Below are positions 1 to 64,000 of a stretch of 64,000 nt of DNA, piece by piece. Made by a program: the position numbers and the translations under genes. The DNA comes from Acidobacteriota bacterium (GTDB lineage: Bacteria > Acidobacteriota > Aminicenantia > Aminicenantales > Saccharicenantaceae). The DNA lies in assembly GCA_028749115.1 (NCBI GenBank), contig JAQURD010000002.1, forward strand, positions 228,129-292,128. Direction: 5' to 3'. The notes under the pieces were generated by a model, which searched no databases, was not told where the DNA came from, and worked only from the letters and a program-made list of their open reading frames with translations. How positions within the stretch are numbered: the first letter of the stretch is position 1; each line of letters starts with the position of its first letter.

Positions 1-817
1 TTAAAACGAGTTCCTGGTCTGCTTTCTCCGTCCCTTTCAGGTAGCCCATAGCCATCTCTTCCCGGTAAGGCACCATTTGACTCTTAACCACCGCCCTGAC
101 CTTCACCTCGATTTTTCTTTCCAGCATCTGTTTTAAATCATAATAGGTTCTTTCTGAAACCATGAAAGCAAAAGCCGGTTTATCTTTTTCACCAACCCGG
201 ATCGAGTTCCAACCAAGCTGATCCCGGTCATATTCGGGATGGCTGGAGGTACAGGCAATAATGCCTTTGGCGCCAAATTTTTCGACAGCTAGCTGGCGAG
301 CCCTTTCAGGAGAACCATAAACCAGGACAATTTTATCCTTGACTTCTTTTCCCTCATAAAAAGCTTCAGCGTAGCCCGGCCCAGCATCAATCAGTTCAGC
401 GGTAGTATCGGTAGAGGCGCTGCCCGGGCAGACCCCGGCCGGCATTTCTTTTAGGTCAACTAGCTTCTTTCTGGCAGGCTCAACCAGCCAGAGTTCAGCC
501 TGCTCAGCATCCCAGGTTTTAGGACTGGTGGCCGGCAGTTCAATAATAGCCGCCTCGTCGTAACCGTATTCTTTTAGCCTGTCCAGAATGAATCTGGTTT
601 CAAAATAGCCGTTCTGGTATTCTTCAACCGGACGGTTGCGGTTAACTCCTGTCAGATATATTTCATTCTGGAGAGCGAGTTCACCTGAGGATTCGTTGAT
701 GATTTCCTGAAGAACAGAGAGGGGCAGAAGGGTGCGAGGCAACTTTTTCTGAGGCTGAGCCAGAAGAGAAGAACTCAGCCCGAGGATAACCAGTATAATA
801 ATCACTTTCTCTTTCAT
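1..817 (-). CDS. M28-family (PA-domain) aminopeptidase-like secreted protein, truncated by window edge
   Basis: Open reverse frame from ATG at 817: MKEKVIIILVILGLSSSLLAQPQKKLPRTLLPLSVLQEIINESSGELALQNEIYLTGVNRNRPVEEYQNGYFETRFILDRLKEYGYDEAAIIELPA..., signal peptide plus M28 N-terminal/PA-like region. Confidence 0.65.
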   Translation of the reverse strand, partial: MKEKVIIILVILGLSSSLLAQPQKKLPRTLLPLSVLQEIINESSGELALQNEIYLTGVNRNRPVEEYQNGYFETRFILDRLKEYGYDEAAIIELPATSPKTWDAEQAELWLVEPARKKLVDLKEMPAGVCPGSASTDTTAELIDAGPGYAEAFYEGKEVKDKIVLVYGSPERARQLAVEKFGAKGIIACTSSHPEYDRDQLGWNSIRVGEKDKPAFAFMVSERTYYDLKQMLERKIEVKVRAVVKSQMVPYREEMAMGYLKGTEKADQELVL

Positions 818-982
818 CTATCACTCCTCATCTCAGACATAAGAATGGAATTTTATTCTTAAAAACATTTTTAGGCAAAGTCAAAGTTGGATTTGTTTTG
901 GGGTTTCCCTTTTTGTTAAAATAAAAGGGGAAGGCAAAGAGGCTAAGAGGTCATTTCTGAGGAGAATAGAGGAGAATAAATA

Positions 983-1600
983 ATGGCTACTTCACTGGCA
1001 AAAAATATAATAATTGTGCTTCTGGCCATTGATATCATCTGGCTGATCTATATTCTACTTAAGAGCCACGCAGAAAGCCTGGGCAGAGCAATTGTGGCTG
1101 CCCTGGTTCTCGGCGTAATATTCTACTATCTTCAGGCCACCAGCCTTCAATACCTCAGTTTTAAGGCCATAAAAAATGACCTTTTTCCCCCTGAAATTCC
1201 TAATTATTCTTTTACAAAAACCGAGGCCGATACTCAGTATTCGCACCGAACAATTTACACCTTTATGATCGCCTTCTCTGATAACTCAGACGAAACGGCG
1301 GGTAAAGTATCTCCGCCACCCGAACTTAAGCTCAAGATGGACCCCAACGGCCGGACCTTTACTCTGGATGATCCTGAATCTTTAAATATCGTTTTGAAGC
1401 AGCTTAACCTGCCACCTGTCGATAACGGAGCGCCTGAGCTTTCTACTCTGACGGGAAATGCTAATGACCAGGGAATCTACCGCTGGGATGACTACCCCCA
1501 GGGAACTTTGACTGTCGAGAGGTCTCTCTATCAGAACAAGAATACCTTACAGAGTTATTATTGCCTCTCAAGAATTATCATTGATAGCAGTAAATATTAA
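983..1600 (+). CDS. hypothetical membrane-anchored protein
   Basis: 205 aa ORF, two N-terminal TM segments, SD-like ggagaataa upstream. Confidence 0.6.
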   Translation: MATSLAKNIIIVLLAIDIIWLIYILLKSHAESLGRAIVAALVLGVIFYYLQATSLQYLSFKAIKNDLFPPEIPNYSFTKTEADTQYSHRTIYTFMIAFSDNSDETAGKVSPPPELKLKMDPNGRTFTLDDPESLNIVLKQLNLPPVDNGAPELSTLTGNANDQGIYRWDDYPQGTLTVERSLYQNKNTLQSYYCLSRIIIDSSKY

Positions 1601-1799
1601 ATATGTTATTTGCCCCACAGAAAATTATATGTCTCCTCTTTACCCGGTGCCACTGCTTATTCTGACTGTCAGACAATTTCTTATGCCTGAAGACCTGGCT
1701 GCAGCATCCAGCCTGATTAAAGCTGGAGGGATTTACAGCCGACCCGAAATTTTTCATAGCGGCCCAGGCCAGGCTTTAAAAAATCAAGCTAGGCTCTAG

Positions 1800-2891
1800 C
1801 TAACCCTTGTTCTTTTGATTAAGCTGGTTGAAAATCACACCGGCCGCGCAGAAGAAAAGATAAGCTCCAAACAGCAACCAGAGTTTCTTTTTCCCATCTT
1901 TTTCCGGTGGAAGCTTGAAATCTTGATCTGATTGAGGCAGAGGCTGTGGATCCCAGGGGAGATTATAACGTTCAGCTAAACCCCTGATATTCAACAAATG
2001 AATAACGGGAATACCCTGGCCGGCCAGGCGCTGAATCACTCCGCACCGGTCTGGCGGTGGAATCTTTTTTACCCAGGTCAACCCCGGGTCAAGTTCCAGC
2101 ACAGATGCATCCAGACCTAAATTGACAAGGCTTCCACCAATATTTATAAAAGCCCCAATGGGCTGCCCGCCGGCGGCTTCCTGAAACAGGCGGAGATGTG
2201 CTTCCACCATGTTTTTAAGACCATCTGGCTCAAGAAATTTTAATCCTGAGGCCTGAGCCTCCTGTTTCAGTGCCGATTTCAAGTCTTCAGGAAACTCACG
2301 GCCGGAATCGTCTTCTCCACCCCAGGAGACAGCCAGCAAGCAGTGCTGACTAAAGCCCGCCTGCCTCAAGCAACTCTCTATCGACAGCCAGCTAAAATCC
2401 GGATTGTTTGCTCCCCACTGAGAAGCCCCAAGAGAAACAATTACCAGGAGCTTAAGGTTCATGGCCCGGGCAGCACAATAGGAAGCCAGGACAAGTGCCG
2501 GAAAAGAGCTGGAAGCACCTGCCGCCACTACCTGACCTTTTTTTACGCCCGCCTGCCGTAGAAGGCGGACAAGAAGAGCAGATATAGCTGGGTTGGTCGT
2601 AGTCCTTTTGGCTTCAAGTTTACCAAGAGTAGTGGTTAAAGGGCTTGATTCCAGGCCAATTAATCCGGTTCTCATTAAATCAAACTTGTTCTTTTCTGGC
2701 TGCAGACCCTGTTTTTGCTGACAGCTAAATATTTCTTTCATGGCCTGCTGCATTAAGCAGGCAGCTTCAGCTTCATCGGTAGCCAGTTTTCTCCCGGCAG
2801 GCTCAAACCAGACATAAAAGATAAGGTAAAAAACCAGGCTAACTCCCGCCAGGTAGAAAAGTGTCAACCTCTGCAATTTTGCTGTTCGCAT
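1800..2891 (-). CDS. poly-gamma-glutamate system protein (PgsW-like)
   Basis: 363 aa, N-terminal TM, internal AAGASSSFPALVLASYCAARAMNLKLLVIVSLGASQWGANNPDFSWLSIE, adjacent to pgsBC. Confidence 0.75.
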   Translation of the reverse strand: MRTAKLQRLTLFYLAGVSLVFYLIFYVWFEPAGRKLATDEAEAACLMQQAMKEIFSCQQKQGLQPEKNKFDLMRTGLIGLESSPLTTTLGKLEAKRTTTNPAISALLVRLLRQAGVKKGQVVAAGASSSFPALVLASYCAARAMNLKLLVIVSLGASQWGANNPDFSWLSIESCLRQAGFSQHCLLAVSWGGEDDSGREFPEDLKSALKQEAQASGLKFLEPDGLKNMVEAHLRLFQEAAGGQPIGAFINIGGSLVNLGLDASVLELDPGLTWVKKIPPPDRCGVIQRLAGQGIPVIHLLNIRGLAERYNLPWDPQPLPQSDQDFKLPPEKDGKKKLWLLFGAYLFFCAAGVIFNQLNQKNKG

Positions 2892-2894
2892 CGC

Positions 2895-3329
2895 TTAGAA
2901 AAATAACTGACTGAGGAAAAAAGTTAAGACTGAAACAAAAATCAGAGAGGAAAGGACAGGTAATATCTTTTGCCGCTCCAGGGTTGAAGCCAGAATGCCG
3001 GGGACTACCCAGCCAATAACCCTGAGGCCAACCGGTTCAGCCAGGAGATGAGGCAGAGCCAGGCTCCAGGCCTCCCCCAGACAGGCTCCGGCTAAAACCA
3101 TCAGGACAAACCTCCGGCGGCCAAAAATAATAAAATAACGGGACAGTAAACGGTAAATAAGTAACGTCAAGAAAGCTGCAGCCAGAGTAGTCAGCGGGCG
3201 CCAGGGCTGGTTTAGGTAGAGGGCAAAATAACCAGGAACAATCAGTCCGCCAGGAGAAAGGCCAGTAACCTCGGCATAAATAAGAGCCAGAATCAACCCC
3301 AGGAAAAAAGAGCTATAACCTGATGGCAT
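2895..3329 (-). CDS. pgsC: poly-gamma-glutamate biosynthesis protein PgsC/CapC
   Basis: Multi-TM, LSPGGLIVPGYFALYLNQPWRPLTTLAAAFLTLLIYRLLSRYFIIFGRRRF; likely start MPSGYSS, overlapping the pgsB end. Confidence 0.85.
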   Translation of the reverse strand: MPSGYSSFFLGLILALIYAEVTGLSPGGLIVPGYFALYLNQPWRPLTTLAAAFLTLLIYRLLSRYFIIFGRRRFVLMVLAGACLGEAWSLALPHLLAEPVGLRVIGWVVPGILASTLERQKILPVLSSLIFVSVLTFFLSQLFF

Positions 3330-4590
3330 TACCCTTCCTCTCAAGATAATCTATCATTTCCTGTCCAAAGCCGGCAATATTGCCGAGCCCAAAAACTACT
3401 GGCTCAGGTCGAAATGGTGAGCTTTCATCCGAAGAAATGAAAGAAAAATGAGTTAAAATTTCTTTTAAGACAGTTTCCGGTGCCGGATTCTTCTTAGCAT
3501 AAAAAGCCTCAACAGATAGAGATTTTAATTTTTTCCGCAAGTATCTCCGGGCAGCTATTGCGCCAGGACCGGCAAGGGCTAAGCCTGAAAGCTTCAACTG
3601 ACCGCCGGTCATGCTATCTGTTATTACTTTTCCTCTCCAGTTATCCGCCAGAAAATCTACCCACTGTTTAGTGCGGTCTCCCCGATCGCGGCGAAAAGAC
3701 AGCAGGCCATAAACCGGCTGCTTCCACCAGCCAGTGCGTTCAATAACCTTCTGCATAGCCTGTATCGAGGAAAGCGGATCATTAGCGGCAAAAAGACTCA
3801 CAAAGTAAATTTTTCTGACTGTATCTTCAGGATTCACTTCCCACGCCCTGGGACAACCGGCATCAGGCTCCACCCTTTTCATTCCCTGAGTAATTATATC
3901 ATCGCTCAGGCGGCAGAAGCGGAGGACGCTTACCGCCAGCCGGCTGTTGGGTTCAAATTCAGGATAAGGCAACCCAACGGCCAGTTCCTGGCTGGCTGAA
4001 TCTTCCTTGACAGGTATGATCACCGTCCCTTTCCCTTTTGCTTCTTTCAGCATTTCAGGTAAAAGCTCTTCCTCTGGAAGATAGACAGCCTGTCCAGTCC
4101 TGAAGGCTCGAGTAAAAGCCAGAGCAATTTCTTCTCTGGTCTTACCCAGTACCGCGAGATGATCTGGCCTGATATTGCTGACTACCAGTATTTCCGGCTG
4201 TAAAAGATAGCGGCTTTCAGCCCGCAGGCACTCCGGCTGGATACTCATCATTTCTGCGACGAGGTAATCCACTCTTTGTCTGGCAGCCTTTCTGATCAGC
4301 CTTTTTTGTTCCAGAATGGTTGGCTTTCCTCTTCTTTTTATCTCTTCTTCATGCCCATCAGGATAGATGATCACCGGCCTTGAACCCGTAGTTTTAGCCA
4401 CAACCCGGTAACCTGCCTGCCTCAAACTGGCCGTTATTATTCTCGTTATGCTTGACTTTCCCCGTATGCCAGTGACGGCTATCCTGTGCGGAATCTTTCT
4501 AAGGCGGCGGTAGTGGATGAGCGATTCGAAACCAAGATAGATAAGAAAAAACAGAAGAGACAGAATGAGGACTTTGTTCATTTCAAACAC
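3313..4590 (-). CDS. pgsB: poly-gamma-glutamate synthase PgsB/CapB
   Basis: RIAVTGIRGKSSITRIITASLRQAGYRVVAKTTGSRPVIIYPDG (Mur-ligase-like P-loop), N-terminal TM. Confidence 0.9.
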   Translation of the reverse strand: MFEMNKVLILSLLFFLIYLGFESLIHYRRLRKIPHRIAVTGIRGKSSITRIITASLRQAGYRVVAKTTGSRPVIIYPDGHEEEIKRRGKPTILEQKRLIRKAARQRVDYLVAEMMSIQPECLRAESRYLLQPEILVVSNIRPDHLAVLGKTREEIALAFTRAFRTGQAVYLPEEELLPEMLKEAKGKGTVIIPVKEDSASQELAVGLPYPEFEPNSRLAVSVLRFCRLSDDIITQGMKRVEPDAGCPRAWEVNPEDTVRKIYFVSLFAANDPLSSIQAMQKVIERTGWWKQPVYGLLSFRRDRGDRTKQWVDFLADNWRGKVITDSMTGGQLKLSGLALAGPGAIAARRYLRKKLKSLSVEAFYAKKNPAPETVLKEILTHFSFISSDESSPFRPEPVVFGLGNIAGFGQEMIDYLERKGNAIRL

Positions 4591-4707
4591 CAGGCTGCCA
4601 TGGTTGTTCTGATTTTGAGTTTATAAAAATAAAAAAATAACCGCAACCTGAACCATATTTTAGAACCAGATGCCTGGTCATTCTTGATTTTTTGAAAAAA
4701 AGAAAGG

Positions 4708-4731
4708 GAGGGGTGCTGCTTAGCACCCCTC
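4708..4731 (-). terminator. Rho-independent terminator
   Basis: GAGGGGTGCT-GCTT-AGCACCCCTC 10-bp perfect stem; on minus strand followed by CCTTTCTTTTTTT. Confidence 0.75.
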
Positions 4732-4827
4732 TTATTAATTGAAGGAAGGGGGAATGGAAAGAAGGGCAAAGAAGGGCAAAAAGGAGGCATATATAAAATT
4801 TTGGGTGCGCTCATTGTTTTCGGAGCT

Positions 4828-4887
4828 AAAAAGGGAGGGAGAACTTGATATACTCACTGGCCCGCACATTCTCAACTTCTCCCTCCC
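4828..4887 (-). terminator. Intrinsic terminator hairpin of the putative sRNA
   Basis: GGGAGGGAGAAGTTG (4887-4873) pairs with CAAGTTCTCCCTCCC (4847-4833), one mismatch in 15, then TTTTT on minus strand. Confidence 0.7.
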
Positions 4888-4976
4888 GGCTTCAGCCATA
4901 CAATCTATATGAATAAAAGAAAACGTTTTAACTAATTCTTTTATGTATTCCGCTTTTGCCATCTTTTTCATTCCGC
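4828..4976 (-). ncRNA. Putative sigma-54-dependent small RNA, about 149 nt
   Basis: Starts 12 nt after the -12 GC of the sigma-54 promoter (4987-5002), contains a second 9-bp stem ATAAAAGAA/TTCTTTTAT (4913-4921/4936-4944), ends at U5 terminator hairpin. Confidence 0.5.
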
Positions 4977-4986
4977 AAATAATCAC

Positions 4987-5002
4987 TGCAATTTTTGTGC
5001 CA
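4987..5002 (-). promoter_or_regulatory. Sigma-54 (RpoN) -24/-12 promoter
   Basis: Minus strand TGGCACAAAAATTGCA matches TGGCACGNNNNTTGCW at all but one position. Confidence 0.75.
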
Positions 5003-5004
5003 GA

Positions 5005-5024
5005 TTTATTCTGGGGAGAATAAA
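5005..5024. repeat. Palindrome TTTATTCT-GGGG-AGAATAAA abutting the -24 element
   Basis: Perfect 8-bp arms. Confidence 0.6.
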
Positions 5025-5100
5025 AAAATCGTTGGTAAAATATAAAAAATATTACAATCTCCGTAAATAACTTTTACACCTCTTACTTCTGACAGCTACT

Positions 5101-5134
5101 GGTAGAGACCGGCCAACATTTAAGGTAGAGACAG
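5101..5134. repeat. Direct repeat GGTAGAGAC(C/A)G, candidate enhancer-like sites
   Basis: GGTAGAGACCG at 5101-5111 and GGTAGAGACAG at 5124-5134. Confidence 0.35.
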
Positions 5135-5348
5135 ACCAAAACTGGTGCCGGACAGAAAGCGGCGGGTCAGCCTGATTACTTCAAGAGCCGCTAATTCTCC
5201 TCATCTTCTTAATCTCTAGAACCTTCAAGACCTGGATGGGGAAGCCAGAAATAAAATCCTATTTCGGCCAGCCCGGTGGCGTTTAGCATTTTTAAGACTG
5301 TTTATTAAGACTCAACAGAAAGAATAGATGATAGGCTGACCACTAATC

Positions 5349-5726
5349 TCAATCATTTGATGACGGCTCTCCCAGCAGGTCATCAATCGCGCCGGTCAAA
5401 GCCTTAAGATCGAGGGGCTTGATAAAAATATGATCAATATTTAATTTTTGAATTTCATCGGCCTTTATTTGCTCAGGAAAGGCTGAGATCAGAACCACCT
5501 TCCCCTTATAACCCTCCTGCCTGAAGTCTTGAATCATCTTTAAGCCATTTTCCCCAGGTAAACGTAAATCAGCAATAATCAAATCTATTTCCGTCTCTTT
5601 GAATCTTGCCAGGGCTTCAGCTGCATCTCTGGCTAAGTAAACATTGTACTTCGGGATTAAGAGCAAAAAGAAAGTCTTCCTGATAGATTCGTCATCATCA
5701 ACAATAGCAATTCTGTTTTTCTGCAT
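5349..5726 (-). CDS. Stand-alone receiver-domain response regulator
   Basis: MQKNRIAIVDDDESIRKTFFLLL...IIADLRLPGENG...LISAF...IFIKPLDL; start at 5726 preceded by AGGGAG SD. Confidence 0.9.
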   Translation of the reverse strand: MQKNRIAIVDDDESIRKTFFLLLIPKYNVYLARDAAEALARFKETEIDLIIADLRLPGENGLKMIQDFRQEGYKGKVVLISAFPEQIKADEIQKLNIDHIFIKPLDLKALTGAIDDLLGEPSSND

Positions 5727-5747
5727 ACTAACTCCCTTCAAATGCAC

Positions 5748-5763
5748 AGCAGATTTCGTGCCA
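5748..5763 (-). promoter_or_regulatory. Sigma-54 (RpoN) -24/-12 promoter upstream of lone receiver
   Basis: Minus strand TGGCACGAAATCTGCT, 15/16 match to TGGCACGNNNNTTGCW. Confidence 0.75.
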
Positions 5764-5856
5764 GCCGGGCGGCTGATTTACACGGAGAAAAACCTAACCA
5801 GCGAGAAAACCTGTTATAAATATCTGAACATTTGTCAAATTTTTTTACAAGAAATT

Positions 5857-7221
5857 TTATTCCGAAGTAGCAATTTTCAAATCATAATCTCTTATTTTTT
5901 TGTCAAGAGTTGGCCGGGAAATATCCAGGATCTGGCTGGCCCGGCTTTTGCTGCCTTTCGTCGCTTGTAGAACATATTGAATGTATCTTTTTTCTATTTC
6001 CCACAAAGGAACAAGTTCCCTGGTAAGCGGTGGCTGTTCTTCATGTCCGGCAGAAGCGGCAGGTTCAAGCGGCAGATATTCCTTTAAGACAACATCTCCT
6101 TTGGCCAGAATAACCGCCCTGATTAAGGCATTTTCCAGCTCGCGAACGTTGCCTTTCCAGGTTTGATCAACGAGAAAATCCATAACCTCAGGCGGCACTT
6201 TTCTGACATTTTTCTTTAATTCCCGGTTAATTTTTTCCAGTAGATAAGCAACCAGATCTGGTATATCTTCCCGCCTTTCTCTAAGCGGAGGCAGATTAAT
6301 TTCAACCACCTTGAGACGATAATACAGATCTTCCCTGAACTTCCCCTGAGTGACCATGTCCATCAGGTTCTGATTAGTAGCAGCGATGATTCTGGCCTCA
6401 GTCTTAAGCACTTTTTCACCGCCAACCTTCATAAAATCCCTGTTTTCTATCACCCGGAGGAGCTTTGATTGCAAATTGGAAGAGATATCTCCTATTTCAT
6501 CCAGAAATAATGTACCCTTACCAGCTATTTCAAATTTTCCCCTCGTCTCGGTCACCGCATCAGTAAAAGCCCCCCGGACATGGCCAAAAAGCTCAGATTC
6601 CAGCAGAGTATCGGAAATAGCCGAACAGTTGATCACAATAAAAGGTTCATCCCGGAAAGGACCATTGTAATGAATGGCTTTGGCCACCAGTTCTTTGCCT
6701 GTGCCGCTTTCCCCCTGAATCAGAATATTCGTTCTGGTGTTGGCCACCAGGCCAATCAGTTTGAAGACCTCCCTCATCTGAGGTGAACGCCCGATGATAT
6801 TATCAATCTGATATTCTTTTTGCTGTTCTTCCAGGAGATAGCTGACTTTTTGTTCAAGAGCTTTCATCTGGAGGGCTTTGTCTATGGTCAAATCTAGATC
6901 GAGATTATCAAGAGGCTTGACCAGATATTCAAAGGCACCGGCTTTTACTGCTTCTACTGTCGTTCTCATATCATCAAAGGCAGTCATAATAATGACTGTT
7001 ACCTCATGATTTTCAGCCTTAACCTTCTTTAAAACATCAAGCCCATTGATATCCGGCAGTTTGACATCCAGCAGAGCTAAATCCGGCTGGAAATCCCGGA
7101 AAATCCTCAGGCCTTCTTCCCCGCTTTCAGCTCCTTTAACCTCAAAACCCTTCTCTTTGAGATGAGAAAGCAGCGTCCGGCTGACCAGATTATCGTCTTC
7201 TACAACCAGAATTTTAGTCAT
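5857..7221 (-). CDS. Sigma-54-dependent NtrC-family response regulator
   Basis: Receiver (VVEDD, LLDVKLPDINGLDV, VKPLD), AAA+ Walker A GESGTGKE, GAFTDA, LFLDEIGD, C-terminal Fis HTH RASQILDISRPTLDKKIRDY. Confidence 0.95.
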   Translation of the reverse strand: MTKILVVEDDNLVSRTLLSHLKEKGFEVKGAESGEEGLRIFRDFQPDLALLDVKLPDINGLDVLKKVKAENHEVTVIIMTAFDDMRTTVEAVKAGAFEYLVKPLDNLDLDLTIDKALQMKALEQKVSYLLEEQQKEYQIDNIIGRSPQMREVFKLIGLVANTRTNILIQGESGTGKELVAKAIHYNGPFRDEPFIVINCSAISDTLLESELFGHVRGAFTDAVTETRGKFEIAGKGTLFLDEIGDISSNLQSKLLRVIENRDFMKVGGEKVLKTEARIIAATNQNLMDMVTQGKFREDLYYRLKVVEINLPPLRERREDIPDLVAYLLEKINRELKKNVRKVPPEVMDFLVDQTWKGNVRELENALIRAVILAKGDVVLKEYLPLEPAASAGHEEQPPLTRELVPLWEIEKRYIQYVLQATKGSKSRASQILDISRPTLDKKIRDYDLKIATSE

Positions 7222-8702
7222 AAGCTCTTCTCCTTAACCCGGGCTTCATAAGGAAGCCTGATAAGAAAACAGCTTCCCATCCCTTCTTTCTTGACAACTT
7301 TTATAGTTCCTCCATGTTGTTCAACAATCCTGCGGGCATTAGCCAGGCCAAGTCCAGCCCCTGAACCCTTGGTTGTAAAGAAAGGCTCGAAAATGTTCTC
7401 CCAGTCCTTTTCGGGAATACCGCTGCCCGTATCACAGATTTTTATTTCAAAAAATGGCTTTTCCCCTTCTGCCATAAAAGATAGAGAAGCTTCAATTTCA
7501 CCTTCTTCTTCTATTGCTTCACAGGCATTGCGCAGAATATTGAGAAATACCTGGCGAAGCTTATCACCATCCACCAGGGCTAAAGGCAGGTCTTTCTGAT
7601 ATTTTTTTCTCAGGTGAAGACGTTTCCCGGCCAGTGAAGGCAACAAAATTTTCAATGATTCTTCAATAATCTCTTCCAGCTCGAAGTAGTCAAGCTGAAG
7701 AACTGAAATGCGGGTAAAGTTTAACAACTCTTTGATAAACTTTTCTATCTGGTCAATGCCCTCCTGGGCGATTGACAGGTGCTCCTTTTCGATTTCTTTC
7801 AGTCGGCTATTATCAGCCAGCTTCTGAATATTAAGTTTAACTGAAGTTAAAGGATTGCGGATTTCATGGGCAATAGTCGCTGATAATTTGCCAATGGAAG
7901 CCAATTTTTCAGCTTGAACCAGCTTTTTGTTGGCTTCCTGCATTTGCTGCCTGGTCATGTTTAATTCTTCAGTCATCTGATTGAAGCTTTCTGTCAGTGT
8001 TCCGATTTCATCCGAGGAAATCAGAGGGATGTGGTAGCTGAAATCACCCCGGGATATTCTTTTTGTTCCTTCCAATAAATTTTTGATAGGCCTGGTCAGA
8101 CGCCTGACCAGAAGATTAATGCCAATAATGGTCAACAGAATGGCCAGCAGCCCAAAACCAAATAAGGTGATCCTGGAATGGTAGATTCTTTCTTTAACAT
8201 CCTGGAGTTTTAAGCCGATTTTGACCGAACCCCATTTGACGTCTGAACCGGCTACGTAGATCGGGATCTCAATTTGCATTACTTCCTCGGCTTCCCGGCT
8301 GTTCTGCAAATAAATATTCTGATAAAAAACTGCTTCCGGCGGTACCTGGCCTGCGCAACTGGTCTGATTGATAATCTCGGTGTTGCCAGCGATGTTTTTA
8401 CTTACTACCACTGGCCGGCCAAGGCGGTCATAGAAAATGACATAGGCAAGATCATCCCTGATTAGCCCGGCAATATTTTCATCTATTGACTCAAGTTCCC
8501 ACAGGGCAAAATGTCTGGTATTCATTTCAGCTATATATCTGACCATTAGCAAGCCGCGATTCTTTTTTTCTTCATAAATGAATCTGGCTTCCCGCCTTTG
8601 AATTACCGACAATACTCCAAAGATAAGGAAGGCCAGGATGGCTGACATCCAGAAGATCAACTGGGCGTAGATGGATATCCTGAATTTCGGCTTTAGATTC
8701 AT
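7218..8702 (-). CDS. HAMP-domain sensor histidine kinase
   Basis: Two TMs, HAMP (RLTRPIKNLLEGTKRISRGDF), H-box AHEIRNPLTSVKLNIQ, G-boxes DTGSGIPEKD, GAGLGLANARRIV. Confidence 0.95.
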   Translation of the reverse strand: MNLKPKFRISIYAQLIFWMSAILAFLIFGVLSVIQRREARFIYEEKKNRGLLMVRYIAEMNTRHFALWELESIDENIAGLIRDDLAYVIFYDRLGRPVVVSKNIAGNTEIINQTSCAGQVPPEAVFYQNIYLQNSREAEEVMQIEIPIYVAGSDVKWGSVKIGLKLQDVKERIYHSRITLFGFGLLAILLTIIGINLLVRRLTRPIKNLLEGTKRISRGDFSYHIPLISSDEIGTLTESFNQMTEELNMTRQQMQEANKKLVQAEKLASIGKLSATIAHEIRNPLTSVKLNIQKLADNSRLKEIEKEHLSIAQEGIDQIEKFIKELLNFTRISVLQLDYFELEEIIEESLKILLPSLAGKRLHLRKKYQKDLPLALVDGDKLRQVFLNILRNACEAIEEEGEIEASLSFMAEGEKPFFEIKICDTGSGIPEKDWENIFEPFFTTKGSGAGLGLANARRIVEQHGGTIKVVKKEGMGSCFLIRLPYEARVKEKSL

Positions 8703-10315
8703 CGGTCAATCCAGGCATCCTTCAAATTCAGACAAAAAAGGCCAGCTGGTGGCGGTTTAAGATTTTTTATATACGGCTGATAGGCGGCTTGCAGCTTGAA
8801 AAAATAGAGCGGAATGGCCGGGGCCTCATTTTTCAGTAGCTCCTCTATTTGATTGAAGAGTGTTATCCGGCGCTCAAAAATACCGGTATTGCGCTGCTCA
8901 TCAAGCCAGGCATCAAGCTGGTCATGCTTATAATGAAAATAAGTCAAATTGAGGTAGGATTCAGAATAAAAAAGAGGATAAAGCAGGTATTCCGGATCCG
9001 GCACCGGCATTGACCAATCAAAATAAATCAGATATGGAGTTCGATCATTCTTTATTTCATCCAGAGACTTAATCAGCTTGAGTTGGAGGTCAATTCCGGC
9101 TGGCCGCAATTCATCTTTAAGCTCATCATATAAAATCTGAACCTGCTTCTTAAACGGAACCTCAAAATAAAGATTAACCGGTAAGCTTTTACCTGAGTTA
9201 CCCAATCCATGAGCTGCTAATCTTTCGGCGATGCGGCCAAAACTCATCTCTTCACCTGGAGGAGAAGGCAAAAAGCCAGGAAGATAAGGGGGGATATAAT
9301 CATTCAAAACCTCAGCAATATAGGCTGGAGATGATACCAGACCGCTCAATTTGCTCTTTTCTATAACCTGTCCCAGTAAACGCCTGACCTCCGGCTGGTC
9401 AAAGGGAGGCAAATGGCAGCTAAAGATAAGATAACTTACCTGTAGAGAATTACTCTCCAGAACCTGATAACTGCTTTTCGAAATTCGATGGGAACTATAG
9501 GGAACAATCTGAACCTCATCCCGGAAAAAGCTTTCTAACAAAAAATACGGACTTATTTCTATCCCGCTTAGGTAAGGCTTCCGGCTAAAATACTGCTCAT
9601 TTCTGCTCAAGCTAATCCCGATAACATTCAGCTTTGAATTTCTTAGCCAGTAATTAAATTTAAAAGGTCCAGCTCCTACTGGCCGGTCGAAAAAGCTTTT
9701 CTTATCCCTTTGAACAAGTTCGGCTGGTAAAATTTTGGCAAAAGTTGAGGCTAAAAAATATAAATTGGCCACACTTGAGTATTTCCAGTCAATTTCTATG
9801 GTCTTATCATTTATGATTTTTAGGCCAGTAACTTCACTGGCCTGACCCTGCCAGAATTCTTCACCGCCTTGAATCCTCTGAGCAAATAAATAAAAATAAG
9901 AATTGCCTTTTAGCCTGAATAGCCTTTCCAGTGAAAATTTAACATCAGCCGCTGTCACCGGCTGGCCATTATGAAAAACAGCCTTATCTCTTAAATAAAA
10001 GATTACCCTCTTGCCTCCGCTATCAATAACCCAGTAGTCAGCCAGTCCTGGAGAAATACCGATATTCTGGTCAAGCCTGAGAAGCCCTTCATACAGATTT
10101 TCCATAACCAGGGGATAACCATTACCAGCTGGATCGAGGTCAGTATTTAGAGCCTGACTATAAGTTTTTATTCTTAGAATGCCACCACGCTGCGGCTCCA
10201 CTCTGCCGCTTTGCAGGGTTATGCTGGCCAGGCCTTCAGCCGCCAGGCAAAAGAGAAACAAAACTGTCAACCGGAGGAAAAGGCAGCTCCGGCCATTTCT
10301 ACCTAACCTCTTCAT
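8699..10315 (-). CDS. Extracellular solute-binding protein family 5 (peptide/nickel type)
   Basis: PQRGGILRIKTYSQALNTDLDPAG...YEGLLRLDQNIGISPGLADYWVIDSGGKRVIFYLRDKAVFHNGQPVTAADVKFSLERL. Confidence 0.9.
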   Translation of the reverse strand: MKRLGRNGRSCLFLRLTVLFLFCLAAEGLASITLQSGRVEPQRGGILRIKTYSQALNTDLDPAGNGYPLVMENLYEGLLRLDQNIGISPGLADYWVIDSGGKRVIFYLRDKAVFHNGQPVTAADVKFSLERLFRLKGNSYFYLFAQRIQGGEEFWQGQASEVTGLKIINDKTIEIDWKYSSVANLYFLASTFAKILPAELVQRDKKSFFDRPVGAGPFKFNYWLRNSKLNVIGISLSRNEQYFSRKPYLSGIEISPYFLLESFFRDEVQIVPYSSHRISKSSYQVLESNSLQVSYLIFSCHLPPFDQPEVRRLLGQVIEKSKLSGLVSSPAYIAEVLNDYIPPYLPGFLPSPPGEEMSFGRIAERLAAHGLGNSGKSLPVNLYFEVPFKKQVQILYDELKDELRPAGIDLQLKLIKSLDEIKNDRTPYLIYFDWSMPVPDPEYLLYPLFYSESYLNLTYFHYKHDQLDAWLDEQRNTGIFERRITLFNQIEELLKNEAPAIPLYFFKLQAAYQPYIKNLKPPPAGLFCLNLKDAWIDR

Positions 10316-10355
10316 TTCTAATAAATAATAACCTAATCCCGGCTGAAAATCATCC

Positions 10356-11687
10356 TCAGCTTTTACTCAAGGTGCCGGCCACATCTTTTACCCGGTTAAA
10401 AACTCTGAAAAAATTTTGACCCCAGATTTTGGCCAGGTCTTCATCTGAATAGCCGCGCTTCATTAATTCTACGGTAACATTAATCATCTGGCTGACATCA
10501 TAGCAACCAGCCACCCCTCCCCCTCCATCAAAATCAGTTCCAAAGCCAACATAATCAACACCCACCAGCTTGACGACATGATCAATATGGTCGGCCAGAT
10601 CCTTAACAGTAGCCAGTTCAGCAGGGTATTTCCGGTTCAACTCCTGCATTTCAGCCATTATTTTTTTTCTCTGATCTTCATCCTTGATATCTCTCCAGTT
10701 ACCATATCTGACTCTGAATTCTTCGAAGGCTTTATCCCGGTCTGGATTGGGCCTGGGGGTCTTGAGATAAGCAGAAAGAAAACAGATCTGGATGACACCT
10801 CCTTTAGCGGCCAGGGCTTTAATCATATCATCTGTCAGATTTCTGGGGTTAGGGCAAATGGCCCGGCAGCAGGAATGAGAAGCCATAATTGGCGCCTGGC
10901 TGCTGGCCAGCACTTCCCAGAAGCTCTTATCAGAAGCATGAGAGATATCAATAATCATGCCCAGGCGGTTACATTCGGTTACCACCTGATGGCCAAACTG
11001 GCTCAAGCCAAGGTCTTCCGGATCATTCTCGTCAGTTGAAGAATTGCAGATGTCGTTATCAGCAGTATGACACAGGGTGATGTAACGGACCCCTTCCTCA
11101 TAGAAGTGTTTAATCAGGCTTAAATCCTGGCCAAGGGCGTAACCATTCTCTATTCCCAGGAAAGCTATCAGCCTGCCCTCTTTCTTAAATTGATAAGCAT
11201 CTTCCGGGCTAAAGGCCAGCCCAATGAGCTGGTTGTTCTCCGCTACCATTTTTTTTACCGCTTGAATCATTCTTTCTGCTTCCTGTCTGGCCATTTGATA
11301 GCCTTCTGCTGTCCTGGGCCCCTGAGGAACGAAGGCAGCAAAAAATTCCGCATCGAGTCCGCCTTCTTTCATCCGGGGTAAATCTATCTTACTGCCGCCG
11401 GGAGAATCGGCCTGGTGCCGGTCAGCCGGATTCCAGTTTCCTCTAAACAGCCTCATAGCTGTATCACAATGAGTATCAACCGTAATAATTTTCTGATGAA
11501 GAGCCCTGGCTCGCTCCAGAAACTCCTGATCACCAGGCTGGTCTGTTCTGTCAGCCTTAGCTGGAGAAATAGAAAAAAGAATCATGAAGAAAACTCCTGT
11601 CAGCAAGAACTTTCTGGCCGTCATCATATTATTTCCTTTCATTTCATTGTTTACTTCTTGTTTTTTCTTTGGCTTATGAAGGGACAA
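10356..11687 (-). CDS. Membrane dipeptidase (peptidase M19)
   Basis: VDTHCDTAMRLF, GIENGYAL, ITLCHTADNDICNS, DISHASDKSFWEVL, ASHSCCRAICPNPRNLTDDMI, GFGTDFDGGGG; start may lie nearer 11642. Confidence 0.93.
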   Translation of the reverse strand: MSLHKPKKKQEVNNEMKGNNMMTARKFLLTGVFFMILFSISPAKADRTDQPGDQEFLERARALHQKIITVDTHCDTAMRLFRGNWNPADRHQADSPGGSKIDLPRMKEGGLDAEFFAAFVPQGPRTAEGYQMARQEAERMIQAVKKMVAENNQLIGLAFSPEDAYQFKKEGRLIAFLGIENGYALGQDLSLIKHFYEEGVRYITLCHTADNDICNSSTDENDPEDLGLSQFGHQVVTECNRLGMIIDISHASDKSFWEVLASSQAPIMASHSCCRAICPNPRNLTDDMIKALAAKGGVIQICFLSAYLKTPRPNPDRDKAFEEFRVRYGNWRDIKDEDQRKKIMAEMQELNRKYPAELATVKDLADHIDHVVKLVGVDYVGFGTDFDGGGGVAGCYDVSQMINVTVELMKRGYSDEDLAKIWGQNFFRVFNRVKDVAGTLSKS

Positions 11688-12070
11688 CTGATTCAGGCTG
11701 CCTGTCTTTTAAACCGCCAGTCAACAGGAATGTTCTTAACCTCACCAGGCAAACCGGCAGTTTCCTGCTGGAGATGGTAAAAGCCAAAAGAGAATCTTCG
11801 GCCCCCAGAATAACCTTCTTATCAGCACCAGCTATTAATTTATCAGATAAATTAATCATGCCAGAGTAATTTTATCACCCTATAAGTTAATTGTTAAAGG
11901 GGAATTTTCTTCTTATAAAACTTCTCAAAGCCAGACAGCCCGGGGAATAAAACACATTCAAAAACGATAACCGGCCAGTCATAAGAACTGAGTTCAATCT
12001 ATAAAAAAAATCCTCTGTTTATCTCTTTAAGAAAATCTGTTAAGATTTATCAAATAATAAGGAGGCTACG

Positions 12071-12139
12071 GTGCTTAGTTTGCCAGTGAGGGCTTTCCAG
12101 CCCTTATTTGTATTATTCTTATTTAAAAGACAGGGTTAA
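12071..12139 (+). other. Short upstream ORF (candidate leader peptide)
   Basis: AAGGAGG SD followed by GTG: (M/V)LSLPVRAFQPLFVLFLFKRQG stop; stop lies 7 nt before ATG 12147. Confidence 0.3.
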
Positions 12140-12146
12140 AGGCCTG

Positions 12147-12893
12147 ATGTCAGATCTTGATTTCCTTACTCAGTTACCGCTGAAGAAGACCAGAAGAGCC
12201 AGGCGGGTGCGGGTATTTATTCTCTTACTCGAAATCATCCTGGTGATGGGGCTGATGATCGCCTGGATATCTTCAAGTGCTATCAGACAAAACAAAAGCC
12301 TGTGGGTCCTCTTTTTCTATTGTTTCCCGTCAGAATTTCTGATTTCTTTTGTACCTCATGAACCAGTCATACTTTTCTTTAGCAAATATTATAGTGCCCT
12401 GACGGTGGCCGCCGTTTCTCTGGCTGGTACTATTCTGGCTGAAGCTCTTGATTATTCAACTATCAAAATGATAGAAGAATTCAAATTACTGTCGAAGGCA
12501 CAGAAAAGCGCCCTGGTGGACAGGCTGGTCAAGGCCTTTGGCCGGCGTCCTTATCTGGCTCTCTGGATAGCAGCTTTCTTGCCCGTCCCTTTCTACCCTT
12601 TCCGTTTTTTAACCGTCATGACTAATCTGCCGCTGGCGGGTTATCTGGCCGTTATTATTACTGCCCGCTTTCCCAAGTTTTTAATTCTGGCTCTGGTTGG
12701 AAGTGTCTTAAAGATACCAGATTCGGTGATTGTTGGCTTTTTCCTGGTTATGATTCTGGCTGCTTATCTGCCCAATGTCAGATTTTATAAAAACCGGAAA
12801 AAGGCTAAAGCCAACAGCAGAGAAGCACCCGCAGCGATAAAGCCATGCCCGGATAGTCAAGAGACCTTAGCTGATTCAAAGCCAGGTCTTTGA
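12147..12893 (+). CDS. VTT/DedA-like (SNARE-associated) membrane protein
   Basis: MSDLDFLTQLPLKK..., FLISFVPHEPVILFFSKYY, RPYLALWIAAFLPVPFYPFRFLTVMTNLPLAGYLAVIITARFPKFLI. Confidence 0.65.
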   Translation: MSDLDFLTQLPLKKTRRARRVRVFILLLEIILVMGLMIAWISSSAIRQNKSLWVLFFYCFPSEFLISFVPHEPVILFFSKYYSALTVAAVSLAGTILAEALDYSTIKMIEEFKLLSKAQKSALVDRLVKAFGRRPYLALWIAAFLPVPFYPFRFLTVMTNLPLAGYLAVIITARFPKFLILALVGSVLKIPDSVIVGFFLVMILAAYLPNVRFYKNRKKAKANSREAPAAIKPCPDSQETLADSKPGL

Positions 12894-12952
12894 CAGGCCA
12901 TCTCAGGCATGATATAAAAACTAAAAATAAAATATCAGGTTTGACTTTCTAG

Positions 12953-13921
12953 ATGGCAGAAATGGAAGAAAAAAAATCAGAACTGAATAAAAAAATTGTT
13001 CATATTATCAATCCCTCGGCCGCCAATAGACGCTGGAAGAGACGCAGGCGCCTGCGGGCCAAATTGATGGAACAATTACCTGGGAAATTCCTTGATGCTC
13101 CCCAGAGTAAAGAAGAAACAGTCGTTATGACCAGGAAAATCTGCGAGGAAGCTGACCTGGTAGTGGCAGTTGGCGGTGATGGGACGATAGCCGATGTCCT
13201 CCAGGGTATCTTTGAATCTCCCCGCAGGCAGGAAGTCACCTTCGGTGTTATCCCCTTCGGCAGCGGCAACGCTTTTAGAAAATCCCTTGGCCTTCCCTGC
13301 CACCCCTTTAAGGCCATAAAATACCTGTTAGAAGGAGATGCCCTGACTGTTGATCTGATGCAGATAGAAGGCCAGGTAGCCGGCTTCACCAGCGTTGGTT
13401 CAACGGCGGCGGTGACTGGAGAAAAAATAAGACATTCAACTCCCGGGCTCATCGGCCATCTAGTGGCTGCCAGGAAGCTTCTTTTTTATAAAAGAGATGA
13501 AAAAATTATTGAACTTTACGATGGCTTTGATCAAGATGGGAATAAATTCGATTATTTAAAATTTTCTTCACGCTTTCTCGATGCTGTCATCGGCAAGTTC
13601 AATTATTTTGGCTATAGCTGGCTGGTAGCTCCTGAAGCTCGCCTGAATGACGGTTACCTTGATCTTGTCCTGTTTGAAATGTCTCCACTGCTTTATATTC
13701 TTTCCTTCCCTCTAACTTACTTTGGTCTTATTCAGAAAAAGCTGCGTCATTTCAAAGCCAGGGAAATAATCATCAAAGGCCGGGATCTTGATGTCCAGTA
13801 TAACGGCGAGTATTTGAATACTTTATCAACAGTCAAAGCCAGGGTCTTGCCGGCCGCTCTTAGAGTCATGGCCAACAAGGAAAAGGCTGAACGTTTCCTG
13901 GTTAAGGCCGAAGATTCTTAA
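12953..13921 (+). CDS. Diacylglycerol/sphingosine kinase family lipid kinase
   Basis: IINPSAANRRWKRR, VVAVGGDGTIADVLQGI, FGVIPFGSGNAFRKSLGLP. Confidence 0.9.
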   Translation: MAEMEEKKSELNKKIVHIINPSAANRRWKRRRRLRAKLMEQLPGKFLDAPQSKEETVVMTRKICEEADLVVAVGGDGTIADVLQGIFESPRRQEVTFGVIPFGSGNAFRKSLGLPCHPFKAIKYLLEGDALTVDLMQIEGQVAGFTSVGSTAAVTGEKIRHSTPGLIGHLVAARKLLFYKRDEKIIELYDGFDQDGNKFDYLKFSSRFLDAVIGKFNYFGYSWLVAPEARLNDGYLDLVLFEMSPLLYILSFPLTYFGLIQKKLRHFKAREIIIKGRDLDVQYNGEYLNTLSTVKARVLPAALRVMANKEKAERFLVKAEDS

Positions 13922-14181
13922 CCCTGAAAGATTATCAGGTAGAGAAATAGCCAGTCAATTTTCTCAGGTGCCAGAGCCAGGCCTGACCGAGAGAAAGCCC
14001 AAAACAGCAGGACAGTTATGATAACCTTTTTCCAGCGAGAAAACTTTCCAGTCTTCATCGAATTTTTGTTATCTTATTTAGTTTTCCCGGGAGGCCAGAA
14101 GCCCCGACAGCAAAAAATTGAATTAAGCCAGTTTTAAAATTATAATTCCGGGTGATTCGATTTCAGGCCAGAAGAGCTAAC

Positions 14182-15204
14182 ATGACCATCGGTCTGACGG
14201 GAGGAACAGGTTTCATTGGTCAGGTTCTGCTTGAAAAACTGGTGACTGAAGGTCAATCGGTCCGCTTGATCATCAGAAAAGGCAGCTCAGCCCGGCTAGC
14301 TAAGAAACTTTCTGTCGAAACGGCTACCGCTAACCTCAATGAGGTGAATAGCCTGAAGGCGGCTCTTGACGGCTGCTGTCAGGTTTATCACCTGGCCGCC
14401 CTGGCTAAAAATTTTGACCCCAGGCCAGAAAATTTCTACCGGGTAAATGTTGATGGTTTCCGCTCTTTGCTTGAAGCCGCCCTGGCGGCCGGTGTTAAAC
14501 GGGTAGTCTTTGTTAGCTCATCAGTTGTCAAGGGGCCAAGCAGCCAGGAACCTGTGTCAGAAAACAGTACCAGGCCTGATATCTCCTTTTTTACTGACTA
14601 TGAAAAAAGCAAAGCTCTGGCCGAAAAAATAATTCCTAAATATCTCGACCGGGGGTTAGAAGTAGTTATAGCCAGACCAACCAGAGTTTATGGGCCAGGT
14701 CAATTGACCGAAGCAAACTCGGTTACCAGGATGATCAGGAGCTATTTAAAATACAGAATCTGTTTGATTCTTAACCGGGGCCAGGAAATTGGCAATTATG
14801 TTTATGTGGATGATGTAGCTGAAGGTTTGCAGCTAACGATGGACAAAGGCAGGCCGGGCGAAGGCTATATTCTCGGCGGCCAGAATGTTTCTCTCAGGGA
14901 ATTCTACAATCTATTGGAGGAAATATCAGGTCGTAAAGCTCTCCGGCTGAAGATAAGCACTTCCTTAGCCATAACCATAGCTAAGCTGGAGACAATTAAA
15001 GCCAGAAAGTTAGGCCTTTATCCTCTTATCACCACCGGCTGGGTGAAGACTTTCCTGGAAAATTGGGCTTTCTCCCATCAAAAAGCCAGGGAAGAACTGG
15101 GTTACCAGCCAAGAAACCTCAGGCAGGGACTGCGTTTAACCTGCAACTGGCTTGGTTATTTAAATAAAAGGCAGAAATCGCCGGAAACCGGAGACGATGA
15201 GTAA
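14182..15204 (+). CDS. NAD-dependent epimerase/dehydratase (extended SDR)
   Basis: MTIGLTGGTGFIGQVLLEKL, VYHLAALAKNF, YEKSKALAEKI; start at ATG 14182. Confidence 0.9.
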   Translation: MTIGLTGGTGFIGQVLLEKLVTEGQSVRLIIRKGSSARLAKKLSVETATANLNEVNSLKAALDGCCQVYHLAALAKNFDPRPENFYRVNVDGFRSLLEAALAAGVKRVVFVSSSVVKGPSSQEPVSENSTRPDISFFTDYEKSKALAEKIIPKYLDRGLEVVIARPTRVYGPGQLTEANSVTRMIRSYLKYRICLILNRGQEIGNYVYVDDVAEGLQLTMDKGRPGEGYILGGQNVSLREFYNLLEEISGRKALRLKISTSLAITIAKLETIKARKLGLYPLITTGWVKTFLENWAFSHQKAREELGYQPRNLRQGLRLTCNWLGYLNKRQKSPETGDDE

Positions 15205-15895
15205 ACCATTATTAGCAGATAGCCATCCCAAAGCAACGACCATTCTTCTTCTAACGCCTGTTCTCCTGACCGTTTACAGCTATTTTGGCCTGCCAGAATT
15301 TTACGATGCCCATTTAATTAAATACTCCCAGCCATCCCTGCTTTCTGGCTTTTATCGTGATTATTATAATTTTTTGGCGGCCTTTTTCCTTTTCCTGCTG
15401 ATTCCCGGCCTGTTGATAAAACTTGGTTTTCATGAAAAGTTTAAAGGCTATGGCTTCCGGGCAGGAGATTATAAATTTGGACTGAAGGCAATAGCTTTTT
15501 CACTGCCTGTAGTCTTGATAACAGCCTGGCTTCCAAGCCGTCAGCTTGATTTCCAGCAGGAATATTCTGCCTTTGTGAATAACCCGCTTACCTTGAAAAC
15601 TTTCGTTATTTATGCCACCGCTTTTTTTCTCTATTACCTGGCCTTTGAGTTTTTTTTCAGGGGTTTTCTTCTTCAGGGCCTCAAGCCGGTTTTCGGCTCT
15701 TTCTATAGTCTTTTGATTCAGACTATACCTTGTTGCCTGGTTCATCTAGGTAAGCCCCTGAATGAAGTTCTGGCAGCCATTGCCGCCAGTCTGATATTTG
15801 GTTACCTGGCTCTGCGGACTGAATCACTCTGGTATGGGATAGTGATTCACTGGCTCATCGGGATTTTTCTTGTTCTGTTCATCGGGCTAAGCTGA
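15197..15895 (+). CDS. CPBP family intramembrane metalloprotease
   Basis: Multi-TM with FEFFFRGFLLQGL and IPCCLVHLGKPLNEVLAAIAASLIFGYLALRT. Confidence 0.85.
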   Translation: MSKPLLADSHPKATTILLLTPVLLTVYSYFGLPEFYDAHLIKYSQPSLLSGFYRDYYNFLAAFFLFLLIPGLLIKLGFHEKFKGYGFRAGDYKFGLKAIAFSLPVVLITAWLPSRQLDFQQEYSAFVNNPLTLKTFVIYATAFFLYYLAFEFFFRGFLLQGLKPVFGSFYSLLIQTIPCCLVHLGKPLNEVLAAIAASLIFGYLALRTESLWYGIVIHWLIGIFLVLFIGLS

Positions 15896-16778
15896 ACTTA
15901 CTGGCTTTTCTTTTATCAATCAGCCCGGTAGCTAAAAGGGCTATCACCCCGATAATGATGCCAGCTATAATATCAACGACATAATGATACTGGCCATAAA
16001 CTGTGCTTAAGAAAAAAAGCAGGATTAGAGGAAAAATCAAAGAGAAAGTTTTGCGGCCTGCCTTGAACGAAAAATAAATCATAACTGTGCCGGCTGCACA
16101 GTGGGCCGAGGGAAAAGAGCCCCCCTGGAATTGACCCCAGGCTTCGACCTGGTTCATTAACCAGCGAAAAAAATAGCCGGGAGCCTGGTGGAGATCACCA
16201 AAATAAAATCTTGGGCTGGTGGCCGGGAAAATAATAAATAATATAAAGCAGACCAGATAGGCCAGGCCAAGACTAAAAATGTAAAGATCTGACTGTTGCC
16301 GGCCCCTCTGCCTGAAAAGCAGATAGGCTAAAATGGCTACCAGAGGAAGATAGGCGACATAAGATAGCATCATGATTTCCGTCAGCCACGGCCGGTAAAG
16401 GCCAGTTACCCATTGATTGGGGCTAACACCAAAAATAGCCAGGTCGAGAGAAGCCAGAAAGCCATCACATGAAGTTGAAGTGATTAATCGGATGAGACTA
16501 CCGGCCAGCTTGTAAAGATAAGCATAAGCGGCCAGTGGTGAAGCTGAAAGCAAAAAGACTACGACTGGTTTGTTCTGATATTTGTGTTGCCAGTCTGACA
16601 ACTTTAAAAAAAGTAAAATTAATATTATATTTAGCGGCAAAAAATATATAGCTTGACTTCGAAGTAAAAAATAATCAATAACAGCCAGCACAGAAAAGAT
16701 AAGAAGAGAAAACACCACCAGCTTCTCGCCAGGAGTCAGGTGATTGAGCTTTGCTGCCACTTCTTTTTTCCCCAGCAT
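15879..16778 (-). CDS. PAP2 superfamily (AUR1/IPC-synthase-like) membrane protein
   Basis: FPATSPRFYFGD, GGSFPSAHCAAGTVMIYFS, YGQYHYVVDIIAGIIIG. Confidence 0.85.
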   Translation of the reverse strand: MLGKKEVAAKLNHLTPGEKLVVFSLLIFSVLAVIDYFLLRSQAIYFLPLNIILILLFLKLSDWQHKYQNKPVVVFLLSASPLAAYAYLYKLAGSLIRLITSTSCDGFLASLDLAIFGVSPNQWVTGLYRPWLTEIMMLSYVAYLPLVAILAYLLFRQRGRQQSDLYIFSLGLAYLVCFILFIIFPATSPRFYFGDLHQAPGYFFRWLMNQVEAWGQFQGGSFPSAHCAAGTVMIYFSFKAGRKTFSLIFPLILLFFLSTVYGQYHYVVDIIAGIIIGVIALLATGLIDKRKASKFSLAR

Positions 16779-16793
16779 TGTCCAATTTAGCAG

Positions 16794-17210
16794 CTAATCT
16801 CTTACTGTTCTTATTTCAATTCTGGGCGGACTGGCCAGATGGGCCTTGACCAGGCATTGGTCAGCCGCTCTAACTGCTGCCTCCCGGTATTTTTCCGGAA
16901 AACTCCCTGGCAGGTGTATATCTATTTTTATATTTTCCACCAGTTTCGAGTCTGGGGTTCTTTCAGGCAATACAGTCAGATAGACTCTATCCAGCGGGAG
17001 CTGCCGCTGCTTCAAAAAACTCAACACATAATATCCAGCACAGGTGGCGATGGAAGCCAGAAAAAGATCAAAAGGAGAAGGGGCTGTGCCTTGCCCTCCT
17101 GCCTTAACTGGCTGGTCAGTTAAGATGACCTGACCTTTATATTCAGCCTTTACCTTCGCCTGGCCAGCAAAGGTAACTCTAATTTCCTGCTCACTCATCC
17201 TCTCCTCCAA
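16794..17210 (-). CDS. OsmC family protein
   Basis: APSPFDLFLASIATCAGYYVLSFLKQRQLPLD, second Cys in DQCLVKAHL. Confidence 0.9.
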   Translation of the reverse strand: MEERMSEQEIRVTFAGQAKVKAEYKGQVILTDQPVKAGGQGTAPSPFDLFLASIATCAGYYVLSFLKQRQLPLDRVYLTVLPERTPDSKLVENIKIDIHLPGSFPEKYREAAVRAADQCLVKAHLASPPRIEIRTVRD

Positions 17211-17264
17211 TTTCTATTTTGATTATTCTACACTTTCTCCTGAAAAACCGAAAGTTAAAGAAAG

Positions 17265-17375
17265 ATGAAAGCAGAACAGCTCAGCAGGAAGATGATTGCC
17301 GATATTTTTCTTTACCTGATCCTCATCACTCTCCTTATCAGCCTTAATCACCTCTCTCCTATCTGGCCCCGCTGA
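17265..17375 (+). CDS. Possible small single-TM protein (36 aa)
   Basis: MKAEQLSRKMIADIFLYLILITLLISLNHLSPIWPR, SD-like AAAGAAAG. Confidence 0.25.
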   Translation: MKAEQLSRKMIADIFLYLILITLLISLNHLSPIWPR

Positions 17376-17733
17376 TTTCTGGCCGGGTTCACCGTAACCA
17401 GGGGATATATTCTTTCATTAAAGGCTCAATTCCTTTGCTTAAAGAGTTTCAATAAAACTCTTATGGAAGTATCCCGGCTTTTTTAAGTATAGAGCTTATA
17501 AATCTCCGGGCTTCTACTACCCCTGTCCTTATGGCCGGCTGTCCTGCAGGTTGGGACCAGACGTACTACTCCACCATCTACCCTGAATATCATCTAGTCA
17601 TCTGGCTGAGTATAAGGTTGACATGGCAGGCCCGTTTTATTTAAGATTAGACAACAATTTGATCCCTCAGGGAGATGCCTTATAAAATTAAGGAAGATTA
17701 ATAGCGGGTTTAAAACACTGGAAGGAGGTTCTT

Positions 17734-18357
17734 ATGAAAAAGTTTATTACTTCTGTGGTTGTGGTTTGTTTTCTTTTCCTGCTGGCTGGCCGGGCTACTT
17801 CCGAAGCCGGAATTCAATTCGGCCTTCGCGGAGGCGTCAATTCAGCTAAATTAACTGGAGCCGATGCCAGCGACCTGGAAGGAACTATTAAAAATAAAGC
17901 CGGACTGGTCGCCGGTGTTTTCCTGGCTATCAATCTCGGAAAAATTATTACCATTGAGCCTGAGGTTCTTTATACCATGAAGGGATCAAAAGTGGAAAAT
18001 ATTCAGGGTGAGTATACTGGAAAAATTTACGGTGACTATCTGGAAATCCCTGTCTTGTTAAAAATTAGAATTCCAGCCCATGGTGTGCAGCCCACCATAT
18101 TTGCCGGTCCATCAGTTGGCTTCAAACTCAGAGAAAAATTTAGCAATGATAGCGGCGACGTCACGCCGGAAGAAAAACTTCTGGCTAATAACGATTATGG
18201 AGCTGTCTTTGGAGCCGGCCTTGATTTTGGCCGGCACTTTATGATTGATATCCGCTATAGCCTTGGCTTGAAAAAAGTTTCAACGATAATTGATGGCGAA
18301 ACATCAACCGACCTGAAAAATGGTGTTTGGTCAGCTACCATTGGCCTGGCCTTTTAA
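17734..18357 (+). CDS. Outer membrane beta-barrel (porin-like) protein
   Basis: Signal peptide, GIQFGLRGGVNSAKL, alternating beta pattern, C-terminal GVWSATIGLAF; GGAGG SD. Confidence 0.85.
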   Translation: MKKFITSVVVVCFLFLLAGRATSEAGIQFGLRGGVNSAKLTGADASDLEGTIKNKAGLVAGVFLAINLGKIITIEPEVLYTMKGSKVENIQGEYTGKIYGDYLEIPVLLKIRIPAHGVQPTIFAGPSVGFKLREKFSNDSGDVTPEEKLLANNDYGAVFGAGLDFGRHFMIDIRYSLGLKKVSTIIDGETSTDLKNGVWSATIGLAF

Positions 18358-18610
18358 ACCAGCTAATTTCTCTGTCTGCTGTCGATATCGGCTAATATTT
18401 AGTTCTATGGTCAGAACAAAAAATCCGGAGAGGTGCCCTGTATCCCTCAGGCCTGTTATCTATTGAAAGATAATTAGCCAGCTGAATCTGTCCTATTCCC
18501 GGACTGCCTGAATATTGCCCTGAATCGTTCTCTCCACAATAATAGATGATTTCCCTAAGGAAGATGGGACAACCAGGACATGGGTCTATTTTTGATAAGT
18601 TTCTAGTGCT

Positions 18611-20590
18611 TTAAAGGCCTGAGTCACTCAGGTAGGCCAGAGCCTGGTCAATGGCCTGGTGATTGCCAACCAGCACCAGGATATCTTGCCCCTGCAGCCG
18701 GAAATCACCTCCGGGACCACTCCAGGTTTTCTCATTTCTAACCACAGCTATAACTGTCACTCCTGTCTTGCTCCGTAAATCAATTTCGCCCAGAGTTTTA
18801 CCGGCTGTCCAGGCATCCTCAGTCACCAAAAAAGTCTCCACCAGGCCAGCCTCGAGAAAATCATAAATTTTTTGATCAAGGCGGCGGGACGATGACCTGG
18901 CTCCCCGGAGTAATCCATAATGTTCACTTCTGATGATCTGAACCTGAGTGTTAATAATATTTCTTGGGAGATGAAATTTTTCCAGAACCCGGACAAATAT
19001 TTCAATGGAGGTCTCAAATTCTTCAGGAATGACATCGCTGGCCCCAAGAGCATAGAGCTCTTCTATTTCAGAGGCAAATCTGGTTCTAACAATGATGAAA
19101 ATTTCACGATTAAGCTGGCGGGCAAGGCAGACTGCCCTTCTGGCAGCTCCGGGATCATTAAGGGCCAGAACCAGCACCCTGGCCCTGGCTATTCCGGCCT
19201 CTCTAAGGATAATAGAGCTCGAAGCATCGCCAAAAATAATTGGCTCACCTGCCTGGTCAACCCGCCGGTAGGTATCAGGATTAATTTCCAGAATAACATA
19301 TGGAATGCCTGTCTCTTTCAACACCCTGGCCAGATTCTGCCCATTGAGTCCGAAACCAGCGATAATTACATGCTCCTGAAAAGATTTTTTCTCAGGAACC
19401 ATTGATTTAATCTCTTTTTCCATCTCCAGCCTGTCAGATAACTTATCTACCAGTTTCGGTCCAAATTCCATTAATAAGGGAGCTACTACCAGGGTAATAA
19501 TGGAAGAGGCAATAAAAACCTGGAAAACCTGCCAGGAAATCAAACCATTTTCCCGGCCGACAGTGGCCAGAACAAAGGAAATTTCACCTATCTGAGCCAG
19601 CCCAAAAGCTGACAGGAGTGAAATCTTAAAGTTAAATTTTAATAGCCTGACTGTAAAAATAACCACCAGGCCTTTAATCAGAAGGATGCCTATGACGACT
19701 AACAACACCGGCCGCCTTAAGCCCCAGACCAGCCTGGTATCAAGAAGCATCCCAACAGAAATAAAAAAGATACTGCTGAAAACATCGCGGAAAGGCAAAA
19801 TATCAGATACGATCTGATGGCTATAACTTGACTCGGATAATATAATGCCGGCCAGAAAGGCCCCGAGGGCTAAGGAAAATCCAACAGAAGCAGTCAGATA
19901 AGACATGCCAAGGCACACGAGCAGCGTCAGGATCAAAAAGATCTCTTTGATTCTTGTTCTGACTATAGCTTCAATAATTGGCGGCATAATTTTTCTGGTA
20001 ACAAAAAAGACGGCCAAGATGGCTATGATACTTATGGCCAGGCGCACAGAGAGATTAAGAACAGATATGGTTTTTAACTCAGCCAGAGCTGGAACCAGAA
20101 ACAGCATCGGCAGCAAGGCCACATCATTAAATAGAGATATCCCCATGGAAACTTCACCTACTGGAGACTTAATCAAATTTTTATCAGAAAGAATTTTTAG
20201 AAGAACTGAAGTACTGCTCTGGGCGACTAAAAATCCATAGAAAATACCTTCATTGGCGCCGAACCCAAGCCAGACAAAGATGGCAGCGGCAATGGCAATA
20301 GTCAGTGAAACTTGTAATCCACCTCCGATCCAGAAATATTTCTGAATTTTTTGCAGCCGCTCAAGAGAAAATTCAATCCCGATGATAAACAGCAGCATCA
20401 TGACCCCAACTTCGGCCAGAGCATTAATCGCCTTGAGGTCCTTGATTAAGCCCAGTCCGCCTGGGCCTATAATTATCCCAGTTATCAGGAAGCCAACCAC
20501 CACCGGAATTTTTAGTCTATGGAAAACTATGATGACCAGAATGGAGACGGCCAGAACGATAATAAGTTCAGTCATTAAGAATAAGTTCAT
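18611..20590 (-). CDS. CPA2 monovalent cation:proton antiporter with RCK (TrkA-N/TrkA-C) domains, KefB-like
   Basis: 12+ TM Na_H_exchanger core, HVIIAGFGLNGQNLARVLKETGIPYVILEINPD, C-terminal TrkA-C. Confidence 0.95.
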   Translation of the reverse strand: MNLFLMTELIIVLAVSILVIIVFHRLKIPVVVGFLITGIIIGPGGLGLIKDLKAINALAEVGVMMLLFIIGIEFSLERLQKIQKYFWIGGGLQVSLTIAIAAAIFVWLGFGANEGIFYGFLVAQSSTSVLLKILSDKNLIKSPVGEVSMGISLFNDVALLPMLFLVPALAELKTISVLNLSVRLAISIIAILAVFFVTRKIMPPIIEAIVRTRIKEIFLILTLLVCLGMSYLTASVGFSLALGAFLAGIILSESSYSHQIVSDILPFRDVFSSIFFISVGMLLDTRLVWGLRRPVLLVVIGILLIKGLVVIFTVRLLKFNFKISLLSAFGLAQIGEISFVLATVGRENGLISWQVFQVFIASSIITLVVAPLLMEFGPKLVDKLSDRLEMEKEIKSMVPEKKSFQEHVIIAGFGLNGQNLARVLKETGIPYVILEINPDTYRRVDQAGEPIIFGDASSSIILREAGIARARVLVLALNDPGAARRAVCLARQLNREIFIIVRTRFASEIEELYALGASDVIPEEFETSIEIFVRVLEKFHLPRNIINTQVQIIRSEHYGLLRGARSSSRRLDQKIYDFLEAGLVETFLVTEDAWTAGKTLGEIDLRSKTGVTVIAVVRNEKTWSGPGGDFRLQGQDILVLVGNHQAIDQALAYLSDSGL

Positions 20591-20959
20591 CAGATTTTTT
20601 CACGAGAAATTAGCCGGAGATTTCTTATTCAATTTTAATAGTAGCAAAATCTATTTACAACAAATTCAGGGATAAGACAACTTAAAATTAACGCCCCCTG
20701 AATGACAAGTCAGAGAAAGCGGCTCAATCAGTTGCTTTTTCAATCTAGCCGGTCTGATTACTCAGATTCACAGGCCAGAAGTGGGGCAAATATGACAGGT
20801 AATAATGGTGATTGGAATGAAGGATAAAGGGACTTTCTGATTCTGACTGTTCAGCCAGAAGTGGGGTGCAAAAGATAAGGAAAGGCCGCCTGAACTCCAT
20901 TTCCGCAGCTCCATCCTGGCACCTCCTTACTCAGTATAATCTCTATCTCTCAGAGGTGT

Positions 20960-21223
20960 CTACCTCCTCAGGGGGTCAGTATACCTCCGCCTGGGCTCTA
21001 TCTTCCTTAACTCCCCAAGTACGATTACCTGCTCTCCGTTGAGCCCTCTCATTACTACCTTCCGACCACAGTTCCGCAATAACCAGCTACCATAACAGCG
21101 GTTATAGCCGCTAAGCTCTAAAAACTCCTTCAGCACCTGGCCCTTCCCCTTCTTAGAGCTCCTCTGATATCTCCCGGCCAGCTCCTTTAATATCGCTCTT
21201 TTAACCTTTATTTCTAAATCCAT
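20960..21223 (-). pseudogene. N-terminal fragment of an integrase/transposase (ISNCY-like)
   Basis: LKELAGRYQRSSKKGKGQVLKEFLELSGYNRCYGSWLLRNCGRK resembles transposase N-terminus; catalytic part absent. Confidence 0.6.
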
Positions 21224-21288
21224 CGCTTCGCCTCCTGGCTAATCTCTTCCCCAAATCTAGCTTCAATCTGAGCCAGAAGGCAAAACGT

Positions 21289-21338
21289 TTTCGTGTAGAT
21301 TTTCTCGTGACGCAACGAATCAATTTCGTGTAGATTTT
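21289..21338. repeat. Tandem TTTCGTGTAGATTTT repeats (IS-end-like)
   Basis: TTTCGTGTAGATTTT at 21289-21303 and 21324-21338, 35-bp period, upstream of transposase fragment. Confidence 0.6.
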
Positions 21339-21412
21339 AACTGAGGCAATTCGCCAGGTTGCCATGAAATATCGGAGATGTTAAAATGGTGAAGAAAACA
21401 AGGGAGGCAAAA

Positions 21413-22084
21413 ATGAAAAAAATATTAATCTCCTGCCTGATGTGTCTTCTGGTATTGTCTCTTGTTTCTGAGTCTCAGGCAATGGTTGGCTTTGGACTCA
21501 AGGGTGGGATGAACAGTTCCAAGATAATATTTAGTCCAGCCGCTGATCTGACCAATCAGGACTATCTTAAGGGGTTAAGCTTTGGCGCTTTTATGAATTT
21601 CAGACTTGGACCCATAAGTATCCAACCGGAAATTCTTTATTCAAGGCGCGGCCTCGAGTTTCAACTACCAGTAATTACATTAAATTACGCTGCCGGTTCT
21701 GAGTATTATGAGAATTACACAGCCAAGCTTGAGTATCTTGAAATTCCTATATTATTGAAGTTAGAGATAATGCCTGCCGGGCCACTAAAAGTTTATGTTT
21801 TTGGTGGTCCTTCTTATGGTCTTCTGCTTAAAGCCAGGCTTACCCGGACCTATGAGGGAACATCTGAGACCGAAGATATCAAAAGCGATTTTAAAAATTC
21901 GTCTCTGGCTATTGTGGGAGGTCTTGGAGTTGATATAAAAGTGCCGCTTCTTTTCAAGGTGACAATTGATGCCCGCTACCACTATGGGCTATTTAATATT
22001 CTATCTGACACTTCCAGCCTGAAAGACATAACTGATAAGGCCAGAAATAACGGTTTTTCCATCATGGCTGGCATCAGCTTTTAA
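21413..22084 (+). CDS. Outer membrane beta-barrel (porin-like) protein, related to 17734-18357
   Basis: GFGLKGGMNSSKI, LEIPILLKLEI, VFGGPSYGLLLKARL motifs shared with 17734 gene; GGGAGG SD before ATG 21413. Confidence 0.85.
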   Translation: MKKILISCLMCLLVLSLVSESQAMVGFGLKGGMNSSKIIFSPAADLTNQDYLKGLSFGAFMNFRLGPISIQPEILYSRRGLEFQLPVITLNYAAGSEYYENYTAKLEYLEIPILLKLEIMPAGPLKVYVFGGPSYGLLLKARLTRTYEGTSETEDIKSDFKNSSLAIVGGLGVDIKVPLLFKVTIDARYHYGLFNILSDTSSLKDITDKARNNGFSIMAGISF

Positions 22085-22453
22085 GCGTAGCAGCTCAGAC
22101 TCTATTTCACACAACTGATAAAAACTAGTGAGCCTCCAGCCTGATGGCTGATAGAGGGCAAAAGAATAAAGAATCTGGTTTCCAGGTTTTCTCTCATCCA
22201 CCGGCAGTACCCGCGTCTTTTTCTCAGAGTATCCAGAAGTAACTTTCTTTTATTTTTTAGACGTTTATTGATCCAGCTATCAGGAAAAGATAAAATACCT
22301 GTCCGGTAAAGAAGATTTACTTTGTCATTACATCTCAACTCTTTAGCTTCTGGTCTTTCACCTTAAAAAAACCTTGCCCTCTGATCATATTTTTCATATA
22401 CAATATCAGAGTGTAAATTAAGAATTTAGATTAGCCGGTGATTATAACGAACT

Positions 22454-24598
22454 ATGTTCTTTAGCCAGGGCAAGCGATATCAATTTTTAAAAAAGTTTAT
22501 TTTTGCTTTTAACCTGGCATCTATCATATTTCTAATTCCTCTCCCCTCTTTATCTCAGGAAAAACTGAAAGTTTTATACATCGAGAGGGTAGTCCATCCT
22601 CCAAAAATTGATGGCCGGCTCAATGATGAGGCCTGGCAGGCTAATCAGCCGGTTGGAAATTTTGTCCAGTATGACCCGGTTAATGGTGCACAAGCTTCAG
22701 AGGAAACGCTGGTCTGGACAGGTTATGACGACAAATATGTCTATTTCGGCTTTTTGATGAAAGACTCGCAACCAGAAAAAATCTGGGCTGAGCTAACTCC
22801 CCGGAATGAATTTGAAAACAATGATTCTATTACGGTCATACTTGATACTTACCATGATGGCCGGACAAGCATCAGCTTCACCCTCAACCCGAAAGGAGTC
22901 CAGGCAAACTCGGTTGAAACTATCTGGAAATCTGAAGCCAGACTTAATGATGATGGCTGGTCAGCTGAGATGGCCATCCCTTTCAAATCCTTGCGCTTTT
23001 CTTCAGCTTCAGAACAGGTGTGGGGGATAAATTTTAAGCGCTATATCCATCGGTTAAATGAGACCGACTACTGGACAGAGGTCAAGCGAGATCTACCAAG
23101 TCTTCAGCAGATGGCTGAGCTCCGCGGCCTGACCGGCATAAGACCGGGACATAACCTTGAAATTTTTCCTTATGCTGGAGTCCGTTCGACCCACTGGGCA
23201 GGAGAAAAAGATGATAAGCTGGCCATCGGGACTGACCTTAAATACGGTTTAAGGCCAAACCTTTACCTGGACGTGACGGCCAGCCCCGACTTCAGTCAGG
23301 TTGAATCTGATCCTTTTATTTACCAGCTTTCTCCCTATGAGAGATATTTCAGTGAGAGGCGCCCTTTTTTCAGTGAAGGCAGTCAGTATTTCCAATTAGC
23401 CACGGAAAATAGTTATGACCTGACAACTGAAGCCAGCCTCTTCTATTCACGCCGCATCAGTGATCCCAGGCTGGCGGCTAAGATTTCGGGGAAAAGCAGC
23501 GGCTATTCTTTTGGCCTTCTCGGCGCACTAAACAAGGAAGAATATGGATCATCAGAATTTGGTATTGTGCGGATTACCAAAGATATTTTCAAAAATTCCC
23601 AGCTCGGCATTTATTATACAGGTGTGGGTGGCGAGACAAGCACCAATCATAATCTGGCTGCTGATTATAGTTTTAACTTTAAAGATATTTATTATCTACG
23701 CGGAGCTCACGTCTTTTCTTTTAACTCTGAAGGCGGAAACCATAATAATGGCCTCCACCTGGTTCAGTTTAACCGCGAACCTGATGCCGGCCTGCAGTTA
23801 AATTTGGGCCTGGAAAGAACAGAGGATAACGTCAATCTGCAAGCAGGCTATCTTGACCGGATCGATTTTCAGTCCTGGCATTCCATGGTTGGCTATGCCT
23901 GGAGATTTAACCGGGGAACAGTTCAGAGAGTAAGCTGGGATCTAACCGGAACACTTAGTCAGGATTCTCATGGACATAAGGTAGGTGAGCAACTGGAATT
24001 TATGATGTTCTGGAATTTATTTAACCGAATTGATTTTCATTATGGGCTTTTTACTGGAAAAAATCAGTATCAATTGTTAACCCCGGCGGGCGACCTTGCC
24101 TGGAATGGTAACTCTTTAAGAAATTATGGAGGGCATTTTGACTTTAGCTGGGAACGGGGCGGCTTCCTGAAAGAAATCGGTCTGGAGGGCGGCTGGGAAA
24201 AAAGGGGCATCTATAATGAGGAATTTACCGCCGTCACTCCCGGGACCGAGTTTAGGCTGGAAAGCTTTCTCTCCTTAAGACCACGCAGTAACCTTGAGCT
24301 TTCCCTGGGGGCAGACTGGATAAATCAACAGATGTCATCAACTGGTGAGACTGTTTTCGAGGGTTTAACCTATGAAGCTTCTATTCATTATCAGATAACC
24401 AGAGAGCTTTTTTTAACGACCAGACTTCTCGGGGAGACCAGAGAAGATCAATATAATTTTGATTTCCTGGTTGGCTACTATTTTGGTGCGGGTAATATAA
24501 TCCAGCTTAGCTTAAAAAAAAGTCAGAGAAAAGAATTCTTAGAGACCGAAAAAGGCCATTCTTTCACCCTTAAACTTTCTTATCTTTTCCGCCTCTAA
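22454..24598 (+). CDS. CBM9-like/DUF5916 domain outer-membrane protein
   Basis: PPKIDGRLNDEAWQ, FVQYDPVNGAQASEETLVWTGYDDKYVYFGFLMKD, DASPDFSQVESDPFIYQLSPYERYFSERRPFFSEG-type motif. Confidence 0.9.
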   Translation: MFFSQGKRYQFLKKFIFAFNLASIIFLIPLPSLSQEKLKVLYIERVVHPPKIDGRLNDEAWQANQPVGNFVQYDPVNGAQASEETLVWTGYDDKYVYFGFLMKDSQPEKIWAELTPRNEFENNDSITVILDTYHDGRTSISFTLNPKGVQANSVETIWKSEARLNDDGWSAEMAIPFKSLRFSSASEQVWGINFKRYIHRLNETDYWTEVKRDLPSLQQMAELRGLTGIRPGHNLEIFPYAGVRSTHWAGEKDDKLAIGTDLKYGLRPNLYLDVTASPDFSQVESDPFIYQLSPYERYFSERRPFFSEGSQYFQLATENSYDLTTEASLFYSRRISDPRLAAKISGKSSGYSFGLLGALNKEEYGSSEFGIVRITKDIFKNSQLGIYYTGVGGETSTNHNLAADYSFNFKDIYYLRGAHVFSFNSEGGNHNNGLHLVQFNREPDAGLQLNLGLERTEDNVNLQAGYLDRIDFQSWHSMVGYAWRFNRGTVQRVSWDLTGTLSQDSHGHKVGEQLEFMMFWNLFNRIDFHYGLFTGKNQYQLLTPAGDLAWNGNSLRNYGGHFDFSWERGGFLKEIGLEGGWEKRGIYNEEFTAVTPGTEFRLESFLSLRPRSNLELSLGADWINQQMSSTGETVFEGLTYEASIHYQITRELFLTTRLLGETREDQYNFDFLVGYYFGAGNIIQLSLKKSQRKEFLETEKGHSFTLKLSYLFRL

Positions 24599-24634
24599 AA
24601 GAATGATAGGAATGATACGCCTGATGGCTTGATA

Positions 24635-25558
24635 TCAAAAGGCAACTAGATAGAGAGCATCTACGGCTTTTTCCGGAAAATAACTGCCCTTCAAGCGTTT
24701 AATATCTTCCAGAGATGATATTTCCTCCGGACCGATTTTAACTTTGCCCTGCTGGCTGAGCTTTATATAAAGCTCGGCCAGAGCAATAAGGGAAGCTCCA
24801 AGTGGAATGACTGCCAGGCTTTTCCCCAGTTCATTGCTTTTCTGGCGGTAATGGACAAAATAAGTCTGAAGAAGAGGTTGAACCTCATCCAGGATAAGGG
24901 CTGCCGATTTGAGCATAATTTTTTCCCGGTCATTTAGATTATTCTGAACAAAATTTTCTTCTTCCATTAATCTGGATGTCTGGCTGATAAGTGGTAAAAA
25001 ATTCTGCAGTTCTTGAATATCACTCAGTAAGGCAGCCGATTTGATGTTCTCCACTTCTGCTTTGTTTATTTCGAGAACTTCAGCCATTTTCCCGGCTAAG
25101 TCAGCTATTTTTTCTGCCCTCGACTTACCTTCCTCTCCGACCTCCAGGTATTTAAGGACTATAGCCAGGATACCCAGATAAGCCTTCTTCAAATTGAGGA
25201 CTTCTCTTTCGGTTCTTTCACTTAACGTGCCGACGATCCAGGCAGTTACAACCAGAAACAGGCCCCAGGAAATAAGAAAAAATAAATTATCCTGACTTAA
25301 CTTGAACTGAGCCCCCCTGACTTCATAAGAAAAGACCAGATATAAAGTCTCCAGTAAAATGCAGGTGATAGAAATGAGCAGTGCCCGTTTCCGTCCGAGG
25401 TAATAACCAGAAAAAATTACTGGCAGGAAAAAGAAATTGAGCAGAATAAATTTATAACGGACCAGAAAACCTGCCCCCAGAATAACCAATATGATGACAA
25501 TGGCGATGATTGTTTCCAGTTGTTTGCCTGACAGGCCTTTCTTCCTGGTTACAGGCAT
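24635..25558 (-). CDS. Membrane protein with degenerate HD/HD-GYP-like cytoplasmic domain
   Basis: MASE-like TMs then LKYLEVGEEGKSRAEKIADLAGKMAEVLEINKAEVENIKSAALLSDIQ, with catalytic HD replaced by SD. Confidence 0.55.
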   Translation of the reverse strand: MPVTRKKGLSGKQLETIIAIVIILVILGAGFLVRYKFILLNFFFLPVIFSGYYLGRKRALLISITCILLETLYLVFSYEVRGAQFKLSQDNLFFLISWGLFLVVTAWIVGTLSERTEREVLNLKKAYLGILAIVLKYLEVGEEGKSRAEKIADLAGKMAEVLEINKAEVENIKSAALLSDIQELQNFLPLISQTSRLMEEENFVQNNLNDREKIMLKSAALILDEVQPLLQTYFVHYRQKSNELGKSLAVIPLGASLIALAELYIKLSQQGKVKIGPEEISSLEDIKRLKGSYFPEKAVDALYLVAF

Positions 25559-25773
25559 CTTGCCTCCTTGACCCGCTGAAAAGTGCTTATTAGACTTAAT
25601 CTCTCTTCTTATAGCACGATTTAGACTTTATAGTCAACACAAATCTTAATACCAGCAGTAGTTAATATCTTGATAAGAGATAAGTAACCGGGTAAGAACA
25701 TGAGGCGTCGGTCAGTTGGCTAAATACTCCTACCATCTATAATCCACTTTTCTCTCCGTCTGCCTTCAGACCA

Positions 25774-26589
25774 TCAAAATCTAAACTTCAGGTTCACTCC
25801 GATAAGAGGCCCACTCAGTTCCCATTTGAAATCTCTCTGAATACCATCCGCGTCAATGAAAGTCAATTTTTGCCCGACCGCAGCCGGGTCATCACTAGCT
25901 TCTTTAATCTTAAAGGAGCCGATGGTGCCAAAGGGATATCTGATGATAGCCGCCAGAGAAATTTTCCTGCTTAATTTATATTCAGCCCCGGCTTCCGCAT
26001 GGGGCAAAAAAGCATTCCCGGTGGCCACCGTTTTTCTTGTGCCCGAATCAATTGACTCCTCATCTTCAATCCACTGCCATGATTCTTTTTCAGTATAACG
26101 GGCAAGATAATAACCCAGGCCACCACCGATGTGGGCTCTGATTTTTGAGAAGGGCAGATTAATTCTAAAGGTAGCAGTTATTGGCAGGACCGATAGGCCA
26201 ACTTCCCCTGTTTCGTTTACACTATAACTTATTGAATCTACTGTTCCACCGGAATTGACGGAAGTAGAAAGAGTTTTAAAGGCATAATCAACCCCAAAAG
26301 CCAGGGAGAACTGCTCAGTTGCCCTCACTTCAAATTCTCCACCGATGTTGATCGCTCCATTCATCTTACCCATTTCGTTATAAAAACTGGTTAAACCAAA
26401 ATCTTTTAAATAGGTCACAAGAGCATGGAGATTCTCATTGGTCGCCGGCCTTAATTGATTGTTGAACGTTGAAGAAAGAGGGATAAAATAACTGCCTCGT
26501 ATTGAAAAAGAAAATTTTTGCTTTTCTTCCTGAGCATAGGCCATAACAGACAGTGTTAAAAGGGCTATAATCAATGGTTTAATTTTCAT
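25774..26589 (-). CDS. Outer membrane beta-barrel protein
   Basis: Start MKIKPLIIALLTLSVMAYAQ at 26589 with GGAGGCAAG SD; IGGGLGYYLARY, ending LIGVNLKFRF. Confidence 0.8.
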   Translation of the reverse strand: MKIKPLIIALLTLSVMAYAQEEKQKFSFSIRGSYFIPLSSTFNNQLRPATNENLHALVTYLKDFGLTSFYNEMGKMNGAINIGGEFEVRATEQFSLAFGVDYAFKTLSTSVNSGGTVDSISYSVNETGEVGLSVLPITATFRINLPFSKIRAHIGGGLGYYLARYTEKESWQWIEDEESIDSGTRKTVATGNAFLPHAEAGAEYKLSRKISLAAIIRYPFGTIGSFKIKEASDDPAAVGQKLTFIDADGIQRDFKWELSGPLIGVNLKFRF

Positions 26590-26626
26590 TCTTGCCTCCA
26601 GCATTAAATCTGCCTTTTCTTGTTTT

Positions 26627-29600
26627 TCATGGGAGCGGTCCATAAACTATGCGGTTATTATTCTCGTCTTCTTCAGTTAGCTTATTTTCGGAATCAATGA
26701 CAGCCACCAGATACTTGCCTGAGACATTTACGCTCCCCTGGACATTACGCGAAAACATCAACGTCCGGCTGCTGTCGGCCGCTAAGGACTTGGAAATGGC
26801 TCTGGTATTTAGAGGTAGATCAAGACTTGTCCCGTTGGAACTTAAATAATAAGCTATGGAATAGCCAGAACCAGCCTCTGCCTGACTGATATTTTTTAGC
26901 TCGAAAAAGCCGGTGATCACCGTTGTTCTGGTTAAAAACCTGTTGATAGTGATATCATGCCACTCGCCGGTCAGATCGGGCAAAGGTGGCGGCCCAAAAA
27001 TGGCAATAATCGTCATATTATCGTTTATAATAACAGGAATAGTAGCTGCCGTAGCAGATACATCTCCACTCCAGCCCTCAAAACCGGAACCCTCATCAGC
27101 AGTAGCCGTCAGTTTAATAAGGGTGCCTGAAGTGTAAGTCTGACTGCAGACTGTCCCGCAATCAATTGCCTCATCATCACTGGTGACCAGACCACTACCC
27201 GAACCGGATTTCAAAATCGTCAGGGTATAAGTAGCACCTTCCGGAGCAAACTTGGCAGTAATCGTTTTGTCAGAATTTACAGTTAACATGATACTTTCTT
27301 CTGTGCTATAGACATCTCCACCCCAGCCGCCAAATAAGTAACCCGAATCTGGAATGGCTTCCAGGGTAATATTCGTGCCAGCATCATAGACCTGAGAACA
27401 ATCATAATTTGAATCAATTCCGCCATCCATGCTGACTACCTGACCGGACCCTGTTACGCTGACCGTCACCAGATATTGGTCTACCACCCCGAATTTGGCA
27501 ATAAAAACATCTGTGCCACTCAAAGTATCATCATAAGCTTCATCTGGAACCGGAAAGGCAGAGGAAAGTGTATAACCGGTAATATAAACATTCCCGGCAT
27601 TATCAAGAGCCAGAGCATAAGCAAAATCATCAGAGGCACCACCCAGATAAGTTGAGGATAAAAGCCCCTGTAGATTAGCTGATAATTTGCTGGCCATGAC
27701 GTCCAGGCCTCCAGCCATCATTCTATTATAGGCTCCAGCAGTCGTCGGAAAATAGTTTGATTTAGTCCAGCCCGCAAGATAGACATTATCATACGGATCG
27801 ATAGCTATCGCCCGGCAATAGTCGTCTTCAGTACCGCCAATATAGGTTGAAGCCAGCAAATAGTCCAGGGAGCCAGTTAATTTGGAAATACAAAGGTCAT
27901 AGCCACCTTTTAAGGTCTTAGAATAGGCGTTAGATTTTACCGGATAATCAGTCGAAGCGGTATAGCCAGCTACGACAAAATTCCCCTGATAATCAGGAGC
28001 CAGGGAGTAAATAAAATCATCGCCACTTCCCCCCAAAAAAGTTGAGGCACAAATCTCACTAAGATCCGGGCTCATCTGGAAAATAAAACCATCATAACCA
28101 CCATTAAAGACCTGATCATAGGCCCCGCCAGTAGTTGGGAAGTCGCTGGACTTAGTCCGGCCAGCCACATAGATAGTATAGTCATAACTATTGACTACTG
28201 GGAGCTGACCGGGCCCACTGTTCTTCCCCATGGAAGAATTATCAGCCATATAGTCGGATCCACCTTGCTTTTTGCCAGCCCTTTTTCCGTCTGGCTTGCC
28301 TCCGGATATTATTCTGCCCGCTCTCAAGGCAGAAACCGGTGGTTGAATTGAACCGGATAACAAATAAGCACCACCTAAGGCCAGGTCTGAACCGATTTCA
28401 TAATCGCTGCCGCCGACAAAGGTAGAAGCTAATAGAGCATCCAGCGAATTAGATAATCTGACCACAAAAACATCATATCCGCCTTTATAAGTCTGACTAT
28501 AGGCTCCGGCTGTTACCGGAAAATCAGAAGAACTGGTCGTTCCAGTAAGATAAATATTAAGCGAGCTGTCAAGAAGCAAAGAAGCTCCATAATCTGTTCC
28601 GCTCCCGCCAAGATAGGTGGAAGCTAATAAACTGCTCAGGTCAGACGATAGTTTGGCTACAAAAGTATCATAATCTCCACCAAGATAAGTTCCTTGATAA
28701 GCCCCGGCTATGACTGGAAAATCACCAGAACTGGTCATCCCGGCTAAATAAACATAGCCACTACTATCGAGAGCCAGGGAATAAACATAATCAGTTCCAA
28801 GGCCACCAAGATAGGTCGAAGCTTCAAGCGTCTTTAAATCATCAGAAAGTCTGGAAACAAAAATATCATATTGGCCATGATAGGTTCGATCATAAGCACC
28901 TTCAGTCGTCGGAAAATCGGCAGTAGTAGATAGCGTGTAGCCGGCCACATAGACATTGCCCGAATTATCAACAGCCAGACAGAAGCCGCGATCATTACCT
29001 GTGCCACCAAGATAGGTCGAAGCTGGCAGAATACTTAAAGCAGGATCTATCACCAGAGCCGCCCCCGGGTCATATGCTCCACTAATTTTAAACCCGTACT
29101 CATTTCTGCCCACCAGCTCATAGGCCACTTCTACTTTTGTCTGCCGCCCGTTTTCTTCTTGGAAGCCAGCTGGTTTCATCATGGCCAGCTGGCCCTGACC
29201 CGTGTTGATAATTAATTCTCCAGCCTGATTAACTTCCAGTGAATCTACACCTTCAACTTTAATTTTTATATCTTCTGCTCTGGATCCAGGTTTTAGATAG
29301 AAAAGCTTTTCCACATTGTTAGCAGAAGCTTTTAGCCTGACCTCGATTCCTGGATAAATGGCTCCGAGAGAAAGCGTTCTATAACTCATAAGATTACTTT
29401 TCCAGTTACTGGAATTATTACCCTGAAAATAAGATATCTGGCTTGAAGCCATTTGCTCGCCTTCTGGAGAAAAGGCAGCCAGAGATCCATTCGCAGTTAA
29501 AAAGCTCTCCCGGAAAGAGATCTGCCTTCGGTCTATCTCTGTCTCACCAGCAGTTAATCTTTCAATTGAAGATCCTACCTCACCTGGTTTTTCGCTGTGA

Positions 29601-29917
29601 ATAGGCAGCATTTTATCATTTTTGCCCGTGGCCATAGTCAATGAATAAACCAGATGGCTGTCAGTCACCAGAAATTTACCGGAAAAAAGACCCGCCTGAA
29701 ATTTAATCTGGCTAGCCCATTGACCTTCATTAGCTACAAATGGTAAAGACAGCCCGGCCAGGTTCATCTTCGCCTCTTCAACTGCCACTTTCTGCTGGCC
29801 ATCCTGGCCTGCTGGTTGTAAAGAAAAAACATTATCACCTTTAAGGAAAGTTAAGACCAACATAACCAATAAAACCAAAAAAACTCCACTGCTTATCTTC
29901 AGAGTTTTAACTTTCAT
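26627..29917 (-). CDS. SBBP-repeat beta-propeller secreted protein with InlB-like repeats and CARDB-like C-terminus
   Basis: Repeated ASTYLGGxGxDxxxxLAxDxxGNVYVAGxTxSxDFPTTxGAY...FVSRLS units; GYLFGGWGGDV / GFEGWSGDV; C-terminal CARDB-like. Confidence 0.9.
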   Translation of the reverse strand: MKVKTLKISSGVFLVLLVMLVLTFLKGDNVFSLQPAGQDGQQKVAVEEAKMNLAGLSLPFVANEGQWASQIKFQAGLFSGKFLVTDSHLVYSLTMATGKNDKMLPIHSEKPGEVGSSIERLTAGETEIDRRQISFRESFLTANGSLAAFSPEGEQMASSQISYFQGNNSSNWKSNLMSYRTLSLGAIYPGIEVRLKASANNVEKLFYLKPGSRAEDIKIKVEGVDSLEVNQAGELIINTGQGQLAMMKPAGFQEENGRQTKVEVAYELVGRNEYGFKISGAYDPGAALVIDPALSILPASTYLGGTGNDRGFCLAVDNSGNVYVAGYTLSTTADFPTTEGAYDRTYHGQYDIFVSRLSDDLKTLEASTYLGGLGTDYVYSLALDSSGYVYLAGMTSSGDFPVIAGAYQGTYLGGDYDTFVAKLSSDLSSLLASTYLGGSGTDYGASLLLDSSLNIYLTGTTSSSDFPVTAGAYSQTYKGGYDVFVVRLSNSLDALLASTFVGGSDYEIGSDLALGGAYLLSGSIQPPVSALRAGRIISGGKPDGKRAGKKQGGSDYMADNSSMGKNSGPGQLPVVNSYDYTIYVAGRTKSSDFPTTGGAYDQVFNGGYDGFIFQMSPDLSEICASTFLGGSGDDFIYSLAPDYQGNFVVAGYTASTDYPVKSNAYSKTLKGGYDLCISKLTGSLDYLLASTYIGGTEDDYCRAIAIDPYDNVYLAGWTKSNYFPTTAGAYNRMMAGGLDVMASKLSANLQGLLSSTYLGGASDDFAYALALDNAGNVYITGYTLSSAFPVPDEAYDDTLSGTDVFIAKFGVVDQYLVTVSVTGSGQVVSMDGGIDSNYDCSQVYDAGTNITLEAIPDSGYLFGGWGGDVYSTEESIMLTVNSDKTITAKFAPEGATYTLTILKSGSGSGLVTSDDEAIDCGTVCSQTYTSGTLIKLTATADEGSGFEGWSGDVSATAATIPVIINDNMTIIAIFGPPPLPDLTGEWHDITINRFLTRTTVITGFFELKNISQAEAGSGYSIAYYLSSNGTSLDLPLNTRAISKSLAADSSRTLMFSRNVQGSVNVSGKYLVAVIDSENKLTEEDENNNRIVYGPLP
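27490..29060 (-). repeat. Array of SBBP repeat units (about 180 bp period)
   Basis: Reiterated STYLGG...FPTTAGAY motifs in translation. Confidence 0.8.
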
Positions 29918-30261
29918 GGGCCTCCTCACCTGCTTTTTTATTTTTCGCCTTTTTTTTACAGGGGAAAAAAGCTTTATAGCTCCATCAAATTATTATAACT
30001 ATATTTAAAATAAATCCGATGCAATCCTTACCTCAAGCCTGAACTTTTGGCCATTAGATCTGAGATCTGTCAGCCGTAATCTACCACGGCAGCATCCATT
30101 ATAACTTTTGTCAGCTAAAAAGTCTTTATAAAATCAAAAAAAGCAAAAACCGGTCAAACTAACAATTTTTTATTTTTATAGCCCCAGGTGATAAATATTT
30201 TGACTTTTCCCGTCGTTATATTATAAATATTAATCTTTAAATGAAAGCTTAGGCGGGAAAG

Positions 30262-31512
30262 ATGAAACATCATCAAAAAATGCTCTTGATAACACTCCTG
30301 GTCATAATTATTATCGGGCTGGCCACCGGTGGTTACTGGCTGAGCCAGAAGAAACCAGCAGAAAAATCTCCAGCTGCTGAGAGTCAGCTAGCTTCGGCCG
30401 CGACCAATGAAAGCCAGGCAGTTGCTCCGATCCCGGTCAAAGTGGCCATGGCTGAAATCAAGGACCTGGAAAAGAGGATTAAGTCGCCGGGCGAGGTTTA
30501 TACAGAAAGAAACATAATTCTTAAGGCCGAGGTTAGCGGGGTATTGAAAAGACTCTATGTCCAGGAGGGAAGACATGTTCACCAGGGAGAAATATTAGCC
30601 GAGCTGGACGATACTTCTTACCGGCTTAACCTTGAAGAGAAGGAAGCAGAAAGACTGAAAGCTCTGTCCGAGCTGCTGCTTGACAGGCTATTTCAGGAAC
30701 AAGGCTTAACCACAGCTAAAAGTGAAGAGAATCTCAACCTTAAAAAAGCAGAGGAAGCCTTTAAAAAAGCCCAGCAGTCTTACAAAGATGGCCTGATTTC
30801 TCAGGCCCAGTTCGAAAGGGCCCGCCTGGACTACGAACTGGCTCAAATCGGAAGCGGACTCAAGCGCGATGAAATCATCGCCTCTTCCAAGGGTTTGACT
30901 CAAGCTGAGGTCAGCACAAAAATTGCCAGGATGGAATTGGAAAAGACTAAAATAACTGCTCCTTTTTCTGGAATAATCACCGGGATAAAGGTTGCACCTG
31001 GTGAAAGCATTGAAACCGGCCGGGAATTATTTACTCTGGTTGACGTTAGCCAATTGAAGATTACGGCCAAGGTCCTCGAAACGGAAGTAAGTAAAATTAA
31101 AGCCGGCCGGGAAGCTGATATTCGCTTCAGTGCTTTTCCCGGGCGTGTTTTTAAGGGAGAGGTGACGGCAGTCAGTCCGATTATAAACAAAGAAGATAAA
31201 ACCTGCAGTGTTTTTATCGGGCTCAATAATCAGGGTGAAGAGATTAAACCTGGCATGCATGCCGAGATAGAAATTGTCACCGAAATTTTCCCCGAGCGGC
31301 TGCTGGTGCCTCAAGCTGCTGTTCTGGTCCGCGGAGGCCGCCCGCTGGTTTTTGTCATAGAAAATGGTCTGGCTAAATGGCGATATATCCAGACTGGCCA
31401 GGAAAATGAGCAATATGTGGAAGTTCTTGATGGTGTCAAAGAAGGTGAACCGGTTATTATTGAAGGCCATATGACTCTGGCCCATGATTCAGCCGTAAGA
31501 ATCGTCGAATAA
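30262..31512 (+). CDS. RND efflux periplasmic adaptor (membrane fusion protein)
   Basis: EVSGVLKRLYVQEGRHVHQGEILAELDDTSYRLNLEEKEA, ITAPFSGIITGIKVAPGESIETG. Confidence 0.95.
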   Translation: MKHHQKMLLITLLVIIIIGLATGGYWLSQKKPAEKSPAAESQLASAATNESQAVAPIPVKVAMAEIKDLEKRIKSPGEVYTERNIILKAEVSGVLKRLYVQEGRHVHQGEILAELDDTSYRLNLEEKEAERLKALSELLLDRLFQEQGLTTAKSEENLNLKKAEEAFKKAQQSYKDGLISQAQFERARLDYELAQIGSGLKRDEIIASSKGLTQAEVSTKIARMELEKTKITAPFSGIITGIKVAPGESIETGRELFTLVDVSQLKITAKVLETEVSKIKAGREADIRFSAFPGRVFKGEVTAVSPIINKEDKTCSVFIGLNNQGEEIKPGMHAEIEIVTEIFPERLLVPQAAVLVRGGRPLVFVIENGLAKWRYIQTGQENEQYVEVLDGVKEGEPVIIEGHMTLAHDSAVRIVE

Positions 31513-31535
31513 AGTCGGGAGCCGGAGAACAGAAG

Positions 31536-34500
31536 ATGAGCCTGGCTAAACTTTCCATAGACCGTCCGGTATTTGTTTTGATGTTTTTCCTGGCTATTAT
31601 TCTTCTGGGCATTGTCTCTTTCAGCCAGTTAAGCGTTGACCTTCTGCCTTCTATCAGCTATCCACGGCTATCTGTTGTCACGCAATATCCAGGTGTCGCT
31701 CCGGAGGAAGTAGAGGCTCTGGTCACCATGCCCCTGGAAACTTCCGTTAGCCGGATCCCTGGCTTACGGCGGGTCGAGTCTATCTCCAAAGAAAGCTACT
31801 CTTTTATCTCCATTGAATTTTCCTGGGGGACAAATATGGATTTTGCCCTGCTTCACACCCGGGAAAGACTGGACTCAGTCAGAGATTCCCTGCCTGAAGG
31901 CTGTGATAAACCGGTCATAATTGCCCTCGATCCTCAAAGCCAGCCGATTATGACTCTGGCCCTGACAGGAGAACAGAAATTACTCGACCTAAAAGAACTG
32001 GCCGAAGAATTGATCAAGCCAAGGTTAGAACAGGTTGAAGGCCTGGCCGAAGTGGAAATTACCGGCGGCGTAGAAAGAGAAATTCAGGTGGAAGTTGATC
32101 CGGGAAAACTGGCTAACTTCGGGTTGAAAATTGAAGAGGTAGGCAACAAGATTGCTGCCTTTAATCTTAGCCTCCATGGCGGAAATATCAGAAAGGGTAA
32201 ATTTGTTTATTCCCTGCGAGTAGCCGGAGAGTTTCAACAGGTCAAGGAGATAGAAAATATTCCGGTTAAATTTACCTCCGATGGTGGAGTCATCCTTTTA
32301 AAGCACATTGGCGAAGTAATAGATACCATCAAAGAGCGCGAAGGGGTGACCCGGCTGAATGGACGGGAGAGCATCGGCCTTCTTGTCAGGAAAGAATACG
32401 GAGCCAATACCGTCGAAGTAAGCGGTAAGGCCAGAGAAGTGATTGATCAGGTCAGGCAGGAAAATCCGGGCATTAACTTAGAAATAATTTCAGAACAGGC
32501 CGGGTATATTCGCGAAGCCATCAACACGACTATTGAAGAAATTATTGAAGGAGCTATTCTGGCCTTCCTGACTTTGCTCCTCTTTCTACAGGAATGGAAA
32601 TCGCCTTTGATCATTGACACAGTCATTCCTATATCAATTATCGGCACTTTTAATCTACTTTTTCTTCAGAATATCAACCTGAATTTAATGTCTCTTGGCG
32701 GTCTGGCCCTGGGGGTGGGCATGCTCGATGACACGGCAGTAGTCGTGTCTGAAAATATCTTCCGCCATAGTAAGTTAGGTCAGTCCCTCAAAGTGGCGGC
32801 TGACCGGGGGACAACTGAGGTTATTAAAGCTATCACTGCCTCGGTTCTGACCACTATTGTGGTTTTTCTGCCTGTTATTTATGTCCAGGGAGTAGCCGGA
32901 CAGCTTTTTCGGGATACAGCTCTGACCGTTACTTATACTCTGCTATCTGCTCTTCTCGTTTCCATCACACTTCTTCCCATGCTGGCTTCAAGGATCTACA
33001 GGCTGACAGGCCTGGCTACCAGTTGGCCACGTTACGGGTTTATGTCTTTTAAAAAATTCAGGCTTGAACTGGGCAGAAGAAACGTTCTCTTCCTGCTCTG
33101 GGCAGGTTTTAAATTCATTATCTACAATTTAACTAATTTGCTAATTTTTGTCTTCAAACTTATTTTCAGACTGGTATCGAAAGCCATCGCCGGCCTGGGC
33201 AGGCTAATTGCTTTTCCTTTTAAACCTCTGCTGGCTATTGTTTTCCGCTGGTTTAACCGGGTCTATAGCCGGTTTACCAAGGGGCATTTACAGACTCTTC
33301 TCTGGGCCCTTAATCATAAAAGTCAGACCTTTTATCTGACTGTCCTGGTTTTTCTTCTGGTTTTTGGATTAGGCTGGTTCCTGCCCCGGGAGCTAATGCC
33401 TCCACTTAAGACTTCGACTTATCATCTTAGCCTTCAGACACCGGTTGAGCATTCTTTTGATCAAACCCAAGAGATCGTCGCGGGACTGGAAAACTGGTTG
33501 AAAGATAAGCCGGGCGTTAATCGGGTCTTTTCTCAGGTCGGCCTGGTTTCAGCCGGAGAATCTTCCCGCCCTGATTTATCAGTTAATTCAGCCGAAATTT
33601 CAGTTGAATTAAAAGACGATAGGCATCTGAACAAAATGATGGCTGAGGCCAGAGACTATCTGGCCAGGCTTCCCGGGCTCAAATACTCGGTTAGCCGCGA
33701 GCAGACTACACTCGGCGAATTTCTGGCTTTAAGCTCAAACGAAATTAGCCTGAAAGTTAAGGGACAGAATCTGGACCAGCTCAGAAATATAGCTCTCGAT
33801 TTTGCCGGGCAGCTCAGGCAACTGCCAGGGATGGTGGATGTTAATCCCAACCTCCAGCAGGGCAAGCCCCAGCTCTTAATCAGAATCAATAAGGACAATC
33901 TGGAAAAATATCCCGACCTGTCACCAGGTGAAGTAGCCAGTTATCTGGTTGAAGCCATTAGAGGTGATATAGCTACCCAGTACCGTGAACTTGAAAAAAA
34001 ATATGATGTCCGGGTTATTCTGGAAAGCAACTCCCGGCAGAATATTGAGCAAATTTTGAATTCTTTCTTTCCTTATAAAAATTCTTTGATTCCCATCAGA
34101 GAACTGGTTAGCTATGAACCGGTTCAGGGACTGAATGAAATAAGACGGGAAAACCAGGAAAGAGAAATCACGATTACGGCCAACCTGCGTGGCAAAAAAC
34201 TGAGTCAGGTTGTCCCGGACATTCAGCAGACGATAGCCGGGATGAATTTGCCGGCTGATTACCGGATTGCTTTTGGCGGTGAAAGAGAAGAAATGCAGAC
34301 CAGCTTCAGGTCACTCCTTCTGGCCTTCATTATGTCCATGATCCTCATCTACATGATAATGGCTGCTCAATTTGAGTCTCTTCTTCATCCTTTTCTGATT
34401 ATGACCACTGTTCCTATGGGCATAATCGGAACTGTTATTCTGCTTTTTCTAACCGGTCAGAGTATTAATGCTATTTCCATTATCGGAGTGATTATCCTCA

Positions 34501-34820
34501 TCGGCATTGTCGTTGATAATGCCATCGTTGAGATTGATTATATTAACCAGCTACGCCGCCAGGGAAAAGACCTAAGAACAGCTGTGGTGGAAGGCAGCCG
34601 GGTTCGCCTCAGGCCAATTATGATGTCTTCTTTAAGCACCATTGCTGGCCTTATACCCATGGCACTTGGCCTCGGCCGCGGGGCAGAGCTGTTGCAACCC
34701 CTGGCCATAGCCGTCATTGGCGGTTTAACTTCATCGCTTTTCCTGACGCTGGTTTTAATCCCGGCTCTCTATGAATATGTTGAAGATATCATTTTACGGA
34801 GAAAAAGCGCTCGGGCCTGA
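31536..34820 (+). CDS. RND efflux inner-membrane permease 1 (AcrB/MdtB-like)
   Basis: SIDRPVFVLMFFLAIILLG, YPGVAPEEVEALVTMPLE, LGVGMLDDTAVVVSENI, GIVVDNAIVEIDYINQLRRQGK. Confidence 0.95.
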   Translation: MSLAKLSIDRPVFVLMFFLAIILLGIVSFSQLSVDLLPSISYPRLSVVTQYPGVAPEEVEALVTMPLETSVSRIPGLRRVESISKESYSFISIEFSWGTNMDFALLHTRERLDSVRDSLPEGCDKPVIIALDPQSQPIMTLALTGEQKLLDLKELAEELIKPRLEQVEGLAEVEITGGVEREIQVEVDPGKLANFGLKIEEVGNKIAAFNLSLHGGNIRKGKFVYSLRVAGEFQQVKEIENIPVKFTSDGGVILLKHIGEVIDTIKEREGVTRLNGRESIGLLVRKEYGANTVEVSGKAREVIDQVRQENPGINLEIISEQAGYIREAINTTIEEIIEGAILAFLTLLLFLQEWKSPLIIDTVIPISIIGTFNLLFLQNINLNLMSLGGLALGVGMLDDTAVVVSENIFRHSKLGQSLKVAADRGTTEVIKAITASVLTTIVVFLPVIYVQGVAGQLFRDTALTVTYTLLSALLVSITLLPMLASRIYRLTGLATSWPRYGFMSFKKFRLELGRRNVLFLLWAGFKFIIYNLTNLLIFVFKLIFRLVSKAIAGLGRLIAFPFKPLLAIVFRWFNRVYSRFTKGHLQTLLWALNHKSQTFYLTVLVFLLVFGLGWFLPRELMPPLKTSTYHLSLQTPVEHSFDQTQEIVAGLENWLKDKPGVNRVFSQVGLVSAGESSRPDLSVNSAEISVELKDDRHLNKMMAEARDYLARLPGLKYSVSREQTTLGEFLALSSNEISLKVKGQNLDQLRNIALDFAGQLRQLPGMVDVNPNLQQGKPQLLIRINKDNLEKYPDLSPGEVASYLVEAIRGDIATQYRELEKKYDVRVILESNSRQNIEQILNSFFPYKNSLIPIRELVSYEPVQGLNEIRRENQEREITITANLRGKKLSQVVPDIQQTIAGMNLPADYRIAFGGEREEMQTSFRSLLLAFIMSMILIYMIMAAQFESLLHPFLIMTTVPMGIIGTVILLFLTGQSINAISIIGVIILIGIVVDNAIVEIDYINQLRRQGKDLRTAVVEGSRVRLRPIMMSSLSTIAGLIPMALGLGRGAELLQPLAIAVIGGLTSSLFLTLVLIPALYEYVEDIILRRKSARA

Positions 34821-34853
34821 ATCAGGCCTGATTTGATTAGATAATTAGAGACC

Positions 34854-37800
34854 ATGAAATTCTTTATTGACCGCCCGGTTGCCACCCTGATGATCTATCT
34901 GGCTTTTCTGGCTCTTGGCCTTTATTCACTTTTCCATATCCAGTTAGAGCTGGCCCCGCAGGAAGATTTTCCTCAGGTGGATGTCGTCGCCACCTGGCCA
35001 GGCACTTCGCCTGAAGTCGTTCAAACTCAGGTTACCTCCATCCTGGAAGAAGCAGTTCTGTCAGTTAAAGGGGTAAGAAAACTGACCTCATCCTCAGAAA
35101 TAGGCAGAGCCAGGTTGACTGTTGAATATCAACCGAAAACTAACCTCGAAATAGCCAATCTGGCTTTAAGAGAAGCCCTGGGCCGGACGTTAGCCGATTT
35201 GCCTTATGGAGTTAAGCCGGTAGTTGAGCCATATGTCCCTGAGGATTTCAGAATGCGTCCTTTCCTGACTTATACGATTTCTGGCAGTTATCCTCTTCAG
35301 ACTTTAAGGGAATTAGTCAAGGATAAGCTGGAAAACGGACTGGGCTCGATTAACGGTGTTTCCAAGGTAGAAGTCAGCGGCGGGTCGGATCTTAATGTCA
35401 GAATTACCCTCGACCAGAAGAAGCTGAAAGAACTCGGGCTTCATCCCTATCAAATAGCTACAGCCCTAAGGGATGTTCTGACTGTTTACCCTTCAGCACG
35501 GATCGGGATGGGTCAGGAAGAATACCTCTTGCGGGTAGCTATTTCACCCAGAGATATCAAGGACATTGATGAGATAGTCATCACCCATCTGGGCGGAGTT
35601 CCTATTCGGATAAAAGATGTAGCTGAGGTCAGGCTGGAATATGCAGATATCTATTATCTAAACCGGATCAACAGGCAACCAACAATTATGCTCCAGGTTC
35701 TGAAGGAAAAAGGGAAAAATACGCTTCAGGTGGCCAGGGAAGTCAAGAACCGGCTGGAAGCGGTCAAGAAGAATTTGCCTTCTGATCTGATTTTCAGGGT
35801 GGTAGATGATGAGAGTGAGGAAATTCAAAAGAATCTAAATAGCCTTTATCTTTTAATTGTCACCATTACCGCTTTGATTTTTCTGATGATCTTTGTGGTT
35901 ATCCGCCACTTGCTCCCTTCTCTGCTGATTCTTTCCTCTGTGGCCTTTTCAACCATCATTTCTTTCAATTTTATTTATCTCTTTAAGATTTCCATGAACA
36001 TGTTAACCCTGGGGGCTCTGGCTCTGGGTTTCGGCATGTTCGTTGATAATGCCATCGTCGTCTTTGAAAACATTCTCAGGCTGCGTGAATCAGGCCTGGA
36101 GCCGATGGAGGCCGCGACCCGCGGGGCCCGGGAGGTATTCACGCCGATCCTGGCTTCGACCCTAACCACCATAGGAGTTTTCTTTTGCTTTCCTTTTTTC
36201 CAGGGCCGCTTGCGCATTTATTATCTACCGCTGGGCATCGTCATGGCTATCGCCCTCCTGACTTCACTCCTGGTGTCCTTTTCTCTGATTCCGGCCCTCA
36301 GTCCTAAACTCCTTTTTGTCAGGAAGAGAAAACCAGCTAAACCGGGCAGGTTAAGTGTGGACAAAGTCCTGCACTTCTGCCTCAAACATCCAGTAGAAAT
36401 AATTCTAATCGTCGGTTTGATAACTTTTGGCAGTTATCGCCTGTTCAAAAAGAACGTGGTTATCGGGGAGTTCTTTCGCTGGTATTCAAAAGACAGGCTA
36501 ACTGTTACCGTCCGTATGCCCACTGGCACCCGTCTGGAAGCTACTGATGATCTCGTCAAAAAATTTGAAGAAAAAGCCATGGCTTACCCCTGCGAAAAAA
36601 TTATCAACACCCAGGTTGGCCGGGAATCAGCTTATCTCAATATAACTTTCCCGGCTGAAATAGAGTATTCAGCCCATCCTTATGTTCTCAAAGATGAGAT
36701 GATCCGCCTGGCCACCAATTTTGCGGGGGTCAGCATCGGTGTTTATGGATTTGATCCTCAGGGCTACTATTCTTCAATGGGTAGCAGCCCCTTTTATGAC
36801 TCAGCCATTAATTTTTATGGCTATAATCTGAAAAAATTGCAGGATATTGCCGCTGATCTGGAAGCGAGATTACGCAAGAATCCCCGCATAGGAGACATAA
36901 AATCATTTACCGGAAAGTATTTCTGGGGCAATATTTCCTCCACTGAATATGTTTTAAGGCTAAATCAGCCCGCTCTGGCCCGCTACAACCTTGATCCCAA
37001 TTATCTTACTTATCAGCTTCAGAGCTTACTAGCTGGAACATTTGGTGTACCTCTCCAGGCCATTATCAGCGACAAAGAAAGATCAATCGACCTTAAATTT
37101 CCAGAGGCTGAGAATATGGACCTCACCACCCTGCAGGAAGCAGAACTCATCACCATTTCCGGCCAGCACCTCAGGTTGAAGGACCTGATTACTATCGAGG
37201 AAAAAGAAATACCGAGTTCAATTTACCGTGAAAACCAGCAATTTCAGATGATGGTCATGTGGGAATTTAAGGGGCCTTATAAGGCGGCCGAAAACTACCG
37301 CCAGGCTATTTTTTCCTCGCTCAGTCTTCCTCCCGGCTTTTCAGCTACCATGGAATATGGTTATATGATGACCGGCGGTGAAAAAGCTCAGCTTAAGTTC
37401 GGGATAATCGCTGCCTTCTTTATCATTTTTATCATTCTGGCTTCTCTCTATGAATCATTTATTCAGCCCTTTATCATCATGCTGTCAGTCCCGCTATCTT
37501 TAGTCGGTGTTTTTCTAGCCTTTGTTATTGCCGGCTATCCTTTTGATTCTTCCGCTTATATAGGTGTCATTCTTTTAGCTGGAATTGTGATCAACAATTC
37601 GATCATTCTCGTTGATCATATCAACCTCACCAGGAAAAACTCCGGCCTGGGACTCGTTGATTCTATCGTCAAGGGGAGTAAAGAAAGAATTCGCCCGGTT
37701 TTTATGACCACCTCCACAACTGTCCTGGGCCTGTTACCCATGATTTTGATTCAACTTGATAGCGGTCAGAGACAGATCTGGTCAACCCTGGCTCTGGCCA

Positions 37801-37889
37801 CTCTGGGTGGTCTGACTACTTCTGCCTTTTTTATTTTTCTGGTCACTCCTATTTTTTACTATGAGTTCAGCCGGAAGAAAAAAGAATAA
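34854..37889 (+). CDS. RND efflux inner-membrane permease 2
   Basis: MKFFIDRPVATLMIYLAFLALG, WPGTSPEVVQTQVTSILEE, LGFGMFVDNAIVVFENILRL. Confidence 0.95.
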   Translation: MKFFIDRPVATLMIYLAFLALGLYSLFHIQLELAPQEDFPQVDVVATWPGTSPEVVQTQVTSILEEAVLSVKGVRKLTSSSEIGRARLTVEYQPKTNLEIANLALREALGRTLADLPYGVKPVVEPYVPEDFRMRPFLTYTISGSYPLQTLRELVKDKLENGLGSINGVSKVEVSGGSDLNVRITLDQKKLKELGLHPYQIATALRDVLTVYPSARIGMGQEEYLLRVAISPRDIKDIDEIVITHLGGVPIRIKDVAEVRLEYADIYYLNRINRQPTIMLQVLKEKGKNTLQVAREVKNRLEAVKKNLPSDLIFRVVDDESEEIQKNLNSLYLLIVTITALIFLMIFVVIRHLLPSLLILSSVAFSTIISFNFIYLFKISMNMLTLGALALGFGMFVDNAIVVFENILRLRESGLEPMEAATRGAREVFTPILASTLTTIGVFFCFPFFQGRLRIYYLPLGIVMAIALLTSLLVSFSLIPALSPKLLFVRKRKPAKPGRLSVDKVLHFCLKHPVEIILIVGLITFGSYRLFKKNVVIGEFFRWYSKDRLTVTVRMPTGTRLEATDDLVKKFEEKAMAYPCEKIINTQVGRESAYLNITFPAEIEYSAHPYVLKDEMIRLATNFAGVSIGVYGFDPQGYYSSMGSSPFYDSAINFYGYNLKKLQDIAADLEARLRKNPRIGDIKSFTGKYFWGNISSTEYVLRLNQPALARYNLDPNYLTYQLQSLLAGTFGVPLQAIISDKERSIDLKFPEAENMDLTTLQEAELITISGQHLRLKDLITIEEKEIPSSIYRENQQFQMMVMWEFKGPYKAAENYRQAIFSSLSLPPGFSATMEYGYMMTGGEKAQLKFGIIAAFFIIFIILASLYESFIQPFIIMLSVPLSLVGVFLAFVIAGYPFDSSAYIGVILLAGIVINNSIILVDHINLTRKNSGLGLVDSIVKGSKERIRPVFMTTSTTVLGLLPMILIQLDSGQRQIWSTLALATLGGLTTSAFFIFLVTPIFYYEFSRKKKE

Positions 37890-37988
37890 GAGCCGGAATT
37901 TTTAGTCAGGCCTCCTTACCTCCAGCCGCTTTAAGTTATATAATTCAAGAGCTAAATTTATAAAGACAGAGAAAAAGGAGAATTACTC

Positions 37989-39335
37989 ATGTGGTGGGAA
38001 GACAAATTAGTCCGGACTTTAAGGTGCCGCCTGGAGCAAAAACCTGGAGTCCTCGGTGGCCTGTTGACTGTCTTAGGCTCAGAAAATGCCTATGTGGGTG
38101 AAATAAAAACCATCCACATGGGAATGAATTTCATGGTGAGAGACATCACTATTTTTGCTGATGACGAGGCTCATCTCCAAAGAATAGTCAAAGCTGTCCA
38201 GACTTATCCAGTCGCAGAACTTTTAGAAGTCAGGGATGAGGTGCTGGAGATGCACCAGGGCGGCAAAATCGCTATCCGCAGTCGCTATGAAATTAACAAC
38301 ATCAGTGTCCTCAGGAAAGTCTATACGCCCGGGGTAGCTGAAGTCAGTCTGCTGATTAAAAACAATCCGGCCTTAGCCCGGCGCTATACTGCCATCAGGC
38401 ATCTGGTGGCAATAGTGACTGACGGCAGTGCTGTTCTCGGTCTAGGAGATGTCGGACCACTGGCCGCCATGCCGGTCATGGAAGGTAAAGCCAGCCTGAT
38501 GGAAACTCTGACCGGGTTATCTGCCATGCCTATTTTACTCAATACCAAAGACCAGGATGAGATTGTGGATAGTGTCGTCAATTTGGCTCCGACTTTCAGT
38601 GCCATTCAATTGGAAGACATTTCGGCTCCACGCTGCTTTTATATCGAAGAAAAAATCCAGGGGAAACTTCAGATTCCGGTCATGCATGATGATCAACACG
38701 GAACAGCTTGTGTCGTCACGGCGGCTATAATGAATATTTCCCGTCAGCTGGGCTGTGACCTGGCCCGGTGTGAAATTGGTATCATCGGTCTGGGTGCCGC
38801 CGGGCTGGCTATCTCTAAAATGCTGATGTTTTATCTTAACAAGCCAGTTCGCGGAGCTGACATTAATCCTGAGGCCAGCCAGAGGCTAAGAGAGGCTGGC
38901 GGGCTGATATCAGACCTGAACGAAATAATGGCCAGAAGCCAGGTTGTCATCGCCACGACTGGTGCTCCCGGTTTAATAAAAAAAGACATGGTCAGGAAAG
39001 GTCAGATAATTCTGGCCCTATCGAACCCCAATCCGGAAATAGAGCCGGAGCAGGCTCATAAGGCGGGAGCAGCTTTTGCTGCTGATGGCAAAACCATCAA
39101 TAATGTCCTTGGCTTCCCTGGAATTTTCAGGGGAGCGGTGGATGCCAATGTTCCCAGGATTACCAGAGAAATGTTGATTGCAGCGGCCAGGGCCATTGCT
39201 GATTATGCACCAGCGGGCGAAATCGTGCCTGACCCGCTGGACAAAGGCTTGCACCGCAGTGTCGCCCGGGCTGTCGCCAGGGTAGCTCTGGAGCAAAAAC
39301 TCAACCGGGATGACCTGACCGGTTATTTCGACTGA
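37989..39335 (+). CDS. NAD-dependent malic enzyme with N-terminal ACT domain
   Basis: ACT-like RCRLEQKPGVLGGLLTVLG; YTPGVAEVSLLI, VTDGSAVLGLGDVGPLAAMPVMEGKA, MHDDQHGTACVV. Confidence 0.93.
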   Translation: MWWEDKLVRTLRCRLEQKPGVLGGLLTVLGSENAYVGEIKTIHMGMNFMVRDITIFADDEAHLQRIVKAVQTYPVAELLEVRDEVLEMHQGGKIAIRSRYEINNISVLRKVYTPGVAEVSLLIKNNPALARRYTAIRHLVAIVTDGSAVLGLGDVGPLAAMPVMEGKASLMETLTGLSAMPILLNTKDQDEIVDSVVNLAPTFSAIQLEDISAPRCFYIEEKIQGKLQIPVMHDDQHGTACVVTAAIMNISRQLGCDLARCEIGIIGLGAAGLAISKMLMFYLNKPVRGADINPEASQRLREAGGLISDLNEIMARSQVVIATTGAPGLIKKDMVRKGQIILALSNPNPEIEPEQAHKAGAAFAADGKTINNVLGFPGIFRGAVDANVPRITREMLIAAARAIADYAPAGEIVPDPLDKGLHRSVARAVARVALEQKLNRDDLTGYFD

Positions 39336-39675
39336 TTATGTTCTATCCTGCCATGCTTTGACTGATATCTCTCTCGCTCCTTCTTCTCTGCTTCTTACCC
39401 GGTAAATCATGTTCAAAATAAACTGAATCTAAGATTTTGGAGAATCATAGTGCCTGGCCAGCTCTTTTCCTGAATCATCATCTTTAAAGTAGTCCCTGCC
39501 ATCTTTTTATATCTTTTCCATTACATTTTTGGCTAAAGAGCCAATCTTTATTTGACAAGCAGCTAAAATTCATTTATAAAAATCACGTTGGAAAGAGCCG
39601 TCCCAGGGGCAAAGATAGCAGCCAGGATTAGATGAAATATGTTATTTGATATCAAGCGATTCTGCAGGAGGGAGA

Positions 39676-40113
39676 ATGATCACTGTTAAGCAAATACTTG
39701 AGGAAAAAGGGCATGAGGTCTGGACAATTTCCCCGGAGGCCACAGTTTATGACGCACTCAAAGTCATGGCCGATAAAGATATCGGGGCACTGATTGTTGT
39801 TGAAAATGACCAGGTGGTAGGCATTATCTCTGAAAGAGATTATGCCCGTAAAGTCATGCTCAAAGGAAAATCTTCACTTGATACCCCGGTTAAAGGCATC
39901 ATGTCGACTGAGATTTATTATGTTGGGCCCGAGGTCACGGCCGAAGAATGCATGGCTCTGATGACAGAAAAAAGGATACGTCATTTACCGGTTATGGACA
40001 AAGGGAAGCTCACTGGAGTTATTTCAATTGGCGATGCGGTCAAATCCATCATTTCTACCCAGAAAGTGACCATTGAGCATCTTCAGAACTATATTATGGG
40101 CAAATACCAGTAA
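39676..40113 (+). CDS. CBS-domain pair protein
   Basis: MITVKQILEEKGHEVWTISPEATVYDALKVMADKDIGALIVVE, GGAGGGAG SD before 39676. Confidence 0.93.
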   Translation: MITVKQILEEKGHEVWTISPEATVYDALKVMADKDIGALIVVENDQVVGIISERDYARKVMLKGKSSLDTPVKGIMSTEIYYVGPEVTAEECMALMTEKRIRHLPVMDKGKLTGVISIGDAVKSIISTQKVTIEHLQNYIMGKYQ

Positions 40114-40140
40114 CTTTTAAATTAAATAAGGCTCTCCAGA

Positions 40141-40563
40141 CTAAAAGAGGCCGGTGGAGCCGAAGCCTGCTTCTCCGCGTCTTGTCTCATCAAGAGTCTC
40201 TACTTCCACTGGCTCAGGCATTTCAACTGGCTGGATGAGCATCTGGGCAATTTTCATTCCGCTCGTTATAACAAAAGGCATCTGACTAAGATTAGTTAAA
40301 ACGATCTTGACTTCCCCCCGGTAACCAGCATCAACCACACCGGCTAAACGATGAATCCCCTGAAGAGCCAGACCGCTCTTATCCCAGATAAGGCCAGCAT
40401 AGCCAAACGGAATAGCCATCTGCAGGCCAGTCGGAACAGCCATTGTTTCCCCCGGGCCTATGGTCATCGTTTGACAGGAAAAAAGATCCAGGCCAGCGTC
40501 ACCCGGATGATTGAAAACCGGCATCCTGGCTGCCTGATTTATTCTTTTGACTAAAATTTTCAT
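40141..40563 (-). CDS. dut: dUTP diphosphatase
   Basis: NHPGDAGLDLFSCQ, WDKSGLALQGIHRLAGVVDAGYRGEVKIVLTNLS, C-terminal RRGEAGFGSTG. Confidence 0.95.
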   Translation of the reverse strand: MKILVKRINQAARMPVFNHPGDAGLDLFSCQTMTIGPGETMAVPTGLQMAIPFGYAGLIWDKSGLALQGIHRLAGVVDAGYRGEVKIVLTNLSQMPFVITSGMKIAQMLIQPVEMPEPVEVETLDETRRGEAGFGSTGLF

Positions 40564-40574
40564 TTTTTCTCCTT

Positions 40575-41273
40575 TTAAATCCCTTCTACCCTGACCTCGT
40601 CAAAGTAGGGCTGAAGAAGCTCAGCCCAGGCTGAGAGCTGTTCGGGCGGGTAGGGCTTGATTTTTGAATAGTCAGGATCAATTGTCCTTTGCGGGAAAAA
40701 TTGCTGAAGCTGGAAGGCTCTGGCCCCTTTTAACCAGCCACCTATAGTCAGTAAATCTTCTTCCTGGTGGAGGCCAGGCACAACTGTTGTTCTAAAAACA
40801 TAGTCGAGCCGGGAATTTTCTATAATCCTGACGCTTTCCTCGATTTTTCCGACATCAACGGCCGCTTTAACCACTTCCGGATAGCGGTTCAGAGGTGCCT
40901 TTATATCCATAGCCACAGCATCTACCAGACCTTCTTTAATAAGCTGGTCGAGCTTGTCCGGAAAGCTGCCATTGGTATCAATTTTTAATTTATAACCGCG
41001 ATCTTTAATTATTCTGGCCAGAACTTCCAGGTCATCATGAAGAAGCGGCTCGCCTCCACTCAGGCATAACCCATCGAGCCAGCCCTGCCTTGAATCAAGG
41101 TAGCTCAGAAAAAAGTTCAGGTCAAAGTCTGGCAGGCTCTCAGGATGCAGAACCAGGTCGGCATTATGACAGAAAGGGCAGCGGAAATTACAGCCGGGTA
41201 AAAAGACAGTTGAAGAGATATGCCCCGGAAAATCCTTCGAGGCAAACTTTTCTAAGCCCTTGATTTCAACCAC
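40575..41273 (-). CDS. nrdG: Anaerobic ribonucleoside-triphosphate reductase activating protein (radical SAM)
   Basis: STVFLPGCNFRCPFCHNADLV (CxxxCxxC), LCLSGGEPLLHDDLE. Confidence 0.92.
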   Translation of the reverse strand: MVEIKGLEKFASKDFPGHISSTVFLPGCNFRCPFCHNADLVLHPESLPDFDLNFFLSYLDSRQGWLDGLCLSGGEPLLHDDLEVLARIIKDRGYKLKIDTNGSFPDKLDQLIKEGLVDAVAMDIKAPLNRYPEVVKAAVDVGKIEESVRIIENSRLDYVFRTTVVPGLHQEEDLLTIGGWLKGARAFQLQQFFPQRTIDPDYSKIKPYPPEQLSAWAELLQPYFDEVRVEGI

Positions 41274-41518
41274 TCCTCGAGCTCCTCAGGCAAATTCAAA
41301 GCCCTGGCCGGCACACCATTTTCTTCAATAATCAAGGTAGGAATAATGACCGCGCCTGATTTATCCCGGTGCAGAATCTTAATATAATCTCTGATCTTAG
41401 ACCGGCCCTCTTTGGTGCTGACATCATATTCTACAGCCTCAAGCTGGCTGGCCCGAATAAATCCCTTTAACCTGTCACATTTAGAACAACCAGGAAGTGT
41501 GAACATTAGAAAATCCAT
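41252..41518 (-). CDS. Glutaredoxin/thioredoxin-like protein
   Basis: MDFLMFTLPGCSKCDRLKGFI (CxxC), overlaps nrdG. Confidence 0.8.
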   Translation of the reverse strand: MDFLMFTLPGCSKCDRLKGFIRASQLEAVEYDVSTKEGRSKIRDYIKILHRDKSGAVIIPTLIIEENGVPARALNLPEELEEWLKSRA

Positions 41519-41581
41519 CTTTTGCTCCTCTTTTATCTTTAAAATTTATCACGTATCTAAAAATTGCTTTTTGATTCTTAA

Positions 41582-43660
41582 TTATCCTATCTTGGTAAAA
41601 GTTGCCCGTTCTTCAAATTCCTGCTTTTTGCCGTCATTCCAGGTGCCTATTGGCCGCAAATAGCCAACAATTCTTGAATAGACTTCTGTTGCGCTGCCGC
41701 AATCCGGGCAGGTGCGGTGTTCACCCCGGATATAGCCATGACGTTCACAGACGCTAAAGGTCGGAGTAATGCTGAAATAAGGCAACCTGGTCTCAGCTAT
41801 TTTTTGCACCAGCTGCCGGCAGGTCTGCCAGTCTATAGCTTCTGGCAGAAAAGCATGGAAAATTGTTCCGCCAGTATAAAGGGGCTGGATGTCTGCCTGG
41901 TGCTTTAAGGCATCAAAAATATCCCTGGTGGCATCAACATTGAGCTGGGTAGAGTTAGTCAAATAAGGGTGCTTATCAGTCCCAGAAGTATGAATATTCT
42001 TATATTTTTCACGGTCCAGCCTGGCCAGGCGGTAAGAAGTTGACTCAGCCGGAGAAGCCTCGAGGTTAAAAAGATGCACGGTCTCTTCCTGAAAATCTTT
42101 CAGGACATCCCTCATGAAGTTCATCGTCTCTATGGTAAATTCCTTGCCTTCGGGTGTGCCTATTCCCTGACCTAAGAAATTCATACAGGCTTCATGCATT
42201 CCGCAAATGCCAATAGTTGAGAAATGATTTTCAAAATGTCCAAGATAGACTTTAGTATAAGGCATTAAACCGCGTTCGAGCATATTGTTGACCACTTCTC
42301 TTTTGGTTTCGAGGGCCTCTTTTGCCAGAGTCATCATTTCTCTGAGCTTGCCGAAAAATTCTTCTTTTGATTTAGCTTCATAACCGATGCGGTTCAAGTT
42401 GATGGTGACGACACCGATTGAGCCGGTCTGGTCGCCAGCTCCCCACATGTTCCCGGGGCGCCTTTTTAGTTCCCTCATATCAAGGTTCAGCCGGCAGCAC
42501 ATGGCTCTGATATCACCTGGATTGAGGTTGGTCCCAATATAATTCTGAAAATAAGGGATGCCATACTTAGCCGTAGCCTCAAACAATAATCTGGCGTTAG
42601 GGCTGTTCCAGTCAAAATCCTTGGTGAGGTTATAAGTGGGTATGGGAAAAGTAAAGACCCGACCTTTCTGGTCACCCTCTATCATCAATTCGAGAAAAGC
42701 CCGGTTAATCAGATCCATTTCAGCCTGATAATCGCCATAGCAGGAGTCAAGCTCTTTTCCTCCCACAATTGCTTTTTTGTTTTTGAGGTCTTCGGGCACT
42801 GTCCAGTCAAAAGTTAAATTGGAAAAGGGAGTTTGCCAGCCCCAGCGGGAGGGAACATTCAAGCCAAAAACGAGCTTTTGAACGTCCTGTTTTACCTGTT
42901 CATAGGTGAGATGGTCAGCCCTGATGAAAGGAGCCAGAAAAGTATCAACGCTCGAAAAAGCCTGGGCTCCTGCAAACTCGGCCTGCATCGTGCCGATAAA
43001 ATTGACCATGTGCAGGGTAGCCGTCTCCAGGTGCCTGGCCGGGTGGGAGTGAACCTGATTGGGCACATGGCCAAACCCCCGGCGGAGCAAATTTTCCAGC
43101 GACCAGCCGGCACAGTAGCCGACAATCGGGTAAGAGAGATCATGAATATGAAATTGCCCGGTCTGATGAGCTTTTTTTATCCGTTCTGAATATAAATTAT
43201 TAAGAGCAAAATTGGCCAGCACTTCACCCGAAATTCTGGCATTAAGCCCGGAGAAGCTGACCTGGCCCTCATTACTGTTTTCACGGACTTTCCAGTCCTG
43301 GTCATTAATATAATCTTTAATTAATCGCTCCAGATTAAGGCCAGTTTCCCTGGCTTCTCGGATAGTTTTATGTTTTTCCCGGTAAAGAATATATGATTTG
43401 GCAACCTCATGATAGCCCTGTTTCATCAGGACCATCTCGACTATATCCTGAATCTGTTCAACCGAGGGGCTGGTGTAATCACCAAATTTTTCCTCCAGCA
43501 TGAAGACGACAATATCAGAAATATGCTGAGCTTCCATCAAATCATCAATTTCCTGAGAACACATGGCTTTATAAATCGCCCTGGTAATTTTTTCCTGGGT
43601 AAAATCAACAATTGAGCCATCACGTTTTTTAATCCTGGCAATTTTGTTATTTTTGACCAT
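41582..43660 (-). CDS. nrdD: Anaerobic ribonucleoside triphosphate reductase
   Basis: N-terminal ATP-cone RIKKRDGSIVDFTQEKI; C-terminal zinc site CERHGYIRGEHRTCPDCG and glycyl-radical-like VGYLRPIGTWNDGKKQEF. Confidence 0.97.
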   Translation of the reverse strand: MVKNNKIARIKKRDGSIVDFTQEKITRAIYKAMCSQEIDDLMEAQHISDIVVFMLEEKFGDYTSPSVEQIQDIVEMVLMKQGYHEVAKSYILYREKHKTIREARETGLNLERLIKDYINDQDWKVRENSNEGQVSFSGLNARISGEVLANFALNNLYSERIKKAHQTGQFHIHDLSYPIVGYCAGWSLENLLRRGFGHVPNQVHSHPARHLETATLHMVNFIGTMQAEFAGAQAFSSVDTFLAPFIRADHLTYEQVKQDVQKLVFGLNVPSRWGWQTPFSNLTFDWTVPEDLKNKKAIVGGKELDSCYGDYQAEMDLINRAFLELMIEGDQKGRVFTFPIPTYNLTKDFDWNSPNARLLFEATAKYGIPYFQNYIGTNLNPGDIRAMCCRLNLDMRELKRRPGNMWGAGDQTGSIGVVTINLNRIGYEAKSKEEFFGKLREMMTLAKEALETKREVVNNMLERGLMPYTKVYLGHFENHFSTIGICGMHEACMNFLGQGIGTPEGKEFTIETMNFMRDVLKDFQEETVHLFNLEASPAESTSYRLARLDREKYKNIHTSGTDKHPYLTNSTQLNVDATRDIFDALKHQADIQPLYTGGTIFHAFLPEAIDWQTCRQLVQKIAETRLPYFSITPTFSVCERHGYIRGEHRTCPDCGSATEVYSRIVGYLRPIGTWNDGKKQEFEERATFTKIG

Positions 43661-43758
43661 TTGAGCCTCCTTCTATTTTTCTCGAATTTCATTCATAATG
43701 TTCTCCCGGAAAGCCCTTTTTATGTTATTATTAGAAGCAGAAGGTATAAAGTATTGAA

Positions 43759-43774
43759 AAACAATATCTTGAGT
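43759..43774. promoter_or_regulatory. Candidate NrdR box 1
   Basis: AAACAATATCTTGAGT, 13/16 to ACACWATATATWGTGT. Confidence 0.6.
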
Positions 43775-43790
43775 CATAATAAGGTCTTGG

Positions 43791-43806
43791 ATACTAAATA
43801 TTGTGC
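43791..43806. promoter_or_regulatory. Candidate NrdR box 2
   Basis: ATACTAAATATTGTGC, 13/16 to ACACWATATATWGTGT, 32 bp centre-to-centre from box 1. Confidence 0.6.
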
Positions 43807-43882
43807 CTTCGAGACTCAATATAATTCCAGTCAAAGCCAGATGTCAAGTCAATTCTAAGAAAAATTTTTATCAGGGGGAAAA

Positions 43883-44287
43883 ATGCTTAAGCTGGACATT
43901 ATGACCACTAAGAAAGAAGAATTAATTGATATAACTCAAAGAGTCACCGGCGCAATAAAAGCCACTCAAATCAAAAAAGGAACAGCCGTTATCTATGTTC
44001 CACACACTACCTGCGGGCTGACCATTAACGAAAAAGCCGACCCGGACGTCGCTGCCGACATCCTGCTGGCCTTAAAAAAAGCGGTGCCTGATAGTCTGCC
44101 CTATGCTCATCTGGAAGGAAACTCAACTGCTCATATCAAGGCTTCTGTTATGGGCAGTTCGCTCCAGATTATGGTTGAAGACGGAGAACTCCAGCTCGGC
44201 CGGTGGCAGGGAATCTTTCTGGCTGAATTTGATGGACCAAGAAAAAGGGAGATCTGGATCCAGGCTAATGAGGATAGCCTGTTCTAA
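43883..44287 (+). CDS. YjbQ/UPF0047 family (secondary thiamine-phosphate synthase)
   Basis: GTAVIYVPHTTCGLTINEKADPDV, HLEGNSTAHIKASVMGSSLQI, LGRWQGIFLAEFDGPRKREI. Confidence 0.93.
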   Translation: MLKLDIMTTKKEELIDITQRVTGAIKATQIKKGTAVIYVPHTTCGLTINEKADPDVAADILLALKKAVPDSLPYAHLEGNSTAHIKASVMGSSLQIMVEDGELQLGRWQGIFLAEFDGPRKREIWIQANEDSLF

Positions 44288-44316
44288 TTTACTTAAGTCG
44301 AGCTTGAGATGACCAG

Positions 44317-45681
44317 CTAATAAAGCACCGGGGGTGTTACTGTCTTCTGCCTCGCCGCTTCCAATCTTCCACCCTCACGGGAGTCAGCTTTCTTTAAAAG
44401 ATAGGAAAAGACAAGACCGACTAAACCCAGGCTGGCAAACATTAAAGAAGAAGCGGTATAAGAATGAGTTAAATCCCGGAGATAGCCATTTAACAGGGGG
44501 AAAAGTCCAAGGCCGATATTCTGAATAGCTGTCATTACACCGAAAGCCGTCCCTGTTCTCTCTTCCTTGACGACCAGCGGCACTGATGGCCAGAGAGCAG
44601 CTGGTACCAGGACGAAGGCCAGCCCCAGAAAAATCATAGGATAAGCCGGATAAATATTAGTTAAGCCCATTAAAAGATGGCAGGGGATAAGTATCAAAGA
44701 GCCAAGAATCATCAGGCTGGCTCGCCGGCCAAGGCGATCAATCAGCCGGCCAGCAAAAGGAGCAAAAATCATTGAAGCAAAAATGATAATTGAGCTGATT
44801 CCACCAGCAGTACTGAACATGTGCAGGAAATTATTAAAGACCTGAGCTAAAAATCCGTCGGAGGAAGAAGCTGCTCTGGCTATCCCCCATTTATCAACAA
44901 AGAAATCCGTGGACAGGGCAGTAAACGGGAAAATAGCTGAATAAAAAGTAAAGCAGAGGGCAGTAATATACCAGAAAGTTGGTTTATATTCTTTAATCTC
45001 TTTGATTTTGATTTTTTCGGTTACATTCTCTTTTTTAAGCTTTAAGACTTTTTCCCCTGGTTTATCCAGCACCACATAAAAAATATTCCCAAGGAGAGAC
45101 AGGCCGCAGGCTAGAACTGCCGCCAGCAGGGCATAGCGAAAGCCGCCAAAATAACTGGTGATAAGCTCACCGGTATTAAAGGCAAAAAGAGAGCCCAGGC
45201 GGCTGACAGTTAAAGTCACACCGAAAGAAAAAGCCAGTTCTTTATTCTTAAACCAGCGGGCCAGCATGGCACTCTGGGCTACGATTAATGGTTCTGAACC
45301 AGCACCAAAAATGAACCGGCCAAGGAAAAAGACAGGGATGCTTCTGGCCTTCCAGACAATGACTGCTCCAATAAAAATCAGGCAGGAGAAAAGTAAACTG
45401 GCTTTTCTTGTGCCAAGTTTATCAACCAGAACTCCACCAACCAGAACAGCCAGGACGGCGGCTAAGCTGTACATGGTAAAAAAGGTGCCAACCGTTTGAC
45501 GAGCCGCCTTTAATTCCTCAATCAGTGATGGAGCTATAGCCGCTACAATGTCATAAGCAAAATAGCAGCCAAAGGAAAGCGAAGCAATAAAAGCCAGCAT
45601 CAAATACCGGTAAAACTTGCTAGCCGGATTAAATAAACCTGTTTTTTTCACTTCAGCGCCAGCTACGGAAAAACTCTCCAT
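44317..45681 (-). CDS. MFS transporter
   Basis: 12-TM, GGVLVDKLGTRKASLL, GRLIDRLGRRASLMI. Confidence 0.93.
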   Translation of the reverse strand: MESFSVAGAEVKKTGLFNPASKFYRYLMLAFIASLSFGCYFAYDIVAAIAPSLIEELKAARQTVGTFFTMYSLAAVLAVLVGGVLVDKLGTRKASLLFSCLIFIGAVIVWKARSIPVFFLGRFIFGAGSEPLIVAQSAMLARWFKNKELAFSFGVTLTVSRLGSLFAFNTGELITSYFGGFRYALLAAVLACGLSLLGNIFYVVLDKPGEKVLKLKKENVTEKIKIKEIKEYKPTFWYITALCFTFYSAIFPFTALSTDFFVDKWGIARAASSSDGFLAQVFNNFLHMFSTAGGISSIIIFASMIFAPFAGRLIDRLGRRASLMILGSLILIPCHLLMGLTNIYPAYPMIFLGLAFVLVPAALWPSVPLVVKEERTGTAFGVMTAIQNIGLGLFPLLNGYLRDLTHSYTASSLMFASLGLVGLVFSYLLKKADSREGGRLEAARQKTVTPPVLY

Positions 45682-45837
45682 CCGAAGATATTAATGGGAA
45701 ACTATAGCACTAGTTGAAAATAAGTCAATATAATTTTCTGGTTTTCGGCCGTTGCCACTCACACTGATTGTCTTCTTGACCTGTCTGCTTATTTTGAAGT
45801 TAAATAGGATTAATAAAAAAGAAGGAAGGAGAAATCC

Positions 45838-47571
45838 ATGAAATATAGTTTTAAACCCGGTTCTGTTTCCTGGCCAGTGGTTGGTCTCATCTTAAGTTTG
45901 ATTCTAATTATCGGAGGAGCATTTTCTCTTTATTACATCAAAGGCAGGACAATTACCATTCAGGATATTTCTTCGGCCTCAAAAATTGCCGGCCTTAATT
46001 TTAGCTATCAGGAAAAAAAGATAATGCTGCCCGCCCTCAAGGATAATCTAGCCAGTTATAAAAAAATGCGCAACATTCATTTAGAAAATTCTGTGACCCC
46101 GGCTTTAATCTTTAATGCCCTGCCTGCCGGCTTCGATTTAAGAGCGGTAGAAACTGATGGCCAGTTTATCTACGATGACCCGGTCAGCCTGGAGGTGCCT
46201 GAGAGTGAAGAAGCCTTAGCTTTCTATCCGGTAACAGACCTGGCCTGGCTGATAAAAAACAGAAAAATCAGTTCAGAGTATCTCACCCGGATATATCTTG
46301 ATCGTCTGAAAAAATATGGACCCAAGCTTCACTGCCTGGTAACTTTGACCGAGGACTTAGCTTTAAAACAGGCGCGGCATGCTGATGAAGAATTGGCCAG
46401 AGGGATTTACCGGGGAGCTCTGCATGGCATTCCCTATGGCTTGAAAGATTTATTTGCGGTCAAAGGATATCCTACCACCTGGGGTTCGCCCATCTATAAA
46501 ACTCAGGTTTTGGAGCAGGAGGCTACCGTCTATAAAAAATTAACTGAGGCAGGAGCTGTGCTGGTCGCCAAGTTGAGTATGGGAGAGTTAGCTATGGATG
46601 ATGTCTGGTTTGGCGGGCAGACCCGCAATCCCTGGGACCCAAATCAGGGCTCAAGTGGCTCTTCTGCCGGTTCGGCTTCGGCCACAGCTGCCGGCCTTGT
46701 AGCTTTTGCCATTGGAACTGAGACCTGGGGATCGATCGTTTCTCCTTCGACTCGCTGCGGTGTTTCCGGACTCAGACCGACTTTTGGCCGGGTCAGCCGC
46801 TATGGAGCCATGGCCCTTAGCTGGAGCATGGATAAGATTGGACCCCTGGCCCGCTCGGTTGAAGATCTGGCCCTTATTTTCCGGGCCATGATTGGCCCCG
46901 ATGGTCAGGATAGAACAGTTTTCGATCTGCCTTTTTCTTATAACGGGCGGTCAGATTTAAAGAAAATCAAGATTGGCTATCATAAAAAGAGTTTTGATGA
47001 AGCCCGCCATCATCAGGATAAATACCTGGCTGTGCTCGATGTCTTAAGATCCCTGGGACTTGAGCTTCAAGAAATAGAACTGCCAGAAATTGATCCGGAG
47101 ATAATCAGCTTCATTTTAAATGTGGAAGCAGCCGCTGCCTTTGACGAGTTGACAAGAACCGGCCAGGATGACTTGATGGTCAGGCAGGGACCGGAAGACT
47201 GGCCAAATATCTTCAGACAGGCCAGATTTGTGCCAGCGGTTGAATATATTCAAGCCAACCGGCTTAGGAGCTTGCTCATTGAGCAGTTTGCCGCCAGGCT
47301 CAAAGGAATTGATGTTTATCTAACCACTTCTGGCGGCTCCAGCCTTCTCCTGACCAATTTGACCGGGCAGCCAACTGTGGTCGTCCCCTGCGGCTTTGAT
47401 GATAAAGGACATCCTTTAAGTATTTCTTTTATTGGGAATCTTTTTAAAGAGGGTCTGGCACTCCGGCTGGCTAAGGCTTATCAGCAGGCTACAGGTTTTC
47501 ACCTGAAACATCCTGATCTTAGCCTTCTCGATCAGCTCAAGGATGCTCACCGGCCAGAAGAAGAAGACTGA
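45838..47571 (+). CDS. Amidase-signature family protein, membrane-anchored
   Basis: GIPYGLKDLFAVKGYPTTWGSP, NPNQGSSGSSAGSASATAAGLVAFAIGTETWGSIVSPS (Lys, Ser-Ser catalytic). Confidence 0.93.
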   Translation: MKYSFKPGSVSWPVVGLILSLILIIGGAFSLYYIKGRTITIQDISSASKIAGLNFSYQEKKIMLPALKDNLASYKKMRNIHLENSVTPALIFNALPAGFDLRAVETDGQFIYDDPVSLEVPESEEALAFYPVTDLAWLIKNRKISSEYLTRIYLDRLKKYGPKLHCLVTLTEDLALKQARHADEELARGIYRGALHGIPYGLKDLFAVKGYPTTWGSPIYKTQVLEQEATVYKKLTEAGAVLVAKLSMGELAMDDVWFGGQTRNPWDPNQGSSGSSAGSASATAAGLVAFAIGTETWGSIVSPSTRCGVSGLRPTFGRVSRYGAMALSWSMDKIGPLARSVEDLALIFRAMIGPDGQDRTVFDLPFSYNGRSDLKKIKIGYHKKSFDEARHHQDKYLAVLDVLRSLGLELQEIELPEIDPEIISFILNVEAAAAFDELTRTGQDDLMVRQGPEDWPNIFRQARFVPAVEYIQANRLRSLLIEQFAARLKGIDVYLTTSGGSSLLLTNLTGQPTVVVPCGFDDKGHPLSISFIGNLFKEGLALRLAKAYQQATGFHLKHPDLSLLDQLKDAHRPEEED

Positions 47572-47620
47572 ATGGCTCATGAAGATCAAATTTGGGATTT
47601 ATAATTTATAGTTAAAAACC

Positions 47621-49282
47621 ATGAAAATAACTGAAGTCAAAAATATTGACAGGTTTAAAAAAGCCTTACAACTGTCTTTTGAGAATTTAAAGGAAAATCA
47701 AATTGTCGAAAGAATCCTCAAAAGAGACTTTACCATCTGGAAAGACAGGGATGAAGAAATATCCAATCGTTTAGGCTGGCTGGACAGTCTTCAGAGAACC
47801 GGGCCTTTCTTTGCTGATTATGAGCAACTGGCCAGAGAAATAAGGGACGCCGGCTATAGCCGGATTTTGCTTCTCGGGATGGGCGGTTCAAGCCTGGCCC
47901 CCGGTGTCATCAGCCAGGTTTACCCACTGAAACCAGGCTTTCCTGTTCTTTCCATACTAGATTCTACTTGCCCTCTGACTGTCAGCCGGGCCAGAGCCTC
48001 CTTCGAAAAGGAGAAGACTTTTTCCCTCGTTTCATCGAAGAGCGGTACCACGGCTGAAACCATGAATCTTTTCAAATTCTTTTACCATCAAGCAGAACAA
48101 AAATCTGGAGCTGGGGCTTCCAATGAATTTATAGCAATTACTGACCCACAAACACCGCTCGAAGCTCTCGGGAAAAAGCTCAAGCTGAAACAGATAATTG
48201 CCGGCTTACCTGATGTCGGTGGCCGTTTTTCTGCCCTATCGCCCTTTGGCCTGTTACCGGCTGCTCTGACAGGAGTAGATCTCGAAGTATTCTCTGCCCC
48301 AGCTGAACAAAGCCTGTCTGATCTTCAGACCTGCAAGGATCAGCACCCCGGAGTTATCCTCGGGACAATTTTCGGTACCCTTTATTCATCTGGCTTTAAT
48401 AAACTGACTCTGATCATGCCAGCCGGGCTAATAGCTTTTGGCCGCTGGCTGGAGCAGTTGATAGCCGAAAGTACAGGGAAAGAAGGCCAGGGAATTGTAC
48501 CTGTCCTCGAACCACTGCCCGTATCCACTGAAGCTTATTCCAGCGACAGGATATTTGTTACCTTCAGCCTGAAAGGCCAGAATGAACCCTTCTGGCTTCA
48601 GCGACTTGAAAATGTTTCAAAATCCGGGTTGCCTTGCCTTCATCTAAGGTTCTCACCATCTGAATTAGCGGCGGAATTTTTCAACTGGGAAATAGCCACT
48701 GCCCTGGCTGGATATTTTTTAAAGATCAATCCTTTCAATCAGCCTGACGTTGAACTGACTAAAAAGAAAACCTGGGAAATTCTTAATCAGCCAGAAAGTG
48801 TCAGCCTTGAAGGCTATCTACCTGCTGACAGCGAAAAAGACATTAGTCTGATTATTAAATCCCTGATTTCAGGCCAGGATAAGCTTAAGCCTTACATCAG
48901 CCTGCTCGTCTATTTGCCATCAGATGATAATCTGAACACTGCTCTGGATAACTTAGCCAGGCAAATTACAGAAAAAACTCATTGGCCCTGTACCTGGAAT
49001 TATGGTCCGGCTTATCTCCACTCTACGGGTCAGCTTTACAAGGGAGATTCTGGCCAGGGACGTTTTCTTGGGCTGGTCTACGAGGAGAGCCAGGAATTAG
49101 CTATTCCTGCGCTTCCAGATTGGCCGCCCAGCCCACTATCTCTTAACCAACTGTTCAGAGCCCAGGCTCTGGCTGATCTGGCTGCCCTTCAGGCCAAAAA
49201 CAGAAAAGCCTTGTTTTTAAATCTGAAAGGAAATCTGGTTAAAAATATCTTTACCTTAAACGAAGTGGTTAGAAACCTTTAG
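47621..49282 (+). CDS. pgi: Glucose-6-phosphate isomerase (TAL-PGI-type PGI domain)
   Basis: ISNRLGWLDS, ILLLGMGGSSLAPGV, SLVSSKSGTTAETMNLFKFF, GGRFSALSPFGLLPAALTGVD. Confidence 0.85.
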   Translation: MKITEVKNIDRFKKALQLSFENLKENQIVERILKRDFTIWKDRDEEISNRLGWLDSLQRTGPFFADYEQLAREIRDAGYSRILLLGMGGSSLAPGVISQVYPLKPGFPVLSILDSTCPLTVSRARASFEKEKTFSLVSSKSGTTAETMNLFKFFYHQAEQKSGAGASNEFIAITDPQTPLEALGKKLKLKQIIAGLPDVGGRFSALSPFGLLPAALTGVDLEVFSAPAEQSLSDLQTCKDQHPGVILGTIFGTLYSSGFNKLTLIMPAGLIAFGRWLEQLIAESTGKEGQGIVPVLEPLPVSTEAYSSDRIFVTFSLKGQNEPFWLQRLENVSKSGLPCLHLRFSPSELAAEFFNWEIATALAGYFLKINPFNQPDVELTKKKTWEILNQPESVSLEGYLPADSEKDISLIIKSLISGQDKLKPYISLLVYLPSDDNLNTALDNLARQITEKTHWPCTWNYGPAYLHSTGQLYKGDSGQGRFLGLVYEESQELAIPALPDWPPSPLSLNQLFRAQALADLAALQAKNRKALFLNLKGNLVKNIFTLNEVVRNL

Positions 49283-49349
49283 ATTCTAACTGTGATAGAA
49301 GAAAAGGAAAGAATAAATCTCCCCTTTTTAAGCTGTCGAAAAGATGAAT

Positions 49350-50048
49350 TTAGTATAGCCCGCAAAAAACGATGTCAGCAGAAAAAATTTCTTTCGTTTT
49401 AGCTGTAACTTTTCTGTCAACCTGATCTTTGACATTTAGATAAAACCAGAAGCGGTCAAAGAGTCTCAATTTAGAAAGGTAAAACTTAGCATAATCAGTC
49501 ATATTGTTAACAATAATCCGGGCAATTTCTTTATCTTTTTTATCCTGCAAAACAACGTGAGTAACTGTCTCTGACTTTTCCAGCCGGCCATAGACTTTAA
49601 CCCTGGTTTTTCCCTGCCATTCTTCTGACTTGTTAATACCAGTGATATTTAAAACCACATAACTATCCCTCAAGCTAGGCGGGAAATAGTCACGATAGTT
49701 AGGTTCGGCAGAACGAGTATAGATGTTGCGATAACCTGTATTTTCTTTCAGGTCAATTGAATTGGCTACCGCCAGATTAGCCTTTTCAGGGAGAATGGTC
49801 ACTGCTACTCTGACCTGTTTACCTATCAAATTTTCTACTCTACCCTCAATCTGACCAGCAATGATAATATCCAGGCCCTGAGCTTCTGGCAAATAGATAT
49901 ATTTGCCTACAGCTGTTTTGACCAGGCCTTCAAATATTTTTTCCTGGGCTGGAGAACTTGCCTGCTGACTGAAGGCAGCTATCGAGCAGAGGGTGATAAG
50001 CCCAATATTCAGAACAAAACTTAGTGCAACTTTTTTCCAGGAAGCCAT
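49350..50048 (-). CDS. Hypothetical secreted protein
   Basis: 232 aa, signal peptide, no recognised family. Confidence 0.7.
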   Translation of the reverse strand: MASWKKVALSFVLNIGLITLCSIAAFSQQASSPAQEKIFEGLVKTAVGKYIYLPEAQGLDIIIAGQIEGRVENLIGKQVRVAVTILPEKANLAVANSIDLKENTGYRNIYTRSAEPNYRDYFPPSLRDSYVVLNITGINKSEEWQGKTRVKVYGRLEKSETVTHVVLQDKKDKEIARIIVNNMTDYAKFYLSKLRLFDRFWFYLNVKDQVDRKVTAKTKEIFSADIVFCGLY

Positions 50049-50217
50049 TTCCTATACCTCCATTTCACGTTTATGAAATTAAAAATTTTTTAGGGTTCTT
50101 TCTTCTGTCCTTTCCTTTAGATCGAACTGGAAAGAATCTTTATATCACTGATTCTATTAAATGTAAAGAAAAATGTAAGGTAGCTTCCGTTTTTAATATT
50201 TTTCAGTTATTTGATGA

Positions 50218-50727
50218 TTAGTAACTTCCAGGGTCAAAATCGCCACGCTTCATCATCAATCCGCCTCTCCTTCCCCGCTGGCCCCCTTGCCATTCCCGAC
50301 GGAGCCTGAAATCCTGACGATAACCTTCAAGCTTTTTGAGCTGTTCAGGAGTAAAAATCTTTTCCCAGGCCTTTCTATTTTTATATAAAGCTTTCATCCG
50401 GTCAGCTCTGAGCCGGGACATCTGATCAATAAGGTCATTGATCTTCTGCTCATCAGCCCCGGGATCAGCTATTAGCTTCTTCAGCTCATCTCTCATCGGA
50501 ACCATTTTTTCCCGGTGAGCTCTGGCTTCTGCCAGCCTTGCCTGGCGGAATTCTTCGAACTTTCTCTCCTGCTCAGGTGTCAGTTGAAGGGCATCTTTTA
50601 GCACCTGAGGGCATAAGCTAACCCGGCCCGCTTTCGGCGGCTGTACTGCCTGTGCACTCACCGTCGAATAGATAAAGATAACCATCAGGGCAAAAACTGT
50701 CAGGCTAATCAAACTTCTCTTATTCAT
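50218..50727 (-). CDS. Spy/CpxP (LTxxQ)-like periplasmic protein
   Basis: Signal peptide; LQLTPEQERKFEEFRQ, KIFTPEQLKKLEGYRQDF, Arg/Gly-rich C-terminus. Confidence 0.8.
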   Translation of the reverse strand: MNKRSLISLTVFALMVIFIYSTVSAQAVQPPKAGRVSLCPQVLKDALQLTPEQERKFEEFRQARLAEARAHREKMVPMRDELKKLIADPGADEQKINDLIDQMSRLRADRMKALYKNRKAWEKIFTPEQLKKLEGYRQDFRLRREWQGGQRGRRGGLMMKRGDFDPGSY

Positions 50728-51078
50728 TTTTTCCTCCTTGTTTTTTCTTTAATCATGCCTTGCCTTTTTGATCATTCAATATTAATAGACAATTACCATT
50801 CTAATTCCTTGGGAAAATATCTGGCTGGGTTGGCTTAACCCTGACCTGGAAACAAGCTACCAGGCCTTCTAAGCATGATCATAATAAGTCAGAAGACTAT
50901 TTCCTGAAAATAAGTTTACGAGCTCATCCCCGTCAAGCTGTCAGACAAAGCATGGAGAAAGCCATTGATGAGGCCTTTGCCCTCGCTTTACCTGTTCTCG
51001 CCTGTTCTCAAAATATGAATAGAATAAGATATTTGCCTCAAACAGATTATTTAATCTAAGCCAAAATGAATAAAAATA

Positions 51079-51116
51079 AAGAGGAGCCAGCCTGCTCTGG
51101 CAGCATTACTCCTCTT
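51079..51116 (-). terminator. Rho-independent terminator of the FadL/65-aa gene unit
   Basis: Outer stem AAGAGGAG/CTCCTCTT with inner CCAG/CTGG, minus-strand U-rich tail TTTATTTTTATT. Confidence 0.6.
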
Positions 51117-51166
51117 AAATACCGTGTAAAAAAATCCCTTATTATCCTGATTCAGTTTAGAGCTAA

Positions 51167-51364
51167 TCAGGCCTTCTTTAAAATTGGCATGCCTGTCTTG
51201 GCTGTTTCTACTACTTTATAACCAGCCGGCACCATTTCGAGGGCTCCGGGTCTAATATCTCTGGCAAAATAGTAGATGGTCTGCTTCTTGCCCCCGCGCA
51301 GTTCAACTTCCCGTGAGTGTAAATAGTAGGTGACACCCTTTTGGTTTTTGAATTCGTAAGCCAT
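51167..51364 (-). CDS. Hypothetical small protein (65 aa)
   Basis: MAYEFKNQKGVTYYLHSREVELRGGKKQTIYYFARDIRPGALEMVPAGYKVVETAKTGMPILKKA, SD GGAGG. Confidence 0.75.
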   Translation of the reverse strand: MAYEFKNQKGVTYYLHSREVELRGGKKQTIYYFARDIRPGALEMVPAGYKVVETAKTGMPILKKA

Positions 51365-51398
51365 GAATTAAACCTCCAAAAAAAATTTCAATTACAGA

Positions 51399-52673
51399 TT
51401 AAAATTTGTAGCCAAAAGTAAATCCCAGCAGTTGACCTCTCGTATGATATTTACCCTCTCCCATTCCATCGGGATAAATGTTTCTGTTCGGTGAAGTACG
51501 GTCAGAAAAAATTTCATATTGATAGCCCAGAGCGACTTCAAACCTGTCCTTAGTATAGCCAAAACCAATAGTAAAAGCTACCCGGCTGGCATCAGGCAGC
51601 GAAGGATCCATGGTCTCAACAGGTTGAGGTGCTTGATCATAGATGATACCAGCTCTCAGTGCCAGGTTTTCTTTAACCATATATTGAGCTCCAGCCCTGA
51701 GAATTATTGAATCCTTAAAATTTTGTTCGACCAGTTGTTCTTCCGAACTGCCATTTGGATAGTCAATTTTGATCACATAATTTTCATAGGTACTCCAGGT
51801 AAAATACTGCCCTTCAATAGACAGCAGAAGCCTGGTTGTAGCCTGATAGGAAAAACCAAGTCCGAAAATATTAGGATATTTGAAACTAAGGGCAACATTG
51901 GCTGAAGACGGGATATAAGGTTGAACAGGGGACGGAACCCGGCTGGTATCAAGGGTCAGCGGGCCACTAAAATCTACGGTAAAACCGCTTCTCCAATTAA
52001 ATCCTGCAGAGAACTTATTTTTTTTAAACAACAAGCCAGCATTAAACCCGACCGTATCACCTTTGGCTTTATGCATGGTGGCAGGAATGTCTCCTTCCCA
52101 GACATCAGGAATTACAACATGTTGAACAAGACTCTGTGAAAGCGTAGCACTAATATAAGAGAGGCCGGCTCCAAGTGATAGATGATCACTTATTTTAATA
52201 GCGATTGCCGGGTTAATAAACATAGTCTGTAGTGAGGTATCAGTTGAGATATAACGTAGAGGATAATTAACCGGCCAGGAAGTTCCGAGCCCATAAGGAG
52301 CAAAAAATCCCAGTCCAACGGTCACTCTTGAGCCAAGTGATTGAGTCAGATAAAAGTGAGGAGGGAAAAAGGTCTGATCTAACTGATATACTTTTTGATA
52401 AGCGGGATCAGGCCAATTGGGCAGATTAACCCAACCCGCCGGGAAAACAAAAGTTCCTCCAACATTTACCTGGGTTCCAGAGAGCCAGGCTATACCAGCC
52501 GGATTATAGAAAATGGCTGTAGGATCGTTAGCAATGCTGACAAAAGCCCCACCCATACCCATAGCAGCTGCCCCATGTTCATAGATCAGAAAACCCGAGC
52601 CGGAAACGAGCGAACAGCTGAGAAAGAAAACCACGCTCAGTGCTATAACTTTCTTCACTGTCCTTCCCTCCAT
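51399..52673 (-). CDS. OmpP1/FadL/TodX-family outer membrane transporter
   Basis: GSGFLIYEHGAAAMGMGGAFVSIANDPTAIFYNPAGIAWLSGTQVNVG. Confidence 0.95.
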   Translation of the reverse strand: MEGRTVKKVIALSVVFFLSCSLVSGSGFLIYEHGAAAMGMGGAFVSIANDPTAIFYNPAGIAWLSGTQVNVGGTFVFPAGWVNLPNWPDPAYQKVYQLDQTFFPPHFYLTQSLGSRVTVGLGFFAPYGLGTSWPVNYPLRYISTDTSLQTMFINPAIAIKISDHLSLGAGLSYISATLSQSLVQHVVIPDVWEGDIPATMHKAKGDTVGFNAGLLFKKNKFSAGFNWRSGFTVDFSGPLTLDTSRVPSPVQPYIPSSANVALSFKYPNIFGLGFSYQATTRLLLSIEGQYFTWSTYENYVIKIDYPNGSSEEQLVEQNFKDSIILRAGAQYMVKENLALRAGIIYDQAPQPVETMDPSLPDASRVAFTIGFGYTKDRFEVALGYQYEIFSDRTSPNRNIYPDGMGEGKYHTRGQLLGFTFGYKF

Positions 52674-52775
52674 TTAAAACATTTTATTCAGTTTATCCAG
52701 TATAAACAATTAAATAGATCTGGCTATCTTTTATTAAATTTATGGGAGCATGTCAAGATAAAGCCCTATTTTTAT

Positions 52776-53072
52776 TTATTGGATAAAACCCACGCCCGGA
52801 GGCACTTCAGCCGGGATGATAGGGCCAAACATATCTTCATACCTTTTTAAATTTTCCTGCAGGGCTTCGGCAAATCTTTTAGCGTGGGCCGGGCTAACGA
52901 TTAAGCGGGCAACTAATTTCCCCATCGGGCCATCAGGAAACATAAAAGCGAAATCAAAAATAAATTCTTCTCGGCTGTGGCGGATAGCAGCCAGGTTGGA
53001 ATACTGGCCGACAGCTGTTTGTTCATCCACCTTAATATCAATCTTTCTTTCAGGTTTATCACTTTGAGCCAT
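52776..53072 (-). CDS. DUF3467 family protein
   Basis: YSNLAAIRHSREEFIFDFAFMFPDG...VARLIVSPAHAKRFAEALQENLKRYEDMFG. Confidence 0.85.
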   Translation of the reverse strand: MAQSDKPERKIDIKVDEQTAVGQYSNLAAIRHSREEFIFDFAFMFPDGPMGKLVARLIVSPAHAKRFAEALQENLKRYEDMFGPIIPAEVPPGVGFIQ

Positions 53073-53611
53073 AATTACCTCCTCGCCGGGTTTCTAATTT
53101 CCAAAAATTGCTCCGGCCTATCTCTGCCGCTAATTTTAACTTAAATCAGAAAAAGAAGCGAGCCAGGGCTGGCTAGCTAGCCTGGAATTATTGGCGGCGG
53201 GGCGAAATTTTTTTCGTTTCTGCGATCTTTAAGATCATTTTAATGATAACGTTAACGCACATTTATAAATTATTTTCCTAACTTACTGATCTTAAATAAA
53301 TTAAAATTAATAAAAATCCTTGCTTTTTAACTGGATTAGAATATAATGGTATTGGCTTTCCTGGGCGGGCTGGGGAAAGCCCCCACCTTTTTGGTTCCCA
53401 TCATCAACCCCCCTTTTGCTGACAACAGCCCGCATTCTTTACCAGTCACTTTTTCCGGAAGTACTGATGTTTTTTCAACGGCAGTCATCGAAACAAAAGT
53501 GGTGGGACTTCTATCTCCAGATATTCTAAAAACAGATGAAACTATAAGGCGAACTGCTATGAGTCAAACGATCTTTAACGAGATTTATAAAGCCGGTGTC
53601 GAAAAAATCAG

Positions 53612-55093
53612 TCAATCAGCATAAAACTCAATCATCTGTCGCACTGCCTCCAGACAGACAGGACAATAAGGTTTCTTGCCTTTGGTGAACATAATACAGT
53701 CAACTGCCGGGCGGTAAAGTCCAGTAGAAGCATAACCGGCTCCTTCGAAAACGCCGACCTTTCCAGCATACCTGCTTTTGGCCAGAAATTCTTCCACCTT
53801 CAGGCCCTGTTCTAAAGATAGTTTTTCGCTTTCAGCCTCAAGTCTGGCTACTTCTTCCCGCGGAGCACCTTCTCTTTTCATTCTGGCTATCCGTTCATTA
53901 AGTTCCTGCCTTACTTTTTGATAACTCAGATCCATACGGTCAAACTCTTCTTTTTCCCAGGGAGTCGGAATGGCCATCCCCGGAGATAAAAGCTTTTTCC
54001 ACTTAATATTATCCGGATTCAGCAGAGCAGTAATATTTGGCTCAACTGGTTCTATCCCCCGGGGATAGAACTCATTATAAGCTACCTGAGAGGTGTAGTA
54101 TTCATCGGCCAGGCCGGTAAATGAATGACCAAATTCATGCAGCATTAAATATTCATACCATTGATTGTCGGTCGTAAAGGTACAATAGAGGTTATAAATA
54201 CCACCGCCTCCGTAACGGTTGTGATTGACCATGATCATCAGAGCATCATAAGGAACGATAGCAGCTAGATCCCGCAGACGGCGGTTATCATCTGTCAGCA
54301 GATAACGATCTGAGCCAAAAGAATCGAAGCTGCAGCCAAGAGCAGTCTGTCTGAACTGTCCGTAGCCCGGCTCATCACAACCGCTTTCAGCCGAGGGCTT
54401 AAATACCCCGTAAATATTGAACTTACTTTTGAGGCTCTTATATGGCTCCTGCGAAAAAAAGACAGCGACAAATTTATCAAGGTCCTTCTTCAGTTTGCCT
54501 TCTTCACTGGCGGTATAGCCTTCAGCCAGAAAAGCCAGATCTACCTTTTCCGAGGCTGGACCGTTTTTTAAAAGCTCAAAGACTTTAACACCCGGTTCCA
54601 GTTTCTCCTTTATGATAAAGATCGAAGCCGGATCTATTTCCTGAGAAAAAATTTGATGGAAACTATTATCTTTATCCCTGACTTCAATGGCCAGGCTTAT
54701 TTTATGACGGGGACATGGAATCAAAACGGTTTCATGAAAGGCTCGTTTAATGCTCTTCAAAGCTTCGTCTGTTGTTTTATATTCACCAAAAAGACTGTCA
54801 TAAGCACGGGCATAAATTAATTGACCGCTGGCCTGATCGTAAACTCTGGCACAATAGCGCCCCCTCATAAAAGGATCAATCAGATTCTTAACTGGCCCGG
54901 CCCAGCTGCCCTGATCGTAGATCTTATCCAGGGCGATTATTTCCTGCTGATTATCACCCAGATGATAATAATCAATTCTCATTGTCCGGTCGAAGAAGAA
55001 CTGGTTAAAATTAACTTTCTCCTGATTTTCAGCCACCAGAAAAAAGGGAGTGAAAATTAACAATAAAAGAACAGAAATAATAATCTTTTTCAT
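53612..55093 (-). CDS. Peptidase M64 (IgA peptidase) family secreted metalloprotease
   Basis: Signal peptide; DLAFLAEGYTASEEGKLKKD; zinc site LMLHEFGHSFTGLADEYY. Confidence 0.92.
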   Translation of the reverse strand: MKKIIISVLLLLIFTPFFLVAENQEKVNFNQFFFDRTMRIDYYHLGDNQQEIIALDKIYDQGSWAGPVKNLIDPFMRGRYCARVYDQASGQLIYARAYDSLFGEYKTTDEALKSIKRAFHETVLIPCPRHKISLAIEVRDKDNSFHQIFSQEIDPASIFIIKEKLEPGVKVFELLKNGPASEKVDLAFLAEGYTASEEGKLKKDLDKFVAVFFSQEPYKSLKSKFNIYGVFKPSAESGCDEPGYGQFRQTALGCSFDSFGSDRYLLTDDNRRLRDLAAIVPYDALMIMVNHNRYGGGGIYNLYCTFTTDNQWYEYLMLHEFGHSFTGLADEYYTSQVAYNEFYPRGIEPVEPNITALLNPDNIKWKKLLSPGMAIPTPWEKEEFDRMDLSYQKVRQELNERIARMKREGAPREEVARLEAESEKLSLEQGLKVEEFLAKSRYAGKVGVFEGAGYASTGLYRPAVDCIMFTKGKKPYCPVCLEAVRQMIEFYAD

Positions 55094-55118
55094 CTTTTTC
55101 CTCCTGTTTAGATTTTAA

Positions 55119-55970
55119 TCAACTGGCCGGTTTGATGGCCCGGCCGGCAATCTCTTTCAGCAGTTTAAAACCCAGAGCAGCCGTAATGTCCGAAACATCC
55201 CGCTCTGGATTGAGTTCAACCAGATCAAAACCGGTAATGGTTGCTTTCAAGCGGTGAATTAAATTAAAAACCTGTCTGGGGCTTAAACCGCCCGGCTCGT
55301 GATGTGATACACCGGGAGCAAAAGCTGGATCGAAAACATCCAGATCAAGAGAAATGTAAAGCGGGTTTTTGAACTCCAGAAGAAGATCATCCGTCAGATT
55401 CCAGGCTTCAATGGTTTTAACCCCATGTTTCCCAGCCAGTTTTCTTTGCTGGGGCGTGAATGATCTCTGCCCCACCTGCACTAACCGGTCAACCAGACTA
55501 TCTTCAAGAATTCTGGCCATCGGACAGGCATGTGACCACCGGTCCCCATAAAGATCTTCATAGAGGTCAGGATGAGCATCCAAATGCAAAAGGTCGAGAT
55601 GCTTAAAGTGCCTGGACAGACCTTTGACGGCTGGATAAGTAATGGAATGGTCGCCGCCAAGGAGGATAGGAATCGCCCCACGCTTTACAACTTCAGAAAC
55701 AGTTTTCTCAATACCGGCAAAGGTTTTATCGACATCACCCGAAGTATCAACATCGCCCAGATCTACCAGGATTGTTTCTTCGGCCAGATCAACCTCCAGT
55801 TCAGTGTCGGCATTATAAGTTTTGCTGCTTGATACCCGCCGGATAGCGGCCGGACCACCTGCTGCTCCCCTGAGATGGCTTGATTTTTCATCAAATGGCA
55901 CGCCTATTATTCCCAGGACATAATCTTGATGGAGTGTGAGATTTTTTAGAGCACCGCCAAAGTCAGTCAT
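55119..55970 (-). CDS. speB: Agmatinase/arginase family ureohydrolase
   Basis: LLGGDHSITYPAVKGL, LHLDAHPDLYED, SLDLDVFDPAFAPGVSHHEPGGLSPRQ. Confidence 0.92.
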   Translation of the reverse strand: MTDFGGALKNLTLHQDYVLGIIGVPFDEKSSHLRGAAGGPAAIRRVSSSKTYNADTELEVDLAEETILVDLGDVDTSGDVDKTFAGIEKTVSEVVKRGAIPILLGGDHSITYPAVKGLSRHFKHLDLLHLDAHPDLYEDLYGDRWSHACPMARILEDSLVDRLVQVGQRSFTPQQRKLAGKHGVKTIEAWNLTDDLLLEFKNPLYISLDLDVFDPAFAPGVSHHEPGGLSPRQVFNLIHRLKATITGFDLVELNPERDVSDITAALGFKLLKEIAGRAIKPAS

Positions 55971-56223
55971 TTTGTCCTCCAGCTTTTAACAGAAAAAAGG
56001 CCAGATTAAAAGCAATAAAATTATACTGAATAAAGCGGCAAAACAAAAGACAGTTAGACATTAAGGCAGGAGACACCCGGTATCTGAATAAATGGAATAA
56101 CCACCCTTTAAGACAAGAGGAAAGAGGAGAGAGATCTCCTGCCTCCCTCCCTTTCCTCTGCAACCTTGGCCTTGCCTACTTAAGAGGCACTATCAGAATT
56201 CCATAGAGCCAATTCTGGCTCAA

Positions 56224-56290
56224 TCACCCTTTCGGGGGTATTTGAGGGTGATTTTGACCTTTAAAAAAACATTTTTCTTTCACCCTCAAA
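56224..56290. repeat. Three-arm inverted repeat upstream of ferritin-like gene
   Basis: TTTGAGGGTGA (56241-56251) / TCACCCTCAAA (56280-56290), perfect 11 bp; extra arm TCACCCT 56224-56230. Confidence 0.7.
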
Positions 56291-56333
56291 ATAGCTATAA
56301 TTTTTTCAATCTCCAAAGAAAGGAACATGGCTA

Positions 56334-57311
56334 ATGGAAAAATTTTTTCAGATTAATGACCGGGAGAGTCTGATCAAGTATTTAAATATAGCTCTTGAGC
56401 ATGAATGGGCAGTCAGCTTTGAATATGTTATTCATGCCTACTCTATGCCGAAAGGTAAATATTTCTACTCCGATCCCGTTATGGACTGCCCTCTTGATGT
56501 CCGTGCTCAGACAATTCAAATCGGAATAGACGAGATGTATCATGCGCTGCAAATAGGCCTGCTTCTTAAACAAATCGGGGCAGAACCTTCCTTGCGGACA
56601 GATACCATTAAACGTTATCCCCGCATAATAGATAACCTGAAAAGAGACAAGACCACCGAAGAGGAGGTCACTGAGCTCTATCAGAAAGCAACATTCAATA
56701 ATATCCATGATCCAAAACTGCAGAATATGGTTCTTAATATAGCTGCTGATGAAATCAGGCATGGCCGCCAGTTTGAAGCCATGATTAACATGATGGAAAA
56801 AGAAGGCCTGGCTGGAGACCTCATCTTTCAACCTGATCCCGAAACAAGCGGACGGAAAGATCTCGACATACTCCACGAGCTCTGCCAGCTCGAAAACCTG
56901 ATGATGCATGAATATCTTTACTATGTTCTTCTTTTTAGCGAACATCAGGATCTGGGTCAGAGACTCTTTAAAAATGCTATCAATCATATGCGCCACTGGG
57001 ATAAACTATCTGGCCTATTAGTCAAAAAGGGAGATGTCATCCGACTTGAAAATGTTCAACCCGCAGAAAACGGGGGCGAGCAAAGCTCAGTGCCAATGCC
57101 TTATATTTATCCGGGGAAAACACGGTTAGAAGCTCTTAAGAGTACTCTCCAGGGTGAAAAACAGCTTATGGAGAAGTATCAGAGAGCAACCGATTTAATA
57201 CCGGAAGAAGAAGCAAAAACCCAGTTGAAGGCTCAACTGGCCCTTACCCGTGAACATCTCTACACCCAGCAGAGCCTGCTCGGCAATGTGGAAAAAACCA
57301 GGCCGGACTAA
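56334..57311 (+). CDS. Ferritin-like protein with two predicted four-helix units
   Basis: LEHEWAVSFEYVIHAY, IGIDEMYHALQIGLLLKQIG, NIAADEIRHGRQFEAMI; second unit LENLMMHEYLYYVLLFSEHQDLGQRLFKNAINHMRHWDKLSGLL. Confidence 0.75.
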   Translation: MEKFFQINDRESLIKYLNIALEHEWAVSFEYVIHAYSMPKGKYFYSDPVMDCPLDVRAQTIQIGIDEMYHALQIGLLLKQIGAEPSLRTDTIKRYPRIIDNLKRDKTTEEEVTELYQKATFNNIHDPKLQNMVLNIAADEIRHGRQFEAMINMMEKEGLAGDLIFQPDPETSGRKDLDILHELCQLENLMMHEYLYYVLLFSEHQDLGQRLFKNAINHMRHWDKLSGLLVKKGDVIRLENVQPAENGGEQSSVPMPYIYPGKTRLEALKSTLQGEKQLMEKYQRATDLIPEEEAKTQLKAQLALTREHLYTQQSLLGNVEKTRPD

Positions 57312-57489
57312 CTGGCCAGATTGCTAGCTTGCAAGGAATCTGCTTTCGTTTACTTTCTAAAAAAAAAATGTTAAATTATTTTTAAGAGCTAAAGCAGAGA
57401 GGGCTGGCTTTAGAAGTGGCCCGTGTGTTTTCTTTTGCTGGTGAGTTAAGCCACTTTTTTCAATCTTATTTTTGGCTGGGAGGGTTTAA

Positions 57490-57930
57490 ATGGCAAAAAA
57501 ATCTCTGGCCATGGGAGTTTTGCTGTGTCTTCTGGTTTCAATTCCGGCACTGGCGGCAAAAAAAATCAATATTCCTAAAGGAGCCACCATAGAAAAAATC
57601 GGCTCAGGGCATTTCTGGTTCCTTCTGCCTGATAAAAAGGCAATAGAAATTACAGGAATGAATATCAGAGGTAAATCAGCAGGCTTTATCGGAATTTATG
57701 ACTCAAGTAAGAATAACAAAGTGATAGCCACCAGCAACCGGATAACACTGAAGAGCAAAGGAGTTTCATCTATGGTAAGAGTGCCAAAAGGGACACAGTA
57801 TATAATGATCGATGACGATGTCACCTGGCTCAAAGCCGGCAAGAAAATTCCTCGCGGTGATTACGTCCTGATAGACGACGACGTCGTCTGGCTGCCAATA
57901 GAAATCATCTACGAACCTGATAAAAGATAA
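57490..57930 (+). CDS. Hypothetical secreted protein
   Basis: 146 aa with signal peptide, internal IDDDV(T/V)WL duplication. Confidence 0.7.
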   Translation: MAKKSLAMGVLLCLLVSIPALAAKKINIPKGATIEKIGSGHFWFLLPDKKAIEITGMNIRGKSAGFIGIYDSSKNNKVIATSNRITLKSKGVSSMVRVPKGTQYIMIDDDVTWLKAGKKIPRGDYVLIDDDVVWLPIEIIYEPDKR

Positions 57931-58169
57931 GGAGTAAAATCTAACGCCCTAATTCCAATAGTACCGGTTGATCAGTTCAGCGTTGATGCAGCAGGTTTTT
58001 TTTGTCCTTAACAGAACAGTGTGCTTAACAGAGCAGCATTATAAAGTCGTTTCTTTCCTCAAAATATCAGGCAGATTTTAACCAGGCCGCTATCCCTTCG
58101 GCGCCGGTAGTAACAATAATTGGAACTAATATAAGTAGACTGTTTGTTGAGCTAAAAGGCGATTAGCTC

Positions 58170-58838
58170 TTATTTTCCTGCTTGTTCCTGAGCGGCTTTT
58201 TTCAGTTTTTCATTGGCAATAATACCCAGATCAACACGGCGATTTTGCTGCCGCCCTTCAGCACTGTCATTGGAGGCAATGGGCTGATCAGGGCCGTAGC
58301 CCATAACCGTGAATCTCGGAGATTGGACATTCTGCGTGGCCAGGTAGGCGGCTACTGCTTTAGCTCTATTCTCTGATAGAGTCATATTATGGTCATGAGA
58401 ACCTGTCGAGTCAGTGTGACCTTCAATTATGATATTGGTGTCAGGGTATTTATTGAGAATAGATGCCAGCTTGGTCAGATTTTCTTTGCTGGCCGGCCGG
58501 AGATCATATTTATCAACATCAAAAAGAAGTCCCGAATCAAAAGTGATTTTTATCCCTTCACCAACTCTTTCAATTTTGGCACCTTCAAGGTCCCGGCGCA
58601 TCTCTTCTGCCTGTTTGTCCATCTGGTGGCCGATGTAAGCGCCGGCAGCACCACCAATAGCTGCGCCGGTAATAGCCCCGAGGAGAGTATTACCAGCTGC
58701 CTTGCCGATTACTCCTCCAACCACAGCTCCACTGGTAGCACCAATAGCCCCGCCTTTGGCTGTTTTGCTCCAGCTGGCACAACCAAAATTCGTGAAGGCT
58801 ATACAAAGAGCCAGGCAGACAGGTATCAGCTTTTTCAT
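58170..58838 (-). CDS. OmpA-family lipoprotein with glycine-zipper domain
   Basis: Lipobox-like TNFGCAS, glycine-zipper GAIGATSGAVVGGVIGKAAGNTLLGAITGAAIGGAAGAYIG, OmpA NIIIEGHTDSTGSHDHNMTLSENRAKAV. Confidence 0.93.
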   Translation of the reverse strand: MKKLIPVCLALCIAFTNFGCASWSKTAKGGAIGATSGAVVGGVIGKAAGNTLLGAITGAAIGGAAGAYIGHQMDKQAEEMRRDLEGAKIERVGEGIKITFDSGLLFDVDKYDLRPASKENLTKLASILNKYPDTNIIIEGHTDSTGSHDHNMTLSENRAKAVAAYLATQNVQSPRFTVMGYGPDQPIASNDSAEGRQQNRRVDLGIIANEKLKKAAQEQAGK

Positions 58839-58906
58839 GACATACTCCTTTTGTTTTCTTAGTGTTATTTTTAATTTATAACGATTGCGGTCTGATTTGC
58901 AAGCTT

Positions 58907-59836
58907 TTATTTTTTCTCCATAATTTCCTGATAGATGATATCAATGAGCGACGGGCGGCGAGAAGGAGCCGAACCTGGTTCCAGGCCAAAGGCAGCTTTT
59001 ATTTCCTCCAGTGTCTTTTTCTGCTGTATCATTTCTCTCACTCTGGCTTCTTTTTCTTTAAGAGAATTGACTAACTCCGCTATATATTGGCGGCTGGCTG
59101 GATCAGCATGGCCGGATAAGAACAATTCTATTTCTGGTTTATAAGCCAGCATTGATTCCAGAGTTTTGATCAACGCGAAAAAGCTGCCATTTTTCTGCTT
59201 ATGAATGAGTGGATCTCGCCCGATAAAAACCAGGTCTCCAGCTATCGCCACTTTGCTCTCCGGAATAAAGGTCACTGTATCGCCGCTGGTATGAGCCGGG
59301 CCAAAATTCCTGAGTTCCAGCCTGGTACCTTCAAAATCAAGATTTTTGCTGCCTTCATAAGTTTCAGAAGGTAAAAAATCTTTAAGCTCCGGCCTCTGTT
59401 CAACAGCTGGCAACATCTCCTCATAGGTTTTTTTATGGGCTAGAATCCTGATGCCACCAGGCAGTCCGCTGAGTCCGTTGACATGATCACCATCGCTATG
59501 AGTAAGAATGACCAGGGAAAGGGGTTTTGCCGATATTTTCTGAATTTCAGCCAGCGTGTCTTTCAAAGACTCCGGGCTCATCTTGGCATCGATGAGAAGG
59601 TTGGTTTTCTTTCCGGCCAGAAAATAACAATTAGCCCCAGAGCCGCCTTTTATCATATAAATATTGTCTCTGACCTTTTCTATGGTAATCGACGTGGTTG
59701 TCTCTTGACCCTTGAAAACAAGACTGCCACTAAGGCCTGGTTCTGGCAGAATTAATATGGCAGCTAAAATAGCCAATGCTACCAAGATTAGAATTAGAAG
59801 AAGCCCTGAGGGCCTTTTTCTACGATTAATCTTCAT
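58907..59836 (-). CDS. Metallo-beta-lactamase-fold hydrolase, N-terminally anchored
   Basis: LVILTHSDGDHVNGLSGL, FGPAHTSGDTVTFIPESKVAIAGDLVF, LSGHADPA. Confidence 0.9.
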   Translation of the reverse strand: MKINRRKRPSGLLLILILVALAILAAILILPEPGLSGSLVFKGQETTTSITIEKVRDNIYMIKGGSGANCYFLAGKKTNLLIDAKMSPESLKDTLAEIQKISAKPLSLVILTHSDGDHVNGLSGLPGGIRILAHKKTYEEMLPAVEQRPELKDFLPSETYEGSKNLDFEGTRLELRNFGPAHTSGDTVTFIPESKVAIAGDLVFIGRDPLIHKQKNGSFFALIKTLESMLAYKPEIELFLSGHADPASRQYIAELVNSLKEKEARVREMIQQKKTLEEIKAAFGLEPGSAPSRRPSLIDIIYQEIMEKK

Positions 59837-60118
59837 AACTCCCTCCTGCTAATAATTAGTGTTATTGATTAGTTTATCTCCCTATTCTTTTTTTTATTTC
59901 CTTTATTTTTTATCTTATAACAGCCGCCAGGAAAAGAAAATCCAGAAATTACCTCTCTTCCCTTCATTAACTAATGGGCCACCAGCCAGAGTAGCTTTCC
60001 TGACAGCAAACTACCATCAGCAAGTCAATAACGATGACCACATTACTAATCAAATTTGATGCTTGACCAAGCCCGGCTATAAGCTTACTCAGCTTTTTCC
60101 TGTTGGAGAAGATCATTG

Positions 60119-60256
60119 TTAGCTGCCATGTAACCGAAAGAAAGGGCTAGGCCGATTGTGCGGAACGACACAGTTGACAGATGTCAGTTTCCCACGAAAT
60201 TCCCGAACTAATTCTTTCGGACTGGTCAGATCCATCCCGGTGATAAATACTTCCAT
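60119..60256 (-). other. Possible decayed coding remnant
   Basis: MEVFITGMDLTSPKELVREFRGKLTSVNCVVPHNRPSPFFRLHGS stop, in a long intergenic gap. Confidence 0.2.
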
Positions 60257-61031
60257 CCGTCTTCAGCCCGGGTATCATTTTCCCTTATGGCTAGGTTGAT
60301 TATTTTATATTTCAGCCAGGCGACCAGTTCTATCTCTGACTACCCTCCAGGCTGCCATCGGACATGACTATCTCTCCACCTCTCTGGATACTATCTATTA
60401 ACCTGAATGAGAAAAATACTTGACAAAGGAATTCTTCAGGAATGATAATAATAAAGAGCTGAAGAATAGCTCTGATTGATAAAACTCAGGGGCAGAGGAT
60501 GGGGGTTTTCTCTTCTGTTTATATCAGGACTGATAGTCAAGGTAATTTTTGTATAAAAAACTCTAAAGACAAAATCCAGGCCAATATCCGGGATAATCAA
60601 TCCGGTTTTAGATTAAATATTCTTATAGCTGGTTCTAGGTTTGTTATTCTGCCCTGCTCCGATTCTCCAATCAGTTATCAACCGGTGCGGGCAGGTTTAA
60701 GGCGAGAAAGCTGGAAATAGGCCAGCGAATCAAAGATGGGGATTATGCACAGAAAGAAAGATAGCTCCAGGGCTCAGACTGTGACTCGAAGTGTAGCCTT
60801 CATTCACACCAGACTAACAAGGTTTACGAGGACTGGGGAACATCATCTTTCATCTTGTCTGCTGGTGTTTCAGCGAACTCCTGAGTCCTTAGAGGGAGTC
60901 TAAGGCAGCGAAGGCCATCCTGAGGCAAGGGGTAGAGGATGGACTTGATGAAAATCTCAAATTGGGGTCAAGCAACACTGAAAACAATTGGAGGTTTAAC
61001 TATAGATAAAAATCTTGGGAGGAGGATTTAG

Positions 61032-62834
61032 ATGAAAAAGTCCTGTGTATGGGTGATTTTACTGATTGCCCTGGTCTTGTGTGCGGCTGCTGGCAAACAA
61101 GCCATCAACATTTCGTCCGAGAACGTCCTATCGCTCATCATGGATGAATCGGCGAAGGAAATGGAGATTCAACTGCCGGCGGCGAGTGTAGTTGAGTTAA
61201 AGCTTCAGGCTAATCCCTCGACTGGTTATGTTTGGGAAGTGGCGAATCGGAAGGAGATTGAAGGAACGATCACGATGATTGAGGAGCAGGATAGTTTATG
61301 CCGGGCAATTCCTAAGTTTGAAGCTGCTTCTGGGAACATTCAACCGCTGCCAGGTGCACCGCAGATGCAGGTAATACGTTTTGTAGGGAAAAGAGAAGGG
61401 GCGGTAAAGGTTCAGCTGGTATTGCATCGTCCATGGGAGAGTGGCTATTTTAAGGCGAAGACTGTTTATGTGCATTCTGAGGGCGCCTACATAGGTGATA
61501 TCAGAATACTGCAGAACAAGGTGAAGAGTGCGCCGGTGGTCAAGCCGCCGAAGGAGGAAGTGATAGTAGCTACCCTGCCATCCCATTTTGACTGGCGTGA
61601 ACAGGGCAAGGTAACCTCGGTCAAGGATCAGAGGAATTGCGGCAGCTGCTGGGCCTTTGGTACCACAGCTGCGGTCGAAGCTGCTGTTCTGATCAAGGAT
61701 GGGATTACTCGTGATTATTCGGAGCAATACCTGGTATCATGCAACAGTGAAGGTTGGGGTTGTAATGGTAGCTCAGGCTGGCCGTTGGACTATTACTACA
61801 ACAAATATATTACGGGTGAAGCCGGACCCGGTGCCCGGCTGGAAAGCGACTTTCCTTACCAGGCAGCTGATGTGCCCTGCAACCCTCCTCATACCGCCTA
61901 TGAAAGGATTGAGAGCTGGGCTTATGTTGATGATGTTCCTGACAGTGCTATCCCTGCCCTTGTTCATAATCCAACCATTGCCCAGATCAAGCAAAAGATT
62001 CATGATTATGGCCCGGTTGGCACCATGATTGATGCCACTGGCTGGAGCAGCTATACAGGTGGTATCTGGACACGTGCTGGTAGTCAGCTCAACCATATTG
62101 TTTGCATCACCGGCTGGGATGATAGCCAGGGTTGCTTCTATGTTAAGAATTCCTGGGGGTCGAGCTGGGGAGAGAGTGGCTATATCAGAGTGGCTTATGG
62201 CAGTTCTCTGGTCGGTAGAAATTCAACTTATGTAACAATCCCGAGTGCTCCTGTTATCACCACTCAGCCAACTAACCAGACCGTAAATGTTGGTCAGACG
62301 GCGACTTTCACCGTAGTAGCGATTGGCACAGCTCCGTTAAGCTACCAGTGGTATAAAAATGGCACAGCCGTTAGCGGTGCCACCGCTGCCAGCTACACCA
62401 CTCCTGCCACAACTCTGGCCGACAATGGTTCGCAGTTCTATGTGGTAGTCAGTAATTTGCTGGGTAATGTTAATTCCAATACCGTTACCCTAACCGTTCT
62501 ACCTCCTCCGCCAGCTGCACCTACGGATCTTATAGTTATTGGTCATTGCTATGAAGAGGAACTCCACTGGCAAGATAATTCAGATAACGAAGATGGATTT
62601 ATTATCTACAGGAAATCAGGAAATTATTATTTGGAGTGGGACCGGGTGGGACCAAATGTAACTTCCTATTGGGACATAGAACTTCCGTGTGGATTGTTGT
62701 GGTGCTATATGGTAAGAGCTTTTAATGAGAATGGAGTTTCTGGACCTACTATCGGGCGTTGTGCTAAAACAACCTTTTGTGCATCCTGTCAAGGAGGCTT
62801 TTTAAGGAATGAGAAAACTGAAAAGAAAATGTAG
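61032..62834 (+). CDS. Papain-family (C1) cysteine protease with N-terminal chagasin-like (I42) domain and C-terminal Ig-like and FN3-like domains
   Basis: I42 loops NPSTGYVWEV, GAPQMQVIRF, RPWE; C1 VKDQRNCGSCWAFG, LNHIVCITGWD, VKNSWGSSWGESGYI; ITTQPTNQTVNVGQTATFTVVA Ig-like. Confidence 0.92.
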   Translation: MKKSCVWVILLIALVLCAAAGKQAINISSENVLSLIMDESAKEMEIQLPAASVVELKLQANPSTGYVWEVANRKEIEGTITMIEEQDSLCRAIPKFEAASGNIQPLPGAPQMQVIRFVGKREGAVKVQLVLHRPWESGYFKAKTVYVHSEGAYIGDIRILQNKVKSAPVVKPPKEEVIVATLPSHFDWREQGKVTSVKDQRNCGSCWAFGTTAAVEAAVLIKDGITRDYSEQYLVSCNSEGWGCNGSSGWPLDYYYNKYITGEAGPGARLESDFPYQAADVPCNPPHTAYERIESWAYVDDVPDSAIPALVHNPTIAQIKQKIHDYGPVGTMIDATGWSSYTGGIWTRAGSQLNHIVCITGWDDSQGCFYVKNSWGSSWGESGYIRVAYGSSLVGRNSTYVTIPSAPVITTQPTNQTVNVGQTATFTVVAIGTAPLSYQWYKNGTAVSGATAASYTTPATTLADNGSQFYVVVSNLLGNVNSNTVTLTVLPPPPAAPTDLIVIGHCYEEELHWQDNSDNEDGFIIYRKSGNYYLEWDRVGPNVTSYWDIELPCGLLWCYMVRAFNENGVSGPTIGRCAKTTFCASCQGGFLRNEKTEKKM

Positions 62835-63217
62835 TTGCAGGTGAACATGTAACTTATAAATACACATAATAAATTAAGAGGGCAGCAGACTTAACAATCG
62901 TTAAACTAACTGATGATAAAAGCAGGAACATTCCAGAAGAGTTTGCATTGCAGCGAGGCAAGCGGAGGAAAGTTACAAAAGCAATAAGACCAATAAAAAG
63001 ACAAGCACTTCAGCCCAAATCACAGCTATATTCCGCATTAAAAGCGAAATAAGATATGTCAAAGCCCACGCTCGGACAACAGTAAAAGTTAGAATTTATC
63101 CACAAAAATAGAAACTTAATAGAAAAGACAGGGTTTCTCATCTGGTTCCTGTCTTTAAGATATTTGGTTCAGAAAAACAACATCATTGACAAACTATTAA
63201 TTGAAGCTCAGTCAAAT

Positions 63218-63739
63218 TCACCATTTTTCATCAAGGATTTCTCTTCTTTTACGTTGATATTCTTCCTCAGTTATAAGCCGCTCTTTTCTGAGATTTTCCA
63301 GTTCCCTCAGCCTGAAACCAAAATCAGCTTTGCCCCTGGCTGGAGTTTCAGGGGAAGCAACATCAGTCAATCCAGCTTTTTTTTCTGAAGAAACCTCTTT
63401 TTCTACTTCAAAAACTTCAAGAGCCGGTCCAGATGTTTTTGATTCCTTAAAGGAAGTCAGGTTAATAATAGAATAGATGATAATGCCAATACAGGCAGCC
63501 AACCAGATGACCATAAAAAGAGTCATCAAACCTGTTCCTTCTCCAGGTTCCCCCATAGTCGAGATCATCAAGGCCAGTCCAAAAAACAAAAAGAGTATTC
63601 CCATAATCAATGTAATAGTCGAGCTGAGCGGTGAAGGACGGGCAGTTATTCTCTTTGGTTTTGTATGACGATTATCATCATTGTTCATGGCTCCTCCTTC
63701 TTTAAAGTTATTATAATGATTATCTTCTGAGAAATTCAA
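63218..63739 (-). CDS. SHOCT-domain membrane protein
   Basis: Two TMs, C-terminal RLRELENLRKERLITEEEYQRKRREILDEKW. Confidence 0.85.
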   Translation of the reverse strand: MNFSEDNHYNNFKEGGAMNNDDNRHTKPKRITARPSPLSSTITLIMGILFLFFGLALMISTMGEPGEGTGLMTLFMVIWLAACIGIIIYSIINLTSFKESKTSGPALEVFEVEKEVSSEKKAGLTDVASPETPARGKADFGFRLRELENLRKERLITEEEYQRKRREILDEKW

Positions 63740-64000
63740 GCCAGGTTATCTGATATTTTCCACCTGGGAAGCAAGAGACCAGCAGCTTTTTTTTGCTGGA
63801 AAAGAGCCGGAGCAAAAGGCAAAGGCCAGAAGATGATACCCCTTGACTTTAGCTGTCATAGTAGGAGTAAACAAAAAAAGATGGAAGTAACTTCACTGAC
63901 TGGTTTGAAAAAGAATGTCGTCAGCTCACTAGTTTCGATGGCACACCGGTTACCTACGAACCTTTTCTGCTGGGGGCATACGCTGGGCTATCCCCGCCAG

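Follow-up and report, generated by a model that had tools for sequence, protein, structure and literature searches.

Chagasin-type (I42) domains fused N-terminally to bacterial papain-family proteases as probable tethered inhibitory prodomains

Free chagasin and related inhibitors of cysteine peptidases (ICP, MEROPS family I42) have proteases of family C1 as their targets. The known chagasins inhibit with picomolar Ki, e.g., 7.6 pM for cruzipain, and carry the loop motifs NPTTG (L2), GxGG (L4) and RPW/F (L6); changes in these loops can raise the Ki a hundredfold or more, the substitution T31S being near neutral (Ki 11 vs. 7.6 pM with cruzipain) (PMC2607524). Bacterial chagasins have been proposed to act on the proteases of the bacterium itself or of its host, and according to a 2009 review only the inhibition of one eukaryotic cathepsin had been verified (PMC2784779). 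Multidomain prokaryotic C1 proteases were set aside in a papain-family survey of 2023 (PMC10380794). A literature search, conducted mostly without subscription papers, found no description of an I42-C1 fusion; domain-architecture databases probably list the combination.

Such a fusion is encoded in the stretch of DNA analysed here (the window), 64,000 nucleotides long and belonging to an Acidobacteriota bacterium. The gene is a single stop-free frame on the forward strand, and its originally predicted coordinates and strand proved exact. The features of the gene and its product are as follows:

61032-62834, + strand: gene of the I42-C1-Ig fusion protein, 600 aa (open reading frame, Pfam)
61032-61091, + strand: Sec-type signal peptide MKKSCVWVILLIALVLCAAA (by eye; conserved in two paralogues)
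61179-61466, + strand: Inhibitor_I42 (chagasin) domain, aa 50-145 (Pfam PF09394, E 1.7e-11)
61212-61229, + strand: inhibitory loop L2, NPSTGY, aa 61-66 (motif of PMC2607524)
61350-61370, + strand: loop L4, PGAPQMQ, aa 107-113, in the fusion-typical GAP form, not GxGG (alignment)
61428-61439, + strand: inhibitory loop L6, RPWE, aa 133-136 (motif of PMC2607524)
61473-61574, + strand: I42-C1 linker, aa 148-181, poorly conserved and modelled with low confidence; proposed cleavage region
61575-62213, + strand: Peptidase_C1 (papain) domain, aa 182-394 (Pfam PF00112, E 6.1e-45)
61629-61631, + strand: oxyanion Gln200 (sequence)
61647-61649, + strand: catalytic Cys206, CGSCW (sequence)
62094-62096, + strand: catalytic His355, LNHIV (sequence)
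62148-62150, + strand: catalytic Asn373, KNSWG (sequence)
62250-62501, + strand: Ig domain, aa 407 to about 490 (Pfam Ig_3, E 1.5e-8; PDB phmmer)
62511-62771, + strand: FN3-like tail, aa 494-580 (without Pfam confirmation)

Pfam searches clearly indicated both principal domains, with scores of 44.7 bits for Inhibitor_I42 (curated cut-off 27.2) and 154 bits for Peptidase_C1 (curated cut-off 20.7). The profile match and the full Gln-Cys-His-Asn active site place the enzyme in peptidase family C1A, and the original prediction of a complete C1 protease holds, with Gln200, Cys206, His355 and Asn373 all present; a Foldseek search against the PDB matched cruzain and other structures to the C1 part only (E 1e-17). 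The residue after the oxyanion Gln is Arg201 (61632-61634) in the window copy; the position is occupied by Gly in 47 of the 53 fusions and in both paralogues of the window copy. The C-terminal part had been described as Ig-like plus FN3-like; one Ig domain was found by Pfam (Ig_3), and the FN3 assignment gained no Pfam match at E ≤ 5, the sole hint from the PDB being a weak match to neuroglian (E 0.043). Pfam revealed no I29 prodomain in the window protein at E ≤ 1, so the usual mark of an I29 zymogen is missing, and an NCBIfam search of the protein returned nothing useful. A second secreted peptidase gene lies nearby in the window (53612-55093, − strand) and by eye resembles the family M64 metallopeptidases.

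The genome contains exactly three I42 domains, each N-terminal to a C1 domain and each on a different contig; a fourth C1 gene is without I42. The three fusion proteins are secreted and comprise 600, 679 and 1152 aa; the I42-C1 parts of the two paralogues are 86% and 64% identical to that of the window, and the C-terminal parts are shuffled among the copies, with one to three Ig domains and a Kre9-like domain. Contamination was considered as the source of these genes and rejected, the copies lying on three long contigs (251 kb, 343 kb and the window's own of at least 292 kb). I42 was absent from all 33 other genomes of the same family that were searched, and the module was therefore probably acquired; the clade of the C1 tree that holds the three copies also contains, from outside this genome, one Myxococcota bin and one Fibrobacteres bin.

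The fusion is not confined to this lineage. Named genomes were scanned with an alignment of four sequences, which gave 78 loci; a rescan of these and of same-phylum loci with profile HMMs revealed 57 open reading frames in which C1 comes after I42, or about 54 once duplicates were removed, in about eight phyla. They belong to Chloroflexota, Myxococcota, Acidobacteriota, desulfobacterial lineages, Bacteroidota, Pseudomonadota and Fibrobacterota, with one further fusion in a bin labelled cyanobacterial. The domain search called for originally thus recovered the architecture many times over, and its supposed rarity had been overestimated. The order of the domains is constant, with I42 first; both Pfam families were matched in all 53 fusions of the alignment, each of which matches the I42 profile at E ≤ 0.01, and I29 had no match in them at the same threshold. 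Within phyla the module is patchy: 9 of the 400 Chloroflexota genomes gave strong matches and 1 of the 331 Myxococcota genomes gave fusions (E 1e-60), but single genomes carry about ten copies. Two Myxococcota genomes (G430 and G433) each hold about eight to ten, or more, I42-C1 paralogues, whereas according to the literature most prokaryotes have one to three C1A genes. Most relatives with the fusion are metagenome bins, a circumstance that could favour an assembly or gene-calling artefact; however, the stop-free single frame, the three copies on three long contigs, and the recurrence of the architecture in an isolate, Levilinea saccharolytica KIBI-1, and at about 50 other loci make such an origin extremely improbable.

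On the C1 tree, the fusions cluster strongly. The label "fused" requires four changes, at least two of them forced by well-supported branches, and therefore one gain with losses and a few gains both fit; a single origin was considered and is not established by this tree.

The claim that all three chagasin loop signatures are present stands for L2 (NPSTGY) and L6 (RPWE); L4 (PGAPQMQ) keeps the invariant first Gly and has lost the GG of GxGG. Ser63 of the window protein is equivalent to the position of T31S in chagasin. Among the fusions the L2 Thr (T64 in the window) is kept in 45 of 54, compared with 29 of 35 standalone I42s, and the L2 Gly (G65) in 54 of 54; the L6 Arg and the L6 Trp/Phe are each kept in 49 of 54 fusions vs. 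32 of 35 standalone domains. L4 shows a different picture, with GxGG in 3/54 fusions vs. 15/35 standalone I42s and G[AGS]P in 24/54 vs. 6/35; because standalone I42s also vary there, GxGG was treated as typical of the family and not as defining it, and family membership rests on the profile match, not on L4. In the conservation alignment (53 fusions, about 45 effective sequences, 102 I42 positions), the 13 loop positions hold 9 of the 14 most conserved positions of the domain (hypergeometric P 5e-7).

Some Myxococcota fusions deviate. Three of them (L100, L105 and L152) have a degraded L6 motif and intact catalytic residues, and cis-inhibition may have been lost there. In another (L075:2225-3340), the active site reads CASYW, the catalytic Cys being replaced by Tyr, and the loops NPSTGH and RPWE are kept; the protein is possibly an inhibitor-only decoy.

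The prodomains of papain-like enzymes help folding, and the I42 domain might likewise act mainly as a folding chaperone, or as a structural Ig-like module, having ceased to inhibit its own C1 domain. The general role of prodomains, the departure of L4 from GxGG and the degraded L6 of some members are in line with this explanation, but the L2 and L6 residues responsible for inhibition rank with the best-conserved positions of the domain and are kept on a par with standalone I42s, which makes it quite unlikely.

AlphaFold2 modelling, run on the fusion alignment, gave a pLDDT of 92.6 and a pTM of 0.90 for the window protein, and 90.9 and 0.90, respectively, for the protein of Levilinea saccharolytica; the linker had a pLDDT of about 50-70. 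Calculation indicates that random placement of I42 relative to C1 would limit the pTM to about 0.62, and that a pTM of 0.90 requires a mean error of about 4 Å over the non-C1 residues. The I42 domain is thus predicted to dock on the C1 domain with confident placement in two distant members of the group, and, since the linker is disordered, this placement must come from the interface. The conserved loops and the known I42-C1 complexes (PMC7863939) point to the active-site cleft as the docked surface. Of the contact foreseen in cis between the loops and the active site, the models therefore bear out the confident seating of I42 on C1, and the loops would presumably reach the cleft. The linker is 30-59 aa long in all fusions but one and never shorter than 30 aa; the exception, and the sole long linker seen, measures about 245 residues and belongs to the fusion L104:2202-4574.

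These structural data also bear on the alternative that I42 inhibits in trans, being set free or reaching out to act on other cysteine proteases (paralogues, or enzymes of competitors or a host), with the fusion only ensuring co-secretion. Free chagasins do work in trans and bind broadly (PMC7863939), some genomes contain many paralogues, and the fusion lacking the catalytic Cys has kept its loops. Nevertheless, the confident intramolecular placement in two models, the constant domain order with a linker minimum of 30 aa, and the location of I42 in the usual prodomain position, with no other prodomain seen, leave trans action unlikely.

Unfused genes show the same two domains side by side. In 10 of the 31 genomes of the same phylum (Acidobacteriota) that have I42, an unfused I42 gene lies no more than 4 kb from a C1 gene that is likewise unfused and matches clearly; the expectation calculated from C1 counts and the sizes of the genomes is 0.12. 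The gene order varies, I42 being located before C1, after C1 or convergently. Export signals, read by eye from the N-termini, agree in all 11 readable I42-C1 pairs: both partners are exported in eight, two of these from the named-genome scan, and neither in three, all of one family (Fisher P 0.006, the pairs not being independent). At one locus (L056:3718-5757), two standalone I42 genes stand in tandem after a C1 gene, all on one strand. Six of the unfused C1 partners (L055, L060, L061, L066, L129 and L137) share a short N-terminal segment, TFxVG...LxxLxG, which looks by eye like the propeptide of cathepsin B; Pfam found no propeptide in those scanned.

Taken together, it is likely that the N-terminal I42 domain is a tethered inhibitory prodomain of a secreted papain-family protease and is released by cleavage of the linker. 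The original suggestion of a self-restrained secreted protease with I42 in place of I29 agrees with the missing I29, the linker, the loops, the AlphaFold models and the gene neighbours, and is itself inferential. Support comes from the domains, the catalytic and loop residues, the conservation of the architecture, the predicted interdomain placement and the unfused I42/C1 neighbourhood; counted against it are the L4 without GxGG, the degraded L6 of three fusions, the missing catalytic Cys of one and the picomolar binding of known chagasins, which calls for an activation route.

In the proposed mechanism, I42 would dock after export on its own C1 domain, and L2, L4 and L6 would presumably enter the active-site cleft in the way known for free chagasin acting in trans. 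The disordered linker of about 30-60 residues would give slack, so that the interface rather than the tether would provide the restraint. Given the picomolar Ki of known chagasins, an activation route must exist, with I42 removed or degraded; activation would consist of a cut in the linker and the subsequent removal or dissociation of the inhibitor. The Ig modules would anchor or target the enzyme. The identity of the docked site with the active site, inhibition in cis, the way of activation and the function of the Ig modules are our inferences.

The recurrence of the arrangement in about eight phyla suggests that holding the bacteria's own proteases in check is what bacterial chagasins evolved for; the recurrent fusion and the unfused, export-matched gene pairs both point to these proteases as chagasin targets. 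We lean, by a little, towards a stronger statement: that bacteria have evolved a class of papain zymogens with a true, tight-binding I42 inhibitor in the role of the classical propeptide, and that regulation of the bacterium's own C1 proteases is an ancestral role of bacterial chagasins. If true, the fused and gene-pair forms would together reveal this ancestral role in bacteria. The question of what bacterial chagasins do is testable with one recombinant protein, e.g., from the cultured Levilinea saccharolytica.

The window protein shares with free chagasin/ICP the Pfam domain family and the L2 NPxTG and L6 RPW motifs, and differs from it in that its I42 is covalently joined to a C1 protease, on the N-terminal side, and that its L4 has the form GAP(x) instead of GxGG. 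Like the zymogens of the I29 or cathepsin B type, it is a secreted C1A protease with a (here proposed) inhibitory N-terminal segment directly before the mature domain, but the prodomain is an Ig-like I42 of unrelated fold, and no I29 was found. The unfused C1 and I42 gene neighbours of Acidobacteriota have the same two domains, probably in the same partnership, and share a compartment; unlike the fusion, they are two separate proteins, and the protease has a short N-terminal segment of its own. The nearest conceptual precedent is human cathepsin F with its cystatin-like N-terminal domain, where a papain-family enzyme likewise carries a protein-inhibitor fold at its N-terminus (PMC11171618); cathepsin F, however, is eukaryotic, keeps a normal propeptide, and its inhibitor fold is that of cystatin, not chagasin.
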